Part shown: positions 1 to 61,565 of the stretch, in pieces
Numbering within the stretch: position 1 is the first letter of the stretch
How the letters are laid out: every line of letters begins with the position of its first letter
Assembly: GCA_017694415.1 (NCBI GenBank)
Contig: JADIMW010000068.1
Span: 1-61,565 of the forward strand
Source: Candidatus Caccoplasma merdipullorum
GTDB lineage: Bacteria > Bacteroidota > Bacteroidia > Bacteroidales > G3-4614
Direction: 5' to 3'
DNA: 61,565 nt
Translations under genes and position numbers: made by a program
Notes under the pieces: model-generated
The model's input: only the letters and a program-made list of their open reading frames with translations
Databases searched by the model: none
Told to the model about the DNA's origin: nothing

Positions 1-1003
1 GTTCGTCTATCTGTTTGCGGGAATATGCCGCACACCCTTCGGCAACTATTCCGCCTACATATTCGGCCGAATCGAATACCGCAAAGTTCTTCCCTTCGGT
101 AAGGGGCTTTATCTCTACAAAACGCATCCCGAATCGGATGTCGGGCTTGTCGCTCCCGTAATATTTCATCGCATCGTGCCATGTCATGCGCGGGAATTCT
201 CCGTCGAACTCTATCCCTTTTATCTCTTTGAATACATGTTTTACCATGCCTTCGAATATGGAGAGTACGTCCTCCTGCTCGACAAACGACATTTCGCAAT
301 CTATTTGAGTAAATTCGGGCTGACGGTCGGCACGCAGATCTTCGTCGCGGAAACACTTGGCTATTTGGAAGTAACGGTCGAAACCGGATACCATAAGCAA
401 CTGTTTGAATGTTTGGGGCGACTGCGGAAGGGCGTAAAATTCGCCGGGGTTCATTCGCGACGGTACGACAAAGTCGCGGGCTCCTTCGGGCGTGGATTTT
501 ATCAGTATGGGGGTCTCGATCTCCAAGAAATTCTGCGAGTCGAGGTATCGCCTTACTTCAAATGCGAGTTTGTGCCGCAATTCAAGATTTTTGCGTACGC
601 AGTCGCGACGCAGGTCGAGGTACCGATACTGCATGCGGAGGTCGTCTCCTCCGTCGCTTTCGTCTTCGATTGTAAAAGGCGGGGTATCGGATGTGCTTAG
701 TATATTCAGACTGTTTACTTCTATCTCTATATCGCCGGTAGGGATATTGCGGTTTTTATTATATCGTTCTTTTACCGTTCCCGTTACCTGTATTACATAT
801 TCGCGTCCCAATTTATTGGCGGCATCGCAAAGGGCTGCATCCACATCGTTGTTGAACACCAACTGCGTTATTCCGTAACGGTCGCGTAAATCGACAAACG
901 TCATCCCCCCCATTTTGCGGATACGCTGTACCCATCCTGCCAATATTGCACTGCTGTTTACATCGGCCATACGCAACTGGCCGCAAGTTACACTTCTATA
1001 CAT
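1..1003 (-). CDS. aspS: Aspartyl-tRNA synthetase, N-terminal part (runs off the window)
   Basis: Read on the minus strand from an ATG at 1003, the protein begins [10 protein letters not shown] and stays open to the window edge (334 codons of the roughly 585 usual for the bacterial enzyme). The N-terminal anticodon-binding OB fold is visible ([20 protein letters not shown]). It is followed by class II catalytic-domain segments such as [20 protein letters not shown] and [11 protein letters not shown]. It charges tRNA-Asp in the cytoplasm. It is missing from the ORF track only because its 3' end lies outside the window. A consensus promoter lies 50-80 nt upstream, and the tRNA-Pro is divergent from it. 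Family identity is certain from these motifs. Confidence 0.97.
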
Positions 1004-1050
1004 AATATAAATATTTCTTGCCGTATTGCTTACTGCATATTTAAGGCATA

Positions 1051-1081
1051 CAAAAGTACTATAAAAACAGGTTATTTCAAA
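1051..1081 (-). promoter_or_regulatory. Bacteroidota-type promoter of aspS
   Basis: On the minus strand, TTTG (1081-1078) is separated by 19 nt from TACTTTTG (1058-1051). This matches the TTTG-N19-TAnnTTTG sigma-ABfr consensus. It would start transcription about 40 nt upstream of the aspS ATG. Confidence 0.7.
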
Positions 1082-1099
1082 CTTACCGGACAATTAATA

Positions 1100-1129
1100 T
1101 TGTAATAAAAATAAATATGATTATCTTTG
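1100..1129 (+). promoter_or_regulatory. Promoter of tRNA-Pro
   Basis: TTG (1100-1102), 19 nt, then TATCTTTG (1122-1129) fits the Bacteroidota -33/-7 consensus. Transcription would begin roughly 15-20 nt before the mature tRNA at 1154. It is back-to-back with the aspS promoter. Confidence 0.7.
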
Positions 1130-1153
1130 CAGGCGTTTTTAAATATGACGGAA

Positions 1154-1227
1154 CGGGGCGTAGCGCAGTCCGGTAGCGCGCCTGCTTTGGGAGCAGGTGG
1201 TCGCAGGTTCGAATCCTGTCGCCCCGA
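1154..1227 (+). tRNA. tRNA-Pro, anticodon TGG
   Basis: A full cloverleaf can be drawn. The acceptor is CGGGGCG/CGCCCCG with discriminator A, the D arm is GCGC...GCGC, the anticodon stem is CCTGC/GCAGG around TTTGGGA (anticodon TGG), and the T arm is GCAGG-TTCGAAT-CCTGT with one G-T pair. The 3' CCA is not encoded. A promoter lies just upstream and a strong hairpin just downstream. tRNA genes are common integration targets, and the accessory region begins right after this one. Confidence 0.97.
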
Positions 1228-1240
1228 CAAAAGCAATAAA

Positions 1241-1276
1241 CACCGATTATCAAATATATGGGTTTGATAATCGGTG
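1241..1276 (+). terminator. Terminator hairpin after tRNA-Pro
   Basis: A 14-bp perfect stem, CACCGATTATCAAA / TTTGATAATCGGTG, has an 8-nt loop and is followed by CTTATTTTA. It lies 13 nt after the tRNA. The A-rich left flank means it could also stop transcription arriving from the minus strand. Confidence 0.8.
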
Positions 1277-1448
1277 CTTATTTTATGCAATTTTCAGCCG
1301 TTCCAAAAAAGGGAAAAAGGGCGCACGTCATACTGCAAATTGCGCAGTTTTGGCACGTTCCAGTTAAATTTGTTTGCGGATTGTTTGTTGCATGATTCTA
1401 ATGCCTCAAAGATTATATCGGATTACTTTTTTACACGGCTTCTTCTTA

Positions 1449-1646
1449 CTAAAGCTGCGCTCTCCAGAAACGTAGTATTTCGCTGCCGAGATAAAATCTT
1501 CGTGCTGATTCTCTGCGGAAGCCACATTTTATATAGCCCGCGTTCGTATATCGCCGTAATGTACTTCGGTTAATACCTAAGATCGCCGATGCCTCGCCTA
1601 TGGAATATCGTCCCGTCAGGCTTACTTGTGGTTCTATTGCCGTCAT
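1449..1646 (-). CDS. Small helix-turn-helix (excisionase-like) protein
   Basis: A 65-residue protein with one MerR/excisionase-type winged HTH (PF12728-like). YSIGEASAILGINRSTLRRY is the helix-turn-helix, and KCGFRRESARRFYLGSEILRFW is the wing and following helix. This class usually acts as a recombination directionality factor or a small DNA-binding regulator in Bacteroidales mobile elements. Its position 220 bp from tRNA-Pro, with no integrase in sight, suggests a leftover of an integrated element. Whether it binds DNA today is unknown. The call rests on the HTH pattern and short length. Confidence 0.7.
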   Translation of the reverse strand: MTAIEPQVSLTGRYSIGEASAILGINRSTLRRYTNAGYIKCGFRRESARRFYLGSEILRFWRAQL

Positions 1647-1985
1647 TATGCTATGCGTTTAATTGTTATCTCGTTGTAGGTGGATGATACAGCGTATCGT
1701 TTGCCGGTATCGCCTGTTATGCAAAATGTCATGAAATATGGCAGACGTTGGGGGAAGCCATAGTGTCTGTCGAACTTGCAAATTGTTTATTTCAACTCGC
1801 ACATTTATTTTGCTCATATTTTTCAATTATATCTGTAGAATATAGGGTGCAACACGATATAGTTTAAACTTAATGACTAACATCAGCATATAGGTTACGG
1901 TTCAGTTTTCATAGTTAAAAATTTTATTTCGTCTGTATATTCTATCCCCTTTCACATATATGTGTAGTGTGTATCGAACTTTGCA
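1647..1985. other. AT-rich intergenic stretch without a recognisable gene
   Basis: No ORF with coding character is seen. The sequence around 1838-1853 (CTGTAGAATATAGGGTGC) resembles the TGTAGAATATAGGATGC stretch at about 2185 and 4815. It is therefore probably a further decayed piece of the repeats described below. Confidence 0.4.
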
Positions 1986-2040
1986 TTCGGCAAAATGGAC
2001 TTGAAAAAGTTTATTTTTTCTTTCAACTTTCACTATATTT

Positions 2041-2510
2041 GCAATGGAATCCAAATCCAAATAGGCCACCTCAGCGAGATTCGTTCGCTGTTGGTCTATG
2101 TCGGTTTGGATTTTTTCTTTGTCAGCATATTACTGCGTTTTTCCTGTTTCAGAATTTGGATTCTCAAAGTTTTTGCTTATATTTGTAGAATATAGGATGC
2201 GGCTCGGCATAATCAAATTTGAAAACTCTGTTTTCATTTGTTTCTGCTCTCGCCTTTCGCTATATTTGCAACGGAATCCAAATCCAAATAGGCCACCTCA
2301 GCGAGATTGGTTCGCTGTTGGTCTATGTCGGTTTGGATTTTTTCTTTGTCAGCATATTACTGCGTTTTTTCAGCTTCGGGATTCTCAAAGTTTTTTATTA
2401 TATTTGCGACATACTCCAAGTCGAGATATTCAACCTCAGCGAGAGTCTTTTGCTGTTTGTTTATCAAACCTTGGAGTTTTTCTTTGTCGGCATAGAGTAG
2501 TTCATATTTG
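2041..2510 (-). repeat. Degenerate tandem copies of a polyvalent-protein C-terminal coding segment
   Basis: Three head-to-tail copies begin near 2041, 2269 and 2406 (spacings 228 and 137 bp). Read on the minus strand, each encodes variants of YADKEKIQ..I..QR..LAEV.YLDLDS, the same peptide that ends the large ORF at 4860. The copies at 2041 and 2269 are almost identical in DNA (GGAATCCAAATCCAAATAGG shared). Stops such as CAGTAA within the copies show they no longer form one protein. This looks like a decayed tail produced by repeated recombination. Confidence 0.8.
2151..2270. repeat. Direct repeat, copy 1 (partner at 4781-4894)
   Basis: The stretch from GAATTTGGATTCTCAAAG through GGATGCGGCTCGGCATAATC to CTCGCCTTTCGCTATATTTG recurs almost base for base at 4781-4894. 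The high identity over about 115 bp, 2.6 kb apart in the same orientation, means a recent duplication. Recombination between the copies could delete the intervening ORF at 2537-4738. Confidence 0.85.
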
Positions 2511-2529
2511 AGCACCACTCCTTTGGAGA

Positions 2530-2760
2530 TTATTTACTATCTTTGATGTTGAAAGTTCTGTTCAAATCCGAAATATGCGTCGTTTTTGTATGATTTGCGT
2601 CGGTGAGAATAGGACTTTTTATTTTCCAGATTGTTAATGCGGCCATTCTTTCTGCCGTCCGCTTTTTGACTGTCTCGAATACGTTCGGGAAAAAACTTTT
2701 GCCAAATATTTCTTCCAATTCGGCCCGGTCTTTCGCAAGTGTTTCGGGAGATACCGGCTT
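2530..2760 (-). pseudogene. Out-of-frame polyvalent-protein fragment (LPD-type helix)
   Basis: The frame that ends at 2530 encodes PETLAKDRAELEEIFGKSFF and TVKKRTAERMA. This resembles the segment EREKIDRIFGKEYLDNVAKA found before the HEAVAH motif in the large ORF. It follows directly after the ART fragment but in a different frame, so it is not joined to it in translation. It is best read as a piece of an ancestral gene left by an illegitimate join. Confidence 0.6.
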
Positions 2761-4738
2761 TATTCCTGTCAAATGAGAGAAAGGACTCATTTGTTCCATG
2801 GTAAACCACCCTCGGCTCGCCGTTCTCGTCCACCACTTTCGACGCATCAGCTTGCAGGATTGAAACTAAACGCCTATCTTTGTACTCGGCAGAAGACGGT
2901 ACAGGTGCGCCCCCCGTTGATGTAAAGCCATTGGCAATCTCATAGAGATTGCCTTTTTCTATTTCAGTAAGGCTATGGTCATAATACCTCTTGCCTTGCT
3001 TTACCCCAATTGTTACTTTGACTGTGTAATCGACACCACCTATTTTCAGTCCACACACATAGTATCGGTAGCTGTCATACTTGCCGTTACCTTTCTCATT
3101 AGGGAGTTCATCTATAAATATGGCGTTCTCTATGAGCTGTGGCGTAACCGCAAGCGATTTCAGGTGTGCTTCGTTATCCATGCGGGAACGGATGTCTTCT
3201 GTGTTTTTTTCGGTTTCCGGGTTTGGATTCTCAAAGTTTTTTATTATATTTGATGCAGTTTTAAGTTCTTGAGAGGTTATTTCCTGCTGAACATTGGGTG
3301 ATGCTGAGGAGAACCACTCAAGAGCTTTCTTTTTATCAACCCACTGTAAACTATTGTTCTCATTTATGGGGCGAATTATGTTCTCTATACGCCGACCATG
3401 AACGGTAGTTACATCGTTGACCTCAATATAACGTCCTCCATCTTGTATTTCCGATGATAAATCAAACGCAACAAACACATTTCTTCCAATCTTGTCTTTC
3501 ATTTCTGACAGGATCGACAGCGATTTGTCATCCTTTTTAAACACGAATATAGGCTCTGAAATTTTTTGCGGCATATTGATTATTGAAGAAACTTCTACAT
3601 TGTGTTTTTTGTTTGCGCCCTTATTTACAACTCTTTGTCGCATCACTATCGGCAAATTTGGCAAGAATATGCTCATAACTCCATTTGGTAGGCCAAGGTG
3701 AAACATCTCGTTTTTACTCATTTTTCCTTGCTGATAACGTTCCAACTCCTCGTTAAATCGCCTATTGACCTCTTCGAGGTCGTTATCCATGCGGAAGCGT
3801 ATGTCTGCATTCTCCGACGAAAACGAGCCTGTGTTGTCCGTAGCAGACTTGATTATATTACCTAAATTTTCTACTAACCCCAATTTCGTAGCTGGAGTTA
3901 AAAGTATTTCTCCGTCAGCACCTCTATTTCCAGAATATACACCAACAACAATATTATAAGGCTGTTCTCCATAGAACAATTCGTAGTATTTGTCAATATT
4001 TGTATTTAGTTCAGATACTCTACCTACTACAGAAATACCCTGTTCAAATATCTGGTCTCTATAATTATAAGACCTTCCCCTTTCGTTTATGTCGCCATAT
4101 CTATATGCAACAACAATAGAAGGTATTATTCCTTTTCTAATTGAATTTATAAGTATTTCAATATAATCTTTTTGAGAAACTATACTTTCAAGTAAGTTGT
4201 ATGCTTTTTCTTCTTGATAGAATATAGATTCATTATCCCATTCCATCCCAGTTTCATTCTCAATTTCTGAAATCTTATTTACATAATTATTAGCCTTATT
4301 TATTGAAATATCAAGTCTTGTTATGGGATTTCTTTCTTTTATGTTTAAGTATAATCCATCTATCACCCTCGGCTCGCCGTTCTCATCCACAACTTTTGAT
4401 GAATTTGTTTGCAGAAGAGAAAGCAAACGCTTATCTTTGACAGCAGAAACAGCATCTTCCTTGTTGGCAAACCCCGTATTTATGGGGTCAATACTTTCAA
4501 GGAGGCTGTTTTTTTCTATCTCGGTCAGTGCATGGTCGTAATATGCTTCACCGTCTTTCACGCCAACAACCAGCTTGGCGGTATAGTCCACACTGCCCAT
4601 GCGCAATCCCAACACGTAGTAGCGGTAGCTGTCGAAGCCCGTCTTTTCCTTGGTGTTGGCCTCTTCGGTGATGAACACGGCATTTCCTATCATTTGCGGG
4701 ATGTAGGCCGCAGATTTGAGGTGCGCTTCGCTATCCAT
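2537..4738 (-). CDS. Polyvalent-protein ORF: LPD, unassigned domain, MuF-C-like, LPD, truncated ART
   Basis: This is a 733-residue mosaic. Residues 1-105 are an LPD-like domain (DSYRYYVLGLRMG) ending in KVVDENGEPRV. About 135-305 is a domain I do not recognise (SIVVAYRYGDINERG, GADGEILLTPATKLG). About 350-475 is MuF-C-like (PNLPIVMRQRVVNKG, KISEPIFVF). About 510-640 is a second LPD copy, again ending KVVDENGEPR and then VVYHGTNESFLSFD, the start of a polyvalent-type ADP-ribosyltransferase. The ART is cut after about 30 residues and the ORF ends in about 65 residues of shifted-frame sequence. There is no good start: the ATG lies inside the motif DIRFRMDS, and an in-frame precursor upstream is lost by an extra base near 4790. 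Most likely it is a fragment of a larger ancestral gene. Confidence 0.7.
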   Translation of the reverse strand: MDSEAHLKSAAYIPQMIGNAVFITEEANTKEKTGFDSYRYYVLGLRMGSVDYTAKLVVGVKDGEAYYDHALTEIEKNSLLESIDPINTGFANKEDAVSAVKDKRLLSLLQTNSSKVVDENGEPRVIDGLYLNIKERNPITRLDISINKANNYVNKISEIENETGMEWDNESIFYQEEKAYNLLESIVSQKDYIEILINSIRKGIIPSIVVAYRYGDINERGRSYNYRDQIFEQGISVVGRVSELNTNIDKYYELFYGEQPYNIVVGVYSGNRGADGEILLTPATKLGLVENLGNIIKSATDNTGSFSSENADIRFRMDNDLEEVNRRFNEELERYQQGKMSKNEMFHLGLPNGVMSIFLPNLPIVMRQRVVNKGANKKHNVEVSSIINMPQKISEPIFVFKKDDKSLSILSEMKDKIGRNVFVAFDLSSEIQDGGRYIEVNDVTTVHGRRIENIIRPINENNSLQWVDKKKALEWFSSASPNVQQEITSQELKTASNIIKNFENPNPETEKNTEDIRSRMDNEAHLKSLAVTPQLIENAIFIDELPNEKGNGKYDSYRYYVCGLKIGGVDYTVKVTIGVKQGKRYYDHSLTEIEKGNLYEIANGFTSTGGAPVPSSAEYKDRRLVSILQADASKVVDENGEPRVVYHGTNESFLSFDRNKAGISRNTCERPGRIGRNIWQKFFPERIRDSQKADGRKNGRINNLENKKSYSHRRKSYKNDAYFGFEQNFQHQR
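3830..4345 (-). other. Unassigned domain within the polyvalent ORF
   Basis: Residues roughly 135-305 of the 2537-4738 ORF have a clear alpha/beta pattern with conserved-looking stretches (GIIPSIVVAYRYGD, DQIFEQGISVVGRV, YNIVVGVYSG, GADGEILLTPATKL). They sit where the sister module carries the ART domain, directly after KVVDENGEPRV. By position it may be an alternative effector. I cannot assign it to a named family. Confidence 0.45.
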
Positions 4739-4780
4739 GCGGAAACGGATGTCTTCTGTGTTTTTTTCGGTTTCAAAATT

Positions 4781-4894
4781 TGGATTCTCAAAAGTTTTTG
4801 CTTATATATTGTAGAATATAGGATGCGGCTCGGCATAATCAAATTTGAAAACTCTGTTTTCATTTGTTTCTGCTCTCGCCTTTCGCTATATTTG
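4781..4894. repeat. Direct repeat, copy 2 (partner at 2151-2270)
   Basis: Near-identical to 2151-2270. In this copy the run in TTCTCAAAAG (4790-4793) has four A where the copies near 2165 and 3235 have three. The change shifts the minus-strand frame of the KNFENPN linker. The repeat covers the stop region of the large ORF at 4860. Confidence 0.85.
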
Positions 4895-7800
4895 CAATGG
4901 AATCCAAGTCAAGATATTCAACCTCAGCGAGAGTCTTTCGCTGTTTGTTTATCAACTCTTGGATTTTTTCTTTGTCGGCATACAATAATTTATCTTGGTT
5001 AATCCAGTTCAACCATTCTGCATTATTCTTTGGAAATATACCTCGTATATCGGAAACTATTAACTCTTTACGTTTTTGATTAAAATGTACTCCAACAAGA
5101 TAATTTTTTCCGTTTTGTTCTATTCCCAATATTAGATTTTGAGATTTTTGAGGATTTCCATACTTAAATATGGCAATAGGTTTTTGTATTGTATAAATAA
5201 GGTTTCTTAAATCCGAAATATTAAACGGGTGTTTTGCTGCTTCCGAATGTTCTTTTAGCATCTTTGAGGACATTTCTATCGGCAGGTCGGGAATGCCTGT
5301 ACTGCGCAATATTTTTCCCGGCCGTCCCAACTTGTATATGTGCCCTTGTGGCAGGGTTCCGCTTATCTGCTGCTCCAACTCCTCGTTGAATCTTCTATTG
5401 ACCTCTTCGAGGTCGTTATCCATGCGGAAACGGATGTCGATCTCGCGTGAGGCATCGAGTACTTTTTTCCATTTTTCGTAGGATTTTGTTTCTTTTTCTA
5501 TTACCTTTGCAAGCGGAAGGGCATCCTCTCTTGAAGATGTGAGGCCTCCCAGATCATTAGAACGGCTTAATGCGTCAGCATTGAGCCGTTCTACGTTTGT
5601 AACCTCGTAGGAGTATTGTTTATTACCCTCTACTGCAGACCTGCTTTCTTTCATTGTGGTTTTAACTCTATACACAATGCCGTCTATTTTAATAGCACCA
5701 TAAAAACGATGAATTAATGTATTGGCATTATAACCGTTCTCTGGTCTGCGTTCTTCATCTGTTCCTTTCTTGTAATCAGGATGTTCTTCTACTTCTATGC
5801 TATTGGCGATAACCTCGTCTAATCGGTTAAGAACTGCAATATGTATGCCTATATTGGTGCTTTTATCTGTTGCTTTTTTGCTAACAGACTTTTCTATACT
5901 TTCTCCACTAATAGTATAGTCAAACGCTGTTCCATAGTTGTCATAATACAAAGTCTTGCCTTGATATTTCTTTCTTGCATCTTCTTCGGCTTGTTTTATG
6001 GCCTCTACGACAGAACCTTTATACTTGTGTTTTGGTATGTTTATCACTTTTAGATTTTCTTCGGCAAGGTTAGGCATTACTGTGCCTTTGTTTTCTACGG
6101 CCCTGTTTACTCTTTCCGAAAATGTTTTGTTGTTGTCGCCGAGCCGGTACAACGATTCGGCCTCGGATTTTATGTGTGTTTCCTCGGCGGCTTTGCGTAA
6201 CCTGGCCAGCAGTGCGCTATTGTCTAACACCTTAACGGCATCGGCTTCCTGCATGTTTTTGTAAGATTGAGCCAGCAGGTGGCGTATGTCGGCATCGTTT
6301 ATGTCGAGGTCTATGCCGATACTGCGCAGAAACTCCCTTATTGCCGATATTATCCGCTGCGGGATGCTCTGCCGTACTCCTCCCTCGGCAAGGCGGGCCA
6401 TATATTCGTCCGCTATTATGCGACGCAGTTCTGCCTCTGCGGTATTCGGATATATCTTTTTGTATGTATCTTCATATGCTTTCTGCCGTTTTTTCGGCAT
6501 GGACCGGTAAACGGCATCGCAGAGTGCCCCGAAAGATTCCTCCCCGAGCAGGGCCCGCAACCCTTTGTGTGCAACTGCCTCGTGCAGGATTGTGGCTTTT
6601 ACGTCCTCCGCCGTTGAATGCATGGAGAGGTTTATGTATACTTTTCCGTTGCCGGGTGTATACCAGCCTTTTGCCCGCATGCGCCGAATGGCTTCCTGCG
6701 GGGTCTTGCCTTGCAGGTCCTCTTCGGGTATGTCTTTCAGGTCGGAGACAAGCACAATGTCCGGAGAGGCGGCAAGTTCTGACCGCAGCTCTCTTGCTGC
6801 CTTGCTTACCACGGCCTTTCTCTCTGCCTTTCGCTTTTCTACTGCCTTGGCTACGTTGTCGAGATACTCCTTGCCGAATATCCTGTCTATCTTCTCCCGC
6901 TCCTTTGCCCGGATTTCGGCAAGTTCTTCTTCCGTCATGTCGATAATATCCCTGCTCCCTGCTTCCTCTCCTGTACGATGCACGGGCGGCTCTTGTACGT
7001 TTGAGGATTCTTTGCTATATTTGACTGTTAAATTAGGAGCAGGGCTGTTTGGGGAACTCACCTCATAGGAATTCCGCTTTGACGGTAGATACAGTTCTGC
7101 TCCGTTTCTTATCTTATTTAAAAGATTATTATTCGTTTTTATGTGGACAGAACTGATATAGTTTTCTAATTCTCCGTCTTTATTTACCACTGTTACATTA
7201 TAAGTCTCTGTTCCATCGTACTTTTTGTACAGTTTTACGTACAAGCGAGAAGCATCGGTGTCTTTTATAACAAAGTCGGGATTTTCCAATGTAGCCCGTA
7301 TTGTTCCCGATACATTTTTTCTACTGTTCTTTATTATCTTGTTGTACGTCTCGCGTCTTATCTGAACAAATTCCCCTAATATGGTTCTGACAGGTGAACG
7401 ATATTCTACAATGAATTCCGATATATTTTCTATTTTTGGGGGCAAAGTTTCTTCTGTGCCTTTATTTAATATTTTCCGAAGCACTTTTTCAGCTTCTTTG
7501 CCCGACAACCATTGTCTGTCTTTTTCCGGTATATGTTCTTTTAATTGTTTGTCCGAATACTCCAAAAAAGCATCTCTGTACAATGCAATGTTGCCTGTCT
7601 CTTCATCGACACGTTCCTGTATAACATCAAAAAGATTATCCAAATCTTTTCCGAAAGTTTCCAATTCTTCCTTTGTCGGATATACAAAACCTCTCAATGC
7701 TTGAGGTGTTTTTTTAAACTCCTCGTATGTCATAAGTCCTTTCTGTTCTTTTCCTTTGTGCAGGTTAAATTCGGAGTCAAAAAGTTGATATATTTCGTAT

Positions 7801-10800
7801 TGCATACGTGCATATCTTTCCTGCGCATCTCCTGTTCCTTCGGTCAAAAAGTGGTTATATGCGTTATGCTGCGATAATTGTTTTGCAACCCATTCCTCAA
7901 ATACCCGGGCTGTTTCTTCTTCTATCGCTCCCCAATAAGTACCTCTTTTTCGTGAGCGGGAATGATAGTCTGATTTTTTGATATTGTCAACAATCTGGTT
8001 AAAAGCATCGCGCATCGCCGAGCGTAACTTAATTTTCTTGTTTGCCGTGGCAAATCCTGCCGGCACATCAAACTGCCTGGCAAAATAATTGTCCAGTGCA
8101 TGCCACCACTCGTGCGCAAGCGCCCCAACTCCTCTTGTCTTTGTAAGATTAATAACGACTTCTTTTGTTTCGTAATGCGCATTTGCCTTTCCGCTACCGC
8201 GCGAACCGAAAGCTATACCCAACTCTCCATTAAGGCTTAACGCTCGCGGGGATACATTTAATATGCGAGATAGGTCCATGAAGGAATCGTAAGCATTATT
8301 AAGCGCAGCTTGTCTATCTTCTTGATTGGTCCAGTTGCCAAACTGTACTCCTCTAAAACCAAATTTTGTTGCAAACTCTTCGGCAGACACATTTTTACCT
8401 TGTCTGTAATCTTCTCCTATTCTTGTATTTATATTTCCGGCAAAATAAACAAACCTTTGTCTCCTCTCTTTAACCTCTTTGGCTTTCTTTTCCCAATCGT
8501 CTTTGTTCTTTTCCAATAAAGACAATGCTTCTTCCTTTGTTTCGATACCTTCTGCAAAATATAACGGCATGGTATCAAAAGGATTATTTTTGGATGCGCT
8601 ATCAGATATTATAATACCGTATTTAAATTTCTTATTTTCATAATCATAATATTTTATTATTTCGAGCAACCCTTTTTTATTGTCTTTTGTTTCTGCGTTT
8701 TTCTGTGCAATAGCTTCGTTTGCAGCTTCATTCAGTTTTTGATAGTCATCTTTAAAAGACGCTTCTGCTGATTCTTTACTATCGTATTCTATTCCCAGTT
8801 CTAAATGTTCTCCTGTTATAGGATTGGTAAAAACAGCTTCATACCTTTTATAATAACCATTATGTGTTTTGTCCTCAACAGGCTCTGATACATCTGCTTT
8901 ATTATTTTCTTTAGTTATCTTCTCCCTGTACGCTTCTGCCTCTTCTTTGGTATCAAATTTTAATATTTTTAGTGGCGATTTCCGAGCATCTGGACTTTCA
9001 AACACAAGCCAACCGTCTGATATAAATATAGGTTCTCTCCCTATGTAATCAAAAGTTTCGCGAGGATGTTCTGAAACTTCTATATCATTGTATAGTTTTG
9101 TAAGATATGTTATCTGGCTAACAACGTTATCAAAAGTCTTTGCCTTCTGTAAATAATATAGTTTTTCTCCGTTTGGTGTTATTAAATAATAATAATCATT
9201 AGATGTATTTGGAATAGCGGCAACAACAGGGAATGATATATCATACCTGTCTCCTAAGTTTATTTGCCTCAATACTTCGTAAAATAAAGCTATCTGATTT
9301 ATAGGATAAGCGGTGCCGTTAAATGTTTTCCCGGGATTCCATTGTTCCAACTTTTGCTGGTATGCTTTTACTTGCTCCTCTCCATAAGTCCTTACAGATA
9401 AGGCACGTTTAATTATCGCATCACGTTCTGTTTCTTCTGCGTTAAAGAGTTCTTGAAGTATTTGTATCCCTGAAAATGCCTCTTCTGCCCAACTCTCAAC
9501 TCCGGTTTTTCCTGTCTCAAGTTTTGCTATCCGGTCTTTTCTTGTCCCTGCTTTTGGCTTCTTACGCGACAAAGTTGCAGCCATAACTGCTTCTGCAAAA
9601 TATACGTCTTTTTCTCGTAATGCGCCCGATTCAAGGGCTTTTTTCAAGTCGGGACGCTTAAATGCTTTAGAAAACGGGAGTGATATAAGGCTCTGCAAGG
9701 TGGTATTTTCCACGGTTCTTGCAATATCCCTCAATATGTCTTTACGCGCTCCAGCTATTTGTTCTCCGTAATCTTCTATACGTCCGCCAGGCGTTTCCGT
9801 TGTCTGCTCTGCCGCTGCCGGCTGTGCTGTGTCGGCTTCCGGTGTATTTGCTGCATTGACTTTTGAAAGTTCCGATGCAAGTAGCGCATCTCGCTCCTGC
9901 ATTGCAGCATCGTAGTCCTCTATTGTGGGTACTGCGTCTAAATCTGCTTTTGCATCAGCATTATAATTTGTTATTGTTTCCTGCGGTTCACCCACGTAGT
10001 ACATTGTGGCGACATAGAGAGGAACTTTATTTGGGTGTTCTTCCGCCCATGCTGCAAATTCTTCGGGTGCATATTGTGGATTGAAAGGTATTTTGTTTGC
10101 AGGTTTAAAGCCGAACATGGAATACATGTTGGCTAAATTCTTATCTCCATCTACTACATAACAGTCAAGTTTGTTACCACCTAATGCAACAGCCATAGGT
10201 ATTAATTTCTGCATACGGTAATCGCCTTTTACCGCACTGAACAGAGAGACAATATCGCCCGTAGGGGTTATGGCTACACCTGAAAGCCCGTCGTCTGTTA
10301 TCAATAATGTACAGTCTGCGTACTCATCTACGCTGTGCACATCTACCATCCACCCGTTGGGATTGCTTTTCTTTGCCTCGCTTATTGCTGCATGGAATTC
10401 TTGAGGTGTAGATAAGCGAACCTTTTGTGAGGTGTGCTTTATCCCTTTATTCGTTAGGAGTTCGCTTATCTGTTGGTCTGTTTTCTCTATCTTTACATCA
10501 TGGCCAATTCTGCTGCTTCTGCCGGTGTTTGAATATTTGGATTCCAGTCCGGGCGTTCCCAATACTTCCGGTTTACTAATACTGACCTCACCTCTATTTC
10601 CGTCCACCTTTCGTCGCAGCATTTCGCTATCTCCTTGCGAAACTCTGCTATCCACTGCTGCTGCTCCGGCGTCAGTTTGGACATCATCTCTTTGTTCTCC
10701 TTCACCAACTCCTCTATTGTCATCTCCAACGAGTTCTTTCCTTTCATAACTTGTTTCTTTTTCTGTAAAGTTATTATTATCTGAAGTATCCTGCAAGTTT

Positions 10801-13586
10801 TTAGCGGTGTTTTTCACGCCTCTTTCTCTTGGTCTTCTGCGTCCTCCTTTTCTTTCTCCTCTTTCTCTTTCTTGTCCTCCTGTGTCTGCTGCTCCTCTAT
10901 TTCCTGCATCATCTCCACGAACGCTTTGTATACCAGATTTAACTTTTGAGTTTCCCAGTCTACTTTGGGTGTCTGCTGCTGCTTGTCCGGTGTTTCCATA
11001 TTCTTCTATTAATTCGTTTAATATTTCTTTTTTTGTTTTTATTCTACCCGCAAATATATCAATTTGTCCGGATGCTGCATGCTCTGCTGCCGTATTATAT
11101 TTATTAACAAACGATTTAAAGTTGTTCTGACCTTTAGTCAATGCAACTGCAATTATTTGTGTTGCAGTGTTGTATATGTCTGCCGGGTTTGCATCAAACA
11201 AATTAGTCTGCGATATGTAGTCTGTAATCGGCATATTTGCTCTATCGGCTGCATAAATAAATTCAATAGCCTTGTTAATTTCATCAGACAGTGAGTAATT
11301 CTCTCCATTTTGTCCTTTTTTCAGCCTACTGTTATTCAAAAGCGGCATTATTGATTTTATTATCGCTGCTCTTATATTCTTCATCTGGGAGATAAGACGT
11401 ACACTCTGTTCGTTTAATATCTTGCCCACAAGCAATGTTTCGAAAAATTCTTTTCCTTGCGCTGACAGATTGTTCCCATCCATTAATTCGGCCATTTCGT
11501 TGCTGTTTATTACACCGTCTGCCTGCAATATTCGCATTATCTGTGCTATTGTTGCTTTGTCGGAGTATATTTCCGATAACGTATCTTTTTCATCTATCAG
11601 AGCAGCTATTTTTTCTATTGTGGTATCCTTTACTGTTTTACCGGCTTTTACTGCTTTTTCTGTCGGCGATATTGTCTTTTTATCTTCGGCATTGAATTTT
11701 GCAAATGTCTCGGCGTTTAACGGTACGTTTTCTGATACTTCCAATACCAGCCGGGGATGCTGATACCCGGATATTTGCTCTGCCGTAAAACCGTACCTCC
11801 CGGCATGGTATTTCAGATAAGACAAATATTCCGTATCGGTCCCTTGGCTTGCGGCAATCTGTCCGGACATGGTACGTCCATTTCCGGATAATACTATTCC
11901 TTGATTTGTTACTATGACAGGTGTCTGTATTGCGCGTGCATCATAATTTGCTGCGTTCTGCTCTACAATAGTCTGTGCGGACTTATCTGCCTGATAGTCT
12001 CTGTCGTTTATTGTATTGCCGTTCTCGTCGGTCGGGAATCCTTCTGATTTTTGATAACCATTGTTTACGTCGTGGCTTGGCGTTATGGCGTCTGCTTCTA
12101 CAATGACGTAACGACCGTATATTCTTTCTCCGTTGGGCAATATGTATGTATCGGTATTGCCGTATGTACGATTGGATGTTTGATACTTGCCCGTTATATT
12201 TTCTCCGACTTGTTGTGTAACTTGTGGAGTCTTTTTTTGAGATGCACCAATCCGTCTTGCCTGCTGCGCCGTCCAGTAATCATAAGCCTTTTGTGCGGCA
12301 GCTTTCTCGGCAGATATAGCCTGTTGCTCGGCTTTGCGCTTTGCAAACTCTGTTGACTTGGGTTTTGCCTTTTCTGCTTTTTCTGTGGCTTTCTTCGCCT
12401 CTTTTATCTTGTCGGCAATGAAAGCGTCGGCGGTGTCGCCCAGCTCAGCTATGGCCGCGTCAAACTGCTCTTCGGTCATTTCGTACCATAGAGGCTCTCC
12501 GGCTTCATCGACAGGATACTGCTGTTGCTCTTCCTGCTCATTTTTTTCTCTTCTCGCTCTTGTGATTGGATTTTTTTCGCTACCTTTGGTGTAAGAAGAA
12601 TCGGTTTGTGGTACATCCGTACTCCCGATAACAGGGACAGATACATTCTCTTGCGATTTACGAGTATTATTGTCCGACGTAGGAACAAGGTCCGGTCGCC
12701 CGTCATTTTGGGTCTCGATTAAGTACCTTTCAGAATCGAGGGACAATTTATTGTTGAGATGCAGGATTATTCCATTCTGCATCTCTTTTCTCGCAACCTT
12801 TCTGTCAACTTCATGACTACTTATTGACACTTCCATACCGTCTTTCCTAACAGTAACTGTCTCAAAGTGTACATAACGACTTCCGTCAGATTTGATAAAA
12901 GTCTTTAGAAACAGATATTTAGTATTTCTTTCCGCGTTGGGAGACTGAGCATCCTTTTCTATAATAACATCGGGATTAGATAGGGTTGGTGCAACCATGC
13001 CAAAAGATTTCTCTCGTCCTTTAGCAAAGAATTTCGTAATTTGATTGTCTCCCATTTTAACTTGTCCGACAGGAGTTGTTATTGAATTGTTTTCGCCAAA
13101 TATCTCTGCCCAATTTTCAGGAGTAAGCGACAATTCTGGCGCGACTTCGGCTGTTTCTTCCATTTGTGAGAGTAAATCTGCAACTCCTTCGTTGGTTAGA
13201 CGGATACCATTTTTACGTATTCCTCTACCCTGTTCGGCTGTCTGCTCTGTTGTATTTACGTCTTGCCGGTTGAGCAATGTCTTGACGTTATTCCAATAGT
13301 CGTATTCTTGTTGTGCCGCCGTTTGTTCTGCCCTTATTGCTTCTCTCTCGGCCTTTATATCCGACAGAATTGCTATTTTTATTATCCGCTTCTTGTATAT
13401 CTGGGGATTCTTTGCTATCTTTGGCATGTACCATTTGGGATACAGTTCTGTTTGGGGCAATATTGGTATCGGGATTCCCTTGTGCCCGCAAAGTATCATC
13501 AGCAACCGATTGCTGATTCTGCACTTCGGAAGCAGACCAAACGGTTTTTTTTTCTTGTGAATATCTTTTACGAAATACACCTGCAC
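4860..13586 (-). CDS. Giant polyvalent protein (nuclease, ParB/DdrB, GNAT-like, peptidase and MuF-C-like modules)
   Basis: A 2908-codon ORF whose coding part starts near residue 77, because the first residues are shifted-frame sequence. Approximate order: a BECR-type nuclease-like domain (100-290); a DdrB/ParB-like domain (490-860; ITPSHDVN, IVLSGNGRTMSGQ); a Gly/Arg-rich linker; a GNAT-like domain (1030-1230; GDIVSLFSA, MYSMFGFKP); LPD1-like with a zincin motif HEWWH at about 1825; a second BECR-like copy (2060-2180); an LPD segment and HEAVAHKGLR at about 2335; an LPD3-like domain (2490-2680); the junction DIRFRMDN; and a MuF-C-like domain (2750-2870). Such polyvalent proteins are typical of phages and conjugative elements and are thought to enter the recipient cell with the DNA. 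No transfer or virion genes are nearby. The domain names are by eye; the overall class is confident. Confidence 0.8.
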   Translation of the reverse strand: MQVYFVKDIHKKKKPFGLLPKCRISNRLLMILCGHKGIPIPILPQTELYPKWYMPKIAKNPQIYKKRIIKIAILSDIKAEREAIRAEQTAAQQEYDYWNNVKTLLNRQDVNTTEQTAEQGRGIRKNGIRLTNEGVADLLSQMEETAEVAPELSLTPENWAEIFGENNSITTPVGQVKMGDNQITKFFAKGREKSFGMVAPTLSNPDVIIEKDAQSPNAERNTKYLFLKTFIKSDGSRYVHFETVTVRKDGMEVSISSHEVDRKVARKEMQNGIILHLNNKLSLDSERYLIETQNDGRPDLVPTSDNNTRKSQENVSVPVIGSTDVPQTDSSYTKGSEKNPITRARREKNEQEEQQQYPVDEAGEPLWYEMTEEQFDAAIAELGDTADAFIADKIKEAKKATEKAEKAKPKSTEFAKRKAEQQAISAEKAAAQKAYDYWTAQQARRIGASQKKTPQVTQQVGENITGKYQTSNRTYGNTDTYILPNGERIYGRYVIVEADAITPSHDVNNGYQKSEGFPTDENGNTINDRDYQADKSAQTIVEQNAANYDARAIQTPVIVTNQGIVLSGNGRTMSGQIAASQGTDTEYLSYLKYHAGRYGFTAEQISGYQHPRLVLEVSENVPLNAETFAKFNAEDKKTISPTEKAVKAGKTVKDTTIEKIAALIDEKDTLSEIYSDKATIAQIMRILQADGVINSNEMAELMDGNNLSAQGKEFFETLLVGKILNEQSVRLISQMKNIRAAIIKSIMPLLNNSRLKKGQNGENYSLSDEINKAIEFIYAADRANMPITDYISQTNLFDANPADIYNTATQIIAVALTKGQNNFKSFVNKYNTAAEHAASGQIDIFAGRIKTKKEILNELIEEYGNTGQAAADTQSRLGNSKVKSGIQSVRGDDAGNRGAADTGGQERERGERKGGRRRPRERGVKNTAKNLQDTSDNNNFTEKETSYERKELVGDDNRGVGEGEQRDDVQTDAGAAAVDSRVSQGDSEMLRRKVDGNRGEVSISKPEVLGTPGLESKYSNTGRSSRIGHDVKIEKTDQQISELLTNKGIKHTSQKVRLSTPQEFHAAISEAKKSNPNGWMVDVHSVDEYADCTLLITDDGLSGVAITPTGDIVSLFSAVKGDYRMQKLIPMAVALGGNKLDCYVVDGDKNLANMYSMFGFKPANKIPFNPQYAPEEFAAWAEEHPNKVPLYVATMYYVGEPQETITNYNADAKADLDAVPTIEDYDAAMQERDALLASELSKVNAANTPEADTAQPAAAEQTTETPGGRIEDYGEQIAGARKDILRDIARTVENTTLQSLISLPFSKAFKRPDLKKALESGALREKDVYFAEAVMAATLSRKKPKAGTRKDRIAKLETGKTGVESWAEEAFSGIQILQELFNAEETERDAIIKRALSVRTYGEEQVKAYQQKLEQWNPGKTFNGTAYPINQIALFYEVLRQINLGDRYDISFPVVAAIPNTSNDYYYLITPNGEKLYYLQKAKTFDNVVSQITYLTKLYNDIEVSEHPRETFDYIGREPIFISDGWLVFESPDARKSPLKILKFDTKEEAEAYREKITKENNKADVSEPVEDKTHNGYYKRYEAVFTNPITGEHLELGIEYDSKESAEASFKDDYQKLNEAANEAIAQKNAETKDNKKGLLEIIKYYDYENKKFKYGIIISDSASKNNPFDTMPLYFAEGIETKEEALSLLEKNKDDWEKKAKEVKERRQRFVYFAGNINTRIGEDYRQGKNVSAEEFATKFGFRGVQFGNWTNQEDRQAALNNAYDSFMDLSRILNVSPRALSLNGELGIAFGSRGSGKANAHYETKEVVINLTKTRGVGALAHEWWHALDNYFARQFDVPAGFATANKKIKLRSAMRDAFNQIVDNIKKSDYHSRSRKRGTYWGAIEEETARVFEEWVAKQLSQHNAYNHFLTEGTGDAQERYARMQYEIYQLFDSEFNLHKGKEQKGLMTYEEFKKTPQALRGFVYPTKEELETFGKDLDNLFDVIQERVDEETGNIALYRDAFLEYSDKQLKEHIPEKDRQWLSGKEAEKVLRKILNKGTEETLPPKIENISEFIVEYRSPVRTILGEFVQIRRETYNKIIKNSRKNVSGTIRATLENPDFVIKDTDASRLYVKLYKKYDGTETYNVTVVNKDGELENYISSVHIKTNNNLLNKIRNGAELYLPSKRNSYEVSSPNSPAPNLTVKYSKESSNVQEPPVHRTGEEAGSRDIIDMTEEELAEIRAKEREKIDRIFGKEYLDNVAKAVEKRKAERKAVVSKAARELRSELAASPDIVLVSDLKDIPEEDLQGKTPQEAIRRMRAKGWYTPGNGKVYINLSMHSTAEDVKATILHEAVAHKGLRALLGEESFGALCDAVYRSMPKKRQKAYEDTYKKIYPNTAEAELRRIIADEYMARLAEGGVRQSIPQRIISAIREFLRSIGIDLDINDADIRHLLAQSYKNMQEADAVKVLDNSALLARLRKAAEETHIKSEAESLYRLGDNNKTFSERVNRAVENKGTVMPNLAEENLKVINIPKHKYKGSVVEAIKQAEEDARKKYQGKTLYYDNYGTAFDYTISGESIEKSVSKKATDKSTNIGIHIAVLNRLDEVIANSIEVEEHPDYKKGTDEERRPENGYNANTLIHRFYGAIKIDGIVYRVKTTMKESRSAVEGNKQYSYEVTNVERLNADALSRSNDLGGLTSSREDALPLAKVIEKETKSYEKWKKVLDASREIDIRFRMDNDLEEVNRRFNEELEQQISGTLPQGHIYKLGRPGKILRSTGIPDLPIEMSSKMLKEHSEAAKHPFNISDLRNLIYTIQKPIAIFKYGNPQKSQNLILGIEQNGKNYLVGVHFNQKRKELIVSDIRGIFPKNNAEWLNWINQDKLLYADKEKIQELINKQRKTLAEVEYLDLDSIANIAKGESRNK

Positions 13587-14886
13587 TGTTTACGTTCCAA
13601 TAACTGCCGTCTTGAGATAACTCAACAAATAATGTGTTGTTATATTTGTCTGATACTTCTATTATATATGTTTTATTACTATTTCTAACTTTTCCTTCTT
13701 TTATGTCAGTATAATTTTGGGCTACATTTTCCACAAATTCTATAATACTCTTAAATCCAGATTGTTTTATTTGTTGTCCATGTCTTGATTCAATATGTAA
13801 TAATCCATAATCTTTTGTTCCTTCGCTTAACTTTATTGGTGCAGGTATAAGTCCTGTTTCTTCATTTATCTCTCCGAATATGGTTGTTCCGTCAGAAGCT
13901 AAAACAAACGGACACCCGTTTTCATCTAATTCGTTAGATAGTCGATAGGGTATTCCCGTTTGCTTTTGTTGGGATTCGTGAATTGACAAATTGCTATTTT
14001 TATTATCCGCTTCTTGTATATCTGGGGATTCTTTACTATCTTTGGAGTTGAAAGACATGACGAACGGAAGAGCAGAAAGGGCTGCTGCCGCATCTTTTGA
14101 TGTCAGTATGAGGAATTGCCCGCCCTCGCGTTCGGCTTGTCTTTTTAGTTTTTCAATTCCTTTAGCATCTATTCTTCTCCAACCTACAATTTCTACATTA
14201 TCTTTACCCTTGTTTACTTCTAATACAGTAATTGAATTCTTATCAGCAGTTTGTACTGCTATCCAATAATTAGGTCGTTTTATAGGTTGTGTTCGCCCGA
14301 TAAAAGTTGTTATATATAAAGATTTCTTCAATATATCCCTACTTTGCTCAGGCGTTAATTCCGGATGTGCTATTCTGTTCTTTTCAAATATATTCTTCTT
14401 TATAATTATAGGTTTACTATCAGCACCTATAGCATTGGAAATATTCTGCTGTAATTGTGGTAATTCAACGTTGCGAGTAGGAGTAATAAAGTCCTCATTT
14501 GTCAGCTCGTTTAAGTCTTCCAACCTGTCTATTACTAATTTTCCATTAGAATCCACAGGATTGCCTTGACTATCATAACTTCCCGTATTTAATCTTTTAC
14601 TTTCTTTAACTGTACTTCTGTATAGATCTACTCTTTCTTGTTCTATACTTCGTCCTCCTTGTCCTCCTTGTCCTCCGGTGTCTGTTCCTCTATTTCCTGC
14701 ATCATCTGGCGAAAGGCCATTGCCAACATCTGGGCTTTCTGGGTTTTCTCGTCCGGTTTGGGTGTCAGCTGCTGTTTGTCCGGTGTTTCCATAGGTTCCT
14801 GTTATTTCTTTTAATATTTCTTCTTTTATCTTTCCGTATATGGTTGTTCCGTCAGAAGCTAAAAACAAACGGACGCCCGTTTTCAT
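13288..14886 (-). CDS. Polyvalent-protein fragment with two BECR-like nuclease domains
   Basis: A 532-codon ORF. Residues about 145-280 (RIAHPELTPEQSRDILKK, GGQFLILTSKDAAAAL) and about 330-450 (GLLHIESRHGQQIKQSGF, YWNVNSAGVFRKRY) look like two phage-type Barnase/EndoU/ColicinE5/RelE (BECR) nuclease domains. The linker KDSKESPDIQEADNKNSN occurs after each. Both ends are broken. The annotated ATG lies in shifted frame, because an extra A (run at 14861-14865, five against four in the copy at 13901) separates it from the in-frame peptide TGIPYR.SNELDENG. The last 14 or so residues run out of frame into the next ORF. It is probably the 5' end of the giant gene. Confidence 0.65.
   Translation of the reverse strand: MKTGVRLFLASDGTTIYGKIKEEILKEITGTYGNTGQTAADTQTGRENPESPDVGNGLSPDDAGNRGTDTGGQGGQGGRSIEQERVDLYRSTVKESKRLNTGSYDSQGNPVDSNGKLVIDRLEDLNELTNEDFITPTRNVELPQLQQNISNAIGADSKPIIIKKNIFEKNRIAHPELTPEQSRDILKKSLYITTFIGRTQPIKRPNYWIAVQTADKNSITVLEVNKGKDNVEIVGWRRIDAKGIEKLKRQAEREGGQFLILTSKDAAAALSALPFVMSFNSKDSKESPDIQEADNKNSNLSIHESQQKQTGIPYRLSNELDENGCPFVLASDGTTIFGEINEETGLIPAPIKLSEGTKDYGLLHIESRHGQQIKQSGFKSIIEFVENVAQNYTDIKEGKVRNSNKTYIIEVSDKYNNTLFVELSQDGSYWNVNSAGVFRKRYSQEKKTVWSASEVQNQQSVADDTLRAQGNPDTNIAPNRTVSQMVHAKDSKESPDIQEADNKNSNSVGYKGRERSNKGRTNGGTTRIRLLE
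13372..13425. repeat. Linker repeat, copy 1
   Basis: TTGCTATTTTTATTATCCGC and the following roughly 35 bases recur at 13992-14046 with one base different. On the minus strand they encode KDSKESPDIQEADNKNSN. The frame break between the 13288-14886 and 4860-13586 ORFs falls exactly at this repeat, which marks it as a recombination join. Confidence 0.85.
13992..14046. repeat. Linker repeat, copy 2
   Basis: Partner of 13372-13425. It encodes the same KDSKESPDIQEADNKNSN linker between the two BECR-like domains. Confidence 0.85.
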
Positions 14887-14899
14887 CTAATTCGTTAGA

Positions 14900-15109
14900 T
14901 TGTCGATAGGGTATTCCCGTTTGCTTTTGTTTGGATTCGTGAATTGACAAATTTTGCTTTCGGAATAGTTGGTTTGGGTGCATCCGTGCAAACCTCGGGA
15001 TCGACCCTGCTGTCGGGGATTATAAGGATTGGCCGCCAATTACGCGCATGCACTGTGGCTTGAACAATGGCGATTGCGGAATCTGAACAGGATGTTAGTC
15101 GCGATGTTC
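14900..15109 (-). other. Open frame remnant at the right edge of the accessory locus
   Basis: The minus strand is open without an ATG from about 15109 to 14900 (AIAIVQATVHARNWRPILII, then IPDSRVDPEVCTDAPKP). It overlaps the end of the next small gene. In another frame the same DNA carries IHESKQKQTGIPYRQSNELD, the start of the polyvalent module. The former may be a relic of the gene the element landed in, or chance. I do not recognise it. Confidence 0.25.
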
Positions 15110-15277
15110 AGTGGTTGTAAAAACGGATGATCTTTTGTCCTTTCTGAAAAGGGACAGGAAACCTTTTACTACACCATGGTAAACGAAGTAAAGCAACATG
15201 ATCGGTAATCCCACGACGAGGGCGAACCATGTTATAACCGTGAAGGCGGATGCCAAGAATGTAAGAAATGTTTCCAT
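15095..15277 (-). CDS. Small single-pass membrane protein, unknown function
   Basis: 60 residues. A long hydrophobic stretch (FLTFLASAFTVITWFALVVG then LPIMLLYFVYH) could span the membrane once or twice. It is followed by a basic tail (RKDKRSS) that would sit in the cytoplasm. A TACATTTG -7-like box (15306-15299, minus) precedes the ATG. No family is recognised. It may be the first normal chromosomal gene to the right of the polyvalent locus. Confidence 0.5.
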   Translation of the reverse strand: METFLTFLASAFTVITWFALVVGLPIMLLYFVYHGVVKGFLSLFRKDKRSSVFTTTEHRD

Positions 15278-15397
15278 ACTGTTATTTATAACCTGTTACA
15301 AATGTAGCGATTTTTTTTAAGATTGGCATGTATATTTGATTATTAATATTTTGTTCCGATCTATATCGTCATATCTGCTTTATCGTGTTTTTTGCCG

Positions 15398-15946
15398 CTA
15401 CACAAAGTCGCACAGGTACAGGTGCGTATCGTCGTCTATCATTTCGGGTGTTATTTTCGGGTATCGCCGGTTGTGGCGTTTCGGCCACGGCAGTAACCCG
15501 TCTTTGGGATATACGGGATAATTTTCTACTACGGTGTACTTCGACATGTCTGCCGTACCCCGGCGATATATGTTCCATGTTTTCTTGTTATCGACCGTAT
15601 AATGGATATGTTCTGCTACTGTAGGCAACGACAGCAGGGTATCGATATATTCGCGGAAAGTATCGACATCGCCTTTTTCCAATATTATGCGCCCTACTGC
15701 TCCGGGTTTCAACAGTACTTCCTGCAACAACTGGCAATCGCCTTTTTCATATTTTATTTTCCCGTGTCCGTAATATGACGGCAATATGGCGTTTTTTTCC
15801 ATACAGACTCGTATGTCGAAGTACCTTACTCCTGCGGCATATTGTTCTTCGGGGGTTTTATCTTGACACTTGCTTGTAAAGTTTATCAGTTTCATCCACC
15901 ATTTATGCGGTTTCAGATACGTCATCGTGTTATGGCTTCCTGTCAT
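15398..15946 (-). CDS. PI-PLC-like phosphodiesterase
   Basis: A 182-residue protein matching the X domain of phosphatidylinositol-specific phospholipase C-like enzymes. GSHNTMTY holds the first catalytic His, YFDIRV the Asp-Arg pair, and YYGHGK is a candidate second His. The bacterial enzymes cleave phosphatidylinositol or GPI head groups and are usually about 300 residues, so this is a short form. The start is right against GSHNT and no signal peptide is seen. It would be cytoplasmic unless the true start lies upstream. Substrate unknown. Confidence 0.75.
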   Translation of the reverse strand: MTGSHNTMTYLKPHKWWMKLINFTSKCQDKTPEEQYAAGVRYFDIRVCMEKNAILPSYYGHGKIKYEKGDCQLLQEVLLKPGAVGRIILEKGDVDTFREYIDTLLSLPTVAEHIHYTVDNKKTWNIYRRGTADMSKYTVVENYPVYPKDGLLPWPKRHNRRYPKITPEMIDDDTHLYLCDFV

Positions 15947-16041
15947 AATCCTGTTTTTGGTTCGTGGTTATCTTATGTTGTTATGCGTCTGCGAATTTAC
16001 ATGTGGACGATATGGATGTTTTGTTATTTTTATAAAAACAG

Positions 16042-16080
16042 AAAGGGGTAACGCCGATTTATTCTCGACATCACCCCTTT
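16042..16080 (-). terminator. Terminator between the PI-PLC-like and nitroreductase genes
   Basis: Stem AAAGGGGT / ACCCCTTT with T-rich tracts on both outer sides (CTGTTTTTAT on the minus strand, GGGTTTTTAT on the plus strand). It is positioned to end the minus-strand nitroreductase transcript. Confidence 0.65.
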
Positions 16081-16122
16081 GGGTTTTTATTTATGAGATA
16101 CTGCTTATTCCTGCCTGCGCTG

Positions 16123-16779
16123 TTATTCGATATATTTTATCTTGTCGGCTTTACGGGGTTTTGCAGCGGGTGCTTCGTCGGGATACCCGAACCCTATGCA
16201 ATAGAGCAACTGATACCCTTCGGAGAAAGAGAGTTTTTTAAGGTATTCGGCTGCGGCATCGGACTTCATAAAGGCTGCCGGCCCGCCGAGGCAACATGAG
16301 CCTATTCCCATCGACCATGCTGATAGTATCATGTTTTCGCCGAGCAGACCGCAATCTATCTGCGACATGCCGTACGAGGGATCGTTGGCTATGAATACTA
16401 CCGTCGGGGCATTGCGGAACATGTTTACGAAAGTCGTGTCTTCTGCAACTTTCGGGTTCTGCTTTTTGTACAGTTCGGTTACTCCGTTTATAAATTCGGC
16501 GTTATCTACCACTCGTATTTCCCACGACTGCTTGTTTTGTCCGTTAGGTGCGTTTATGCCGCACGTCAGAATCAAATCCATCGTATCGCGGTTTACCGGT
16601 ACGGGTTTATACTTTCTTACGCTGCGACGGGACATTATGGTTTCTATGACTTCGTTTTTGTCGGCTGCCGCCTTATCGGCATCGGTTCCGCACCCTTCTG
16701 TTCCCGAACATCCTGTTATTATACTTGCAATAAGGACTGCAGCAATCATGGAAATTTTGCATGATACTCTTTTTTTCAT
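16123..16779 (-). CDS. Nitroreductase-family lipoprotein
   Basis: I place the start at 16779 (MKKRVSCK) rather than the track's 16827. This gives a classic lipoprotein signal (IAAVLIASIITGC), so Cys 25 would be lipidated and the enzyme anchored facing the periplasm. The mature part is an FMN nitroreductase fold (IMSRRSVRKYKPVPV, GINAPNGQNKQSW, GIGSCCLGGP, GFGYPDEAP). The family reduces nitroaromatics, quinones or flavins with NAD(P)H. Export is unusual because that donor is absent outside the cytoplasm. A redox partner or other donor would be needed. Confidence 0.88.
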   Translation of the reverse strand: MKKRVSCKISMIAAVLIASIITGCSGTEGCGTDADKAAADKNEVIETIMSRRSVRKYKPVPVNRDTMDLILTCGINAPNGQNKQSWEIRVVDNAEFINGVTELYKKQNPKVAEDTTFVNMFRNAPTVVFIANDPSYGMSQIDCGLLGENMILSAWSMGIGSCCLGGPAAFMKSDAAAEYLKKLSFSEGYQLLYCIGFGYPDEAPAAKPRKADKIKYIE

Positions 16780-17042
16780 ATTCAATGTGTTTTCTGTTTT
16801 TATATATTTCGGTTGCGAATATAGCAATTTATTCAGTACGTATAAATAAAGCGGCTATTGTATAATCGTTTCATATATGTTTGTCTTTTTTTATAAAGGC
16901 ATCATGTTGTTTAGGTTTTTATACTCCGGTGCTTGTCGGTATGTGCGATTTAATTTGTAAATTGACGTCGATTTGATGGCTATGGTGTAATATTGGTAGG
17001 CTTTTCTGTAATTTGGATAATGGGTGCGGATATTTTACCGAA

Positions 17043-17050
17043 TATATTTG
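17043..17050 (+). promoter_or_regulatory. Probable -7 box of the Fe-S/TonB/ECF operon
   Basis: TATATTTG followed by C, in AT-rich DNA 79 nt before the GTG start at 17129. No well-spaced -33 TTTG is seen. No riboswitch-like structure is evident in the 16850-17128 gap. Confidence 0.45.
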
Positions 17051-17128
17051 CATTGTGGGAGGATATTGGAATAATGGCTTGCCGTTTTTACTTCCTTTTA
17101 TTTTTTAATTTTAAACCTCAAAGCAACC

Positions 17129-18619
17129 GTGTTACGGAAATTTAGATTAGTTGTTGCCGGCGTGTTTTTTATTGCTATCACGCTGCTGTTTCTTGATTTT
17201 ACCGGATGTATTCACAAGTGGCTGGGCTGGATGGCGAGGATACAGTTTGTTCCGGCGGTTCTCGGTGTCAATGTGGCGATAATAGTTGGTCTTGTCATTT
17301 TGACATTGGTCTTCGGGCGCATATACTGTTCGGTTATATGCCCGCTGGGGGTAATGCAGGATATTATAGCATGGATAGGGAAAAAGGGACGCCGCCTGCC
17401 TTATTCGTATTCAAAGGCATTGTCCTGGTTGCGGTACTCTTTTCTGGCACTGTTTATTGTTGTGTTGGTTGCAGGGACTTGCTCTCTTGTAACGTTGCTG
17501 GAACCTTACTCTACATACGGAAACATAGCCTCCAACCTGTTGCAACCGATATGGAAACTCGGCAACAATCTGCTTGCTTTTTTCGCGGAGAGGATAAACA
17601 GTTATGCTTTTTACGAGACAACGGTATGGATAAAGAGCGGCGTTGCGTTTGGCGTTTCGCTCGGGCTGCTGGTAATAATAGGGATTATGGCTTGGCGCAA
17701 CGGGCGGACTTATTGTAATACGGTATGTCCTGTGGGAACACTTCTCGGCCTGTTGTCGCGTTATTCTTTGCTGCGCCCGGTTATCGATACGGATAAATGT
17801 AACGGTTGTTCTCTCTGCTCGCGCAACTGCAAGGCTGCATGTATCGACTATAAGGAACACAAAATAGATTATTCGCGATGTGTTGTCTGTATGGACTGCA
17901 TGGAGAACTGCAAGCAGCATGCCATAAGTTACAGGCTGAGGACGGCTAAAAAAGGGACGGAAGTGCCTCCTGTTAAAGGGAATGATAATATCGACGGGAC
18001 TCGTCGCGGGGTTATTTCCGGACTTGGATTGTTGGCTTCGACGGCTACATTTGCCGCCGGCATGAAGAAGGTGGATGGCGGGCTGGCCGTCATTCTCGAC
18101 AAGAAAGCTCCCGACCGCCATACGCGAATCGTTCCGCCTGGTGCGTTGTCGCTGCGCAATCTGGACAAGCATTGCGTAGGTTGCCAGTTGTGCATATCGG
18201 TATGTCCTAACGATGTGCTGCGTCCGTCCGACAAACTCGATAATTTCATGCATCCTGTCATGAGTTATGAACGGGGGTATTGCCGTCCGGAGTGTACTAA
18301 ATGTTCGGAGGTCTGCCCCACCCTGTCGATAAGGAAAATTGATGTTGCCGGAAAATCGTCTGTTCAGATTGGCCATGCGGTATGGATAAAGGGGAATTGT
18401 CTGGCGGCCTCGGAAGGGGTTGAATGCGACAACTGCCATGTTCACTGTCCTGTCGGTGCAATATCGATGGTTGAAAATGTGGACAATAGCTCAGGGCCCA
18501 AAATACCGGTAGTCAATACTGCTCGGTGTATCGGGTGCGGAGCTTGCGAATATTTGTGTCCTGCAAGGCCGTTCAGTGCATTGTATGTTGAGGGACACGA
18601 GAATCACAGAACTATTTAA
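17129..18619 (+). CDS. Membrane polyferredoxin (NapH-like fused to a ferredoxin domain)
   Basis: Starts with GTG; no nearer ATG fits. The N-terminal half has about four membrane helices with two CxxxCP signatures (YCSVICPLG, YCNTVCPVG), as in NapH/CcoG-type electron carriers, and then two 4Fe-4S motifs (CNGCSLCSRNC, CVVCMDCMENC). A twin-arginine-like stretch (RRGVISGLGLLA) follows. A C-terminal ferredoxin-like part has four further Cys clusters (CVGCQLCISVC, CTKCSEVC, CDNCHVHC, CIGCGACEYLC). It would carry electrons across or along the inner membrane to exported Fe-S enzymes. It is the first gene of the operon and the likely donor for the reductase encoded 13 nt downstream. Confidence 0.9.
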   Translation: MLRKFRLVVAGVFFIAITLLFLDFTGCIHKWLGWMARIQFVPAVLGVNVAIIVGLVILTLVFGRIYCSVICPLGVMQDIIAWIGKKGRRLPYSYSKALSWLRYSFLALFIVVLVAGTCSLVTLLEPYSTYGNIASNLLQPIWKLGNNLLAFFAERINSYAFYETTVWIKSGVAFGVSLGLLVIIGIMAWRNGRTYCNTVCPVGTLLGLLSRYSLLRPVIDTDKCNGCSLCSRNCKAACIDYKEHKIDYSRCVVCMDCMENCKQHAISYRLRTAKKGTEVPPVKGNDNIDGTRRGVISGLGLLASTATFAAGMKKVDGGLAVILDKKAPDRHTRIVPPGALSLRNLDKHCVGCQLCISVCPNDVLRPSDKLDNFMHPVMSYERGYCRPECTKCSEVCPTLSIRKIDVAGKSSVQIGHAVWIKGNCLAASEGVECDNCHVHCPVGAISMVENVDNSSGPKIPVVNTARCIGCGACEYLCPARPFSALYVEGHENHRTI

Positions 18620-18632
18620 TTTATTTCCGACT

Positions 18633-20051
18633 ATGGAGAGGGATAATAAAGATAACGGTAAAAGGATAGACCGCCGCGAGTTCCTGAAACGTTTCGGAGG
18701 GGGTGCGGCATTGACGGCTGCGGCTCTTGCCGGATGTAAAACCGATGATGGTACGTCGGATTCGGAGGGTAACGGGGAGATTGTCCCGGGCAAGATGACT
18801 TACCGTACAAATCCGAAAACCGGAGAAAAAGTTTCTATTCTGGGTTACGGGTGCATGCGTTGGCCGACTGTGGATAATGACAGCGCCAGAGATTCGGACG
18901 GTGAGATAGATCAGGAAATGGTGAACCGTCTGGTGGATTATGCCATTGAGCATGGCGTCAATTATTTCGATACGTCGCCTGTTTATTGCAAAGGGAAATC
19001 GGAACATGCCACGGGTATTGCACTAAGCCGACACCCGCGCGATAAATATTTCATAGCGACTAAACTTTCAAATTCTTCGCCTGCGGTATGGAGCCGCGAG
19101 GCATCGATGGTGATGTACAATAATTCGTTCAAGGAGTTGCAGGTGGAGTATATCGACTATATGCTGTTGCACTCCGTAGGTATGGGGAATGGGATGGACA
19201 CCCTTTTTGCCCGGTACTTCGATAACGGTATGCTCGATTTCCTTATCTCGGAAAGGGAAAAGGGGAAAATACGCAACCTCGGTTTTTCGTATCACGGGGA
19301 TATAAGGGTTTTTGATTATCTGTTGTCGCGGCATGATGAAATTAAATGGGATTTTGTACAGATTCAGTTGAACTATGTGGACTGGAAACATGCCAAAGAG
19401 GTTAATGAACGGAATACCGACGCTGAATATCTTTACGGGGAGTTGCAGAAGCGAGGGATACCTGCGATAATTATGGAACCTCTTTTGGGGGGACGGCTGT
19501 CGTCGGTCCACGACCATATCGCGGCAAAGCTGAAACAGAAAAAGCCTGATGAGAGCGTTGCTTCCTGGGCATTCCGCTTTGCCGGAACGTTTCCGGGCGT
19601 CCTTACGGTATTGAGCGGCATGACTTATATGGAACATCTTCAGGACAACATAAAGACTTATTCGCCTCTGAAACCGCTTACCGACGACGATATGGCGTTT
19701 CTCGAAGAGATTGCCCGCCAAATGCTGCGCTACCCTACCATACCGTGCAACGACTGCCAGTACTGTATGCCGTGCCCTTACGGATTGGATATTCCGGGTG
19801 TTCTGCTGCATTTCAACAAGTGCATTAATGAGGGAAACATGCCGTCTTCTTCGCAGGATGCCAATTACCGAAAGGCACGCAGGGCTTTTCTCGTAGGGTA
19901 TGACCGTTCTGTCCCGCGATTGCGGCAGGCCGACCACTGTACCGGCTGCCGCGAATGTGTCGCTCACTGTCCGCAAGGAATTGATATTCCTGCCGAGATG
20001 CGACGTATAGATAAATTCGTGGAGGACATGAAACAGGGACGTCCGTTTTAA
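18633..20051 (+). CDS. Tat-exported aldo/keto reductase with two 4Fe-4S clusters
   Basis: The start at 18633 (MERDNKDN) lies 13 nt after the previous stop; the track's 18576 start overlaps that gene. The N-terminus carries a Tat-type signal (RIDRREFLKRFGGG) ending in an AAALAGC lipobox. The AKR barrel keeps the tetrad: Asp and Tyr in YFDTSPVY, Lys in FIATKLS, His in YMLLHSV. The C-terminus adds CNDCQYCMPCPYG and CTGCRECVAHCPQG, so electrons can come from ferredoxin-like partners instead of NADPH. It likely acts in the periplasm with the polyferredoxin. Substrate unknown. Confidence 0.9.
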   Translation: MERDNKDNGKRIDRREFLKRFGGGAALTAAALAGCKTDDGTSDSEGNGEIVPGKMTYRTNPKTGEKVSILGYGCMRWPTVDNDSARDSDGEIDQEMVNRLVDYAIEHGVNYFDTSPVYCKGKSEHATGIALSRHPRDKYFIATKLSNSSPAVWSREASMVMYNNSFKELQVEYIDYMLLHSVGMGNGMDTLFARYFDNGMLDFLISEREKGKIRNLGFSYHGDIRVFDYLLSRHDEIKWDFVQIQLNYVDWKHAKEVNERNTDAEYLYGELQKRGIPAIIMEPLLGGRLSSVHDHIAAKLKQKKPDESVASWAFRFAGTFPGVLTVLSGMTYMEHLQDNIKTYSPLKPLTDDDMAFLEEIARQMLRYPTIPCNDCQYCMPCPYGLDIPGVLLHFNKCINEGNMPSSSQDANYRKARRAFLVGYDRSVPRLRQADHCTGCRECVAHCPQGIDIPAEMRRIDKFVEDMKQGRPF

Positions 20052-20184
20052 TTCCAAATGATATACCGGATTGCCGGGGTCGGATAAGTGTCCCGCCCAA
20101 AAAACTGCTAAATACTGCAATTTGTATTGTACGGCAGGAGAAACTGCAAATTTTATAAAACAAAAACAAACGGAGATTGTTAAT

Positions 20185-20619
20185 ATGCCACCGAAAGGGA
20201 ACAGGGAGGATGCAATTGAGTATCTCAAAACTGAAAGTTGTTCGTGTGTAATATGCAATAACGGTAATTTATACCCATATTTTGGAAGGGGTGTTGCCGA
20301 CCTGCTGTACGTATTGGAGAAGGAACCGGAAATAATGGCCGGGGCTTTTATCGCCGACAAGGTTGTTGGCAAGGCGGCGGCTGCATTGATGATTACAGGC
20401 AAGGCAAAGGAAATCTATGCTGTTACTGTAAGCGAACCTGCTTTGGATTTGTTGAACAGATTTAATGTAAAGATTGTGTATGAGGTTTTGACCGGACATA
20501 TCATAAACAGGACGGGGACTGATTGGTGTCCTTTGGAAAGGTTATGTTCCGGCGCAAGCGATGTTGCCGATTGCGTATCGCTTATTAAGGGTTTTGTAAA
20601 CAGCAACAAAAGGGCATGA
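20185..20619 (+). CDS. DUF1893 domain protein
   Basis: I start it at 20185 (MPPKGN), preceded by a CGGAGAT ribosome-binding site, giving 144 residues. The track's 20071 start adds an implausible Cys-rich leader. The family pattern is clear: CSCVICNNGNLYPYFGRGVA, GAFIADKVVGKAAA, GTDWCPLE. DUF1893 proteins are small and cytosolic with deaminase-like features, and their function is unsettled. Several conserved Cys could bind metal. It is translationally coupled to the TonB receptor (ATGA overlap). Confidence 0.85.
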   Translation: MPPKGNREDAIEYLKTESCSCVICNNGNLYPYFGRGVADLLYVLEKEPEIMAGAFIADKVVGKAAAALMITGKAKEIYAVTVSEPALDLLNRFNVKIVYEVLTGHIINRTGTDWCPLERLCSGASDVADCVSLIKGFVNSNKRA

Positions 20620-22520
20620 TGAAAAGAGGGGGTCTGTTATTATTGTTTTTAGAGGTGTTTTTTTCATTGCGTACCTATGCGGAAGGAACGCTTACCGTCG
20701 ATTCCGACAGTGTATCGGTACAACATTCGCTGAACGAGGTTGTGGTTACCGGCACTCGCAACAGAACTGATATAAGGCATCTGCCTATGACTATCTCCAT
20801 AATTAACAGTGATGTGGTGGAGGAACGGCACGCCCCGTATTTGCTGCCTGTTATTACAAGCGAAGTCCCCGGCTTTTTCAGCACTTCGAGGGGTATTATG
20901 GGTTATGGCGTGTCGGGCGGCTCTGCCGGCAGCATGAGCATACGCGGTATCAGCAGCAGTTCGGGAGGATTGATGGTTCTTATTGACGGTCATCCGCAAT
21001 ATATGGGGATTATGGGACATCCTGTTGCCGATGCCTATCAAAGTCCTATGGCCGAAAGGGTTGAAGTGCTGCGCGGACCGGCTTCTGCTCTTTACGGCTC
21101 TAACGCAATGGGCGGCGTGGTCAATATCGTTACGAAACAGTTGAAAGATGACGGTGTAGAGACGGACATTGATGCCGGATACGGATCGTTCAATACGTTC
21201 CAGAGCGGAATTTCCAACAGCGTCCGCAAAGGGAGGTTTTCAAGTACTGTAAACGGCACATACAACAGGACGGACGGCCACCGTCGGGATATGGGTTTTG
21301 AGCAGTACGGCGGCTATGTGAAGCTGGGCTGCGACATTTCGGATAAATGGGGGTTGGGCGGCGATACCAATGTTACGCATTTCAACGCTTCGAACCCGGG
21401 TGAGATTGACGACCCGCTTATTGATGCGAAACAGCATATAACCCGCGGCATGGCATCGCTGTTTTTAAAAAACGAATATAAACGGAGTTCGGGCAACATC
21501 AGCGTTTTCTACAATTGGGGGCATCACAAGATAAACGACGGCTATACGACCGACCCGAATGATGATGATGAAGCGAAGGATTATCTGTATTATTCGAACG
21601 ATAACATGTTTGGTGTGTCGGCGTTTCAGAACTTGCGTTTTTTCGAGGGGAACAACATTACTTTGGGAGTGGATTATTTCAGATTCGGAGGCAAGGCGTG
21701 GAATGCTTATTTTAACGGAACGGAAAGAAGCCTTACCGACAAGACGGAGAATGAGATTGCCGGATATGTAGGGGTTCGCCAGACGTTGCTGCGTTTTATG
21801 ACTATTGATGCGGCTGTCCGTATCGACCACCACTCTTCGGCCGGGACGGAATGGATTCCTCAGGCCGGCGTGTCTTTTAACATGAGAAGGGATATGCTGC
21901 TTAAATTTATGGCGAGCCGCGGTTTCAGGTTTCCCACCATAAAGGAAATGTACATGTTCGCATCGGCTAATCCCGACTTGAAGGCCGAGAGTTTGTGGAA
22001 TTACGAGATTTCTTTTTCGCAGGCACTGCCCGAAACGGGCATTTCATACGGAGTGAACCTGTTTTATATCGACGGCCGTAACATGATTTATACCAATATG
22101 ATTAACGGCAGGCCGAAGAATGTAAATTCGGGTGCGATTGATAATGCGGGGGTTGAATCGCAGATTAAATATTTAATAAACCGCAACTGGAGCGTAAACG
22201 CCAATTACAGCTTCCTGCACATGGAGAATCCGGTTCTTGCCGCACCGCAGCACAAACTTCATGTGGGAGCATCTTTTAACATGGGTCGCTGGTCGGCGAG
22301 CTCAACAATAGACTACATAAACGGGTTATATACTCAAACGGGAACTAACGCGATGACCGAGAGTTTCGTTTTGTGGAATATATACGGCAGCTTCAAAGCG
22401 GCCAAATGGATAGACATCTGGGTTAAAGGGGAAAATCTGCTGGCTCAACGGTATGAAATCATCGCCGGTTTTCCGATGCCTAAGGCTACATTTATGGGTG
22501 GATTTAATATAAACATATAA
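20616..22520 (+). CDS. TonB-dependent outer-membrane receptor
   Basis: 634 residues with a signal peptide (LLLLFLEVFFSLRTYAEG), a TonB-box-like NEVVVTGTR, and a plug domain (SIRGISSSSGGLMVLIDGHP, RVEVLRGPASALYGSNAMGG). A beta-barrel follows and ends in an aromatic/hydrophobic strand (MGGFNINI). It lacks the N-terminal carboxypeptidase-like extension of SusC proteins, and no SusD gene is nearby. It therefore resembles vitamin, siderophore or small-molecule receptors more than glycan importers. With the ECF S component two genes on, it suggests uptake of a scarce cofactor-like compound. Confidence 0.93.
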   Translation: MMKRGGLLLLFLEVFFSLRTYAEGTLTVDSDSVSVQHSLNEVVVTGTRNRTDIRHLPMTISIINSDVVEERHAPYLLPVITSEVPGFFSTSRGIMGYGVSGGSAGSMSIRGISSSSGGLMVLIDGHPQYMGIMGHPVADAYQSPMAERVEVLRGPASALYGSNAMGGVVNIVTKQLKDDGVETDIDAGYGSFNTFQSGISNSVRKGRFSSTVNGTYNRTDGHRRDMGFEQYGGYVKLGCDISDKWGLGGDTNVTHFNASNPGEIDDPLIDAKQHITRGMASLFLKNEYKRSSGNISVFYNWGHHKINDGYTTDPNDDDEAKDYLYYSNDNMFGVSAFQNLRFFEGNNITLGVDYFRFGGKAWNAYFNGTERSLTDKTENEIAGYVGVRQTLLRFMTIDAAVRIDHHSSAGTEWIPQAGVSFNMRRDMLLKFMASRGFRFPTIKEMYMFASANPDLKAESLWNYEISFSQALPETGISYGVNLFYIDGRNMIYTNMINGRPKNVNSGAIDNAGVESQIKYLINRNWSVNANYSFLHMENPVLAAPQHKLHVGASFNMGRWSASSTIDYINGLYTQTGTNAMTESFVLWNIYGSFKAAKWIDIWVKGENLLAQRYEIIAGFPMPKATFMGGFNINI

Positions 22521-22537
22521 TAAAAACAAGAGCTATT

Positions 22538-23536
22538 ATGGAAAAGAGAGGTGCCATATCGATATTGCCGATGCTTATGCTCCTGCCGCTGCTGTGTGGA
22601 TGCGGCAAATTGAGCGCATCGAGGAGTGTAGCCGATATTAAACGTCAAGATGAAATGAATATTCCCAAGGTCTATTTTATAAGGGAGATTACTCCGGAGA
22701 ATCTGCAAAAGGTTTATGATGCGCTCGGCCGTAAGGCGTCGGGCAAAGTTGCTGTAAAACTATCGACTGGTGAACCGGGAAACGACAATCACTTGTCGCC
22801 TGCTCTTATTTCGGATTTTGTAAAGGGATTGAACGGTACGATTATTGAGTGCAATACTGCATACGGCGGAGGCAGGGCTGATACGGAGAATCATCTGAAG
22901 GCTGCAAAGGAGCATGGTTTTACCGATATTGCCACCGTGGACATAATGGACGCCGAGGGTGAAGCGACATTGCCTGTTACGGGCGGAAAACACCTTAAGG
23001 AGAATTTCATCGGCAAGAACTTTTTAAATTATGATTTTACTGTCGTACTGTCGCATTTTAAAGGACACCCCATGGCCGGTTTCGGCGGCGCGATAAAGAA
23101 TATATCTATCGGAATTGCTTCTTCGTCGGGTAAGGCGTGGATTCATTCGGCCGGTGCGACAAGGGACTGTGTGGCGGTATGGGGCGAATTGCCGGAACAG
23201 GATGCTTTTCTTGAAGCGATGGCTGAAGCGGCTAAAGCTGTCATCGATCATTGCGGTAATAATATTTTGTATATAAGTGTCGCCAACAACTTGTCGGTGG
23301 ACTGCGACTGCGTGGCTACGCCTGAGGCTCCCGAAATGGGTGATATAGGTATTCTGGCTTCGCTCGACCCTGTTGCTCTTGACAAGGCTTGCATTGACCT
23401 CGTCCGTTCGTCGTCCGATGAAGGGAAAGAGGCTCTTATCGAACGTATCGACTCGCGGAACGGAATGCATACGCTGGAGTATGCCGAGAGTCTCGGACTC
23501 GGCAACTTGCAGTATGAACTTGTAAATCTCGATTAA
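22538..23536 (+). CDS. DUF362 lipoprotein
   Basis: 332 residues with a lipoprotein signal (LMLLPLLCGCGK). The body is DUF362: VAVKLSTGEPGNDNHL, IECNTAYGGGR, VLSHFKGHPMAGFGGAIKNI and DPVALDKACIDL are typical. The usual C-terminal ferredoxin part is absent, so it is the stand-alone form. The family often occurs with Fe-S proteins but has no settled reaction. It is exported here and sits between the receptor and ECF genes, so it may bind or modify the imported compound. Confidence 0.87.
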   Translation: MEKRGAISILPMLMLLPLLCGCGKLSASRSVADIKRQDEMNIPKVYFIREITPENLQKVYDALGRKASGKVAVKLSTGEPGNDNHLSPALISDFVKGLNGTIIECNTAYGGGRADTENHLKAAKEHGFTDIATVDIMDAEGEATLPVTGGKHLKENFIGKNFLNYDFTVVLSHFKGHPMAGFGGAIKNISIGIASSSGKAWIHSAGATRDCVAVWGELPEQDAFLEAMAEAAKAVIDHCGNNILYISVANNLSVDCDCVATPEAPEMGDIGILASLDPVALDKACIDLVRSSSDEGKEALIERIDSRNGMHTLEYAESLGLGNLQYELVNLD

Positions 23537-23548
23537 ATTATTTATATC

Positions 23549-24067
23549 ATGCAAACTAAATCTGTAAACTTTTATTCGTTGAGATATTCCGATGTGCGGA
23601 CTTATCTGTTTGCTGCTGCTTTTATTGCCGGGAACATGGTGCTTCCCCAACTGTTTCATCTCGTCCCGAACGGGGGTATAATATGGCTCCCTATCTACTT
23701 CTTTACTCTGGTCGGGGCGTATAAATACGGTTGGCGTGTGGGATTGCTTACGGCTGTATTGTCGCCGCTGGCAAATTCGCTTTTGTTCGGTATGCCGGCA
23801 ATGGGTTCTCTGCCTGCGATATTGATAAAATCGGTATTGCTTGCAACGGCTGCCTGGATTGCCGCCGGCAGATTCCGTAAGGCTTCTCTACCGTTGCTCG
23901 CCGCAGTAATCTTGTTTTATCAGTGTTTCGGGACTCTGGCGGAGTGGGCATTATGCGGTTCGCTGTATGATGCTCTTCAGGATTTCAGAATGGGTATTCC
24001 GGGCATGTTGCTGCAGCTTGTCGGAGGGTACTTTTTTATCAACTTGTTAATCCGGAAACAGTTATGA
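23549..24067 (+). CDS. ECF transporter S component
   Basis: 172 residues with about five or six membrane helices. The N-terminal [20 protein letters not shown] and internal [16 protein letters not shown]-like layout match S components of energy-coupling-factor importers (the sequence reads [20 protein letters not shown]). S components bind a vitamin or metal and share an EcfA/EcfT energising module, which is not encoded here. The stop overlaps the tatA start (ATGA). Ligand unknown; the neighbouring outer-membrane receptor probably brings the same ligand. Confidence 0.85.
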
Positions 24068-24276
24068 TTACTCTTTTTATCGGCGGTATCGGTATGCAGG
24101 AGATTCTGGTTATAGGTCTTATTGTTTTGCTCCTTTTCGGCGGGAAAAAGATTCCCGAACTTATGAAAGGGCTCGGTAAGGGGGTACGCAGTTTTAAAGA
24201 CGGGATGAGCAGCATAGAGAAGGAGTGCGACGTTACGGATAACAAGACCGATAGGGAGAACTCGCAACAGCAATAA
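24064..24276 (+). CDS. tatA: Sec-independent protein translocase TatA
   Basis: 70 residues. One N-terminal membrane helix ([15 protein letters not shown]) is followed by the hinge and amphipathic helix [20 protein letters not shown] and a charged tail, the TatA/E layout. It forms the pore of the Tat pathway with TatC, which is not in the window. Being last in an operon with a Tat-signal reductase, it may be dedicated to that cargo. Its start overlaps the upstream stop, so it is translationally coupled. Confidence 0.93.
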
Positions 24277-24321
24277 ACGCTCCCTTACTCTTTGTATTGT
24301 TGCCGTACAGTTTACGGCAGG

Positions 24322-24367
24322 AAAAAGCCATATCGACTTTTGTATAAATGTATCGATATGGCTTTTT
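24322..24367 (+). terminator. Bidirectional terminator
   Basis: A 15-bp stem AAAAAGCCATATCGA / TCGATATGGCTTTTT with a 15-nt loop, with A and T tracts on its two sides. It ends both the tatA operon and the minus-strand alcohol dehydrogenase gene. Confidence 0.9.
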
Positions 24368-24394
24368 TACTTGCAACTGTTATTGTACCGACGG

Positions 24395-25567
24395 CTACAA
24401 TGCGGCTTTTAGTATTGCCAATATGTCCTGTTCGTTCAACGGGACGTATGCATCGGTATCGAGTCCTTCGTTTATGGCTATGTGGTGCGCCATTTCTTCG
24501 AGACGTTCGTCGTTTATGCCTACTTCGCGCAGAGTCATGGGCATACCGAGGCTCTTGTAAAAATCGTACATTCCTTTTATTGCTTTTTCTGCTATCTCGT
24601 ACGGTTCTTCATCGGGGGATATTCCCAATATGTTTACTCCGAATTTTACGAACCGTTCTACTGTACGGTCGCTCAGTATATAGCGCATCCAGTGCGGTGT
24701 TATTATTGCCAGGCCTTCGCCGTGTGTTATGTCGTAATATGCCGACAGGGCATGTTCTATCCCGTGCATCTGCCATACGGTGTTGCCTGTCCCGAGTGCG
24801 AGCAATCCGTTGCAACCGAATGTGCAGGCATACATTATTTCGGCGCGGGCTTCGTAGTCGTCGGGAACGGCTATTGCTTTCGGTGCATATTTCATCAGCG
24901 TTTTTACAATAGTCTCGCAAAAACCGTCCGCTACGGAATTGGTGGGAGCGGTAAAGTATTGCTCCATTACATGGTTTATCGCATCGGCTACTCCTGCCGC
25001 GGTGTGTTTGGCGTTTACGGTAAATGTGTATGTCGGGTCGAGGAACGAACATACGGGGAACAGATGCCTGTCGATATATGCGACTTTGTCGTTTGTTTCG
25101 GTACGGGAGATTACTCCGCCGCAATCGTACTCGCTGCCTGTTGCGGCCAGCGTTATTATATCGACTATGGGAAGTGCGCCGCGCGTGGGGACTTTCCCGC
25201 TTATCAAATCCCACGGCTCGCCGTCATATACGGCGCCTGCGGCTATCGCCTTCGAGCAGTCGAGAACCGAGCCTCCTCCTACCGAAAGGATTACTTCTAT
25301 GTTCTGCTCCTTGCATATCCGCACTCCGTCGAGTACGCTCGTTGTATATTTAGGGTTCGGTTCTATTCCTGAAAGTTCGAATATTTCGAACTCTTTCATC
25401 AGTTCTTTTACCTTGTCGTAAAGCCCTATCCGTTTTATACTTCCGCCGCCATAGGTCAGCAATACTCTATGTCCAATAGGCTTCATTACTTTCGGAAGTT
25501 TGTTTACTGAATCGCGACCGAATATCAGGCGCGTCGGCGTTTGATAATCGAAATTATTCATACTCAT
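24395..25567 (-). CDS. Iron-type alcohol dehydrogenase (butanol dehydrogenase / YqhD group)
   Basis: 390 residues. The NAD(P)-binding part has VILSVGGGSVLDCSKAIA. The metal site has the spaced His residues of the family (AINHVMEQYF, MHGIEHALSAYYDITHGEGL). The overall pattern (NFDYQTPTRLIFGRDS at the start) fits the BDH/YqhD subgroup, which reduces short aldehydes with NAD(P)H. Cytoplasmic and monocistronic: a terminator follows and a TAGTTTTG -7-like box (25613-25606) precedes it. Substrate not determinable. Confidence 0.92.
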   Translation of the reverse strand: MSMNNFDYQTPTRLIFGRDSVNKLPKVMKPIGHRVLLTYGGGSIKRIGLYDKVKELMKEFEIFELSGIEPNPKYTTSVLDGVRICKEQNIEVILSVGGGSVLDCSKAIAAGAVYDGEPWDLISGKVPTRGALPIVDIITLAATGSEYDCGGVISRTETNDKVAYIDRHLFPVCSFLDPTYTFTVNAKHTAAGVADAINHVMEQYFTAPTNSVADGFCETIVKTLMKYAPKAIAVPDDYEARAEIMYACTFGCNGLLALGTGNTVWQMHGIEHALSAYYDITHGEGLAIITPHWMRYILSDRTVERFVKFGVNILGISPDEEPYEIAEKAIKGMYDFYKSLGMPMTLREVGINDERLEEMAHHIAINEGLDTDAYVPLNEQDILAILKAAL

Positions 25568-25785
25568 ATATCTCTTTTTTTAGTGGTTGCTTTATCTGTT
25601 AAATACAAAACTACAAATTATATTGCAGATATGTCGTCTGACGCAAAATTATACTGTTTCCTCTCGGCCGGGGATATATATTTTACCTTTATTCATACCG
25701 CTTTTACTGTATTTTGTTGATTGTCGGATTTCGGGTTTGTACCTTTTTCGGTTATCTGCTTTGTGCCCGCCACAGCTTGCAACGG

Positions 25786-27189
25786 TTATAATATTTTATT
25801 CAGTGTGTCTGTAAGATAATTCATGTCGTCTAATGTAAGTGAGGCATATCCTATCCGCGCTCCTATGCCGCAAGAGGTCGTATAGAGGGGCATTTTTATT
25901 CGGGCTTCTTTTAGTTTGTTTTCGAGTTTCCGGGTATCGGTCTGACCGGTAAATACGACCCATATCGCCAACCCTCCTTGCGGTATGTCGAAGGTTATTT
26001 TACCGGAGAGCTTTTTAGCAAGATTTTCCACAAAGTATTTTTGTTTTTCCTTGTAATGTCTTGTTGCTCTTTTTATATGTCTTTTTATATCTCCCGTATT
26101 AATCAACTCGAGTATCGCATGTTCCATTATATTGTCGCCCTGTATGTCTATCATGCTGCGGAGAGACCCTATTTTTGCGGCATTTTCGGATGATGATGCT
26201 ATATAGCCTACTCTTACCGACGGGGCTATCACTTTACTGAATGTTCCTATGTAAAATGTCCTTTCTTTTGGGGTGAATGCCGATACGGGAAATGCGGGCT
26301 TGTGCTGTAAACTGAAATCGTAATCGTAGTCGTCTTCGATAAGGTATATCTGATGCGCCGAGATGAGCGACACGAGTTTCCGTTTTCTTTCGGGAGACAA
26401 CGGGACCATGGTGGGATAATGGTGTCGGGGCGTTATGTATATTGCTTTTATCTGTTTTTCTGTACCGGAGAGTTCTTTTTCTATCTGCTCGACCTTTATC
26501 CCGAATTTATCTACTGCGACAGGGATGATATTCAGACCTAAGCGGGTGAATGTTTCGGCGGCTTTTGGATAACAGGGCTCTTCTACCACAACTGCATCTC
26601 CTTTTTTAAGTATTGCTCCGGCTATAAGGTATAATGCCATCTGGCTGCCGCGCGTTATGCATATATCGTCGGGTTGTGTTTCGAGTCCGCGGCTTTGGTT
26701 CAGCATGGAGGAGACTGCCGTACGGAATTTCATGTCGCCGACAGGTGTGCTGTATCCTAACAGGCGATGTCGGGCGGCTTGATTGAACAACTGCCGATAG
26801 GCTCTGGACAATTCTTTTACGGGTGCTATCTTGGTATCGGGAATGCCGTCGTCGATAGCTAATATATATGGGGAAACGGATTCTGTACGGGGGGCGCTGT
26901 CGCTCTTATTCTTAGCGTGCGCGGGTACGGTATATTCGGCAACGAATACCCCGACTCTCTCCCGATTTATCAACAGTCCCGAATGTTCGAGTTGCTCTAT
27001 TGCATTTACTACGCTTTTTCTGCTGATATTCATCTGAAGTGCCATACTGCGGCTGCCGGGTAATGCCTCGCCGGGTTTTAATGCTCCTGTCTGTATCAGC
27101 TTTTTTATTTTATCGGCCACCTGCCGATATATGGGGACTTTGTTGTCGGTTCTGTCTATTTCGATATTGAACTGCCACGGCCTTATCAT
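25786..27189 (-). CDS. MocR/PdxR-family regulator (GntR HTH plus aminotransferase fold)
   Basis: 467 residues. The N-terminal winged HTH of the GntR type (VPIYRQVADKIKKLI, LPGSRSMALQMNISRKSV) is joined to a class I aminotransferase-like domain with the PLP lysine motif GTFSKVIAPSVRVGY. These factors use bound PLP or an external amine to control neighbouring genes, often PLP, GABA or taurine metabolism. It is transcribed away from the ArgD-like gene 108 bp off, and their -7 boxes (27240-27233 minus, 27244-27251 plus) lie side by side. It may therefore control that aminotransferase cluster. Confidence 0.92.
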   Translation of the reverse strand: MIRPWQFNIEIDRTDNKVPIYRQVADKIKKLIQTGALKPGEALPGSRSMALQMNISRKSVVNAIEQLEHSGLLINRERVGVFVAEYTVPAHAKNKSDSAPRTESVSPYILAIDDGIPDTKIAPVKELSRAYRQLFNQAARHRLLGYSTPVGDMKFRTAVSSMLNQSRGLETQPDDICITRGSQMALYLIAGAILKKGDAVVVEEPCYPKAAETFTRLGLNIIPVAVDKFGIKVEQIEKELSGTEKQIKAIYITPRHHYPTMVPLSPERKRKLVSLISAHQIYLIEDDYDYDFSLQHKPAFPVSAFTPKERTFYIGTFSKVIAPSVRVGYIASSSENAAKIGSLRSMIDIQGDNIMEHAILELINTGDIKRHIKRATRHYKEKQKYFVENLAKKLSGKITFDIPQGGLAIWVVFTGQTDTRKLENKLKEARIKMPLYTTSCGIGARIGYASLTLDDMNYLTDTLNKIL

Positions 27190-27232
27190 CTGGTATCCTT
27201 GTTTATTTGATTTCTGGATATATTACAGAGTC

Positions 27233-27251
27233 CAAATATATAATAATTTTG
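27233..27251. promoter_or_regulatory. Divergent -7 boxes between mocR and argD-like genes
   Basis: TATATTTG on the minus strand (27240-27233) and TAATTTTG on the plus strand (27244-27251) are only 3 nt apart. Well-placed -33 elements are not seen, as expected for promoters that need an activator. Confidence 0.45.
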
Positions 27252-27297
27252 CCGATGTGTTAAATGAACGGATTTATATTTTAATGTTGTACGGGTC

Positions 27298-28422
27298 ATG
27301 AAGTTGTTCGATGTTTATTCGCTGTTCGATGTCAATATCGTAAGGGGTAAGGGGTGTTTCGTTTATGACAGGAATAACATGGAGTATCTCGATTTATATG
27401 GAGGTCATGCCGTTATCTCCATAGGTCATGCTCATCCTTATTATATCGAAAAGGTTGCCGAACAGCTGAACAGACTGGTTTTTTATTCAAACAGCGTAAT
27501 TAACGACCGCCAAAGGGAGTTGGCGGTCAAACTCGGGAAATTATCGGGATACGATAATTATTCGCTGTTTTTGAGTAATTCGGGTGCTGAGGCCAATGAA
27601 AATGCCATAAAACTTGCTTCGTTTTTCACCGGGCGTAAAAGGGTGCTGAGTTTCAACGGGGCTTTTCACGGACGTACGGAGGCTGCGGTTATGGCATCGG
27701 ATAATGGCAGGATTGTTTCGCCTGCGAATTTCAATCCTAATTATATAAAGGTTCCGCTTAACGATATGGAGAGTGTCGCTGCGGAGTTGCGGACGAATGA
27801 TTATTGTGCGGTTATAATTGAAGGGATTCAGGGTGTCGGCGGAATAAGGATTCCCGACGGAGGGTTCATGAAGGCTCTGCGTAAGGAGTGTTCTTCGACC
27901 GGCACGATTCTGATTTTGGATGAGATTCAATCGGGATGTGGACGTACGGGGAAGTTCTTTGCTCATCAGAATTGGGATATTTCGGCCGATATTGTTACCT
28001 TGGCCAAAGGTATCGGCAACGGGTTTCCTGCTGCTGCTACGGTAATAAGCGACATGTTCGTCCCTGTTGTTGGACAACTTGGCACTACGTTCGGAGGGAA
28101 TCATCTTGCATGTGCGGCCGCTTGCGCCGTCATGGATGTTATCGAGCGGGAAAACTTGATGTCGAATGCTGAAAATACCGGAAAATATCTTATTGAAAGA
28201 CTTGGGGAGATTCCGCAGATTTGCGCGATTAGGGGAATGGGGTTGATGATTGGCATCGATTTTGACTGTAATGTAAAAAGGATAAGGGAGAGACTCTTGT
28301 ATGACGAACACGTTTTTACTGGTGTTGCGGGAGACAGGACTTTGCGCCTGCTGCCGCCTCTTTGCCTCTCCGTGGGGGAAGCGGATTTGTTTATGGAAAA
28401 ACTTGTAAAATGTATTAACTGA
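27298..28422 (+). CDS. ArgD-like class III aminotransferase
   Basis: 374 residues, close in pattern to Bacteroidota acetyl/succinylornithine aminotransferases: LFDVYSLFDVNIVRGKG, YLDLYGGHAVISIGHAHP, LSNSGAEANENAIKLA, FNGAFHGRTEAAV, LDEIQSGCGRTGKF, with the PLP lysine in LAKGIGNGFP. ArgD transfers the amino group of an N-acylornithine to 2-oxoglutarate. No other arginine gene is nearby. The divergent MocR regulator and the following PNPOx-like gene leave open a different amine substrate. It leads a three-gene run (18-nt gaps). Confidence 0.85.
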   Translation: MKLFDVYSLFDVNIVRGKGCFVYDRNNMEYLDLYGGHAVISIGHAHPYYIEKVAEQLNRLVFYSNSVINDRQRELAVKLGKLSGYDNYSLFLSNSGAEANENAIKLASFFTGRKRVLSFNGAFHGRTEAAVMASDNGRIVSPANFNPNYIKVPLNDMESVAAELRTNDYCAVIIEGIQGVGGIRIPDGGFMKALRKECSSTGTILILDEIQSGCGRTGKFFAHQNWDISADIVTLAKGIGNGFPAAATVISDMFVPVVGQLGTTFGGNHLACAAACAVMDVIERENLMSNAENTGKYLIERLGEIPQICAIRGMGLMIGIDFDCNVKRIRERLLYDEHVFTGVAGDRTLRLLPPLCLSVGEADLFMEKLVKCIN

Positions 28423-28440
28423 AATAATATTCTGGTTTTT

Positions 28441-28926
28441 ATGATTTATAATAATGATAATGTGAGGCGTCAGGACAGACTGCTTGGCGAGAAGGAGGCT
28501 TTTGAGTTGTTGAGAAACGGGGAATTCGGCATTTTATCGCTGGCTGCGCCGGACGGCTCTCCTTATGGTATTCCGGTAAGTTATGTGTGGGACGGCGTTG
28601 AAAGTATTTATTTTCACTGCGCTAAAGAGGGTAAGAAATTGTCGTGTATCGATTTCTCATCGAAAGCGTCTTTCTGCATTGTAGGCAAAACAAACGTGGT
28701 GCCGAACAAATTTACCACGGGATATGAAAGTATTGTGCTGCAATGCGAAATTAAGAGGGGAATTGGCGAGGATGAAAGGATGCACGCATTGAGACTTCTG
28801 TTGGAGAAATATTCTCCTGATGATATGGTTGTGGGGATGAAGTATGCGGAAAAGTCGTTCGGGCGTACGGAGATAGTCCGCATGACTGTTGTGGAGTTCA
28901 GCGGCAAGTGCAAGAGGGTTAATTGA
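28441..28926 (+). CDS. Pyridoxamine 5'-phosphate oxidase-like flavin protein (NimA-like)
   Basis: 161 residues with the split-barrel FMN-binding pattern of the PNPOx/Nim group: RRQDRLLGEKEAFELLRNGE, GILSLAAPDGSPYGIPVSYV, IYFHCAKEGKKL, VVPNKFTTGYESIVLQCE. Members bind FMN or heme and reduce small molecules; the Nim branch is linked to nitroimidazole handling. It lies 18 nt after the ArgD-like gene, so they are probably co-transcribed. It is not the biosynthetic PdxH, which is longer. Confidence 0.83.
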   Translation: MIYNNDNVRRQDRLLGEKEAFELLRNGEFGILSLAAPDGSPYGIPVSYVWDGVESIYFHCAKEGKKLSCIDFSSKASFCIVGKTNVVPNKFTTGYESIVLQCEIKRGIGEDERMHALRLLLEKYSPDDMVVGMKYAEKSFGRTEIVRMTVVEFSGKCKRVN

Positions 28927-28944
28927 TTTTATTGTTCTGGTATT

Positions 28945-29451
28945 ATGACTGATTTGGTTCTTGGCAGGCTCGTTTGCGCAATGACCGACTATTATGCGGG
29001 GGATGCGAAACGGATTCAACATTTTATTAAGGTTCGCGGATTTGCTGCTACTATCGGCAGACTGGAGGGTTTGGACAAAGAGGAGTTGTTTGTTTTGGAG
29101 ACCGCAGCTTTAGTGCATGATATAGGGATTAAGGTTTGTGAGAGGAAGTACGGTTCGTGCAACGGAAAATTACAGGAGTTGGAGGGGCCGGCCGAAGCTG
29201 AAAAGCTGCTTGTTTCTCTGGGGGATTTTTCTACGGAAACGATAGAGCGTGTCTGCTGGCTGGTTGCTCATCATCATACGTATAATGATATTGCGGATAT
29301 TGATTATCAGATTCTTGTTGAAGCGGATTTTTTGGTAAACGTATTTGAAGACGGGATTTTGCCGGATGCTATATCGCAATTCAAAAAGAATGTTTTCAAG
29401 ACGAAAACCGGGATATATCTTTTGGAGAGAATGTATGCGAACTCCGATTAG
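28945..29451 (+). CDS. HD-domain phosphohydrolase
   Basis: 168 residues. HD-domain metal ligands are visible: His in RIQHFIKV, the HD pair in AALVHDIGIK, VAHHHTY, and Asp in LVEADFLVN. Such proteins hydrolyse phosphates of nucleotides or related compounds in the cytoplasm with divalent metal. It follows the PNPOx-like gene by 18 nt and ends the short operon. The substrate is not readable from sequence. Confidence 0.85.
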   Translation: MTDLVLGRLVCAMTDYYAGDAKRIQHFIKVRGFAATIGRLEGLDKEELFVLETAALVHDIGIKVCERKYGSCNGKLQELEGPAEAEKLLVSLGDFSTETIERVCWLVAHHHTYNDIADIDYQILVEADFLVNVFEDGILPDAISQFKKNVFKTKTGIYLLERMYANSD

Positions 29452-29541
29452 CTGTTTACGCTGCTAAGGCAGGAATAAGGGTTTTGCGGCGTGTTCATAT
29501 ATTTTTACGTGCCGTTATGTGCTGCAGTCGCTCCGGGATGT

Positions 29542-29549
29542 TATATTTG
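29542..29549 (+). promoter_or_regulatory. -7 box upstream of the nitroreductase
   Basis: TATATTTG followed by C, 28 nt before the ATG at 29578. No clear -33 element. Confidence 0.45.
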
Positions 29550-29577
29550 CGTATTATTGACCTTTTAATTTTCATTT

Positions 29578-30084
29578 ATGGATTGCAGCGATTCTATCCG
29601 ATTGAGAAGGAGTGTCAGGAAATTCAAGACTGATACTCTTGTTCCCGACAGAGATATTAAATTAATCCTCGAAGCGGCAATGATGGCTCCGAGTGCTGTA
29701 AACAGCAGGCCGTGGGAATTTATCGTAGTTACGGACAGAGAGACTAAAGAGGGGATTATGAAGGTGCATGAATACAGTAAAATGTTGAAAAGTGCTCCTC
29801 TGGCTATTGTCGTCTGCGGGAAACCGGAGTGCCAGGCTGAACTCGGCGAACCGTTCTGGCCTCAAGACTGCGCCGCCGCAACCGAGAATATCTTGCTTCA
29901 GGCGACGGCTTTGGGTTACGGGTCGTGCTGGTGCGGCTGCTACCCTGTAGAGAGCAGGGTGAAAGGCTTGCAGGAATTGTTCGGCATAAAGAGTATTCCG
30001 GTGGCTGTGGTGGCTATCGGCGTTGCCGATGAATCGCCGAAAGCTAAAGGTTTCTTCGATGAGGGGGCTGTAAAGTATTTCTGA
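29578..30084 (+). CDS. Nitroreductase-family flavoprotein
   Basis: 168 residues without signal peptide. FMN-binding Arg cluster in SIRLRRSVRKF, then MMAPSAVNSRPWEF, ECQAELGEPFWPQDCAAATEN, and ALGYGSCWCGCYP. The compact size and the Cys-containing glycine loop fit the Bacteroidota nitroreductases that use NAD(P)H to reduce nitro compounds or quinones. Monocistronic, with its own -7 box upstream and a hairpin downstream. It is cytoplasmic, unlike the lipoprotein paralogue at 16123. Confidence 0.92.
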   Translation: MDCSDSIRLRRSVRKFKTDTLVPDRDIKLILEAAMMAPSAVNSRPWEFIVVTDRETKEGIMKVHEYSKMLKSAPLAIVVCGKPECQAELGEPFWPQDCAAATENILLQATALGYGSCWCGCYPVESRVKGLQELFGIKSIPVAVVAIGVADESPKAKGFFDEGAVKYF

Positions 30085-30110
30085 TTGGCAGCGTGCTTTG
30101 CTTTTACAAG

Positions 30111-30147
30111 AATCCCCGGCGAGAGTTTATGTTTCTCGTCGGGGATT
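30111..30147 (+). terminator. Terminator hairpin
   Basis: AATCCCCGGCGAGA / TCTCGTCGGGGATT, a 14-bp stem with one G-T pair and a 9-nt loop, lies between convergent genes. The T tract is weak, so activity may be mainly structural. Confidence 0.65.
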
Positions 30148-30172
30148 GTCATATTTGCATTGTCTGTCCGTT

Positions 30173-32392
30173 TTATTTCTTCACGACAAGATTCCACTTT
30201 CTGAGGAATACTTCAAGATCACGGCCTGATATGTTGGTCAGACGTGCGCCTTTTATCTCCCGGTCGATTTTGGCTGTCATTTCGCCGTTCTCGGTCGTCA
30301 AAGGTAGCGACATCCATTCGCCGTTTCCTGCAAGTACTTCGAATTTCCATATTTCGGGGGTGGTCTTTTCGAGATTTATCTGGACATTTACTGCCTCCAG
30401 CGGTTCTGCAAGGTCGATTTGTACATAACAGCCTGCACCCCACCGTATTACTTCCAGTTGCGGGGGTATTTGTATGTTCTCGCCTTTTACGCGTACGGGT
30501 GCTCCTTTAAGCTGCTCTATGGTGGTGTCGAATTTATGCGGCGAGTATTCGGACATTATTTCCAATGTTGTTCCGTATTTTGCATTGTAGGATTTTGTTA
30601 TCCCGGAGAAGACTTCGTTTATGAACGGTTGTAGTACTCGCGTCCCTACAAGTATTCCGGGATGGTATTCGTTCTGGTTGTTGGTCTGATCGAGGACGAA
30701 ACTCTGTTGCTGCAACGCGCGCACATGTTTGTACTTGGCCATGAACATTGCGGAATCGGCTTTGTTGTATGCTTTTACCATGGCCAAAACTTCACGTCCG
30801 GTTTCTCCTTGGAGTTTGAACTGCCGTACCCATGTGCCTATCTCTTTTACTAATGCTTCGTTTTCGTCGTTTGCCAACAGACGGTCGGATGAGGAGACTA
30901 TTTTTTCGAATTCGCATTTCATTCGTGCATAGTCTTCGTCCGAGGGTTTTTCTCCTTTTTTAACTGCTTCGGCAAAGCGCGCGGCATACGGGGCTATCTC
31001 TTTTGATTCTTCTCTGCGCCAGTTGAACCAGCCGTCGCCGGGATCGGAATTGTTCCGGGCAAAACATTCGAGGGCGTCTGCATCTTTCGGCATCAGCATT
31101 GCTATGGCGTCTTTCCACGATTTTTCGCCGTTGAATGTGGCCGGATTCCATGAATAGTCGGCTATCGAATATATGGCTATCTTGGAGGCTTCGGCATGTT
31201 CCATGGGGTTGGACAGGAATCCTGTTATGTCGGCGGATGTGAATGTCGTGTCGTTTCCATATACGGGCCCCATAAGTAATCGGTTGCGTACATAATCGGT
31301 AACAGGGAAGTTCCACCAGATATATACGGGGCGTTTTATCTGCGAGTTTACCCAATCGACGCTTTCGCGCGTTATGGATACTATTACTTCTTCGCCGGTG
31401 TACATTATGTTTATGTCGGGATTCAGCATGTCGCCCATGGTCTTGAGGTAATCGTTCTGTTTTCCCCATGACCCGGTATAGACGGTCGGACACATCAGCA
31501 ACGGTTTTAGGTCGGGTTTGCTTTTGTTGAAGTTGTCGTCGATATAGTTCAACAGATTGGCCTGCCGTACGGGATCTGTTCCTTCGCCTGTTATGTCATC
31601 GAAGAATACGGCAAATGACCGTACGCCCAAATCGTACAGTTGTTCGAATTTGTGTATCAGGAAATCTCTGTCTTCGTCGTTCCACCTTATGTCTTGTCCC
31701 GGATGTATTGCCCATACGAAATCGACACCGTTGGCATTTGCCGTTTCTACAAGTGCTTTCAACTCGGCTGCTTTTTCTGCCGGATACGGGTCGCGCCAGT
31801 TGGGCGAACGGTGATACGGGTCGTCCTTGGGTGCGTATATATAGGTGTTCATCTTATAATCGCCGTAGAAACTCATTTGCTCCGCTCTGGCTTTCATGCT
31901 CCACGGTGTACCGTAAAAGCCTTCTACTACTCCGCGGTATGCGGCTACGGGATAGTCGGTTATCTCTACCTCGGGGAGCTGCCCGTTTTCTATAAGTTGG
32001 CCGAGGGTTTTTACTCCGTAGTATGTTCCCCGTTCGTCGTTTCCTGCTATTATTACCGTATTGTCCGATATTTTAAGATAGTATCCGTCGGCTTTTTGCG
32101 GGATATTGCGGGTATATTTTTTTACCGATTTATCGCCGCGCTCGCCTATTATGATACTGAATCGGGAAGTGCCAGCTGTTGCTTCCGGTTTGTCTTTAAA
32201 AAGTGCCTCGATACTTGCCAATGCTATCGGGGAGGCTTCTTCTTGTCCGATTATCCGGGGTTGGCTTGTTATCGATACTGTTCCCTGCGAAATTTGCATG
32301 CTGCGCGGTTGGGGATATACGGAAATCTCGCCTGCCGTTATGCTTCCGGAGAAGAGCATCGCTCCGAATAGCAGATAATTGAAATACTTCAT
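30173..32392 (-). CDS. GH84 beta-N-acetylglucosaminidase (O-GlcNAcase-like), exported
   Basis: 739 residues, the size of the well-studied Bacteroides thetaiotaomicron GH84 enzyme. A signal peptide (YLLFGAMLFSGSITA) is followed by an N-terminal hexosaminidase-like alpha/beta domain. The GH84 barrel has VVEGFYGTPWS and the catalytic Asp pair in AVFFDDITGEG; a helical region and a C-terminal beta domain follow. It removes terminal GlcNAc by substrate-assisted catalysis. In gut Bacteroidales this likely serves mucin or glycoprotein foraging. No SusCD pair is nearby; the gene stands alone. Confidence 0.95.
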   Translation of the reverse strand: MKYFNYLLFGAMLFSGSITAGEISVYPQPRSMQISQGTVSITSQPRIIGQEEASPIALASIEALFKDKPEATAGTSRFSIIIGERGDKSVKKYTRNIPQKADGYYLKISDNTVIIAGNDERGTYYGVKTLGQLIENGQLPEVEITDYPVAAYRGVVEGFYGTPWSMKARAEQMSFYGDYKMNTYIYAPKDDPYHRSPNWRDPYPAEKAAELKALVETANANGVDFVWAIHPGQDIRWNDEDRDFLIHKFEQLYDLGVRSFAVFFDDITGEGTDPVRQANLLNYIDDNFNKSKPDLKPLLMCPTVYTGSWGKQNDYLKTMGDMLNPDINIMYTGEEVIVSITRESVDWVNSQIKRPVYIWWNFPVTDYVRNRLLMGPVYGNDTTFTSADITGFLSNPMEHAEASKIAIYSIADYSWNPATFNGEKSWKDAIAMLMPKDADALECFARNNSDPGDGWFNWRREESKEIAPYAARFAEAVKKGEKPSDEDYARMKCEFEKIVSSSDRLLANDENEALVKEIGTWVRQFKLQGETGREVLAMVKAYNKADSAMFMAKYKHVRALQQQSFVLDQTNNQNEYHPGILVGTRVLQPFINEVFSGITKSYNAKYGTTLEIMSEYSPHKFDTTIEQLKGAPVRVKGENIQIPPQLEVIRWGAGCYVQIDLAEPLEAVNVQINLEKTTPEIWKFEVLAGNGEWMSLPLTTENGEMTAKIDREIKGARLTNISGRDLEVFLRKWNLVVKK

Positions 32393-32495
32393 AGCCTTTT
32401 TGTGTTATTGTTTGGTTTTTTATTCTGTTTCTTGTTTTGTGTAATGTTACGCGCTGTTTTTATTGCAAACGACACTGCTTGCCGTCGTTCGCCGA

Positions 32496-33011
32496 CTACA
32501 GTTCCAACAACCCTTCTGGAAGTTTCATCTCTATCGTTTTTGCTTCGTCGTCTATTCCTGTAACGAAATCCTCGGTTGCCGGAATCAAATATTCTTTTGT
32601 TTCGCCTTCGACTACGAACAGGGGATTTTCGGGTGTTCCGTCTATTGCCACGATTGTTCCTATTTTATCGCCGGATATTGTTATGCTGTATCCGCTCAAC
32701 GTATCGGATATGACGGCGGATTCGGATGTCCCGGCACTCTTTTCTTTCGGGATATAGAGCTTGCGGTTTATCATTGTTGCTGTTTCCGCTATATTGTCTA
32801 TATCATCGAATTTAAGTATCACGGAATTGACTCCTTTGTACCGGTACGACGCCAAAAAGAATGGGACGTATATTCCGTCTATATCGCATACAAGATATTC
32901 GGATGCGTCGAAATCGGTATCTTCGCGGGAGATGACTGCAACGAGCTCGCCTCCTACTCCATGTGTCTTGACTATTTTCCCTATTTCTGTCAGTTCGGCT
33001 CTGTCAATCAT
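32496..33011 (-). CDS. rimM: 16S rRNA maturation factor RimM
   Basis: 171 residues. N-terminal RimM barrel (LTEIGKIVKTHGVGGELVAV) and C-terminal PRC-barrel (DKIGTIVAIDGTPENPLFVV, EYLIPATEDFV). It helps assemble the 30S subunit head by binding S19. Its ATG overlaps the murA stop by a few bases (33004-33011), so the two are translationally coupled. Confidence 0.95.
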   Translation of the reverse strand: MIDRAELTEIGKIVKTHGVGGELVAVISREDTDFDASEYLVCDIDGIYVPFFLASYRYKGVNSVILKFDDIDNIAETATMINRKLYIPKEKSAGTSESAVISDTLSGYSITISGDKIGTIVAIDGTPENPLFVVEGETKEYLIPATEDFVTGIDDEAKTIEMKLPEGLLEL

Positions 33012-34320
33012 TGTTTCCTACTCGTTTTATCGATGCTCCTATGGCATTCAGGCGGACATCTATTTCTTCGTACCCGCGGTCTATCTGGTCTATGTTGTGT
33101 ATCGTGCTTGTCCCTTTTGCCGACATTGCGGCTATGAGTAATGCTATTCCTGCACGTATGTCGGGCGAGACCATTGTGGTTGCTCTGAGGGGTATTTCTT
33201 TTGCCTGCCCTATTACCACGGCTCTGTGCGGATCGCATAATATTATTTGAGCACCCATGTCTATCAGCTTATCGACAAAGAAGAGTCGGCTTTCGAACAT
33301 TTTCTGATGTATCAGCACGCTTCCTTTCGCCTGTGTGGCGACTACGAGTATTACACTCAGCAGGTCGGGTGTCAGACCGGGCCACGGTGCATCGGCAAAG
33401 GTCATTATGGAGCCGTCGATAAAGGTTTCTATTTCGTAACGGTCGTGCTGGGGTATATATATGTTGTCTTCTTCTTTCAACAGTTTTATACCCATGCGGC
33501 GAAATACTTCGGGTATTATTCCCAAATCCTTGAACGAGACATCTTTTATTCTTATGTCGGAACCTGTCATGGCTGCCATTCCTATAAAACTGCCTACTTC
33601 TATCATGTCGGGCAACAGGCGATGTGTACATCCGCCGAGTGAACGTACTCCTTGTATGGTGAGGAGATTGGATCCTATGCCTTCTATTTTTGCGCCCATA
33701 GAGTTCAGCATCTTGGATAACTGCTGCAGGTATGGTTCGCATGCTGCATTGTATATTGTCGTGGTGCCTTCGGCCAATACCGCAGCCATAAGGATATTGG
33801 CTGTACCGGTTACGGAGGCTTCGTCGAGAAGCATGTAGCACCCTTTCAGTTTGTCGGCGTATATTTCGTATATGTGTTTTTCGGGGTTGTATGTGAATCT
33901 TGCTCCTAATTTCTGTATTCCGAGGAAATGGGTGTCTAATCTGCGACGTCCGATTTTATCGCCTCCGGGTTGGGGGACGAGGGCGCGTCCGAATCGGGCT
34001 ACGAGTGGGCCGACTATCATGACGGAGCCTCTGAGCGAGGAGCATTTGTCGATAAATTCTGGGCTGTTCAGGTAATCCATGTCTATACTGTCGGCCTTGA
34101 AACTGTATGAGCCTTTTCCCGTACGGGTTACTTTTACCCCCATATCGGACAGTAACTGTATAAGGTTGTTCACGTCTCGGATATTGGGGATATTGCTTAT
34201 CTGTACTTCTTCGTCGGTAAGCAATACTGCGCACAACACTTCCAATGCTTCATTTTTCGCTCCTTTGGGAACGAGGTCGCCGTTTAGCTTGCGTCCTCCC
34301 TCTATTATAAATGATGACAT
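33004..34320 (-). CDS. murA: UDP-N-acetylglucosamine 1-carboxyvinyltransferase
   Basis: 438 residues, all hallmarks of MurA (GAKNEALEVLCAVLLTDE, DMIEVGSFIGMAAMTG, FADAPWPGLTPDLLS). It adds enolpyruvate to UDP-GlcNAc, the first committed step of peptidoglycan synthesis. The active-site loop reads PQPGGDKIGRRR: the usual nucleophilic Cys (Cys115 in E. coli) is Asp 121 here. In other bacteria this change makes MurA insensitive to fosfomycin. It lies in the order tsaB-DUF4290-murA-rimM. Confidence 0.96.
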   Translation of the reverse strand: MSSFIIEGGRKLNGDLVPKGAKNEALEVLCAVLLTDEEVQISNIPNIRDVNNLIQLLSDMGVKVTRTGKGSYSFKADSIDMDYLNSPEFIDKCSSLRGSVMIVGPLVARFGRALVPQPGGDKIGRRRLDTHFLGIQKLGARFTYNPEKHIYEIYADKLKGCYMLLDEASVTGTANILMAAVLAEGTTTIYNAACEPYLQQLSKMLNSMGAKIEGIGSNLLTIQGVRSLGGCTHRLLPDMIEVGSFIGMAAMTGSDIRIKDVSFKDLGIIPEVFRRMGIKLLKEEDNIYIPQHDRYEIETFIDGSIMTFADAPWPGLTPDLLSVILVVATQAKGSVLIHQKMFESRLFFVDKLIDMGAQIILCDPHRAVVIGQAKEIPLRATTMVSPDIRAGIALLIAAMSAKGTSTIHNIDQIDRGYEEIDVRLNAIGASIKRVGNND

Positions 34321-34367
34321 GGGGTTCGATTTTGTGATTATTGGGGGTTGTTTATCGTTTTCGTTTA

Positions 34368-34961
34368 TTATTGGTTGCGTTTGCGCATTCCGCCTTTTTT
34401 ATTGGGCATATAGTCTCTGGCTGAACGGAGTTTCAAGTCGGCAACCGATATGTCTATTTTTCCTTCGGTGTATTCCATAAGGTCTTTTAATATCTTGTCG
34501 TCTTCTATTACATCCTTGTTCCATGTGTATAGGGACTTTTTCATGTGATTGGCCAGTAGCGAAATGAGCGCATCGCGTTCGGGACCTTCGGGATACTCGC
34601 AACATTTCTTCAGCATCTCTTCTACGATTTTTCCGTAATGCCGGTATTTTATGGGCTCGAGTTTGTACGGTACCGGTTCGGGACGTGTTCGCAGATTTTC
34701 TCTTTTTACAATTTCGCACGGATAGTCTATGTCGAGTTTAAAATCGGACATTATTGCGAGGTGATCCCACAACTTGTGTTTGAACTCGTCTATGTCGCGC
34801 AGATGCGGAAACAGATTTCCCATGGTGGCTACTATGGCGTATGCGCATCGGGTTCTTTCGTCGCGGTCTTTTATGGTAAGGCAATAATCCACCATGCGCT
34901 GTACGTTGCGGCCGTACTCGGGAAGTACCATTTTTTTCATCTGTGTATTGTATTCGAACAT
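34368..34961 (-). CDS. DUF4290 protein
   Basis: 197 residues, matching the Bacteroidota-specific DUF4290 pattern (FEYNTQMKKMVLPEYGRNVQ, LFPHLRDIDEFKHKLWDHLA, MKKSLYTWNKDV). It is mostly helical and soluble, with a basic tail (NKKGGMRKRNQ). Function unknown. Its fixed place just upstream of murA suggests a role tied to cell envelope or translation, but this is inference. Confidence 0.88.
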   Translation of the reverse strand: MFEYNTQMKKMVLPEYGRNVQRMVDYCLTIKDRDERTRCAYAIVATMGNLFPHLRDIDEFKHKLWDHLAIMSDFKLDIDYPCEIVKRENLRTRPEPVPYKLEPIKYRHYGKIVEEMLKKCCEYPEGPERDALISLLANHMKKSLYTWNKDVIEDDKILKDLMEYTEGKIDISVADLKLRSARDYMPNKKGGMRKRNQ

Positions 34962-35006
34962 TTTGCTTTGGTATTTATGTGTTTGTCCTTCTTTGCCCGA
35001 ACTTTT

Positions 35007-35711
35007 TTAGAGACCGGGGTTTATAACTTTGTTTTTGGGTATTGTTGCCTGAAATTCTTTTATGTATTCGGGTTGAAAGTATGCTACGTCCTGGAATGTT
35101 CCGCTCCTGAATGCGCGTTCGGACAGGGGCAGCATATTCGATGCCAGCGGTACTATATCGGGCAGGAACATGGCGTTGGGATGCTTTATCACGTTTTTGC
35201 ACTTTTCCGAACCGTCGCCGAAAAATACCACCTTGTGCTTTTCGAGAATTTCTTTGAAACTTTCTTCGCCGATTATATATGCGCCCAATGGGAGTATTTC
35301 GTTTAACGCCCTGTCATATATTGAGGTATATACTTCCATGCGTCGGGCATCTATCATGGGACACAGCAACGCTTCTTCGGGTACGGTATCGTCGAACATT
35401 ACGCCGACGGTCATCAGTTCGGTTGTGGTTACGGATATTAACGGTATCTCCATCCCGAAACAGAGCCCTTTTGCCATCGATACGCCGATTCGCAAGCCCG
35501 TGTATGACCCCGGGCCTGAACTTACGGCTACAGCTTCGGGGGTTATATGGTTGTCTTTAAGGAACTGCATCAAGTCCTTAACGTATCCGCCCAACAGCGA
35601 TGCATGGGACGGCCCTTCGTAACTGACTTTTTGCAGGGCTACCGTTCCGTCTATCGTTACGGCTGCCGAACAGACCTTTGTCGAGGTTTCTATATTTATT
35701 ATGCAAGGCAT
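35007..35711 (-). CDS. tsaB: tRNA threonylcarbamoyladenosine synthesis protein TsaB
   Basis: I start it at 35711 (MPCIINIETSTK), since family members begin directly with this beta strand; the track adds 45 doubtful residues. 234 residues with the ASKHA signatures IETSTKVCSAAV and SSGPGSYTGLRIGVSMAKGL. TsaB pairs with TsaD in making t6A37 of ANN-decoding tRNAs. First gene of a four-gene minus-strand run; a consensus promoter lies about 105 nt upstream. Confidence 0.95.
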   Translation of the reverse strand: MPCIINIETSTKVCSAAVTIDGTVALQKVSYEGPSHASLLGGYVKDLMQFLKDNHITPEAVAVSSGPGSYTGLRIGVSMAKGLCFGMEIPLISVTTTELMTVGVMFDDTVPEEALLCPMIDARRMEVYTSIYDRALNEILPLGAYIIGEESFKEILEKHKVVFFGDGSEKCKNVIKHPNAMFLPDIVPLASNMLPLSERAFRSGTFQDVAYFQPEYIKEFQATIPKNKVINPGL

Positions 35712-35815
35712 CTTCTTTTTCTGTTTTTTTATTCTGCGGAAAACCTGTTTTACTCTTATTCGGCTATCGCGACACGGTATAGGTGGGTTTCCGCATAGTA
35801 TGTTACAACCTTTTA

Positions 35816-35847
35816 CAAAGATAGTGCATGAATGATGTATAAACAAA
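35816..35847 (-). promoter_or_regulatory. Promoter of the tsaB-DUF4290-murA-rimM run
   Basis: On the minus strand TTTG (35847-35844), 20 nt, then TATCTTTG (35823-35816). Good match to the Bacteroidota consensus. Confidence 0.7.
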
Positions 35848-35974
35848 TTTTTTATTGTTTTACGCGGTCTTGTGCGATGTGTTGTTAAACAGTTTTCCGA
35901 TTATTGCAGGTGTTGTAGGTGCAAGTCTTGTAATTGGCGGATTTTTATGGCGGAATAAAAAGGATAAAATATAT

Positions 35975-35982
35975 TATCTTTG
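35975..35982 (+). promoter_or_regulatory. -7 box upstream of yicC
   Basis: TATCTTTG followed by C, 26 nt before the chosen yicC ATG. The position rules out the longer ORF-track start at 35934, which would lie upstream of it. Confidence 0.5.
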
Positions 35983-36008
35983 CTTTTGGAATTTTTCAAC
36001 GGATTATT

Positions 36009-36881
36009 ATGATATATTCAATGACAGGTTACGGGAAGGCTTCGGTAAAACTCCCGTCGCGTGATATTACAATTGAGATTAAATCGCTAAACAGTAAACA
36101 GCTCGATTTGTACACAAGGATTCCTTCGGCTTACTCCGGCATGGAGGGGCGCATCAGAAACGAAATTTCCAAATCGCTCGAACGGGGAAAAATCGACCTG
36201 ACTATATCGATAGAGAATCAGAAAGGAGATAAAACTCCGACTATAAACCGTACCGTAATAAAGGGGTACAAGACACAGATTGAGAATGCGGCTGCGGAAC
36301 TGGGCATAAATACGCCTGCCGACTGGTTTCCTCTGCTTCTGAAACTTCCTGATGCGATAATTTCGGAGACTCCTGTTGTAGATGAAGATGAGGAGAGCGC
36401 CATAATGAAAGGTTTGCAGGAGGCTCTTGAACATATTAACGCTTTCAGGAAACAGGAGGGCGAAATGTTGCAGAGGTTGTTTGCTCAAAAGATTGACAAT
36501 ATTGCAGCTTTACTTAAAGAGGTGGAGCCGTATGAAAAGGAGAGGATTGAAAAGACCCGGACTCGTATTATGGAGGGGCTGGAAAAGTTGCGTGGTGCTG
36601 AATACGACAAGAACCGGTTGGAGCAGGAAATAATCTATTATATAGAGAAACTGGATATAAATGAAGAGAAACACCGTCTGGACAATCATTTGAAATATTT
36701 CATGGAGACGATGGACGGTAAACAGGGTCAGGGCAAGAAACTTGGCTTTATTGCGCAGGAAATGGGGCGCGAGATAAATACGCTCGGTTCTAAAGCCAAC
36801 CATGCCGAAATGCAACGTATAGTGGTAAGGATGAAGGATGAGCTGGAACAGATTAAGGAGCAAATACTAAATGCGCTTTGA
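36009..36881 (+). CDS. yicC: YicC-family endoribonuclease
   Basis: The start at 36009 gives MIYSMTGYGKA, the family's usual N-terminus (290 residues). YicC_N and DUF1732 features: EIKSLNSKQLDLYTRIP at the front, HRLDNHLKYFMETMDGKQGQ and KLGFIAQEMGREINTLGSKA at the end. E. coli YicC is an RNase acting on small RNA. It is followed by gmk after 2 nt, a pairing common across bacteria. Confidence 0.93.
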   Translation: MIYSMTGYGKASVKLPSRDITIEIKSLNSKQLDLYTRIPSAYSGMEGRIRNEISKSLERGKIDLTISIENQKGDKTPTINRTVIKGYKTQIENAAAELGINTPADWFPLLLKLPDAIISETPVVDEDEESAIMKGLQEALEHINAFRKQEGEMLQRLFAQKIDNIAALLKEVEPYEKERIEKTRTRIMEGLEKLRGAEYDKNRLEQEIIYYIEKLDINEEKHRLDNHLKYFMETMDGKQGQGKKLGFIAQEMGREINTLGSKANHAEMQRIVVRMKDELEQIKEQILNAL

Positions 36882-36883
36882 CA

Positions 36884-37453
36884 ATGGGAAAGGGTAAGTT
36901 AATAATATTTTCCGCCCCATCGGGTTCGGGGAAATCGACTATCGTAAATTATTTGCTGGGGTGCGGCCTTAATCTTGCTTTTTCCGTTTCGGCCACTTCG
37001 AGAGCTCCGAGGGGCAGCGAGGTAAACGGCAGGGAGTATTATTTTCTGTCGCCTGACGAATTCAGGAAGAGAATCGCAAATGATGAATTTCTTGAATACG
37101 AGGAGGTATATAAGGATAATTTTTACGGCACTTTGAAAAGTGAAGTGGAACGTTTGAGAAACGACGGGAAGAATGTGGTTTTCGATATTGATGTGGCCGG
37201 TGGTGTTAATTTGAAAAACGTGTTCGGCAATGATGCATTGTCGGTTTTCATAATGCCTCCGAGCATAGAGGCTCTGAGAACGCGTCTTATCGGCAGGAAT
37301 ACCGATTCGGCTGAAACTATTGAGAAACGTCTTGCAAAGGCTGAATTTGAGATTTCGTATGCTCCTAAATTCGACAAGGTGATTTTGAATGATAATCTGG
37401 AGATTGCAAAGGCCGAAACGCTGAATGCCATAACTGAGTTTTTGGATAAATAA
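36884..37453 (+). CDS. gmk: Guanylate kinase
   Basis: I prefer the ATG at 36884 over the TTG at 36878; it gives MGKGKLIIFSAPSGSGKST with the P-loop. Other family motifs: SATSRAPRGSEVNGREYYF, EVYKDNFYGTLKSEVE, VVFDIDVAGG, and the lid RNTDSAETIEKRL. It phosphorylates GMP to GDP. It sits 2 nt after yicC and its TAA overlaps the nadD ATG (TAATG). Confidence 0.96.
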   Translation: MGKGKLIIFSAPSGSGKSTIVNYLLGCGLNLAFSVSATSRAPRGSEVNGREYYFLSPDEFRKRIANDEFLEYEEVYKDNFYGTLKSEVERLRNDGKNVVFDIDVAGGVNLKNVFGNDALSVFIMPPSIEALRTRLIGRNTDSAETIEKRLAKAEFEISYAPKFDKVILNDNLEIAKAETLNAITEFLDK

Positions 37454-38025
37454 TGAATATAGGGATTTTTTCCGGTTCTTTCGACCCGATTCATGTCGGG
37501 CACATGATAATTGCCGAGCATATATGCGAATTTGCCGGAATGGACGAGATATGGTTTTCGGTATCTCCTCGGAATCCTCTTAAATCGGCTGAAGGGTTAT
37601 CGGATATAAAGCATCGCGTGGCAATGCTTAAAATGGCCATAGGGAACGATACCCGCATGAAATATTGCGACGTTGAGACAAAACTTCCGGTTCCGTCATA
37701 TACAGCCGATATGCTGGATGTTTTGAAAGCGGAATATCCGCAACATTCTTTTTCGCTGATTATCGGCGGAGACAACTGGAACATATTCGACAAATGGTAC
37801 AGGCACGAGTATATTGCAGAGAACTTCGGGCTTCTTGTTTTCCCGCGTCCGGGATGTAAAACAAACACTATTCCGGAAAACGGAAAGGTTACTTTTTGCG
37901 ATGCTCCCGAAATGGAAATATCTTCGACTTATATCAGGAAATACGCTGGAATGGGCAGGAGATTGAACTATTGTGTTCCGCCGGGTGTAATGGACTATAT
38001 TATTGATAACGGATTATACAGATAG
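37453..38025 (+). CDS. nadD: Nicotinate-nucleotide adenylyltransferase
   Basis: 190 residues. The nucleotidyltransferase signature GSFDPIHVGHMIIAE and the distal ISSTYIRKY motif are intact, with IIGGDNWNIFDKWY between. It forms NaAD from nicotinate mononucleotide and ATP in NAD synthesis. It overlaps gmk by one base, so it is in the same operon. Confidence 0.95.
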   Translation: MNIGIFSGSFDPIHVGHMIIAEHICEFAGMDEIWFSVSPRNPLKSAEGLSDIKHRVAMLKMAIGNDTRMKYCDVETKLPVPSYTADMLDVLKAEYPQHSFSLIIGGDNWNIFDKWYRHEYIAENFGLLVFPRPGCKTNTIPENGKVTFCDAPEMEISSTYIRKYAGMGRRLNYCVPPGVMDYIIDNGLYR

Positions 38026-38028
38026 GAT

Positions 38029-38664
38029 ATGGACGGTTATGTTTATGGTAAGAATAGCGTGGAATTTGTAACGGTCGGTGCGGAATTTTGCGCTTTTGTC
38101 GAAAGGGCGCGGAGCATGTCGAGGGATGAGTTTACCGACAAATTGACGAAACTGCTCCCGCTGCTGTATCTTAAGGCTTCGCTTATAACCCCGGAGGAGT
38201 ATTATGTCGATTATCCGGAAAGATTCGTAACTGAAGAGATTTATAATGATATAAGGTGTGCTATCGAGAATCTGCTCGGCATCCATGATGCATATCTGGA
38301 GGTCTTCGTTGAGGATATGCAGTACAGCGACACTCCGATAACGGCATTCATATCGGAAGATATTGCCGATATTTATCAGGATATAAAGGACTTCTTGTCG
38401 ATTTATCGCCTTGGGGACGATGATTTGTCGAGAGCGGCTCTTACCGAGTGCATTGAGAGTTTTAAAGAGTATTGGGGGCAAAAAATCGCTAACGTAATGC
38501 GGCCGCTGCATTCTCTTTGCTATTCGGAGAGTGATGATGATGAAAACTATGATGAAAGAAACGATACTGAAACTCTTTACCAGGAAGATGATGATGAAGA
38601 ATGTGATTGCGGAGACGGAAAACACGGACACGAATGTCATTGCCGACACGAACACGAGCGATAA
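38029..38664 (+). CDS. DUF5063 protein with a Cys/His-rich acidic tail
   Basis: 211 residues. The body (VEFVTVGAEFCAFVERARSM, LPLLYLKASLITPEEYY) fits DUF5063. The tail is strongly acidic (SESDDDENYDERN) and ends in a cluster of four Cys and five His (ECDCGDGKHGHECHCRHEHE), which could bind metal. Its last 134 bp overlap the next gene in another frame; GATGATGATGAA repeats make both frames low-complexity. It follows nadD by 3 nt. Function unknown. Confidence 0.82.
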   Translation: MDGYVYGKNSVEFVTVGAEFCAFVERARSMSRDEFTDKLTKLLPLLYLKASLITPEEYYVDYPERFVTEEIYNDIRCAIENLLGIHDAYLEVFVEDMQYSDTPITAFISEDIADIYQDIKDFLSIYRLGDDDLSRAALTECIESFKEYWGQKIANVMRPLHSLCYSESDDDENYDERNDTETLYQEDDDEECDCGDGKHGHECHCRHEHER

Positions 38665-39313
38665 AAAAACAACAAACGCTGAAGGAAAACCGGCAAACGA
38701 TAAAATAAAAATATCGAAAGAGGAGGTCGCAGCCTTGGAAACAGAGTGTTTTCCGGGACGGATAATCGTTGCACAGACTCCTGCGGATGTAAAAAAGGGT
38801 ATCGAATATCTTTCAATGTTCGATATGGTGGGTATTGATACCGAAAGCAAGCCGTCCTTTAAAAAAGGGAAAAGCAATAAAATATCGCTCTTGCAAATAG
38901 CGACCGACGAGTGCTGCATCCTTTTCAGGATAAATCTTACCGGCATTACTGACGAAATAAAGAACTTTTTCGAGAATAGAAGCATAATCAAGATAGGGGT
39001 TTCTCTGAAAGACGATTTTTTAATGCTGCATAAGGCGGCAACATTCTCGCCTTACGGATTCGTCGAGATTCAGGAACTGGTCGAAAAGTTCAATATCGGA
39101 GAGAAAAGCCTTCAAAAAATATATGCCATATTGTTCGACAAGAAAATATCCAAATCGCAACGATTATCCAATTGGGACGCGGAAATATTGAGCGATGCTC
39201 AAAAGCGCTATGCGGCTACCGATGCATGGGCATCGCTTAAAATATACAGGGCATTGTGCAACAAAGATATTACTGAGTGCTATCGAAGACGCGCCGAACT
39301 GACAAAAGAATAA
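38531..39313 (+). CDS. 3'-5' exonuclease (DEDD, RNase D-like)
   Basis: The exonuclease domain begins near residue 55 (EEVAALETECFPGRIIVAQ). DEDDy residues: D and E in GIDTESKPSFK, D in GVSLKDDFLMLHKA, and Y and D in RYAATDAWASLKIY. It likely trims RNA or DNA 3' ends. No ATG exists after the DUF5063 stop, so the start must lie inside that gene: 38531, or the MMMK at about 38588. The Met/Lys-rich leader comes from the acidic repeat of the upstream gene read in another frame. Its N-terminus is uncertain. Confidence 0.85.
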   Translation: MMMMKTMMKETILKLFTRKMMMKNVIAETENTDTNVIADTNTSDKKTTNAEGKPANDKIKISKEEVAALETECFPGRIIVAQTPADVKKGIEYLSMFDMVGIDTESKPSFKKGKSNKISLLQIATDECCILFRINLTGITDEIKNFFENRSIIKIGVSLKDDFLMLHKAATFSPYGFVEIQELVEKFNIGEKSLQKIYAILFDKKISKSQRLSNWDAEILSDAQKRYAATDAWASLKIYRALCNKDITECYRRRAELTKE

Positions 39314-39430
39314 AGTTTGTTTAACCGGTTACAGCATTATTGTGTCTCTTGTCGTCCAATTATTGTTTTCCGACAGGATTCTATTTATTATAAAGACTAC
39401 AGTCATATATTCAATAAAACCAAAAAATAG

Positions 39431-39438
39431 TATATTTG
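39431..39438 (+). promoter_or_regulatory. -7 box upstream of rfbA
   Basis: TATATTTG followed by CA, 82 nt before rfbA. A matching -33 TTTG at the right spacing is not seen. Confidence 0.45.
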
Positions 39439-39520
39439 CATTATCATACGGACAGGTATTCGGATAAATCCGACGGGGACTGACTTGTAACAAATTAATA
39501 ACTATTATTTTTGTACTATC

Positions 39521-40426
39521 ATGAAAGGTATCGTATTGGCCGGTGGAAGCGGCACAAGATTGTATCCTATTACAAAAGGCGTCAGCAAACAGTTGTTGCC
39601 AATCTACGACAAGCCGATGATATACTATCCGATATCGGTGCTGATGTTGGCCGGTATTCGTGAAATTCTGATTATCTCTACACCTGACGATTTGCCGGCT
39701 TTTAGAAGGTTACTGGGAGACGGTTCTAATTTTGGCGTCCGCTTCGAATATGCCGAACAGCCTTCGCCCGACGGTCTGGCTCAGGCGTTCATTATAGGCG
39801 ACAAGTTTATCGGCAATGATTCTGTCTGTCTTGTCCTCGGAGACAATATATTCCACGGGAACGGTCTGTCAAAGTTGCTTAAGGAGGCTGTAAGGAATGC
39901 CGAAGTGGACAAAAAAGCCACTGTGTTCGGCTATTGGGTGGATGACCCCGAAAGATATGGTGTGGCGGAATTCGATTCGAACGGAAACTGTCTTTCCATA
40001 GAGGAGAAACCTGAAAAGCCGAAATCGAATTATGCCGTAGTGGGGCTCTATTTTTACCCGAACAAGGTTGTGGATATTGCAAAAACCATAAAACCGTCTC
40101 CGAGAGGGGAACTGGAAATAACCACGGTAAACCAGACTTTCTTGTCGGAAGGGGAATTAAAGGTTCAGACTCTGGGTCGAGGATTTGCTTGGTTGGATAC
40201 GGGGACGCACGACTCTTTATCGGAAGCGTCGATATTCATTGAAGTAATAGAGAAACGTCAGGGATTGAAGATTGCATGTCTGGAGGGTATAGCATTCCGT
40301 AAAGGGTGGATTTCTGCCGATAAGATGCGCGAACTTGCAGCCCCGATGCTGAAAAACCAATACGGCAAGTATTTGCTTAAAGTAATAACCGAGGTAGAGA
40401 AAACCGGGGAAAGCAACTTGGAGTAA
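39521..40426 (+). CDS. rfbA: Glucose-1-phosphate thymidylyltransferase
   Basis: 301 residues. [20 protein letters not shown] is the nucleotide-binding signature; [30 protein letters not shown] and [14 protein letters not shown] complete it. It makes dTDP-glucose, the first step to dTDP-L-rhamnose. First of four genes, rfbACDB, together sufficient for the pathway. No glycosyltransferases follow, so the rhamnose is used by loci elsewhere. Confidence 0.97.
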
Positions 40427-40427
40427 T

Positions 40428-41003
40428 ATGGAAATTATCGAAACCGAGATAAAGGGAGTTCTTGTTGTTAAACCGCGGATATTCCACGACAAGCGCGGAT
40501 ACTTTTTTGAATCGTTCTCGGAAAGGGAATTTTGCGAAAAAGTGATGCCGATAAAATTTGTTCAGGACAACGAGAGCATGTCGTCATACGGGGTAATACG
40601 CGGACTGCATTTCCAAAGGCCGCCGTTTACTCAAAGTAAATTAGTCAGATGTGTAAAAGGGGCAGTATTGGACGTTGTAGTGGATATACGCAAGGGGTCT
40701 CCTACGTTCGGCAAATATGTTGCAGTGGAACTTAACGAAGAGAATCATCTGCAATTTTTTATCCCGAGAGGTTTTGCGCACGGTTTTGCCGTATTGAGCG
40801 ATACTGCCATATTCCAATATAAATGCGACAACTATTATGCGCCTCAATCGGAGGGTGGTATTCTGTTGCAGGACAAAAGCCTCGGTATAGACTGGAGAAT
40901 ACCGCAGGAAAAAGCCATACTCAGCGACAAGGATATAACGAATCCTTTATTGGCGGATCTCGACAACCCGTTCGATATTAACGTGAATCTGTACTCGGAA
41001 TGA
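40428..41003 (+). CDS. rfbC: dTDP-4-dehydrorhamnose 3,5-epimerase
   Basis: 191 residues. Cupin-fold epimerase with catalytic His in IRGLHFQRPPFTQSKLVRC, then VVVDIRKGSPTFGKYVAVEL and FIPRGFAHGFAVLSD. It epimerises C3 and C5 of the 4-keto sugar. Starts 1 nt after rfbA ends and overlaps rfbD by 4 bp. Confidence 0.96.
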   Translation: MEIIETEIKGVLVVKPRIFHDKRGYFFESFSEREFCEKVMPIKFVQDNESMSSYGVIRGLHFQRPPFTQSKLVRCVKGAVLDVVVDIRKGSPTFGKYVAVELNEENHLQFFIPRGFAHGFAVLSDTAIFQYKCDNYYAPQSEGGILLQDKSLGIDWRIPQEKAILSDKDITNPLLADLDNPFDINVNLYSE

Positions 41004-41875
41004 ATGTATTGGTAACAGGGGCAAACGGACAATTGGGCAACGAAATGCGCATTGTCTCAGAAATGAGTAAGGATAATTACATCTTTACGGATGTAGCCGA
41101 ACTCGACATAACCGATACTGCCGCCGTAAGGAACTTCATTTGCGATAATGATATAAAAATAGTGGTAAATTGTGCGGCATATACAAATGTTGATAAAGCT
41201 GAAGACGACCGCGAATTTGCAGAATTGCTAAACGCTACGGCAGTGGGGAATATTGCGGCTGTCATGGCTGATAATGGAGGATGGCTGTTCCATGTTTCTA
41301 CCGATTATGTTTTTGGCGGGACAAGAAACAATACCCCGTGCAGGGAGAATGAACCGGCCAATCCTACGGGCGTTTACGGCGTTACGAAACTTCACGGGGA
41401 AGAGGCGGTCATCTCTTCGGGATGCAAATATGTAATAATCCGTACGGCATGGCTTTATAGCGAGTTCGGGAAGAATTTCCTGAAAACGATGCTTGCTTTT
41501 ACCGCTACCAAACCGCAACTGAAAGTCGTATTCGACCAAGTGGGAACGCCTACTTATGCATACGATTTGGCTTCCGCGATTTTCGATATTATCGAAAATC
41601 GCAAGTTTGAGGGGAAGGCGGGTATATACCACTATTCAAATGAAGGGGTCTGCTCGTGGTTCGATTTTACGAAAATGATTGCCGAATATGCGGGTAACGC
41701 CGGATGCGACATTCAGCCGTGCCACAGCAGTGAATTCCCGTCGAAAGTAGTGCGTCCGAGTTATTCTGTTCTCGACAAGACGAAAATAAAAGAAACCTTC
41801 GGCATAGCAATCCCTTATTGGGTCGATTCTTTAAAAAGATGCATGGCAAATATTAAAAACGGGGCTTCTCTGTAA
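41000..41875 (+). CDS. rfbD: dTDP-4-dehydrorhamnose reductase
   Basis: 291 residues. Short-chain dehydrogenase: GANGQLGNEMR nucleotide loop, NCAAYTNVDKAEDD, STDYVFGG, and the catalytic YGVTKLHGE. It reduces the 4-keto group to give dTDP-L-rhamnose. ATGA overlap with rfbC. Confidence 0.96.
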   Translation: MNVLVTGANGQLGNEMRIVSEMSKDNYIFTDVAELDITDTAAVRNFICDNDIKIVVNCAAYTNVDKAEDDREFAELLNATAVGNIAAVMADNGGWLFHVSTDYVFGGTRNNTPCRENEPANPTGVYGVTKLHGEEAVISSGCKYVIIRTAWLYSEFGKNFLKTMLAFTATKPQLKVVFDQVGTPTYAYDLASAIFDIIENRKFEGKAGIYHYSNEGVCSWFDFTKMIAEYAGNAGCDIQPCHSSEFPSKVVRPSYSVLDKTKIKETFGIAIPYWVDSLKRCMANIKNGASL

Positions 41876-41916
41876 CATTATATTTTTAATCACAGCAAAA
41901 ATTTCAATTCAATAAT

Positions 41917-43059
41917 ATGGAGTTTAAAAGGAATATAGTCATTACCGGTGGCGCCGGATTTATAGGCTCGCATGTAGTACGCCTTTTCGTAAATAAATAT
42001 CCCGATTACCGTATCATAAATCTGGACAAACTGACTTATGCAGGTAATCTTGCAAACCTGAAGGATATTGAAAAGAAGGACAACTATACATTCGTAAAAG
42101 CCGATATCTGCGACTTCGACTCTATAATGTCGCTTATGAAACAGTATAGTGTGGACGGCATAATTCATCTTGCGGCAGAGAGCCATGTGGACCGCTCGAT
42201 AAAAGACCCTTTTACTTTTGCCCGCACAAACGTAATGGGAACGCTGAGTTTGCTGCAAGCGGCCAAACTATATTGGGAATCTCTTCCTGAAAAATATGAA
42301 GGGAAACGCTTTTATCATATCTCAACCGACGAGGTTTACGGAGCTCTGGAACTAACCAACCCGGAAGGTGTAAAACCGCCGTTCTCGACAACGGCATCAT
42401 CGGCGGAACATCACCTTGCTTACGGTACTGAATTTTTCCGCGAAGATACGAAATACAATCCGCACAGTCCTTATTCGGCGTCGAAAGCAAGCAGCGACCA
42501 TTTTGTCCGCGCCTTTCACGATACGTACGGTATGCCGACAATAGTTACGAACTGCTCGAACAACTACGGGCCTTACCAGTTCCCCGAGAAACTGATTCCT
42601 CTGTTCATAAACAATATCAGGCATAAAAAACCTCTTCCGGTATATGGTAAGGGCGAAAATGTCCGCGACTGGCTCTTTGTGGAGGACCATGCCCGCGCCA
42701 TAGATTTGATATTCCACGAAGGCAAAGTTGCCGAGACTTACAATATCGGGGGATTTAACGAATGGAAAAACATAGATATTATAAAGGTGGTTATCAATAC
42801 CGTGGATAGGTTATTGGGGCGCAAAGAGGACGAAGACATGAACCTCATCACTTTCGTAACCGACCGCGCCGGCCACGATATGCGCTATGCCATAGATTCT
42901 TCCAAACTGCAAAAGGAATTGGGCTGGGAACCGAGTCTGCAGTTTGAGGAAGGAATCGAAAAGACCGTCCGCTGGTATCTCGATAATCAGGAGTGGATGG
43001 ACAACATCACTTCGGGCGAGTATGAAAAATACTACGACGACATGTATAAGAACAGATAA
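41917..43059 (+). CDS. rfbB: dTDP-glucose 4,6-dehydratase
   Basis: 380 residues. Extended SDR: GGAGFIGSHVVRLFVNKYPD, HLAAESHVDRSIKDP, STDEVYG, and YSASKASSDHFVRAF with the catalytic Tyr/Lys. It forms dTDP-4-keto-6-deoxyglucose. It is last in the operon, with a 41-nt gap, and is followed by a strong terminator. Confidence 0.97.
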   Translation: MEFKRNIVITGGAGFIGSHVVRLFVNKYPDYRIINLDKLTYAGNLANLKDIEKKDNYTFVKADICDFDSIMSLMKQYSVDGIIHLAAESHVDRSIKDPFTFARTNVMGTLSLLQAAKLYWESLPEKYEGKRFYHISTDEVYGALELTNPEGVKPPFSTTASSAEHHLAYGTEFFREDTKYNPHSPYSASKASSDHFVRAFHDTYGMPTIVTNCSNNYGPYQFPEKLIPLFINNIRHKKPLPVYGKGENVRDWLFVEDHARAIDLIFHEGKVAETYNIGGFNEWKNIDIIKVVINTVDRLLGRKEDEDMNLITFVTDRAGHDMRYAIDSSKLQKELGWEPSLQFEEGIEKTVRWYLDNQEWMDNITSGEYEKYYDDMYKNR

Positions 43060-43078
43060 CTGATATCTTTTCCATAAT

Positions 43079-43125
43079 AAGCGAGGAGGCGGGATTGTTG
43101 TACTTAGAATCCCGCCTCCTCGCTT
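43079..43125 (+). terminator. Strong bidirectional terminator after rfbB
   Basis: A perfect 18-bp stem AAGCGAGGAGGCGGGATT / AATCCCGCCTCCTCGCTT with an 11-nt loop. It separates rfbB from the convergent thioredoxin-fold lipoprotein gene. Confidence 0.88.
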
Positions 43126-43144
43126 GTTCGGGGAAAGGTGCTTG

Positions 43145-44311
43145 TCAGTTATTCAACAACTGATTCAGTTTTATATCTACCTCTTCAAGAGTTCCGTCGA
43201 AAACTATTATGGTACCGTCGGGGTTTATCAGGGTATAACTCGGTATAGAGTTTATTTGATACCGCAATGTTACATTACTGTCCCACCCTTTCAAATCGGC
43301 AAGATTGGTCCAATACATTCTGTTCTTTTTTATCGCTTTGACCCACTCGTCGGATATGGTATCTATTGATATGGAGAGCAGCTCTACTCCTCTACTGCCG
43401 TATTTTTTCGCCACAGACTTTAAGTCGTAAATTTCCACAACCGACGGAACTGACCACGATGCCCATACGTTTATAATCGAGAAGTTTCCTTTTCCGATAT
43501 ATTCGGACAAGTTGTGCATTTCACCGTCATTATTGTCAAGTAATTTTACATCTGGAATTTTTTGTCCTGCACTGATATTGTTGCGGCGTTTTAACGACTC
43601 GTCGATAGATGCTATCCCGTCCAACAAGAAAAATTCGTCCTTGGCATCGGACAATACCGTTTTCTTCTGCTCGTTCGACAATATATATCTGTTTTCAAGC
43701 AGTATATATCCGCCCAATACGTTATCGTTGTTTTTATCGACTACATCGACTATATATTCTGATTCGGCTTTTTCTATCGACTTGTACTGTTCAAGAAAAG
43801 AGTTCTCCTTCTCTTTTGTCATTTTTTGTAACGAATCTCTATATGTGGCGTGTAGTGCTGCTTTTTTTGAATCGAATTCGATTTTTTTCTGCCGATATTT
43901 ATTGAGTTCGTCATTCAGCGGAGTACCTGATACATACATTCCGCTGTCGCTAATTGTCGCTCCTATGCGTCCGTTCTCGAGTATGAACGGCCGGGGCACA
44001 TACGTCGGATGTACACCGCGCAACGGTATCAGGAATTTTATCTGCGGTTTGTCCTGTATGCCGGTAAATACGAACGTACTGTCGGATATAACCGTACTGT
44101 CGGCATATACCAACGTGTTGCCTTCCAGTCCTGCGAGGTATATCAGACTCCCTTCCATATCTGCTCCTGTTACCTTTCCGTATATCTCGAATTCCTGCTT
44201 GTCGCCGCGATTGCAGGCGACTGTCATGAATATCACGAGCATACAGGAAATTGTTTTCGCCATACCGGACATGATGTTCTTTTGCAATATCGTTTTTTTT
44301 TCTTTTGCCAT
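43145..44311 (-). CDS. DUF4369/TlpA-like lipoprotein with a redox-dead thioredoxin motif
   Basis: 388 residues; a start at 44272 (MSGMAKTIS) is equally possible. The lipoprotein signal ends VIFMTVACNRG. An N-terminal DUF4369 beta domain and a helical linker lead to an AhpC/TSA-TlpA thioredoxin fold (AGQKIPDVKLLDNNDGEM, FSIINVWASW, INSIPSYTLINPDGTI). The motif that should read WCxPC is WSVPS here, so both redox cysteines are serine. It cannot do disulfide chemistry in the normal way and may serve in binding or chaperoning at the periplasmic face. Confidence 0.88.
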   Translation of the reverse strand: MAKEKKTILQKNIMSGMAKTISCMLVIFMTVACNRGDKQEFEIYGKVTGADMEGSLIYLAGLEGNTLVYADSTVISDSTFVFTGIQDKPQIKFLIPLRGVHPTYVPRPFILENGRIGATISDSGMYVSGTPLNDELNKYRQKKIEFDSKKAALHATYRDSLQKMTKEKENSFLEQYKSIEKAESEYIVDVVDKNNDNVLGGYILLENRYILSNEQKKTVLSDAKDEFFLLDGIASIDESLKRRNNISAGQKIPDVKLLDNNDGEMHNLSEYIGKGNFSIINVWASWSVPSVVEIYDLKSVAKKYGSRGVELLSISIDTISDEWVKAIKKNRMYWTNLADLKGWDSNVTLRYQINSIPSYTLINPDGTIIVFDGTLEEVDIKLNQLLNN

Positions 44312-44330
44312 ACTCCGATATATCTTTTTC

Positions 44331-44825
44331 TCACTTCCTGTTCAATTCTATTACTTCCATATCTTTGAATGATTCTCCGTCGATTGTGAAACAGAGTATC
44401 GTCCTTACGCACTGGGCTCCGTAGATGCCGGCCGCCCCGGGGTTTATATGCAGCAAGTCCAGCGATTCGTCGTACATCACTTTCAGGATATGCGAGTGGC
44501 CCGAAACGAAAAGACGCGGGGGATTCCTGAATATCTCCGGTTTTACTTCCGGAGCATACCGTCCGGGATAGCCACCAATATGCGTCATCCATACCGATAC
44601 GTTCTCTATCTCGAAACGCTGATGTTTGGGGCATATACCTCTTATATCTTGTCCGTCTATATTTCCATATACCGCACGCAACGGTTTTATCTCCTGCAAC
44701 CGCCGTATTATCTCCATAGACCCTATATCGCCGCTATGCCATATCTCATCGCATTGAGAAAAGTATTTTGCATAGCGGTCGTCCCAATATCCGTGGGTAT
44801 CGGATAGAACTCCTATTCTGACCAT
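44331..44825 (-). CDS. YfcE/MJ0936-type metallophosphoesterase
   Basis: I start it at 44825 (MVRIGVLSDTHGYWDD), giving 164 residues; the track's extra 65 residues overlap the next gene and are low-complexity. Metal ligands: SDTHG, WHSGDIG, YGNIDG, VWMTHIGGYP, VSGHSH. These enzymes cleave phosphodiesters with Mn or similar metal. Only 11 nt after the acetyltransferase gene, so probably co-transcribed. Confidence 0.92.
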   Translation of the reverse strand: MVRIGVLSDTHGYWDDRYAKYFSQCDEIWHSGDIGSMEIIRRLQEIKPLRAVYGNIDGQDIRGICPKHQRFEIENVSVWMTHIGGYPGRYAPEVKPEIFRNPPRLFVSGHSHILKVMYDESLDLLHINPGAAGIYGAQCVRTILCFTIDGESFKDMEVIELNRK

Positions 44826-44836
44826 ATTCAGGGTTG

Positions 44837-45394
44837 TTAGAATGACAATTGTTTTATTGCGCGTGCCGGATTTCCGACAGCGACACAATTGTCGGGTATA
44901 TCTTTTACTACGACACTGCCCGCTCCTATCGTTACATTGTTGCCTATGGTTACACCGGGGCATATCGTTACACTGCCGCCTATCCATACGTTGTCGCCTA
45001 TGGTTACTCCCCTGCTCCATTCTATTGCGCGGTTACGTTCTACGGGATTGAGGGGATGGCACGCGGTATATATGCTTACGTTCGGACCGATAAAGGCATT
45101 TTTTCCTATCTTTACGACACCTTCGTCGAGAACGGTAAATCCGAAGTTTGCAAAGAAATCTTCTCCTACAATTATATTTTTTCCGTAATCGCAATAAAAC
45201 GGCTGCAATATGGTAAAGCGTTCGCCATGCGCCCCCAACAGTTCGTCCAACATCCGACGCATCGTTTCTTTGTCGGACGGGAGCAGCATGTTGTATTTGT
45301 GCAGGAGCATCTTTACGTTTGTCAGTTCTTCTACCAGTTCGGGTGAAGAAGCTGTATATGGGAGTCCTGCCAGCATTTTTTCTCGTTCTGTCAT
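44837..45394 (-). CDS. Maltose/galactoside O-acetyltransferase family protein
   Basis: 185 residues. Mac domain at the N-terminus (TEREKMLAGLPYTASSPEL), then a left-handed parallel beta-helix of hexapeptides (GKNIIVGEDFFANFG, GVTIGDNVWIGG, GVTIGNNVTIGAGSVV) with the catalytic His in ACHPLNPVERN. It moves acetyl from acetyl-CoA to a sugar hydroxyl. Substrate not readable. Confidence 0.93.
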   Translation of the reverse strand: MTEREKMLAGLPYTASSPELVEELTNVKMLLHKYNMLLPSDKETMRRMLDELLGAHGERFTILQPFYCDYGKNIIVGEDFFANFGFTVLDEGVVKIGKNAFIGPNVSIYTACHPLNPVERNRAIEWSRGVTIGDNVWIGGSVTICPGVTIGNNVTIGAGSVVVKDIPDNCVAVGNPARAIKQLSF

Positions 45395-45442
45395 ATATGG
45401 ATGATTTGTGCCGCTAATTTACAAAACCGACGGTAGAGAGAC

Positions 45443-45496
45443 AAAAAAATAGCCCGACCTCTTTTACCTGTCCGGTATAAAAAAGTCGGGTATTTT
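45443..45496 (-). terminator. Terminator between groEL and the acetyltransferase gene
   Basis: Stem formed by ATAGCCCGAC and GTCGGGTAT with one bulged base, flanked by AAAAAA on the left and TTTTT on the right. It ends the minus-strand groSL transcript. Confidence 0.75.
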
Positions 45497-45537
45497 TCAG
45501 GCTCTGCCTTATAGAGCCGTCTGGTGTGGAACCGGTA

Positions 45538-47187
<1,650 letters not shown>

Positions 47188-47209
47188 TTATTTTATTATT
47201 CCAAATTTA

Positions 47210-47482
47210 TTATTTCAATACAGCCAATATGTCAGACTGACGCATGATAAGATATTTTACTCCGTCGAATTCGACTTCCGTTCCGGAATATTTGCCGTAA
47301 AGTACGGTATCTCCCTCCTTTACAACCATTTCTTCGTCTTTAGTTCCGTTTCCGGTTGCGATAACTTCGCCCTGCAACGGTTTCTCTTTAGCCGAGTCGG
47401 GGATTATAATGCCACCTACTGTCTTCTCTTCTGCAGGTGCGGGTTTTACCAGCACTCTGTCTGCTGACGGTTTGATATTCAT
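47210..47482 (-). CDS. groS: Co-chaperonin GroES
   Basis: 90 residues. [19 protein letters not shown], the mobile loop [18 protein letters not shown], and [15 protein letters not shown]. Caps the GroEL ring. First gene of the operon. Confidence 0.97.
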
Positions 47483-47719
47483 TTTGTTTCTATTTTAAAG
47501 TTAGTAATTTTAATTTCCTTTTGCCGTACTTCTTTTGTACGGCTGCTTTTTGTATTGCCAATTTTGTGCCAAACATTAAAGGGGGCTCAAATATGACAAA
47601 ACGACAGACTTATTTGATACGGAGACTGACAAGTTTGCAAGTCCGATATCGGAAGTCGGTTGTGTTTTATCTCATTATTTAGACTTCATGTCGAGGATTG
47701 TGCTAAATTTGCATTCGTT

Positions 47720-49627
47720 ATGCTTGAATCAGATATTTATTCCATATTGAAGCGTTACTGGGGGTATGATTCTTTCAGACCTTTGCAGGAGGATATTATC
47801 AAATCTGTCCTTTCGGGAAAGGATACTTTGGCTCTGATGCCCACAGGCGGCGGAAAGTCCATTACCTTTCAGGTTCCGGCTCTTGCTCTGGAGGGGACAT
47901 GTATCGTCATTACTCCGCTTATTGCTCTTATGGAGGACCAAGTAGCCAATCTCAGAAGGATAGATGTAAAGGCGGCGCACATACACTCGGGCATGACGCG
48001 CAATGAAATTGCAACGACTCTCGAAAACTGCATATACGGAAACTACAAATTGCTTTATGTCTCACCGGAGAGACTTGCAAGCGAAATTTTCATCGAGAAA
48101 CTTAAATTGATGCGGGTATCGATGATTGTTGTGGATGAGGCTCACTGTATATCGCAATGGGGGTATGATTTTCGCCCGGCATATCTTAATATAGGAGAAC
48201 TCCGCAAGTTGCTTCCCGACAAGCCTGTTCTGGCTCTTACTGCCACTGCGACGCCTGAAGTGGCTACAGATATTCAAAAAAATCTGTTTTTCAGAGAAGA
48301 GCTCCTTTTTAAAACAAGTTTTGCTCGTCCCAACATAGCTTATGTGGTTAGAAAGACTGATGACAAAATTGCCGAACTGGTCGGAATTTTAAAGAAAGTT
48401 CCGGGAAGCGCCATTGTTTATGTCCGCAACAGGCGGAGATGCAAAGAGATTGCCTCCGAACTGCAAGAACGCGATATTAGTGCAGATTTTTTCCATGCGG
48501 GACTCGATTCGCGTATTAAAAGGAAAAAACAACAACTGTGGAAAGACGGGGCATGTCGGGTAATTGTTGCAACCAACGCTTTCGGCATGGGGATAGACAA
48601 ACCCGATGTAAGGGTGGTGGTTCATATAGATTTGCCTAATTCGCCTGAAGAGTATTTTCAGGAAGCCGGCAGATGCGGTCGCGACGGAAAAAAATCGTAC
48701 GCCGTTGCCTTGTACTCCGATAAGGATAAACAGGTACTTAAAAAGAGAATTATCGATACTTTTCCCGAAAAGGAGTTTATCCTGCAAGTATATGAATCAT
48801 TGTGCAATTATCTGCAGGTTGCCGTCGGCTTTGGAGAAGGGGGAATGCACGATTTTGAAATAAACAGTTTCAGGGAGCGGTACGGCTACCCTCTCCTGCC
48901 GTTATATAATGCCTTGAAGATATTGGAACTGTGCGGATATATTGAATATGTGGAGAATGTCGATACGTCGGCAAGACTGATGATTATCGTGGACAGAGAG
49001 GAGCTTTACAGGTGGTCGCCGGTAAACCCGACAGATGAAACTGTTCTGGAATGTGTAATGCGTTCGTACAGCGGTCTTTTTACCGAATATTCACCTGTTC
49101 AGGCCGATGTTATTGCAAGACGCACCGGCTTGTCGGCTGATGAAGTTTATAAGTCGTTAGTATCCATATCGAAACAGAAAATAATACATTACATCCCCCG
49201 CAAACAAACACCATATATCTATTTTTCTGCTCCGCGCGAGGAGCAGAAATATGTATCTATTCCCAAAGCCGTTTATGAAGAGAGGAAAGAACGGTTTGTC
49301 AAAAGGATAGAAATGATGATTAAGTATGTTACGCACGATAAAAAATGCCGGCAACTGATGTTGTTGGAATATTTCGGAGAGAAAGGCGGCAGACCTTGCG
49401 GAATGTGCGATAATTGTCTGAAACGTGAAAGTGATGAAATATCCGAAAAGGAATTTGCCGAGATAATGCATGCAATAAAAATATTGCTTGCAAAAAAGAA
49501 TATGTCTGCAAGAGAGATTGCCGAGGAACTGCCGTACAGGAAGGAAAACGTAATAGAGGTTTTGCGCTTTCTGTCGGACGAAGGATATATCGGCAACGAT
49601 GATGGTTTATATTTTCAGTGGAACTAA
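47720..49627 (+). CDS. recQ: ATP-dependent DNA helicase RecQ
   Basis: I start at 47720 (MLESDIYSILKRYWGY), as in relatives; 635 residues. Helicase motifs: MPTGGGKS (I), DEAHCISQWGYDFRP (II and aromatic loop), TATATPEV (III), QEAGRCGRDG (VI). The zinc cluster Cys of RecQ-Ct are present (KCRQLML, CGMCDNCLKRE), with an added C-terminal HTH-like helix region. 3'-5' helicase in recombination repair. A TAAATTTG -7 box (47704-47711) lies only 9 nt before the ATG, so the leader would be very short. Confidence 0.96.
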   Translation: MLESDIYSILKRYWGYDSFRPLQEDIIKSVLSGKDTLALMPTGGGKSITFQVPALALEGTCIVITPLIALMEDQVANLRRIDVKAAHIHSGMTRNEIATTLENCIYGNYKLLYVSPERLASEIFIEKLKLMRVSMIVVDEAHCISQWGYDFRPAYLNIGELRKLLPDKPVLALTATATPEVATDIQKNLFFREELLFKTSFARPNIAYVVRKTDDKIAELVGILKKVPGSAIVYVRNRRRCKEIASELQERDISADFFHAGLDSRIKRKKQQLWKDGACRVIVATNAFGMGIDKPDVRVVVHIDLPNSPEEYFQEAGRCGRDGKKSYAVALYSDKDKQVLKKRIIDTFPEKEFILQVYESLCNYLQVAVGFGEGGMHDFEINSFRERYGYPLLPLYNALKILELCGYIEYVENVDTSARLMIIVDREELYRWSPVNPTDETVLECVMRSYSGLFTEYSPVQADVIARRTGLSADEVYKSLVSISKQKIIHYIPRKQTPYIYFSAPREEQKYVSIPKAVYEERKERFVKRIEMMIKYVTHDKKCRQLMLLEYFGEKGGRPCGMCDNCLKRESDEISEKEFAEIMHAIKILLAKKNMSAREIAEELPYRKENVIEVLRFLSDEGYIGNDDGLYFQWN

Positions 49628-49813
49628 CTCGGATATAACTTCAATATGTCGGGATTAGAAACTGCTTGCGGATTGCCCTGTGGCCATTTTTATAATCGGA
49701 CGCATAAATACCTAAAGCAATGTTTTCGGATTTTCAGTCAATCATAGAAATTTATTATAATTGAAACAGATAAACCTCTTGTAAATAAACTTACACTATC
49801 GTCCCGTAATAAA

Positions 49814-49845
49814 AACGGAGAGGAACCGACAGGTCTCTCTCCGTT
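49814..49845 (+). terminator. Terminator between recQ and the DUF4878 gene
   Basis: Stem AACGGAGAG / CTCTCCGTT, with AAAA before and TTCTGTTT after. Works for both convergent genes. Confidence 0.7.
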
Positions 49846-49866
49846 CTTCTGTTTCATGAACGATTG

Positions 49867-50274
49867 TTATTTACCGACATCCATAAGCCATTCGTCGCCG
49901 ACCTTAACCATCTTCTGGTCGTCTTCAGTTTCACTGCCGTCGCCGAATACTTGTTTGAATTTAACTACTGCCGTGTTACCGTCTTCTGATATTTCTTCGG
50001 AAAGAACTACAATTTCTTTCAATCCTCCTTTTTTATCAAGAGACGATTTTCCTTTGCTTTCAATCATCTCTTTGTAACTCTCGCGTATGGCATCGGCTTT
50101 TTCCTTGTTTTCGTCGGAAATATATATTCCGCTTGTAAGTTTGTCATAATCTCCGCTTACCATACCTGAGGAATAGTTTTCAAATGCTGCCGACGGGGTT
50201 GAATTTGATCCGGAACACGATACCATAAGCAACATGGCGGCAAATACTGCGCTTAAATAAATAAATCTTTTCAT
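49867..50274 (-). CDS. DUF4878 lipoprotein
   Basis: 135 residues with a lipoprotein signal (VFAAMLLMVSCSG). The mature part matches the small NTF2-like DUF4878 fold (PSAAFENYSSGMVSGDYDKL, DEWLMDVGK). Such lipoproteins are abundant in Bacteroidota and probably bind small ligands at the envelope; the role is unknown. Monocistronic. Confidence 0.85.
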   Translation of the reverse strand: MKRFIYLSAVFAAMLLMVSCSGSNSTPSAAFENYSSGMVSGDYDKLTSGIYISDENKEKADAIRESYKEMIESKGKSSLDKKGGLKEIVVLSEEISEDGNTAVVKFKQVFGDGSETEDDQKMVKVGDEWLMDVGK

Positions 50275-50321
50275 CGTACTAAATAATTTAATTAATGAAT
50301 AATATTGGGGTCTTGTATATG

Positions 50322-50942
50322 CTATCTTATAAACTGGTATATCAATTCAAGTTTTTTATTCCCGGATATATCTCCGGGCATTATGTATATTCCTCCCAAT
50401 GCGGGAATGTGCGCTACCGTCCTTCTCCCTTCGGAAAGATCAATTCCGCTTTCGGCATACACGAAATTTACCATTTCCGTACAATACATCTTCGTCGTAT
50501 CGTCCAGATTGTAGTCATGGTCGAAGAGCGTTCCCCGTTTTGCTATCTCCACGGCATGTTCTGCGGCACGATGCACTGAGGCTGTATCGCCGTCATATCT
50601 CATTATTGCCCCGCGTGATGCCTTGTCGAATGCGTAAAACTTCGATAGAGGTTCTATTTTTACCCTGTCAACGTCTCCTTCAAACTCCAATTCATCCGGA
50701 ACGGCGTGGACGACATACCACTTTCCGTCTATCTGTTTTAAAATACCAACATGTGAGAAAACACCTTTTTCATCTGCCGCAAGTACCACCCTGCTCAATA
50801 TTCCCATTCCGCGTCTGAATGCCAAATCGCCATCGGAAAATTCATCTTCCGGAAAAACCGCTTCATCTTTTGTGTCTTTTCGGGAACATGAGATTACAGT
50901 TCCAGATATCATCAGAAATATTATAATGATATATTTTTTCAT
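50322..50942 (-). CDS. YiiX/NlpC-P60-like permuted papain hydrolase, lipoprotein
   Basis: I use the second Met (50942, MKKYIIIIFLM), which starts a lipoprotein signal ending SGTVISCSR; 206 residues. Conserved parts: DGDLAFRRG, the catalytic His in VFSHVGI, and the catalytic Cys in KMYCTEMVNFVY, the His-before-Cys order of permuted papain-like enzymes. Relatives cleave amide or ester bonds in peptides, cell wall or lipids. Likely periplasmic. Confidence 0.88.
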   Translation of the reverse strand: MKKYIIIIFLMISGTVISCSRKDTKDEAVFPEDEFSDGDLAFRRGMGILSRVVLAADEKGVFSHVGILKQIDGKWYVVHAVPDELEFEGDVDRVKIEPLSKFYAFDKASRGAIMRYDGDTASVHRAAEHAVEIAKRGTLFDHDYNLDDTTKMYCTEMVNFVYAESGIDLSEGRRTVAHIPALGGIYIMPGDISGNKKLELIYQFIR

Positions 50943-51114
50943 TTTCCATAGTATGGCAAAAGTCTTAATCAAATATTTCGTATCCGACCAATGTCAAAAA
51001 CAGGATGTAACCGGCATTTTCCAACTTGAAAATTTCCTTTTTCAGTCCTCCCCTGCTCTCATCTTTCGCTGTCTTCAACCAAACGAACTTTGTCAAACAT
51101 CATTCTATATTTTA

Positions 51115-51145
51115 CAAATATATATATTTATATTCTTTTAGACAA
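51115..51145 (-). promoter_or_regulatory. Promoter of the YiiX-like lipoprotein gene
   Basis: On the minus strand TTG (51145-51143), 20 nt, then TATATTTG (51122-51115). It implies a leader of about 165 nt. Confidence 0.55.
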
Positions 51146-51389
51146 GGGATGTGTTTTTTTACTATATAAATATATGCTTTTTTATATTAAACAAATTTAT
51201 ACAATATAATCGCGAATGGAAGTTTAACTGGTATGAGACATTTTAATTATAAAATTCTTTTGTCCGAATACTGTTTGATGAATAGCATATGTTGGGCTTG
51301 CATAATGGATTCAGGAACATTTAAGGAGATTAACAGCTTTCCTGCTCACGACCGCCGTATGTTGTTTTATTTTCGTTTTTGTTAAACTA

Positions 51390-51424
51390 AACGGGCTGTG
51401 CCGATGTATCTGGCACAGCCCGTT
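51390..51424 (-). terminator. Terminator of the GH29-GEVED operon
   Basis: 13-bp perfect stem AACGGGCTGTGCC / GGCACAGCCCGTT with a 9-nt loop, 34 nt beyond the GEVED gene stop. Confidence 0.85.
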
Positions 51425-51457
51425 TCCCGGATTTGTTAATGTTATTTTTTAAATGAT

Positions 51458-54400
51458 TTATCTTACTATCACCTTCTTTACTTCCGATGAATCGCTTGTT
51501 TCAACTTTTACGAGATAGACTCCGGCAGGGAGTTGTATTTCGGCATTTCCTATAACATTATACCCTTTCTTGTAGATAAGTCCCGATTTTGCATCTATTA
51601 CATCGACTGTTGCATTTGTTGATGATGCCAGATATATTTTACCGCTTCCTCCTATTACCGAGAACGGCATATCGGTTATCTCTTCTACTCCCGATGTCGG
51701 ATTGTCTACATCGAGTATGAAATCGACTATTCCTCCTGCGTTATTCAATATAGAGTTCCCGCTATCGAAACGTCCGCACGGATCTGTGCTGTCCCAGTCG
51801 AGTTTGAAACGTATTCTGTATTCTCCCGACGCGTCCTCCGGAACGACAAATGTACCCATTCCTGCCGACCCGTCTTGTGCAGCAGTTGCTCCTGCCGAGT
51901 TTACTCCGTCGATATAGTTAAACGATACCAGCTCTTTCCAATCGGCCGAAGTACCTACATCGAAAGTATAGTTGCGATCCCAATCGACATATACATATTT
52001 ATGCATCCATGCTCCGTTAAAGGTCAATGTCGGGGTAAGCACATCGCCCGGCGAGCATTTAAGCACCTGATCGGTGTGGTCTTCATACACGCACCTGTGG
52101 GCATCTTGCGACAAACCGTTTATACTGATGGTTTGTGCCTCTCCGTTATAGGTAGCTCCTGTTATCTTCACTGCTGTCAGATACCTGTTGTCATTCCCTT
52201 CGGATGCCGGACGATCGGTTCTCGTAATTGTTGCAGTGGAGGTACAATATGCTTTTTCTCTTGTTGTTACTACCACGTTGGCGCCTGATGATGACGCGCT
52301 GACTGTTGCCGTATATACATTATCGCCCGATTCGGTATATGCTACGGGAACTCCATTTACACGTATCTTGTCGAGGAGATAATTTTCATCCGTTATGGAA
52401 ACCTCGATATTCAACGACTCGCCTGCTTCTACTTCATCACCGCTCGACATGGGGTTTCCTTCGGAATCTGTTATTGCAACAGTACAACCTTCGCCTTGGG
52501 ACAATGTCAATTTCGGTACTGATGTCGGCGGAACGGATGAGTTTATTCGGAATGTAAACAGTGTCCCGCGACGGCGTGCCTGACACGGACCGCCTCCGAG
52601 AGTATTATATGCAGGTGCTTCACCGGAGCATAATCTCATTCCGAAACACCCTATTGCAACATCGTCGGGAACGGTTATTTCCGTAAGTTTGTTTTTAACT
52701 ACTGCTCCGGGGTTGTTAAACAACTCGTATGCTTCTGTTGTAGTATTCCATTCTCCGTCCATGTTCCAATCGACATATGCGATTCCTTGCGCCCATGAAG
52801 AGTGAGGATCGCCTCCCGATACATATAGTTGAATGACATCTCCCGGACAAACTTCTGCTATACATGAGCCGGAAAGGTCGGTTATGGCACTGCTTCCTTT
52901 GGAGAATGTAAATGCTTGTACTCCGTTTACGCTCAATGATCCGCCTGAAATTCCATAGTGGTCGCCATCACCGTTATTGGGGGTTGTTCCTGCACAATAT
53001 TCGGGGAATTTGGCTTCAACTTTCATGGTAAGATTAAGATCTTCGTCAAGTCCGGTTAATGGAAGAGGATTGTTCGAGGTCATGGTTGCACCATAAGGCA
53101 TACCGTCCTTGAGCCACTGTACGAACTGGAATCCTTCTCCGGGAACGCAGGTTATTTCGACATTTGTTCCTGCGGCATATTTTCCGTCTGTTCCGGGTTC
53201 AGGCGACAGTGTAAATGTTGCGGCTCCGCTTATGCTCGGAACTGCATTGATGGAGAATCGTTCGTCATCGCCCGGGGTTACCGTTACCATAAAGTCATAT
53301 ACGGCACCTGTTCCTACGGCATCACAAGATGATGTTTCGGTAAGTTCGTTGTCTGTCATTATCAGACGCAGATATACGTCTCCTTTTACAGCATCGTCCG
53401 GCACTGTTACGTTGAACGTATTGGAGCTTGATGTTATGTTGTATGACCCGATATATTCGTCTGAATCGAACGAATGGCTCTTATCCCAGTCGGCCCATAA
53501 AGCTACATTGGCAGATGAAAGTGCGGCTGACGAATTTGCTTTTTCTATATAAAGCGAGAATGTTGTTCCACGTTTTACGTTTACGCCGCCCAATATCGAC
53601 AATCTCTGGATATTGGAGGATATTCCGTCTTCTGATGACGTGCTGCTTCCTACATAGTACAAAGCGGATTGCGATGCCGGGGTTATTGAGGCCTTACCCA
53701 GATAATATTTCGCCGGTGTCTGATATTCCGGCATGCAGAACGGTATTTCTTCGAACCTTGCTACCAGAATGATATTGTAGTCGGGACTGAACCGATATTC
53801 TGTATCGACGCTAACCAGACCTCCGGTTTCCTGATTGTACCAGCCTTTAAACCTGTATCCGGCATTAGGGGTGGCCGTAACTGTTATTGCGGTTTCTTTT
53901 TCAATCATAAGTTCCGTTACACCGCTTTCATATCCTTTGAATTTTACAGCACCCCAATCGCTTTGGTCGCTCTGACCGGTTATCTTTATTATCGGTCTTT
54001 CGGCATATTCCGATATTTCCATAGGAATATTTATTGCGTATCCATCTACTACGGAACTGCAACTTGAATATGCACCTCCTGCGACAGCATCATCGGAAGA
54101 GTCGGTCAATTTTATTCTTATCATGCAAGATGATACTGCCGTAGTTTCGGGAACGGTAATATCGGCAGTATATACTACCTCATCTCCTGAGGCAACGCCT
54201 GATATGCGTCCTATATATTCGCCTTCGGATACAAATTCCTTATCCGCATTGAAGTCGGCATATACATCGGCCACCCATGCTTCGTTTGTTCCGGAATTGC
54301 TCTTTTGTACGAATTCGACGGTGAACTCCCCGCCGGGAATAGCAACTATCGAACCTGATGCGTATTTTTCATATACGGCAGTTCTGGCATCGGATGTTAT

Positions 54401-55084
54401 CGATATATCGGTTGATGCACCTGTGGTTGTTATGCTTGATATGTAACGGTCGGACGTGATTGTTCCTCCAACATTGCAGTAATCGCTAACCGAGCGGGAT
54501 TCGCTCGACGAATTTATTACTATTTCATCGATGTATATATCTATATCGGACGACAGTCGGTTTACCGACGACTCGAGGTCGGGATAAAGCACCAGTCGAT
54601 CTATCGTATAGTTGCTGCCTTTTACTGCAAATACGGCATCGCTCCATGCTCCTGCCCGGGATTCGGATGAGGATAATGCTTGGAACTGGAACGTATTGTT
54701 CTCGGTATCCAAACCTCTCAACAGTATCCGGCTCGATACGGGTTTGTATATAAATATATGTACGTATTGTGTTTCGGTTGTGAGATTGAACGGGGTCTCG
54801 AGTTTTATTTCAACGCCGTTTCTGTCTCCTGCGTAATACGGACGAATATAATGCAACACTTTTGATGTCGGGTTCATATTGTCGGCATACGGGTTGTCTA
54901 TAACTTCGGGAGCATTGCTGCATTGTCCGGTATTGAATGGAGATGCCTCCCATGTATCCACGAACTTGGTTCCGGATGTCATTCCGTTCTCAAATGTTGC
55001 AAGAACGGTCTCTTGTGCTACTGCTTGAGATGTCAAAACAGATATGGCCAGCAGTAATACACTTATATTAAATATTTTTCTCAT
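51458..55084 (-). CDS. Giant secreted GEVED-domain surface protein
   Basis: 1208 residues. Signal peptide (ISVLLLAISVLTSQAVAQ), then an N-terminal carbohydrate-binding-like beta domain. Four GEVED domains have Asp-rich loops at about 280 (VYADFNADKEF), 533 (LWADWDKSHSFDSDE), 773 (YVDWNMDGEW) and 1036 (YVDWDRNYTF). InlB-type or bacterial repeat segments lie between (ATPNAGYRFKGWYNQETG; CVPGEGFQFVQWLKDG). The last 70 residues look like a C-terminal sorting or DUF6383-like domain (LPAGVYLVKVETSDSSEV), suggesting type IX or similar export to the surface. It is 20 nt after the fucosidase gene, so probably an adhesin or glycan-binding partner. Confidence 0.85.
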   Translation of the reverse strand: MRKIFNISVLLLAISVLTSQAVAQETVLATFENGMTSGTKFVDTWEASPFNTGQCSNAPEVIDNPYADNMNPTSKVLHYIRPYYAGDRNGVEIKLETPFNLTTETQYVHIFIYKPVSSRILLRGLDTENNTFQFQALSSSESRAGAWSDAVFAVKGSNYTIDRLVLYPDLESSVNRLSSDIDIYIDEIVINSSSESRSVSDYCNVGGTITSDRYISSITTTGASTDISITSDARTAVYEKYASGSIVAIPGGEFTVEFVQKSNSGTNEAWVADVYADFNADKEFVSEGEYIGRISGVASGDEVVYTADITVPETTAVSSCMIRIKLTDSSDDAVAGGAYSSCSSVVDGYAINIPMEISEYAERPIIKITGQSDQSDWGAVKFKGYESGVTELMIEKETAITVTATPNAGYRFKGWYNQETGGLVSVDTEYRFSPDYNIILVARFEEIPFCMPEYQTPAKYYLGKASITPASQSALYYVGSSTSSEDGISSNIQRLSILGGVNVKRGTTFSLYIEKANSSAALSSANVALWADWDKSHSFDSDEYIGSYNITSSSNTFNVTVPDDAVKGDVYLRLIMTDNELTETSSCDAVGTGAVYDFMVTVTPGDDERFSINAVPSISGAATFTLSPEPGTDGKYAAGTNVEITCVPGEGFQFVQWLKDGMPYGATMTSNNPLPLTGLDEDLNLTMKVEAKFPEYCAGTTPNNGDGDHYGISGGSLSVNGVQAFTFSKGSSAITDLSGSCIAEVCPGDVIQLYVSGGDPHSSWAQGIAYVDWNMDGEWNTTTEAYELFNNPGAVVKNKLTEITVPDDVAIGCFGMRLCSGEAPAYNTLGGGPCQARRRGTLFTFRINSSVPPTSVPKLTLSQGEGCTVAITDSEGNPMSSGDEVEAGESLNIEVSITDENYLLDKIRVNGVPVAYTESGDNVYTATVSASSSGANVVVTTREKAYCTSTATITRTDRPASEGNDNRYLTAVKITGATYNGEAQTISINGLSQDAHRCVYEDHTDQVLKCSPGDVLTPTLTFNGAWMHKYVYVDWDRNYTFDVGTSADWKELVSFNYIDGVNSAGATAAQDGSAGMGTFVVPEDASGEYRIRFKLDWDSTDPCGRFDSGNSILNNAGGIVDFILDVDNPTSGVEEITDMPFSVIGGSGKIYLASSTNATVDVIDAKSGLIYKKGYNVIGNAEIQLPAGVYLVKVETSDSSEVKKVIVR

Positions 55085-55105
55085 ATTAGTCTTGTATTTT
55101 CAAAA

Positions 55106-56581
55106 TTAATAAACCGATATTCTGCTTATAAGCGGGCAAACTTTGCTGTCTGTTATTGATACTCGCACTTTCGATGTAGATACGGGAGAGGAGAGTTTTA
55201 TTATACGTTTGTGGCCTATCGTTGTTGTCTCCTCCGTGGTGGATGCTTTTTGCCATGCGCTTCCAGACCATGTATATATTTCGAAACTTTTTACTCGTTG
55301 TCCCAAACGGATATATTCTCCCAAACGTATATAGTTTACGGTTTGTGTGGAACCTAAGTCTATATCGACCGTTCCGGATGTCTGCCCGTCTTCAAGAGCC
55401 CAGTATGTATCGTCATTGCCGTCAGTAACATTGGAGGCTGCGAATTTCCCTGAAACGGAACTCGAACGTTCGGCAGATGCTGTTGCCGATTTTCCGGATG
55501 CGAGATCTGTGCCAAATGCCCGATCCAACAGAGTCTTGAATTCTCTCATCCTCGTTACAGTTGCATCGGACAACCTGCCGTCTCTTCCCGGAGGGAAATT
55601 CAGTATCAGGTTGGAATTTCGTCCTACTGAAGTCATATATATATTGAACAACTGTTGTGCTGTTTTCAAGTTGGAATCGGATGTCGTGCTTGCAAACCAT
55701 CCGGGACCGTTTTTGGCATCGCATTCCGAGGGGAGCCAGCGCCATCCGTCTTCGTCGCCGTATTCGTTTCCGTTAGCTCCGTTGTTATATATGCTCCACG
55801 AGGTCTCTCCGGCCCATCCTTCTTCGTTGCCGACCCACTGACAATCTTGTTGCCAACCCCATATTGCACAATCGGGCTGCAACTCCTTTATCATTTTGAA
55901 AGTAGTATTGAAATCGTAGTATGTATTGGCATCTATACTGCGGGTTTCACGGGCACCGCCGTAATATCCGTCACCACCGTTGGCTCCGTCGAACCACATT
56001 TCGAAAATATCACCGTAATTGGTACACAATTCGCGTATCTGATTGCGGAATGTCTGAACATATCCTGCACGTCCGTATTCGGCATGGTTTCTGTCCCACG
56101 GTGATATGTAAGCACCGAATTTCAGCCCCTGCCTGCGGCATTCAGCAGAAAGAAGTGCAGGTATATCCACATGACCATAGGTTGTCGTGTTGTTCTTTGT
56201 GGAATGTTCGGTAGTTTCGGTAAACCATGTACAAAATCCGTCGTGATGTTTACAGGTGATAATTATTCCTTTGCATCCGATGTTTTTTATTTCTGTTACC
56301 CATTGCTCTACATCCAGTTCGGCTGTAGGATTGAACGTGTTTATACTCTCGTCTCCATATCCCCACTCCTTGTTGGTATATGTATTTATCCCGTAATGGA
56401 TAAATGCATAAAATTCCATGTTGTGCCAAGCTATCTGCACCTCGCTTGGGACAGGGAATACCGGCTGCGGTATATTCTCTGACGATGATACATCGCATAA
56501 TTGCGAACTTTGTGCTTTTCCTCCCATGGCAAATATCATGAAAGCAGCACAGGCTAAAAAGACTCTTCGTTTCATGCTCAT
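55106..56581 (-). CDS. GH29 alpha-L-fucosidase with C-terminal F5/8C (CBM32-like) domain
   Basis: 491 residues. Signal peptide (FLACAAFMIFAMGGKAQ). The GH29 barrel has EFYAFIHYGINTYTNKEWGYG, IITCKHHDGFCTW, and the nucleophile Asp in FEMWFDGANGG. From about residue 355 a discoidin-type domain (ATASAERSSSVSGKFAASNV, YWALEDGQTSGTVDIDLG) would bind sugar. It removes fucose from host glycans such as mucin. Its 5' leader is about 270 nt and unusually structured. A start at 56575 (MKRRVF) is equally possible. Confidence 0.93.
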   Translation of the reverse strand: MSMKRRVFLACAAFMIFAMGGKAQSSQLCDVSSSENIPQPVFPVPSEVQIAWHNMEFYAFIHYGINTYTNKEWGYGDESINTFNPTAELDVEQWVTEIKNIGCKGIIITCKHHDGFCTWFTETTEHSTKNNTTTYGHVDIPALLSAECRRQGLKFGAYISPWDRNHAEYGRAGYVQTFRNQIRELCTNYGDIFEMWFDGANGGDGYYGGARETRSIDANTYYDFNTTFKMIKELQPDCAIWGWQQDCQWVGNEEGWAGETSWSIYNNGANGNEYGDEDGWRWLPSECDAKNGPGWFASTTSDSNLKTAQQLFNIYMTSVGRNSNLILNFPPGRDGRLSDATVTRMREFKTLLDRAFGTDLASGKSATASAERSSSVSGKFAASNVTDGNDDTYWALEDGQTSGTVDIDLGSTQTVNYIRLGEYIRLGQRVKSFEIYTWSGSAWQKASTTEETTTIGHKRIIKLSSPVSTSKVRVSITDSKVCPLISRISVY

Positions 56582-56694
56582 TATAAAATTTTAATGGTAA
56601 TTATTTTATTGTTTGCATTATGCTTTTTTAATCACTACTGTATTACACCAACAGGCACATTTTGCATTCTACGCTTTAAACGTTGCAAATATTT

Positions 56695-56747
56695 TATCCT
56701 AATAAAGTGCGTCCGACGGGTACTGCCCGGGACTTTATTTAAGGATA
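56695..56747 (-). promoter_or_regulatory. Hairpin in the fucosidase leader
   Basis: Arms TATCCTAATAAAGT and ACTTTATTTAAGGATA pair over 14 bp with a 2-nt bulge. The 23-nt loop can itself form CGGG-TACTG-CCCG. It lies inside the predicted 5' leader on the minus strand. It lacks a U tract, so it is more likely a regulatory or stabilising structure than a simple terminator. Confidence 0.55.
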
Positions 56748-56755
56748 ACCGTTTC

Positions 56756-56840
56756 GCAATTTTGCGATGCGACTTCTCTGCTATTGCGGCAATATATTAT
56801 AATTGCCGCGATTTTATCTGCAGTATTATCGCAAAATTGC
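56756..56840 (-). promoter_or_regulatory. Nested palindrome at the start of the fucosidase transcript
   Basis: Outer arms GCAATTTTGCGAT (56756-56768) and ATCGCAAAATTGC (56828-56840) are perfect complements. Inside, centred on the same point, GCGGCAAT-ATATTATA-ATTGCCGC forms another perfect stem. The two spacers are 17 and 18 nt. The structure begins about 15 nt after the predicted -7 box. It may be a two-site operator or an RNA stem at the 5' end. Confidence 0.65.
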
Positions 56841-56855
56841 ACATATACCCAGTTA

Positions 56856-56886
56856 CAAAGATATATTATTTTGCGTTTTTTTCAAA
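56856..56886 (-). promoter_or_regulatory. Promoter of the fucosidase-GEVED operon
   Basis: On the minus strand TTTG (56886-56883), exactly 19 nt, then TATCTTTG (56863-56856). An ideal Bacteroidota promoter; predicted start near 56850, giving a leader of about 270 nt. Confidence 0.75.
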
Positions 56887-57352
56887 AAATTATTCTTTGC
56901 TGTTTTTTGTTTTACTTAATATGCAAAAATAAGGAATATTCATTTATCTTCAGCATCATATACTGTTTTTTAATGGTATTTTGTATGATTGTATTCCGGC
57001 ATCTCTTTGCGAGCAACCCGATACTATAGGGAATTGCCGAAAGAATATGTCCGTAGTTTGCCGGCAGATATAATACGTCGGACTCAATTAACCATCGGAT
57101 ACTGGACGTGTTTTTTATATGGGCAGGATTAATCGTTAACGGCAACCCTCAGGCAAAGGGGTTATAAAGTTCTTAGATAGAACAATACACTTAATTATTG
57201 TAATACTCGCAACATTTACGATTTTACAGGAAAAGAAAAAACTCCTTTTTTTTGCGGCTGCTTCCTTTCTCTGTTTTAAGGCTTAACATGTGCCCGCAAT
57301 AATTTAATTGCGTTATTATTCTGTTTTTATTCGTAAATCACTGCGTTTTTAC

Positions 57353-57360
57353 TAATTTTG
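57353..57360 (+). promoter_or_regulatory. -7 box upstream of the Fur-family gene
   Basis: TAATTTTG 48 nt before the ATG, with a degenerate TTCG about 19 nt upstream. Confidence 0.45.
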
Positions 57361-57407
57361 TAACGGTCTTGCGCAACGGGAATTGTAACTGCACGTTATT
57401 TTGAGAT

Positions 57408-57938
57408 ATGCACGAAGATAAATCTAAAGAGGGTTTCCGACTGAAACTGACGCAATATTTGGAAAGTAATAAATGCAGGAAAACTCCCGAGCGTTATGCC
57501 ATAGCTGACATTGTATATGATACCGTCAAAAATTTCGATGCGGAATACATATTGGGGGAGGTGCGTAAAAAGGGGGTATTCATAAGCCTTGCCACGGTTT
57601 ATAATACGCTTTCTCTCATGGCATCGGCCGGTATGGTGAGACGTATCAACGTGAACGGCAAATATTGCTATGGGAAAGGAACCGATGCTCCTTCGTACAT
57701 ACATCTTTATTGTACGGAATGCGGCAAGATAAAAGATGTAAAGGATACTCAATTGCCGGAAATAACGATGACGAAGCGTTTTGGGAAATTTTCCGCTTCA
57801 TATGCCGTCGTTACGATATACGGATTGTGCAGTTCTTGTTCGAGGGCAAAGAGAAAAGCTGAATTGAAAGCCAATATTCTGGCGCGTGAAAGGAAGATTC
57901 AGGAGAACAAAAAGAAAAAGAACAATATTGGAAAATAA
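57408..57938 (+). CDS. Fur-family transcriptional regulator
   Basis: 176 residues. Winged HTH (RKTPERYAIADIVYDTV, FISLATVYNTLSLMASAGMV) and a dimerisation/metal domain with two Cys pairs (HLYCTECGKIKDV, LCSSCSRAK) for structural zinc. The tail is long and Lys-rich (ENKKKKNNIGK). It represses iron, zinc or peroxide genes depending on subtype; the subtype is not clear. It is directly upstream of purA (20 nt), an arrangement common in Bacteroidales. Confidence 0.92.
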   Translation: MHEDKSKEGFRLKLTQYLESNKCRKTPERYAIADIVYDTVKNFDAEYILGEVRKKGVFISLATVYNTLSLMASAGMVRRINVNGKYCYGKGTDAPSYIHLYCTECGKIKDVKDTQLPEITMTKRFGKFSASYAVVTIYGLCSSCSRAKRKAELKANILARERKIQENKKKKNNIGK

Positions 57939-57958
57939 TATTTTAAACTGATAAAAAC

Positions 57959-59227
57959 ATGAAAGCAGATGTCTTGTTAGGACTGCAATGGGGCGACGAA
58001 GGAAAGGGGAAGGTAGTGGATGTTCTTACCCCCAACTACAACGTAATAACCAGATTTCAGGGCGGGCCTAATGCCGGTCATACCTTAGTGTTCAACGGCC
58101 AGAAATATGTATTGAGATCGATTCCTTCCGGAATATTCCAAGGGGGGAAAATCAACATCATCGGCAACGGTGTTGTTCTTGACCCTGTCCTTTTCAAACA
58201 GGAGGCCGAAGCTCTTGCCGCAAGCGGACACGATTTGAGAGAGAGATTGTACATATCGAAAAAAGCACATATCATACTTCCCACTCACAGGCTTTTGGAT
58301 GCAGCTTACGAAGCAGCCAAAGGGGATGCGAAGATAGGGACTACCGGTAAGGGTATAGGTCCTACATATACCGACAAGATTAGCCGCAACGGACTTAGAA
58401 TCGGAGATATTCTTTGTGATTTTGACAAAAAGTATGCTGCCGCGAAGGCAAAACATGAAAGGATTCTCAAATCGCTCGACTTCAAATATAATATAGAAGA
58501 GGCCGAAAAGGAATTTTTCGAAGCTCTCGATTACATAAAAGAGTTCCGGCTTATCGACAGCGAGCATGTTATAAACCGTCTGCTGAACGAAGGTCAGAGC
58601 ATACTGGCCGAGGGGGCACAGGGGACGATGCTGGATGTCGATTTCGGGTCGTATCCTTTTGTAACCTCTTCCAATACAATCTGCGCGGGAGCATGCACGG
58701 GTCTTGGCATTGCTCCGACCAAAATAGGTAAAGTATATGGAATTTTCAAAGCATATTGTACTCGCGTGGGTAGCGGGCCGTTCCCTACCGAACTGTTCGA
58801 TGAAACGGGAGAGACAATCTGCAAAAGGGGATTCGAGTTCGGTGCTGTAACAGGACGCAAGCGTCGTTGCGGATGGATTGACCTCGTAGCTCTCAAATAT
58901 GCAATAATGATAAACGGCGTAACCGACCTTATAATGATGAAGAGCGACGTTCTCGACGGATTCGAGACCGTAAAGGCATGTGTGGCATATAAGACCAAAG
59001 ACGGCATAACGGAGGAATTCCCGTTCGACATCAAAGAGGAAGTTGAACCTGTATATACCGAAATGCCGGGATGGAACTGCGATATGACGAAAGTCAAAAG
59101 CGAGAATGAATTTCCGGAAGAGTTCAACGCATATATTGCATTCCTTGAATCGGAGCTTAAAGTGCCTATAAAAATTGTATCCGTCGGGCCGGACAGGGAA
59201 CAGACAATAATAAGGCACAACGACTAA
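57959..59227 (+). CDS. purA: Adenylosuccinate synthetase
   Basis: 422 residues. GLQWGDEGKGKVVDVL P-loop-like motif, FQGGPNAGHTLVFNGQ, GTTGKGIGPTYTDKISRNG, and VTGRKRRCGWIDLVALKYA. Makes adenylosuccinate from IMP, Asp and GTP on the way to AMP. Co-transcribed with the Fur-family gene and followed by a terminator. Confidence 0.97.
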   Translation: MKADVLLGLQWGDEGKGKVVDVLTPNYNVITRFQGGPNAGHTLVFNGQKYVLRSIPSGIFQGGKINIIGNGVVLDPVLFKQEAEALAASGHDLRERLYISKKAHIILPTHRLLDAAYEAAKGDAKIGTTGKGIGPTYTDKISRNGLRIGDILCDFDKKYAAAKAKHERILKSLDFKYNIEEAEKEFFEALDYIKEFRLIDSEHVINRLLNEGQSILAEGAQGTMLDVDFGSYPFVTSSNTICAGACTGLGIAPTKIGKVYGIFKAYCTRVGSGPFPTELFDETGETICKRGFEFGAVTGRKRRCGWIDLVALKYAIMINGVTDLIMMKSDVLDGFETVKACVAYKTKDGITEEFPFDIKEEVEPVYTEMPGWNCDMTKVKSENEFPEEFNAYIAFLESELKVPIKIVSVGPDREQTIIRHND

Positions 59228-59269
59228 GGTAAATGATTGCTTTACTGAAAGTTTCTAAATAACAAAATA

Positions 59270-59317
59270 CAAAGAGACGTGTTGGGATTTTTCTCCGCGT
59301 CTCTTTGCTTTTTATTT
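59270..59317 (+). terminator. Terminator after purA
   Basis: Stem CAAAGAGACG / CGTCTCTTTG with an 18-nt loop, followed by CTTTTTATTT. The rest of the 59228-59598 gap holds a weak GCTCC/GGAGC hairpin near 59371-59400 and the next promoter. Confidence 0.85.
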
Positions 59318-59562
59318 GATGATCGGCGGTGTGGTACGTTTTTTCGAATGCGGCTATTTTAAAAAAAAGGCGCTCCTGCCTTTATGCAAAGACTGGAGCG
59401 TCGGGATGTATTGTTTAAAACTTGCGGTCATCGTCTGCCGAACTCGTGTTTATGGTGAGAACGGGGAGATTTCGGGTCGGTTATGAGGGGCATCAACCTC
59501 TTATTAATAAGGGGTAAATGGGTTATTCTTTCTTGTAATGTTTCAAAAGCGAGGAATTCTTC

Positions 59563-59570
59563 TATCTTTG
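59563..59570 (+). promoter_or_regulatory. -7 box of the HIUase-like gene
   Basis: TATCTTTG, 28 nt before the ATG at 59599. The -33 region is TTTC at 18 nt, a weak match. Confidence 0.45.
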
Positions 59571-59598
59571 TAATCTATACGATTTAAAGATAGTTGTT

Positions 59599-60009
59599 AT
59601 GAAGAAGGATTTTATTTTCCTGCTGCTTTTCATATTCTTTTCTTTGACAGGAATAGCGCAAAACCGAAATTATCAGTTGTCCAGCCATATACTGGACATT
59701 CACACCGGGAAACCGGCTTCGGGTGTAAACATTATCTTGAGCAAACAAGATACTTCCGGACAGTGGAGCATAGTAGAGGAACGTATGACCGATGTGAACG
59801 GACGTGTAAAAGATTTTTTGGAGGAGACGCCCGACGGACACCGAGGAATCTATAAGCTGACGTATATGGTTGGACCTTACTTTGAATTGCAGGGACAGGA
59901 CTCTTTTTATCCGTTCATCGAGGTTGTTTTTCAAATAAAGGACAATGCTCATTATCATGTTCCCATCACGCTTTCGCCCTACGGTTATTCCACTTATCGG
60001 GGGAATTGA
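59599..60009 (+). CDS. Exported hydroxyisourate hydrolase / transthyretin-like protein
   Basis: 136 residues. A signal peptide (FIFLLLFIFFSLTGIAQ) precedes a complete transthyretin fold: LSSHILDIHTGKPASGVNI carries the N-terminal His, HYHVPITLSPYGYSTYRGN the C-terminal family motif (YRGS in most HIUases). Cytosolic HIUase opens 5-hydroxyisourate in urate breakdown. Export to the periplasm and the lack of other urate genes nearby make the true substrate uncertain. Monocistronic. Confidence 0.88.
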   Translation: MKKDFIFLLLFIFFSLTGIAQNRNYQLSSHILDIHTGKPASGVNIILSKQDTSGQWSIVEERMTDVNGRVKDFLEETPDGHRGIYKLTYMVGPYFELQGQDSFYPFIEVVFQIKDNAHYHVPITLSPYGYSTYRGN

Positions 60010-60103
60010 CGGGATTTTTCTACGACATGTATGTTTGAGGGAACTTTGATTTTATTTATTATGAAATTATACTTCGGTTATTTTCCGGTTGTTCTGTAAT
60101 AAA

Positions 60104-60145
60104 ACCGGAACACCCCTGTCTCCATAAAAACAGGTGCGTTCCGGT
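60104..60145 (+). terminator. Terminator between convergent HIUase-like and Spy-like genes
   Basis: Arms ACCGGAACACCCCTGT and ACAGGTGCGTTCCGGT pair over 16 positions with two mismatches, loop of 10 nt. Confidence 0.75.
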
Positions 60146-60164
60146 ATCATATTGCATATCAGAC

Positions 60165-60845
60165 TTATCGTCTGCCGTATCCGTGATGATGGTGCGGACG
60201 TGGTCTGTCGCAATCTGCCGGCGGCATGGGGCAATGTCCGGGACGCTGTCCGGGACGTGAAATCAAAAGATACTTCTCTGTTTGTTCGGCATTTAACACC
60301 CCTATCAGCTTGGCGTTATATTCGCTCTTTATGCTGTCCATTCCCATACGGAATTCTCTCATCCGGGGATTGTCGCATGCAGGGCTGCCTTTTACTCCGG
60401 CTCCTTTACCGTGTTTCTTATGGGGATGTTCGGGAGCATTCCCCCTATTCCACGGGCAACATGGCCTTCCGTAATAATCGCAATCGGGTCCGTATGCATA
60501 GGGACACCGTGTCGGCGGCAGCGGTTTTTCTTTATCGGCAACGGCATCACGGGAATCGGGTACATTCTTCGGTTCTGCTACAGGTTTAGCCGGTGTTGTT
60601 TGTGGTTGTGCCGCCCGTTTGTTTTCAATATAATCCTTGCGGGCATTTTCTTCGGCAAGTATTATATCATATACCTTTTTATACTGTTTATCGGAAAGTG
60701 CCAATGCATCTTTCAGGTGATTACTGCGCCTTTCTGCAATTTTTTCTACTGATGGTAATGTTTCTTGAGAAAAGGACTTCTGTGCAGGCACTAATAAAAG
60801 TGCTCCTGCAAACATCATTGCGATTTTAATTTTACTGTGTTTCAT
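60165..60845 (-). CDS. His/Cys-rich periplasmic protein, Spy/DUF4890-like
   Basis: 226 residues. Signal peptide (AMMFAGALLLVPAQKSFSQ). Two LTxxQ-like helices of the Spy/CpxP type (LALSDKQYKKVYDIILAEEN and VLNAEQTEKYLL) frame a Pro/Cys/His-rich middle (CPYAYGPDCDYYGRPCCPW, EHPHKKHGKG). The tail is PRPHHHHGYGRR. The helices suggest an envelope chaperone, and the Cys/His clusters suggest metal binding. Family assignment is moderate. Confidence 0.65.
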   Translation of the reverse strand: MKHSKIKIAMMFAGALLLVPAQKSFSQETLPSVEKIAERRSNHLKDALALSDKQYKKVYDIILAEENARKDYIENKRAAQPQTTPAKPVAEPKNVPDSRDAVADKEKPLPPTRCPYAYGPDCDYYGRPCCPWNRGNAPEHPHKKHGKGAGVKGSPACDNPRMREFRMGMDSIKSEYNAKLIGVLNAEQTEKYLLISRPGQRPGHCPMPPADCDRPRPHHHHGYGRR

Positions 60846-60932
60846 ATGACTAATTTTTTGTTCTGTACTTTTTTGACCGTACTGTATGGGAAAAGTTTAA
60901 TCGGTTATGAAAAACAGTATTTTTTAACATTT

Positions 60933-61424
60933 CTATTGCGCAGTTCCTCGATATTGTCCTGCTCTGGATTCCTTTAATTTTGCAGCAAGACGTTCTGCTA
61001 TTTCGGGATATTCGTCTATTATGTTGTTTCTTTCGGATGGGTCGTTACCGATATTGAACAACGCTCCCGTTTTATAACTTCCCAACTCTATACCTGTATT
61101 TTTCTGTATCTCTGGAGCATCGCTCGGCTCGATATATTTCCACTCTCCTTCTATGATTGCCAATGTTCCACGGAGAGACTGTTGTATTATATATTCGCAA
61201 CCGGGAACGTCTTTTCCCATTAAAACATCGACATAGGAACGTCCGTCGGGTACGGCTTCTGCAGGTAATTCCGAATTTATTACGGATGCCATTGTCGGGA
61301 AGAAATCGACTTGCGAGAACATGTTCTGCTGCCGTATGCCGCCTTTTATCTTGTCAGGCCAACGAACGATGAACGGGATTCGCGTCCCTGCTTCGTATAT
61401 GCCCTCAAATCCGCAACTACGCGC
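60933..61424 (-). pseudogene. Sulfatase, C-terminal part, reading frame broken upstream
   Basis: The frame is open from 61424 down to 60933. GFEGIYEAGTRIPFIVRWPD, QVDFFPTMASVI, LAIIEGEWKYIE and ALFNIGNDPSERNNI are standard parts of a type I sulfatase after its active-site half. The frame hits TAG at 61425-61427, so the catalytic half (Cys/Ser-x-Pro-x-Arg) is missing. No start codon fits a whole protein. The gene is either disrupted near 61425 or the sequence is chimeric there. Confidence 0.75.
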
Positions 61425-61565
61425 CTATATGATACAGAAGCGAAAATAATCTGCATCGTTAGTAAAAAGGGGGCACAGTGCATCGAATGTCACCATAAAG
61501 ACATATAAACGCCCCTTACCCCACCATGCGACTTGAGGCAATACGCAAAGTCACGACCATAAGTT
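61425..61565. other. Terminal 141 bp unrelated to the sulfatase
   Basis: No sulfatase-like frame continues here. On the minus strand a short frame TYGRDFAYCLKSHGGVRGVY runs in from the edge and stops. I cannot identify it. An inserted element end or an assembly join are both possible. Confidence 0.35.

Follow-up and report, generated by a model that had tools for sequence, protein, structure and literature searches.

The window analysed here, 61,565 nucleotides of Candidatus Caccoplasma merdipullorum DNA, is a complete contig from a genome of 2.1 Mb and carries on its minus strand, between 15.0 and 1.9 kb, a polyvalent locus set between housekeeping genes (Table 1). The tRNA-Pro and aspS genes lie on one side and genes for a nitroreductase, a ferredoxin-type protein and a TonB receptor on the other, with metabolic genes also present in the flanks. 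Rather than a single intact gene, the locus comprises an ORF of 532 aa (ORF1), a main ORF of 2908 aa, a frame of 754 codons and three partial gene tails; the 3' end of ORF1 runs out of frame within the beginning of the main ORF. Pfam profiles detect LPD13 in ORF1, PBECR2 (two stretches), ddrB-ParB, LPD5, LPD1, LPD3 and MuF_C in the main ORF, and LPD3 (twice), MuF_C and a truncated ART-PolyVal in the 754-codon frame. The main ORF alone unites six Pfam polyvalent families, so that several disparate effector, LPD and peptidase-like domains reside in one polypeptide, and two HExxH motifs are visible in its sequence (HEWWH at ~8114 and HEAVAH at ~6584). Among the flanking genes, none was recognised as a phage or conjugation gene (virion, T4SS or relaxase), no att-type direct repeats of at least 12 nt flank the locus, and the PADLOC anti-phage defence models produced no match at 0.01.

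Two small ORFs beside the locus differ between the window and G007, the congeneric genome (contig CASFRS010000004.1) that also carries the locus. Between the locus and tRNA-Pro, the window contains a 69-codon MerR/HTH_17 excisionase-like ORF (1658-1452) that is absent from the same place in G007 and is a possible trace of an integrated element. The 182-aa ORF at 15398-15946, which an earlier note on this DNA described as PI-PLC-like, was not seen at the corresponding place in G007, and the label finds no backing in Pfam, PHROGs or NCBIfam, where the ORF matches no family.

Table 1 Genes, modules and linkers of the polyvalent locus, with positions in the window
Feature	Position	Strand	Basis and remarks
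PBECR leader copy a (QTGIPYR.SNELDENG.PFVLASDGTTI)	14817..14953	-	94.9% over 137 nt to 13857-13992
ORF1 (upstream), 532 aa	13288..14886	-	PBECR leader, ParB-tail fragment, LPD13, PBECR3-like module
ParB-tail fragment (YGNTGQTAADTQ...DDAGNRG), fused behind PBECR leader	14653..14833	-	DNA similarity
LPD13 domain	14134..14547	-	PF18825, 1e-46; 49% identical to solitary locus L038
PBECR leader copy b	13857..13992	-	Repeat scan, BLASTN
PBECR3-like module	13541..13975	-	63% aa identity to G007 homologue; DNA matches
Linker KDSKESPDIQEADNKNSN copy 2	13363..13424	-	96.8% over 62 nt; copy 1 at 13985-14045
Main polyvalent ORF, 2908 aa stop to stop	4860..13586	-	ORF list; start codon uncertain
PBECR2 domain	12771..13103	-	PF18810, 1e-16 for whole protein, two stretches; no G007 counterpart here
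ddrB-like ParB domain	11745..12134	-	PF18763, 4.5e-9
Insertion of ~1 kb, window genome only	9838..10856	-	GNAT-like by eye; absent in G007; no Pfam match
Shared block with LPD5, LPD1 and HEWWH zincin-type motif	7575..9837	-	94.7% to G007
PBECR2-type module	7026..7466	-	PF18810, 7.1e-9; sharp borders; PBECR3-like module in its place in G007
Shared block: RIFGK region with HEAVAH, LPD3, linker, MuF_C1	4889..7023	-	97.0% to G007
Linker DIRFRMDNDLEEVNRRFNEELE copy 1	5374..5438	-	DNA repeat; precedes MuF_C1
Gene-end unit: MuF_C tail, stop, spacer, FENPN linker	4762..4982	-	89% over 221 nt to 2356-2138
754-codon frame	2537..4801	-	ORF list
Detached distal modules: LPD3, KVVDENGEPRV-following domain, MuF_C2, LPD3, truncated ART	2537..4738	-	94.7% to in-frame G007 modules
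Domain after KVVDENGEPRV	3806..4384	-	No Pfam or PHROGs match; otherwise found only in G007
Linker DIRFRMDNDLEEVNRRFNEELE copy 2	3741..3805	-	DNA repeat; precedes MuF_C2; step in synonymous divergence here
Truncated ART-PolyVal start, fused out of frame to RIFGK-module fragment	2540..2806	-	PF18760 positions 1-53 of 140
Three partial copies of MuF_C tail/gene-end unit	1905..2533	-	Repeat scan, alignment

The PBECR3 profile matched ORF1 at 0.0052, which is below the curated cut-off. At the start of this ORF, the PBECR leader is joined to the ParB tail at a short similar stretch (GATAAA.GAAGAAA vs AACAAAAGAAGAAA), and the ParB-tail fragment is 75.5% identical to window positions 11040-10857 and 81% to the ParB tail of G007. 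The 1-kb inserted module has a weak sequence hit in the PDB, inositol-pentakisphosphate 2-kinase (9e-5 over the full sequence, 6e-4 over the aligned part); the hit is confined to one short ungapped stretch, and this assignment was set aside. The domain that follows the first KVVDENGEPRV appears ART-like by eye (DGEILLTPATKL) but matches no Pfam or PHROGs family and was not accepted as an ART; its AF2 model, with a pLDDT of 35, is not usable. An ART does follow the second KVVDENGEPRV, as the earlier note had proposed, but only as a truncated domain that then runs out of frame. Searches of IMG/VR viral contigs revealed no close relatives of the main protein, of the KVVDENGEPRV-following domain or of the 1-kb inserted module. 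MuF_C (PF18819) recurs inside the polyvalent protein and the MuF N-domain was not found in the locus; nor did Pfam, NCBIfam or PHROGs scans of the locus detect a delivery domain.

The recurrent peptides that had drawn attention to this region are real: every one was found on the minus strand within the range given. They include KDSKESPDIQEADNKNSN (14043 and 13422), SNELDENG.PFV (14899 and 13938), YGNTGQ.AADTQ (14793 and 11000), DLEEVNRRFNEELE (5414 and 3781), KVVDENGEPRV (4396 and 2839), [RE]IFGK..NV (6884 and 2712) and DIR[FS]RMD[NS], present four times; LAEV.YLDL[DE] likewise occurs in four copies, one of which reads LDLE instead of the LDLD originally reported for all. The self-comparison at the DNA level that the earlier note had called for (BLASTN) yielded 16 direct repeat pairs in the locus at E<1e-4 (among them pairs of 137 nt with 95%, 62 nt with 97%, 221 nt with 89% and 65 nt with 92% identity) and none in overlapping 13.9-kb control chunks from 17-61 kb of the window, which contained inverted pairs only; the excess of repeats in the locus is far above chance. 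A first repeat scan had delineated 17 families, and the longest exact repeats in the locus reach ~89 nt. The two copies of the PBECR leader differ by a 1-nt frameshift in copy a (TTTTT vs TTTT in copy b). Two of the shared motifs are widespread. KVVDENGEP is present in 19 of the compared polyvalent loci, which span several phyla; VYHG (ART) is the most usual continuation, but many copies continue with other residues. Like DIRF/Y, it is known from such loci in Bacteroidota, Verrucomicrobiota, Spirochaetota and others. Therefore, repetition of these two motifs at the amino acid level alone is no proof of recent duplication.

The FENPN linker deserves a separate remark. On the plus strand, its copy at 2138-2185 holds TTTG-N19-TATATTTG, which we take to fit the Bacteroidales promoter consensus, possibly by chance; its direction opposes that of the gene. 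Related copies are located at 2359-2406, 3205-3252 and 4762-4809.

Comparison with G007, which involves two close genomes that are both apparently metagenome bins, shows the same locus, again flanked by the nitroreductase gene and tRNA-Pro/aspS, in the form of one ORF of 3081 codons. Five blocks are common to the two loci (90-98.5% DNA identity), and none of the junctions between these blocks has the same content in both; the junction alignments show sharp borders. In the window, a PBECR2 insertion follows the N-terminal block and the 1-kb insertion follows the ParB block. Further on, the window has a PBECR2-type module and G007 a PBECR3-like module at the same place; the window homologue of the latter is found in the upstream ORF instead of the middle of the main ORF. 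Ahead of the common KVVDENGEPRV-following domain each genome has a different LPD3-type module, and at the 3' end the LPD3 and truncated ART of the window face another C-terminus in G007. In G007 the reading frame continues into the distal modules; in the window they lie behind a stop and spacer, where the gene-end unit parts them from the main ORF and recurs downstream of them (221 nt, 89%). The two orthologous loci thus have rearranged domain content, and the comparison revealed neither of the outcomes that the earlier note had named as refuting module shuffling, one module order common to the relatives or one conserved long gene.

The 5' end of the G007 locus also includes a frame-broken fragment, and in neither genome is it clear at which codon the main ORF starts. 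A 133-nt piece encoding part of the N-terminal coil is repeated in G007 directly behind the terminator of the nitroreductase gene (L021 4081-4213 and 4626-4758, 97.7% identical); this is a 5' counterpart of the detached pieces. In the genus members G001-G006, no copy of the locus is present at aspS/tRNA-Pro and other upstream genes occupy the place, so that there is no clean empty site.

Synonymous divergence in the shared blocks (dS 0.04-0.33) is far below that of the flanking genes (1.28 for aspS, 1.07 for the nitroreductase, 1.42 and 2.36 for two more), which implies that the locus passed between lineages, or entered both, after the split of the species; relative to its flanking genes, the locus has spread horizontally. 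Within the shared blocks omega is 0.16-0.43, and in those of the main ORF no nonsense differences were seen compared with 39.8 expected under neutrality. The blocks have accordingly been constrained at least through most of the divergence, and possibly were already constrained before capture.

Along the blocks, synonymous divergence is strongly heterogeneous (chi2 276.9, df 39, p 1.3e-37). Across the linker DIRFRMDNDLEEVNRRFNEELE at 3805-3741, synonymous differences rise from 1/125 to 25/114 (Fisher 4e-8). Each genome has two copies of this linker, ahead of MuF_C1 and MuF_C2, and within its 65 nt the informative sites group the copies by genome (5:0, five sites that may stem from two or three events only) as opposed to the adjoining MuF_C body, where orthologues group together (0:211; Fisher 2.7e-10). 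This is the pattern expected of gene conversion or crossover between linker copies. A patch inside the ParB block (window 11636-11277) has a synonymous divergence of 0.64-0.67 between lower neighbours (0.04-0.30) and represents an intragenic replacement without a recognised linker.

Collectively, these observations make it probable that the locus is a large polyvalent protein gene of phage type that was captured by the chromosome, stands there alone and evolves as modules are exchanged at linkers. The swapping and duplication at short linkers proposed in the earlier note are supported by the different content of G007, the divergence step and the homogenised linker; KVVDENGEP and DIRF, which it had counted among the signs, are ordinary motifs. 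A somewhat unlikely alternative is that the locus is what remains, in decay, of a polyvalent gene from a phage or conjugative element, and that tandem and illegitimate duplications accumulated in a pseudogene with no current function or re-use of modules. The frame breaks at 14865 and about 13380, the truncated ART, the three tail fragments, the frame-broken 5' fragment of G007 and the lack of mobile-element genes nearby would all fit such decay; however, a frame of 2908 open codons, the low omega, the complete lack of about 40 expected nonsense differences and the in-frame fusion of the distal modules in G007 speak against it. Because selection may predate capture, decay of the ends and function of the core can both hold.

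The wide distribution of KVVDENGEP and DIRF/Y would be accounted for if this were simply a long conserved gene whose domains had been duplicated internally long ago, its repeats being the normal border motifs of LPD3, ART and MuF_C, but near-identical DNA repeats within a genome, the homogenised linker and the other module content of the sister species render this explanation highly improbable. Equally little probability attaches to an assembly artefact, that is, to related polyvalent genes of several strains or elements joined at short repeats during metagenome assembly. Given the nature of both genomes and the exact repeats of up to ~89 nt, misjoins by a short-k assembler may affect individual joins, above all 4982-4762/2356-2138; nevertheless, both loci are anchored in host genes on each side, most junctions are without long exact repeats, the step at 3805-3741 lies in a 65-nt repeat that is only 92% identical, and the two assemblies agree over 2-kb blocks. 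It is also very unlikely that convergent selection, rather than gene conversion, made the linker copies alike in each genome: four of the five linker sites do cluster in two adjacent groups of codons and alter the encoded residues (EEVNRR vs EAINKR), but the remaining one is synonymous (GAG/GAA) and the flanking synonymous divergence steps at the same place.

Some features of the locus recur in relatives elsewhere. In another Bacteroidales locus, L039, five MuF_C stretches are present and copies of an 84-nt linker between repeated MuF_C modules are 96% identical; the long ORF of L047 also contains linker repeats at the DNA level, and L038 has two short repeat pairs. No such DNA-level linker repeats were detected in six other relatives examined (L024, L120, L121, L050, L048 and L123). 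In L125 the modules are small separate ORFs: LPD3 and two adjacent MuF_C ORFs (11028-14117) are located between an ORF matching SSB and an ssb gene that appears intact, an arrangement suggestive of insertion at a duplicated ssb. Phage-borne relatives adjoin portal or terminase genes, which supports a phage origin of the locus.

Large polyvalent proteins were described from phages and conjugative elements, together with their capture by hosts, for which a role in countering incoming elements was proposed (Iyer et al. 2017, PMC5512222). The window locus resembles them in combining PBECR, ddrB-ParB, MuF_C, ART-PolyVal, LPD1/3/5/13 and HExxH modules, most of them in one very long polypeptide, and differs in that no virion or transfer genes stand beside it; since host-captured members outside a virion or T4SS context are included in the same study, the missing context is no bar to membership. 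Among the published cases, Helicobacter jhp1044 comprises orthologous proteins in which PBECR, ddrB-ParB and LPD3 are duplicated and rearranged in as many as 50 combinations of domains (Iyer et al. 2017, PMC5512222); jhp1044 belongs to Helicobacter (pro)phages, whereas the window locus is a solitary Bacteroidales chromosomal gene with repeated linkers and detached distal modules. The kinase-containing locus of Verrucomicrobium spinosum likewise has a main gene and nearby smaller ORFs of the same domain types; these were proposed as recombining cassettes (Iyer et al. 2017, PMC5512222), whereas here the same modules are detached in one species and fused in the other.

Two toxin systems offer more distant parallels. 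Recombination from orphan to main gene has been demonstrated for Salmonella rhs (PMC3967940), where, as in the window, detached 3' coding pieces lie downstream of the main gene with identity that permits fusion. Rhs has one long homology (522 bp, 95%), a single C-terminal junction and immunity genes (PMC3967940), in contrast to the many short linkers (about 60-220 nt) and several junctions of the window, in which no immunity gene was seen; in the ORF list, no separate ORF stands out between the modules. MuF polymorphic toxins of temperate phages are also phage-borne modular proteins with effector domains, but combine an N-terminal MuF with a single C-terminal toxin (PMC5576092), unlike the internal, recurrent MuF_C of the window. 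The locus shares with polymorphic toxins the presence of detached downstream cassettes, represented by the 754-codon frame (whose modules are fused in G007) and the three tail copies. Its layout is not that of a conserved N-terminal delivery region followed by a variable C-terminal toxin: variation is found at several internal junctions and at both ends.

In the mechanism that we favour for such a captured gene, short stretches of conserved DNA at the borders of modules, on either side of MuF_C and of PBECR and ahead of ART-type domains, would serve as homology patches. Homologous recombination or gene conversion, presumably of the RecA type, among the copies within one locus and with related loci that arrive from outside would insert, replace, move and detach modules, and the retained blocks would remain under purifying selection throughout. 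The downstream pieces might be re-used, and the HExxH modules might release processed domains. The domain families and the proposal of Iyer et al. (2017) suggest that the protein or its processed domains (putative RNases, ART and ParB nuclease) may act on incoming elements or rival cells. A more far-reaching version, which we consider rather unlikely, is that the locus is a programmable effector array of the host, with linkers kept alike by gene conversion, modules fused, moved and detached, a silent downstream reserve, and passage of the whole between species.

Mosaic behaviour has already been reported for this class of proteins, and recombination has been published as a possibility (Iyer et al. 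2017, PMC5512222), with the mosaicism inferred from domain diagrams and cassette recombination only proposed. What the congeneric pair newly provides is direct evidence that modules are exchanged at linkers and become detached, which makes this behaviour visible unusually directly. With both loci anchored at the same place, the low dS, sharp borders, linker step and homogenised copies constitute direct sequence evidence that names the recombining sites, so that the mechanism can be tested in strains. The findings support the view that hosts retain such genes outside phages under selection.

Follow-up and report, generated by a model that had tools for sequence, protein, structure and literature searches.

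Three copies of a palindromic word, possible operators, at the start of a secreted fucosidase operon in Candidatus Caccoplasma merdipullorum

Organization of the fucosidase locus

The window analyzed here is a 61,565-nt stretch of contig JADIMW010000068.1 (assembly GCA_017694415.1) from Candidatus Caccoplasma merdipullorum, and contains a minus-strand operon in which a gene for a secreted fucosidase-family protein is followed by one for a GEVED-domain surface protein (Table 1). The fucosidase start codon is likely to lie at 56575 rather than 56581, judging from the orthologue in the closest relative (G007, 91% protein identity; identical in sequence to uncultured Bacteroidales CASFRS01), hereafter the sister species. 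Genes for a Fur-family regulator and PurA lie divergently upstream. The sister species keeps the Fur-purA and fucosidase-GEVED gene order as well as the promoter. Among the neighboring proteins scanned, the only regulator was the Fur-family protein encoded next to purA, and no recombinase was found.

The operon is preceded by a match to the Bacteroidales promoter consensus (PMC7366714). This pattern also arose in 26 of 500 shuffles of the 826-bp intergenic region, and better evidence for a promoter comes from the sister species, in which the block TTTGAAAAAAAC...TATCTTTG is kept at the orthologous place. Transcription would be expected to start near 56850, and all positions given relative to the start are estimates. 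The leader is about 270 nt long, and a 13-bp inverted repeat begins on the minus strand approximately 15 nt past the promoter. A frame of 15 codons (MCNFAIILQIKSRQL, ~56797-56844, minus strand), starting near the expected transcript start, spans the 5' outer arm of this repeat and stops in the inner loop.

Promoter-like blocks were also seen elsewhere. Near-identical copies of TTTGGATTCTCAAAGTTTTT...TATATTTG are found at window positions 2155 and 3222, and identical 32-nt copies of TTTGTTTCTGCTCTCGCCTTTCGCTATATTTG at 2237 and 4863, beside very large reading frames; they may represent gene starts that were duplicated, or a promoter element held in common. In the sister species the leader contains another perfect match to the promoter pattern, TTTGTCTCTGCTCTCGTTTGCATTATCTTTG (locus L066, ~3663-3693), that resembles the block at 2237 and 4863.

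Table 1. Features of the fucosidase operon and its leader. Positions are those of the window; centers are given relative to the expected transcription start and are estimates.
Feature	Sequence	Position	Strand	Remarks
Bacteroidales-type promoter	TTTG-N19-TATCTTTG	56856..56886	minus	Pattern match; begins at 56886
Site 1 / 5' outer arm	GCAATTTTGCGAT	56828..56840	minus	Palindrome GCAA-TT-TTGC at 56831-56840; center ~+15
Inner arm (5')	GCGGCAAT	56802..56809	minus	24-nt inner hairpin unique in genome
Inner arm (3')	ATTGCCGC	56786..56793	minus	Predicted pairing probability 0.97-1.0
Site 2 / 3' outer arm	CATCGCAAAATTGCGAA	56753..56769	minus	Perfect palindrome TCGCAA-AA-TTGCGA at 56754-56767; center ~+90
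Second hairpin	TTATCCT...ATAAAGT...CGGG / CCCG...ACTTTAT...AGGATAA	56694..56748	minus	Predicted from folding
Site 3	TTCGCAATTATGCGATG	56491..56507	minus	Within fucosidase gene; center ~+350
Secreted alpha-L-fucosidase-family protein with F5/8 type C domain		55106..56581	minus	PF01120 (3.5e-31), PF00754 (7.6e-15)
GEVED-domain, T9SS-sorted surface protein (1208 aa), operon gene 2		51458..55084	minus	PF20009, TIGR04183

A concentric inverted repeat built from a palindromic word

Two perfect inverted repeats share one center in the leader. The outer arms (56756-56768 and 56828-56840) are complementary at 13 of 13 positions with 59 nt between them, and the inner arms at 8 of 8 positions around a loop of 8 nt; the centers, 56798.0 and 56797.5, are 0.5 bp apart, with spacers of 17 and 18 nt between outer and inner arms. 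Downstream, the second hairpin, folded as 56695-56752, has a predicted energy of -16.7 kcal/mol and could not be aligned with the sister species. The preliminary description had reported an ideal minus-strand promoter, perfect concentric arms with matched 17/18-nt spacers and a second hairpin, and our analysis agrees with it on each of these features.

Chance is a poor explanation for this arrangement. In 400 rounds of dinucleotide shuffling, the intergenic region yielded a perfect inverted repeat of at least 13 bp in two rounds and a concentric pair in none; shuffling the whole window 20 times gave no concentric pair either, and the real window has only this one. The concentric feature is real, non-random and lineage-specific, and what we say of its function below is interpretation. 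Four other repeats of at least 13 bp (loops of 3-100 nt) occur in the window, none of them concentric. The longest inverted repeat of the window, a perfect 18-bp repeat with an 11-nt loop, lies between two genes at 43079-43125 and is probably a terminator.

The outer arms are palindromes in their own right, with GCAA-TT-TTGC in site 1 and TCGCAA-AA-TTGCGA in site 2, so that two occurrences of one palindromic word suffice to make the outer inverted repeat. This had been overlooked in the preliminary description, as had a further copy on the opposite strand, site 3, which matches site 2 in 16 of 17 bases. The distances between centers are 75 bp (sites 1 and 2), 261 bp (sites 2 and 3), and 336 bp (sites 1 and 3). 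The exact 13-mer of site 1 (GCAATTTTGCGAT) has just two occurrences in the genome, each of them in this leader, and site 2 is the sole exact genome match to TCGCAANNTTGCGA. All genome-wide statistics are from pattern searches rather than a full scan for concentric repeats; with up to three mismatches the 17-mer has eleven sites in the 2.1-Mb genome, three of them here within 353 bp, compared with six sites for a reversed-pattern control in the same genome. Given a background of 8 sites per 2.1 Mb, about 0.003 extra sites are expected within 350 bp either side, and it is very unlikely that the sites cluster by accident.

Site 3 may owe its presence to a separate cause, because its codons are conserved by the protein: it encodes (S)SQLCD directly after the signal peptide. 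Codon conservation relative to the sister species, which has TTCGCAGTTGTGCGATA at this position, is unremarkable, at 0.67 (70th percentile) compared with a mean of 0.56. The preliminary description had proposed looking for the same palindrome elsewhere in the genome. When the whole genome was searched with TCGCAANNTTGCGA, the one-mismatch sites found elsewhere lay within reading frames with one exception, and no other operon had the word in its promoter.

Conservation in related genomes

Conservation of the arms in relatives had been named in the preliminary description as a test of its proposal, and the outcome was negative. In a genus sample of eight genomes, seven with a clear fucosidase orthologue and one with a paralogue only, the arms were absent from all seven genomes other than that of Ca. 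C. merdipullorum. The leader of the sister species is longer and G+C-richer, cannot be aligned with the leader studied here and lacks the arms. Relatives of the gene, examined in 74 upstream regions of 400 nt each, had no comparable inverted repeat; the longest candidate measured 11 bp and consisted of A/T with a single G. Records of plasmids and phages gave no match to the element. Paired sites were matched in seven of 393 genomes sampled from the order, including this one; in the six others, the matches listed share only the word, and several are tandem repeats. The absence of the arms from the nearest species and from the other six genomes refutes any function common to the genus. This refutation concerns the genus-wide function and, from the sequence comparison, would leave a species-specific one untouched.

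Possible functions of the element

We suggest, tentatively and as a possibility somewhat short of an even chance, that the leader holds a lineage-specific cluster of operators for a dimeric, possibly looping, repressor. The word TCGCAA-WW-TTGCGA would be present just past the start (site 1, in the shortened form GCAA-TT-TTGC), at +90 (site 2), and in the gene (site 3). Initiation or clearance at the conserved promoter would be blocked by a homodimeric regulator that occupies each palindrome. At 10.5 bp per turn, the distances between the sites (75, 261, and 336 bp) amount to 7.1, 24.9, and 32.0 helical turns; being near whole turns, they could allow a tetramer to loop the sites together. The outer part of the concentric palindrome would on this account be a by-product of a palindromic operator written twice. 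Several observations are consistent with such a cluster. Self-palindromic arms would suit a dimeric protein and would not be needed by an RNA stem; the three copies lie within 353 bp, far in excess of the ~0.003 extra sites expected; site 1 is situated just downstream of a promoter that the sister species shares; and the outer stem has a predicted probability of only ~0.2-0.3 in the ensemble of the whole-leader RNA.

Other observations argue against it. Several copies of the word lie near the promoter in excess of chance, but they are not conserved at the orthologous promoter, as the nearest species has the promoter without sites 1 and 2. No regulon was seen and no cognate regulator was found nearby, protein constraint can explain site 3, and paired sites turned up in only six other genomes of the 393 sampled from the order, the matches listed there differing from this leader. 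The preliminary description had suggested symmetric binding of a dimeric or tetrameric regulator at the start site. The anatomy, with operator-like palindromic arms and three clustered copies, speaks for that suggestion, and the lack of conservation speaks against it.

A less probable alternative, and one that we would rate as rather unlikely, is that the element acts as RNA, the long stem (13 + 8 bp) and the second hairpin protecting the 5' end or tuning translation. The 3' arm, which fits the coding copy at 16 of 17 bases, may alternatively pair there, and the resulting two-state switch could be biased by the 15-codon frame over the 5' arm, starting at ~56844. The 270-nt leader has a predicted folding energy of -67.3 kcal/mol (z -3.4), with 1 of 200 shuffles equally stable, and the isolated 99-nt element forms the outer stem at -32.5 kcal/mol. 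This excess of folding is due to the palindrome, because without it the remaining leader (56576-56752) is no more stable than shuffled sequence (z -0.4). The inner hairpin has a predicted probability near 1. In a longer transcript the 3' arm is predicted to pair with the coding copy at a probability of ~0.54, versus ~0.2 for the outer stem. The fold thus exceeds that of shuffles, but 1 of 40 random windows folds as stably as the leader; the leader of the sister species shows no unusual degree of folding (z -1.3 and -0.4); there are no homologous leaders in which covariation might be seen, as the element is found in one species only; and the coding copy, beginning ~70 nt downstream of the likely start codon, would leave the ribosome site uncovered.

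Nor did the leader match a known RNA family, the Rfam search returning one sub-threshold match only, on the other strand and elsewhere. The idea that the leader yields a small RNA, raised in the preliminary description, is not borne out, there being neither a family match nor an intrinsic terminator on the sense strand; a small RNA with ends derived from processing may exist. A fold in the mRNA that controls the operon, raised there too, is possible in view of the z-score and the inner hairpin. The four terminator-like sites in the region (0.9 expected) are all on the plus strand. At 56783-56812 on that strand, a short T-rich stretch comes after the inner hairpin, giving a terminator-like score.

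An alternative of comparable weight to the RNA role, and likewise doubtful, is a neutral origin, in which template switching or slippage in a fast-evolving leader copied a quasi-palindrome, perhaps from the coding region. The leader cannot be aligned with that of the sister species while the promoter and gene can, the arms are missing from the rest of the genus sample, and the element is unique in the genome and absent from the plasmid and phage records, all as this origin would have it. However, the similarity between copies ends after 13-17 bases with no flanking homology that would indicate duplication, and it would have to be by coincidence that site 1 lies directly after the promoter.

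It is very improbable that a recombinase acts on the inverted copies as sites of an invertible switch, or that they are the ends of a small mobile element. The two 17-bp copies, inverted relative to each other (56491-56507 and 56753-56769), do enclose 245 bp that include the start codon, and invertible promoters are known in Bacteroidales (PMC8748976), but the promoter lies outside every arm pair, the element is single copy, and no target duplication was visible. An invertible promoter was accordingly rejected, as the arms do not flank the promoter and the neighboring proteins scanned include no recombinase, and so was a repeated (REP/MITE-like) mobile element, there being a single copy in the genome. 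An integron attC site was dismissed by eye, the GTTRRRY/RYYYAAC ends not being seen. We hold equally slim the prospect of a three-part switch in which the 3' arm would choose between the 5' arm and the coding stretch while the same word would also serve as a DNA operator.

Relation to known systems and significance

In the Escherichia coli lac operon, tetrameric LacI binds operators O1 close to the transcription start, O2 within lacZ, and O3 upstream. The present leader is similar in having a palindromic site just past the expected start and further copies, one of them in coding sequence, but there is no linked LacI-type protein, the word is without a central CG, and the sites are predicted ones.

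Paired SusR-like sites in Bacteroides, direct repeats predicted to serve activators of polysaccharide operons, have center spacings of 67 or 77 bp (PMC3878776). Sites 1 and 2 are likewise two similar sites at long spacing (75 bp), although they are palindromic and downstream of the promoter. FucR, of the GntR family, controls the cytoplasmic fucose catabolic operon of Bacteroides (PMC3878776); the function here is also fucose related, but the fucosidase is secreted and no fucR was seen nearby. The 5' UTRs of Bacteroides thetaiotaomicron have a median of 32 nt, and cis-regulatory RNA or small ORFs are presumed in some of the long ones (PMC7366714); the ~270-nt leader resembles these in length, although it matches no known RNA family and is not conserved. 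These likenesses are analogies and do not establish membership in the lac-like, SusR-like, or long-leader classes.

Because it is absent from the nearest relatives, the element is a local curiosity, and even if its sites are operators it adds no new class of element. In that event, however, they would define the binding word of a regulator for a secreted fucosidase in a little-studied lineage of gut Bacteroidales, and would indicate that such control may appear or disappear between closely related species without loss of the promoter.
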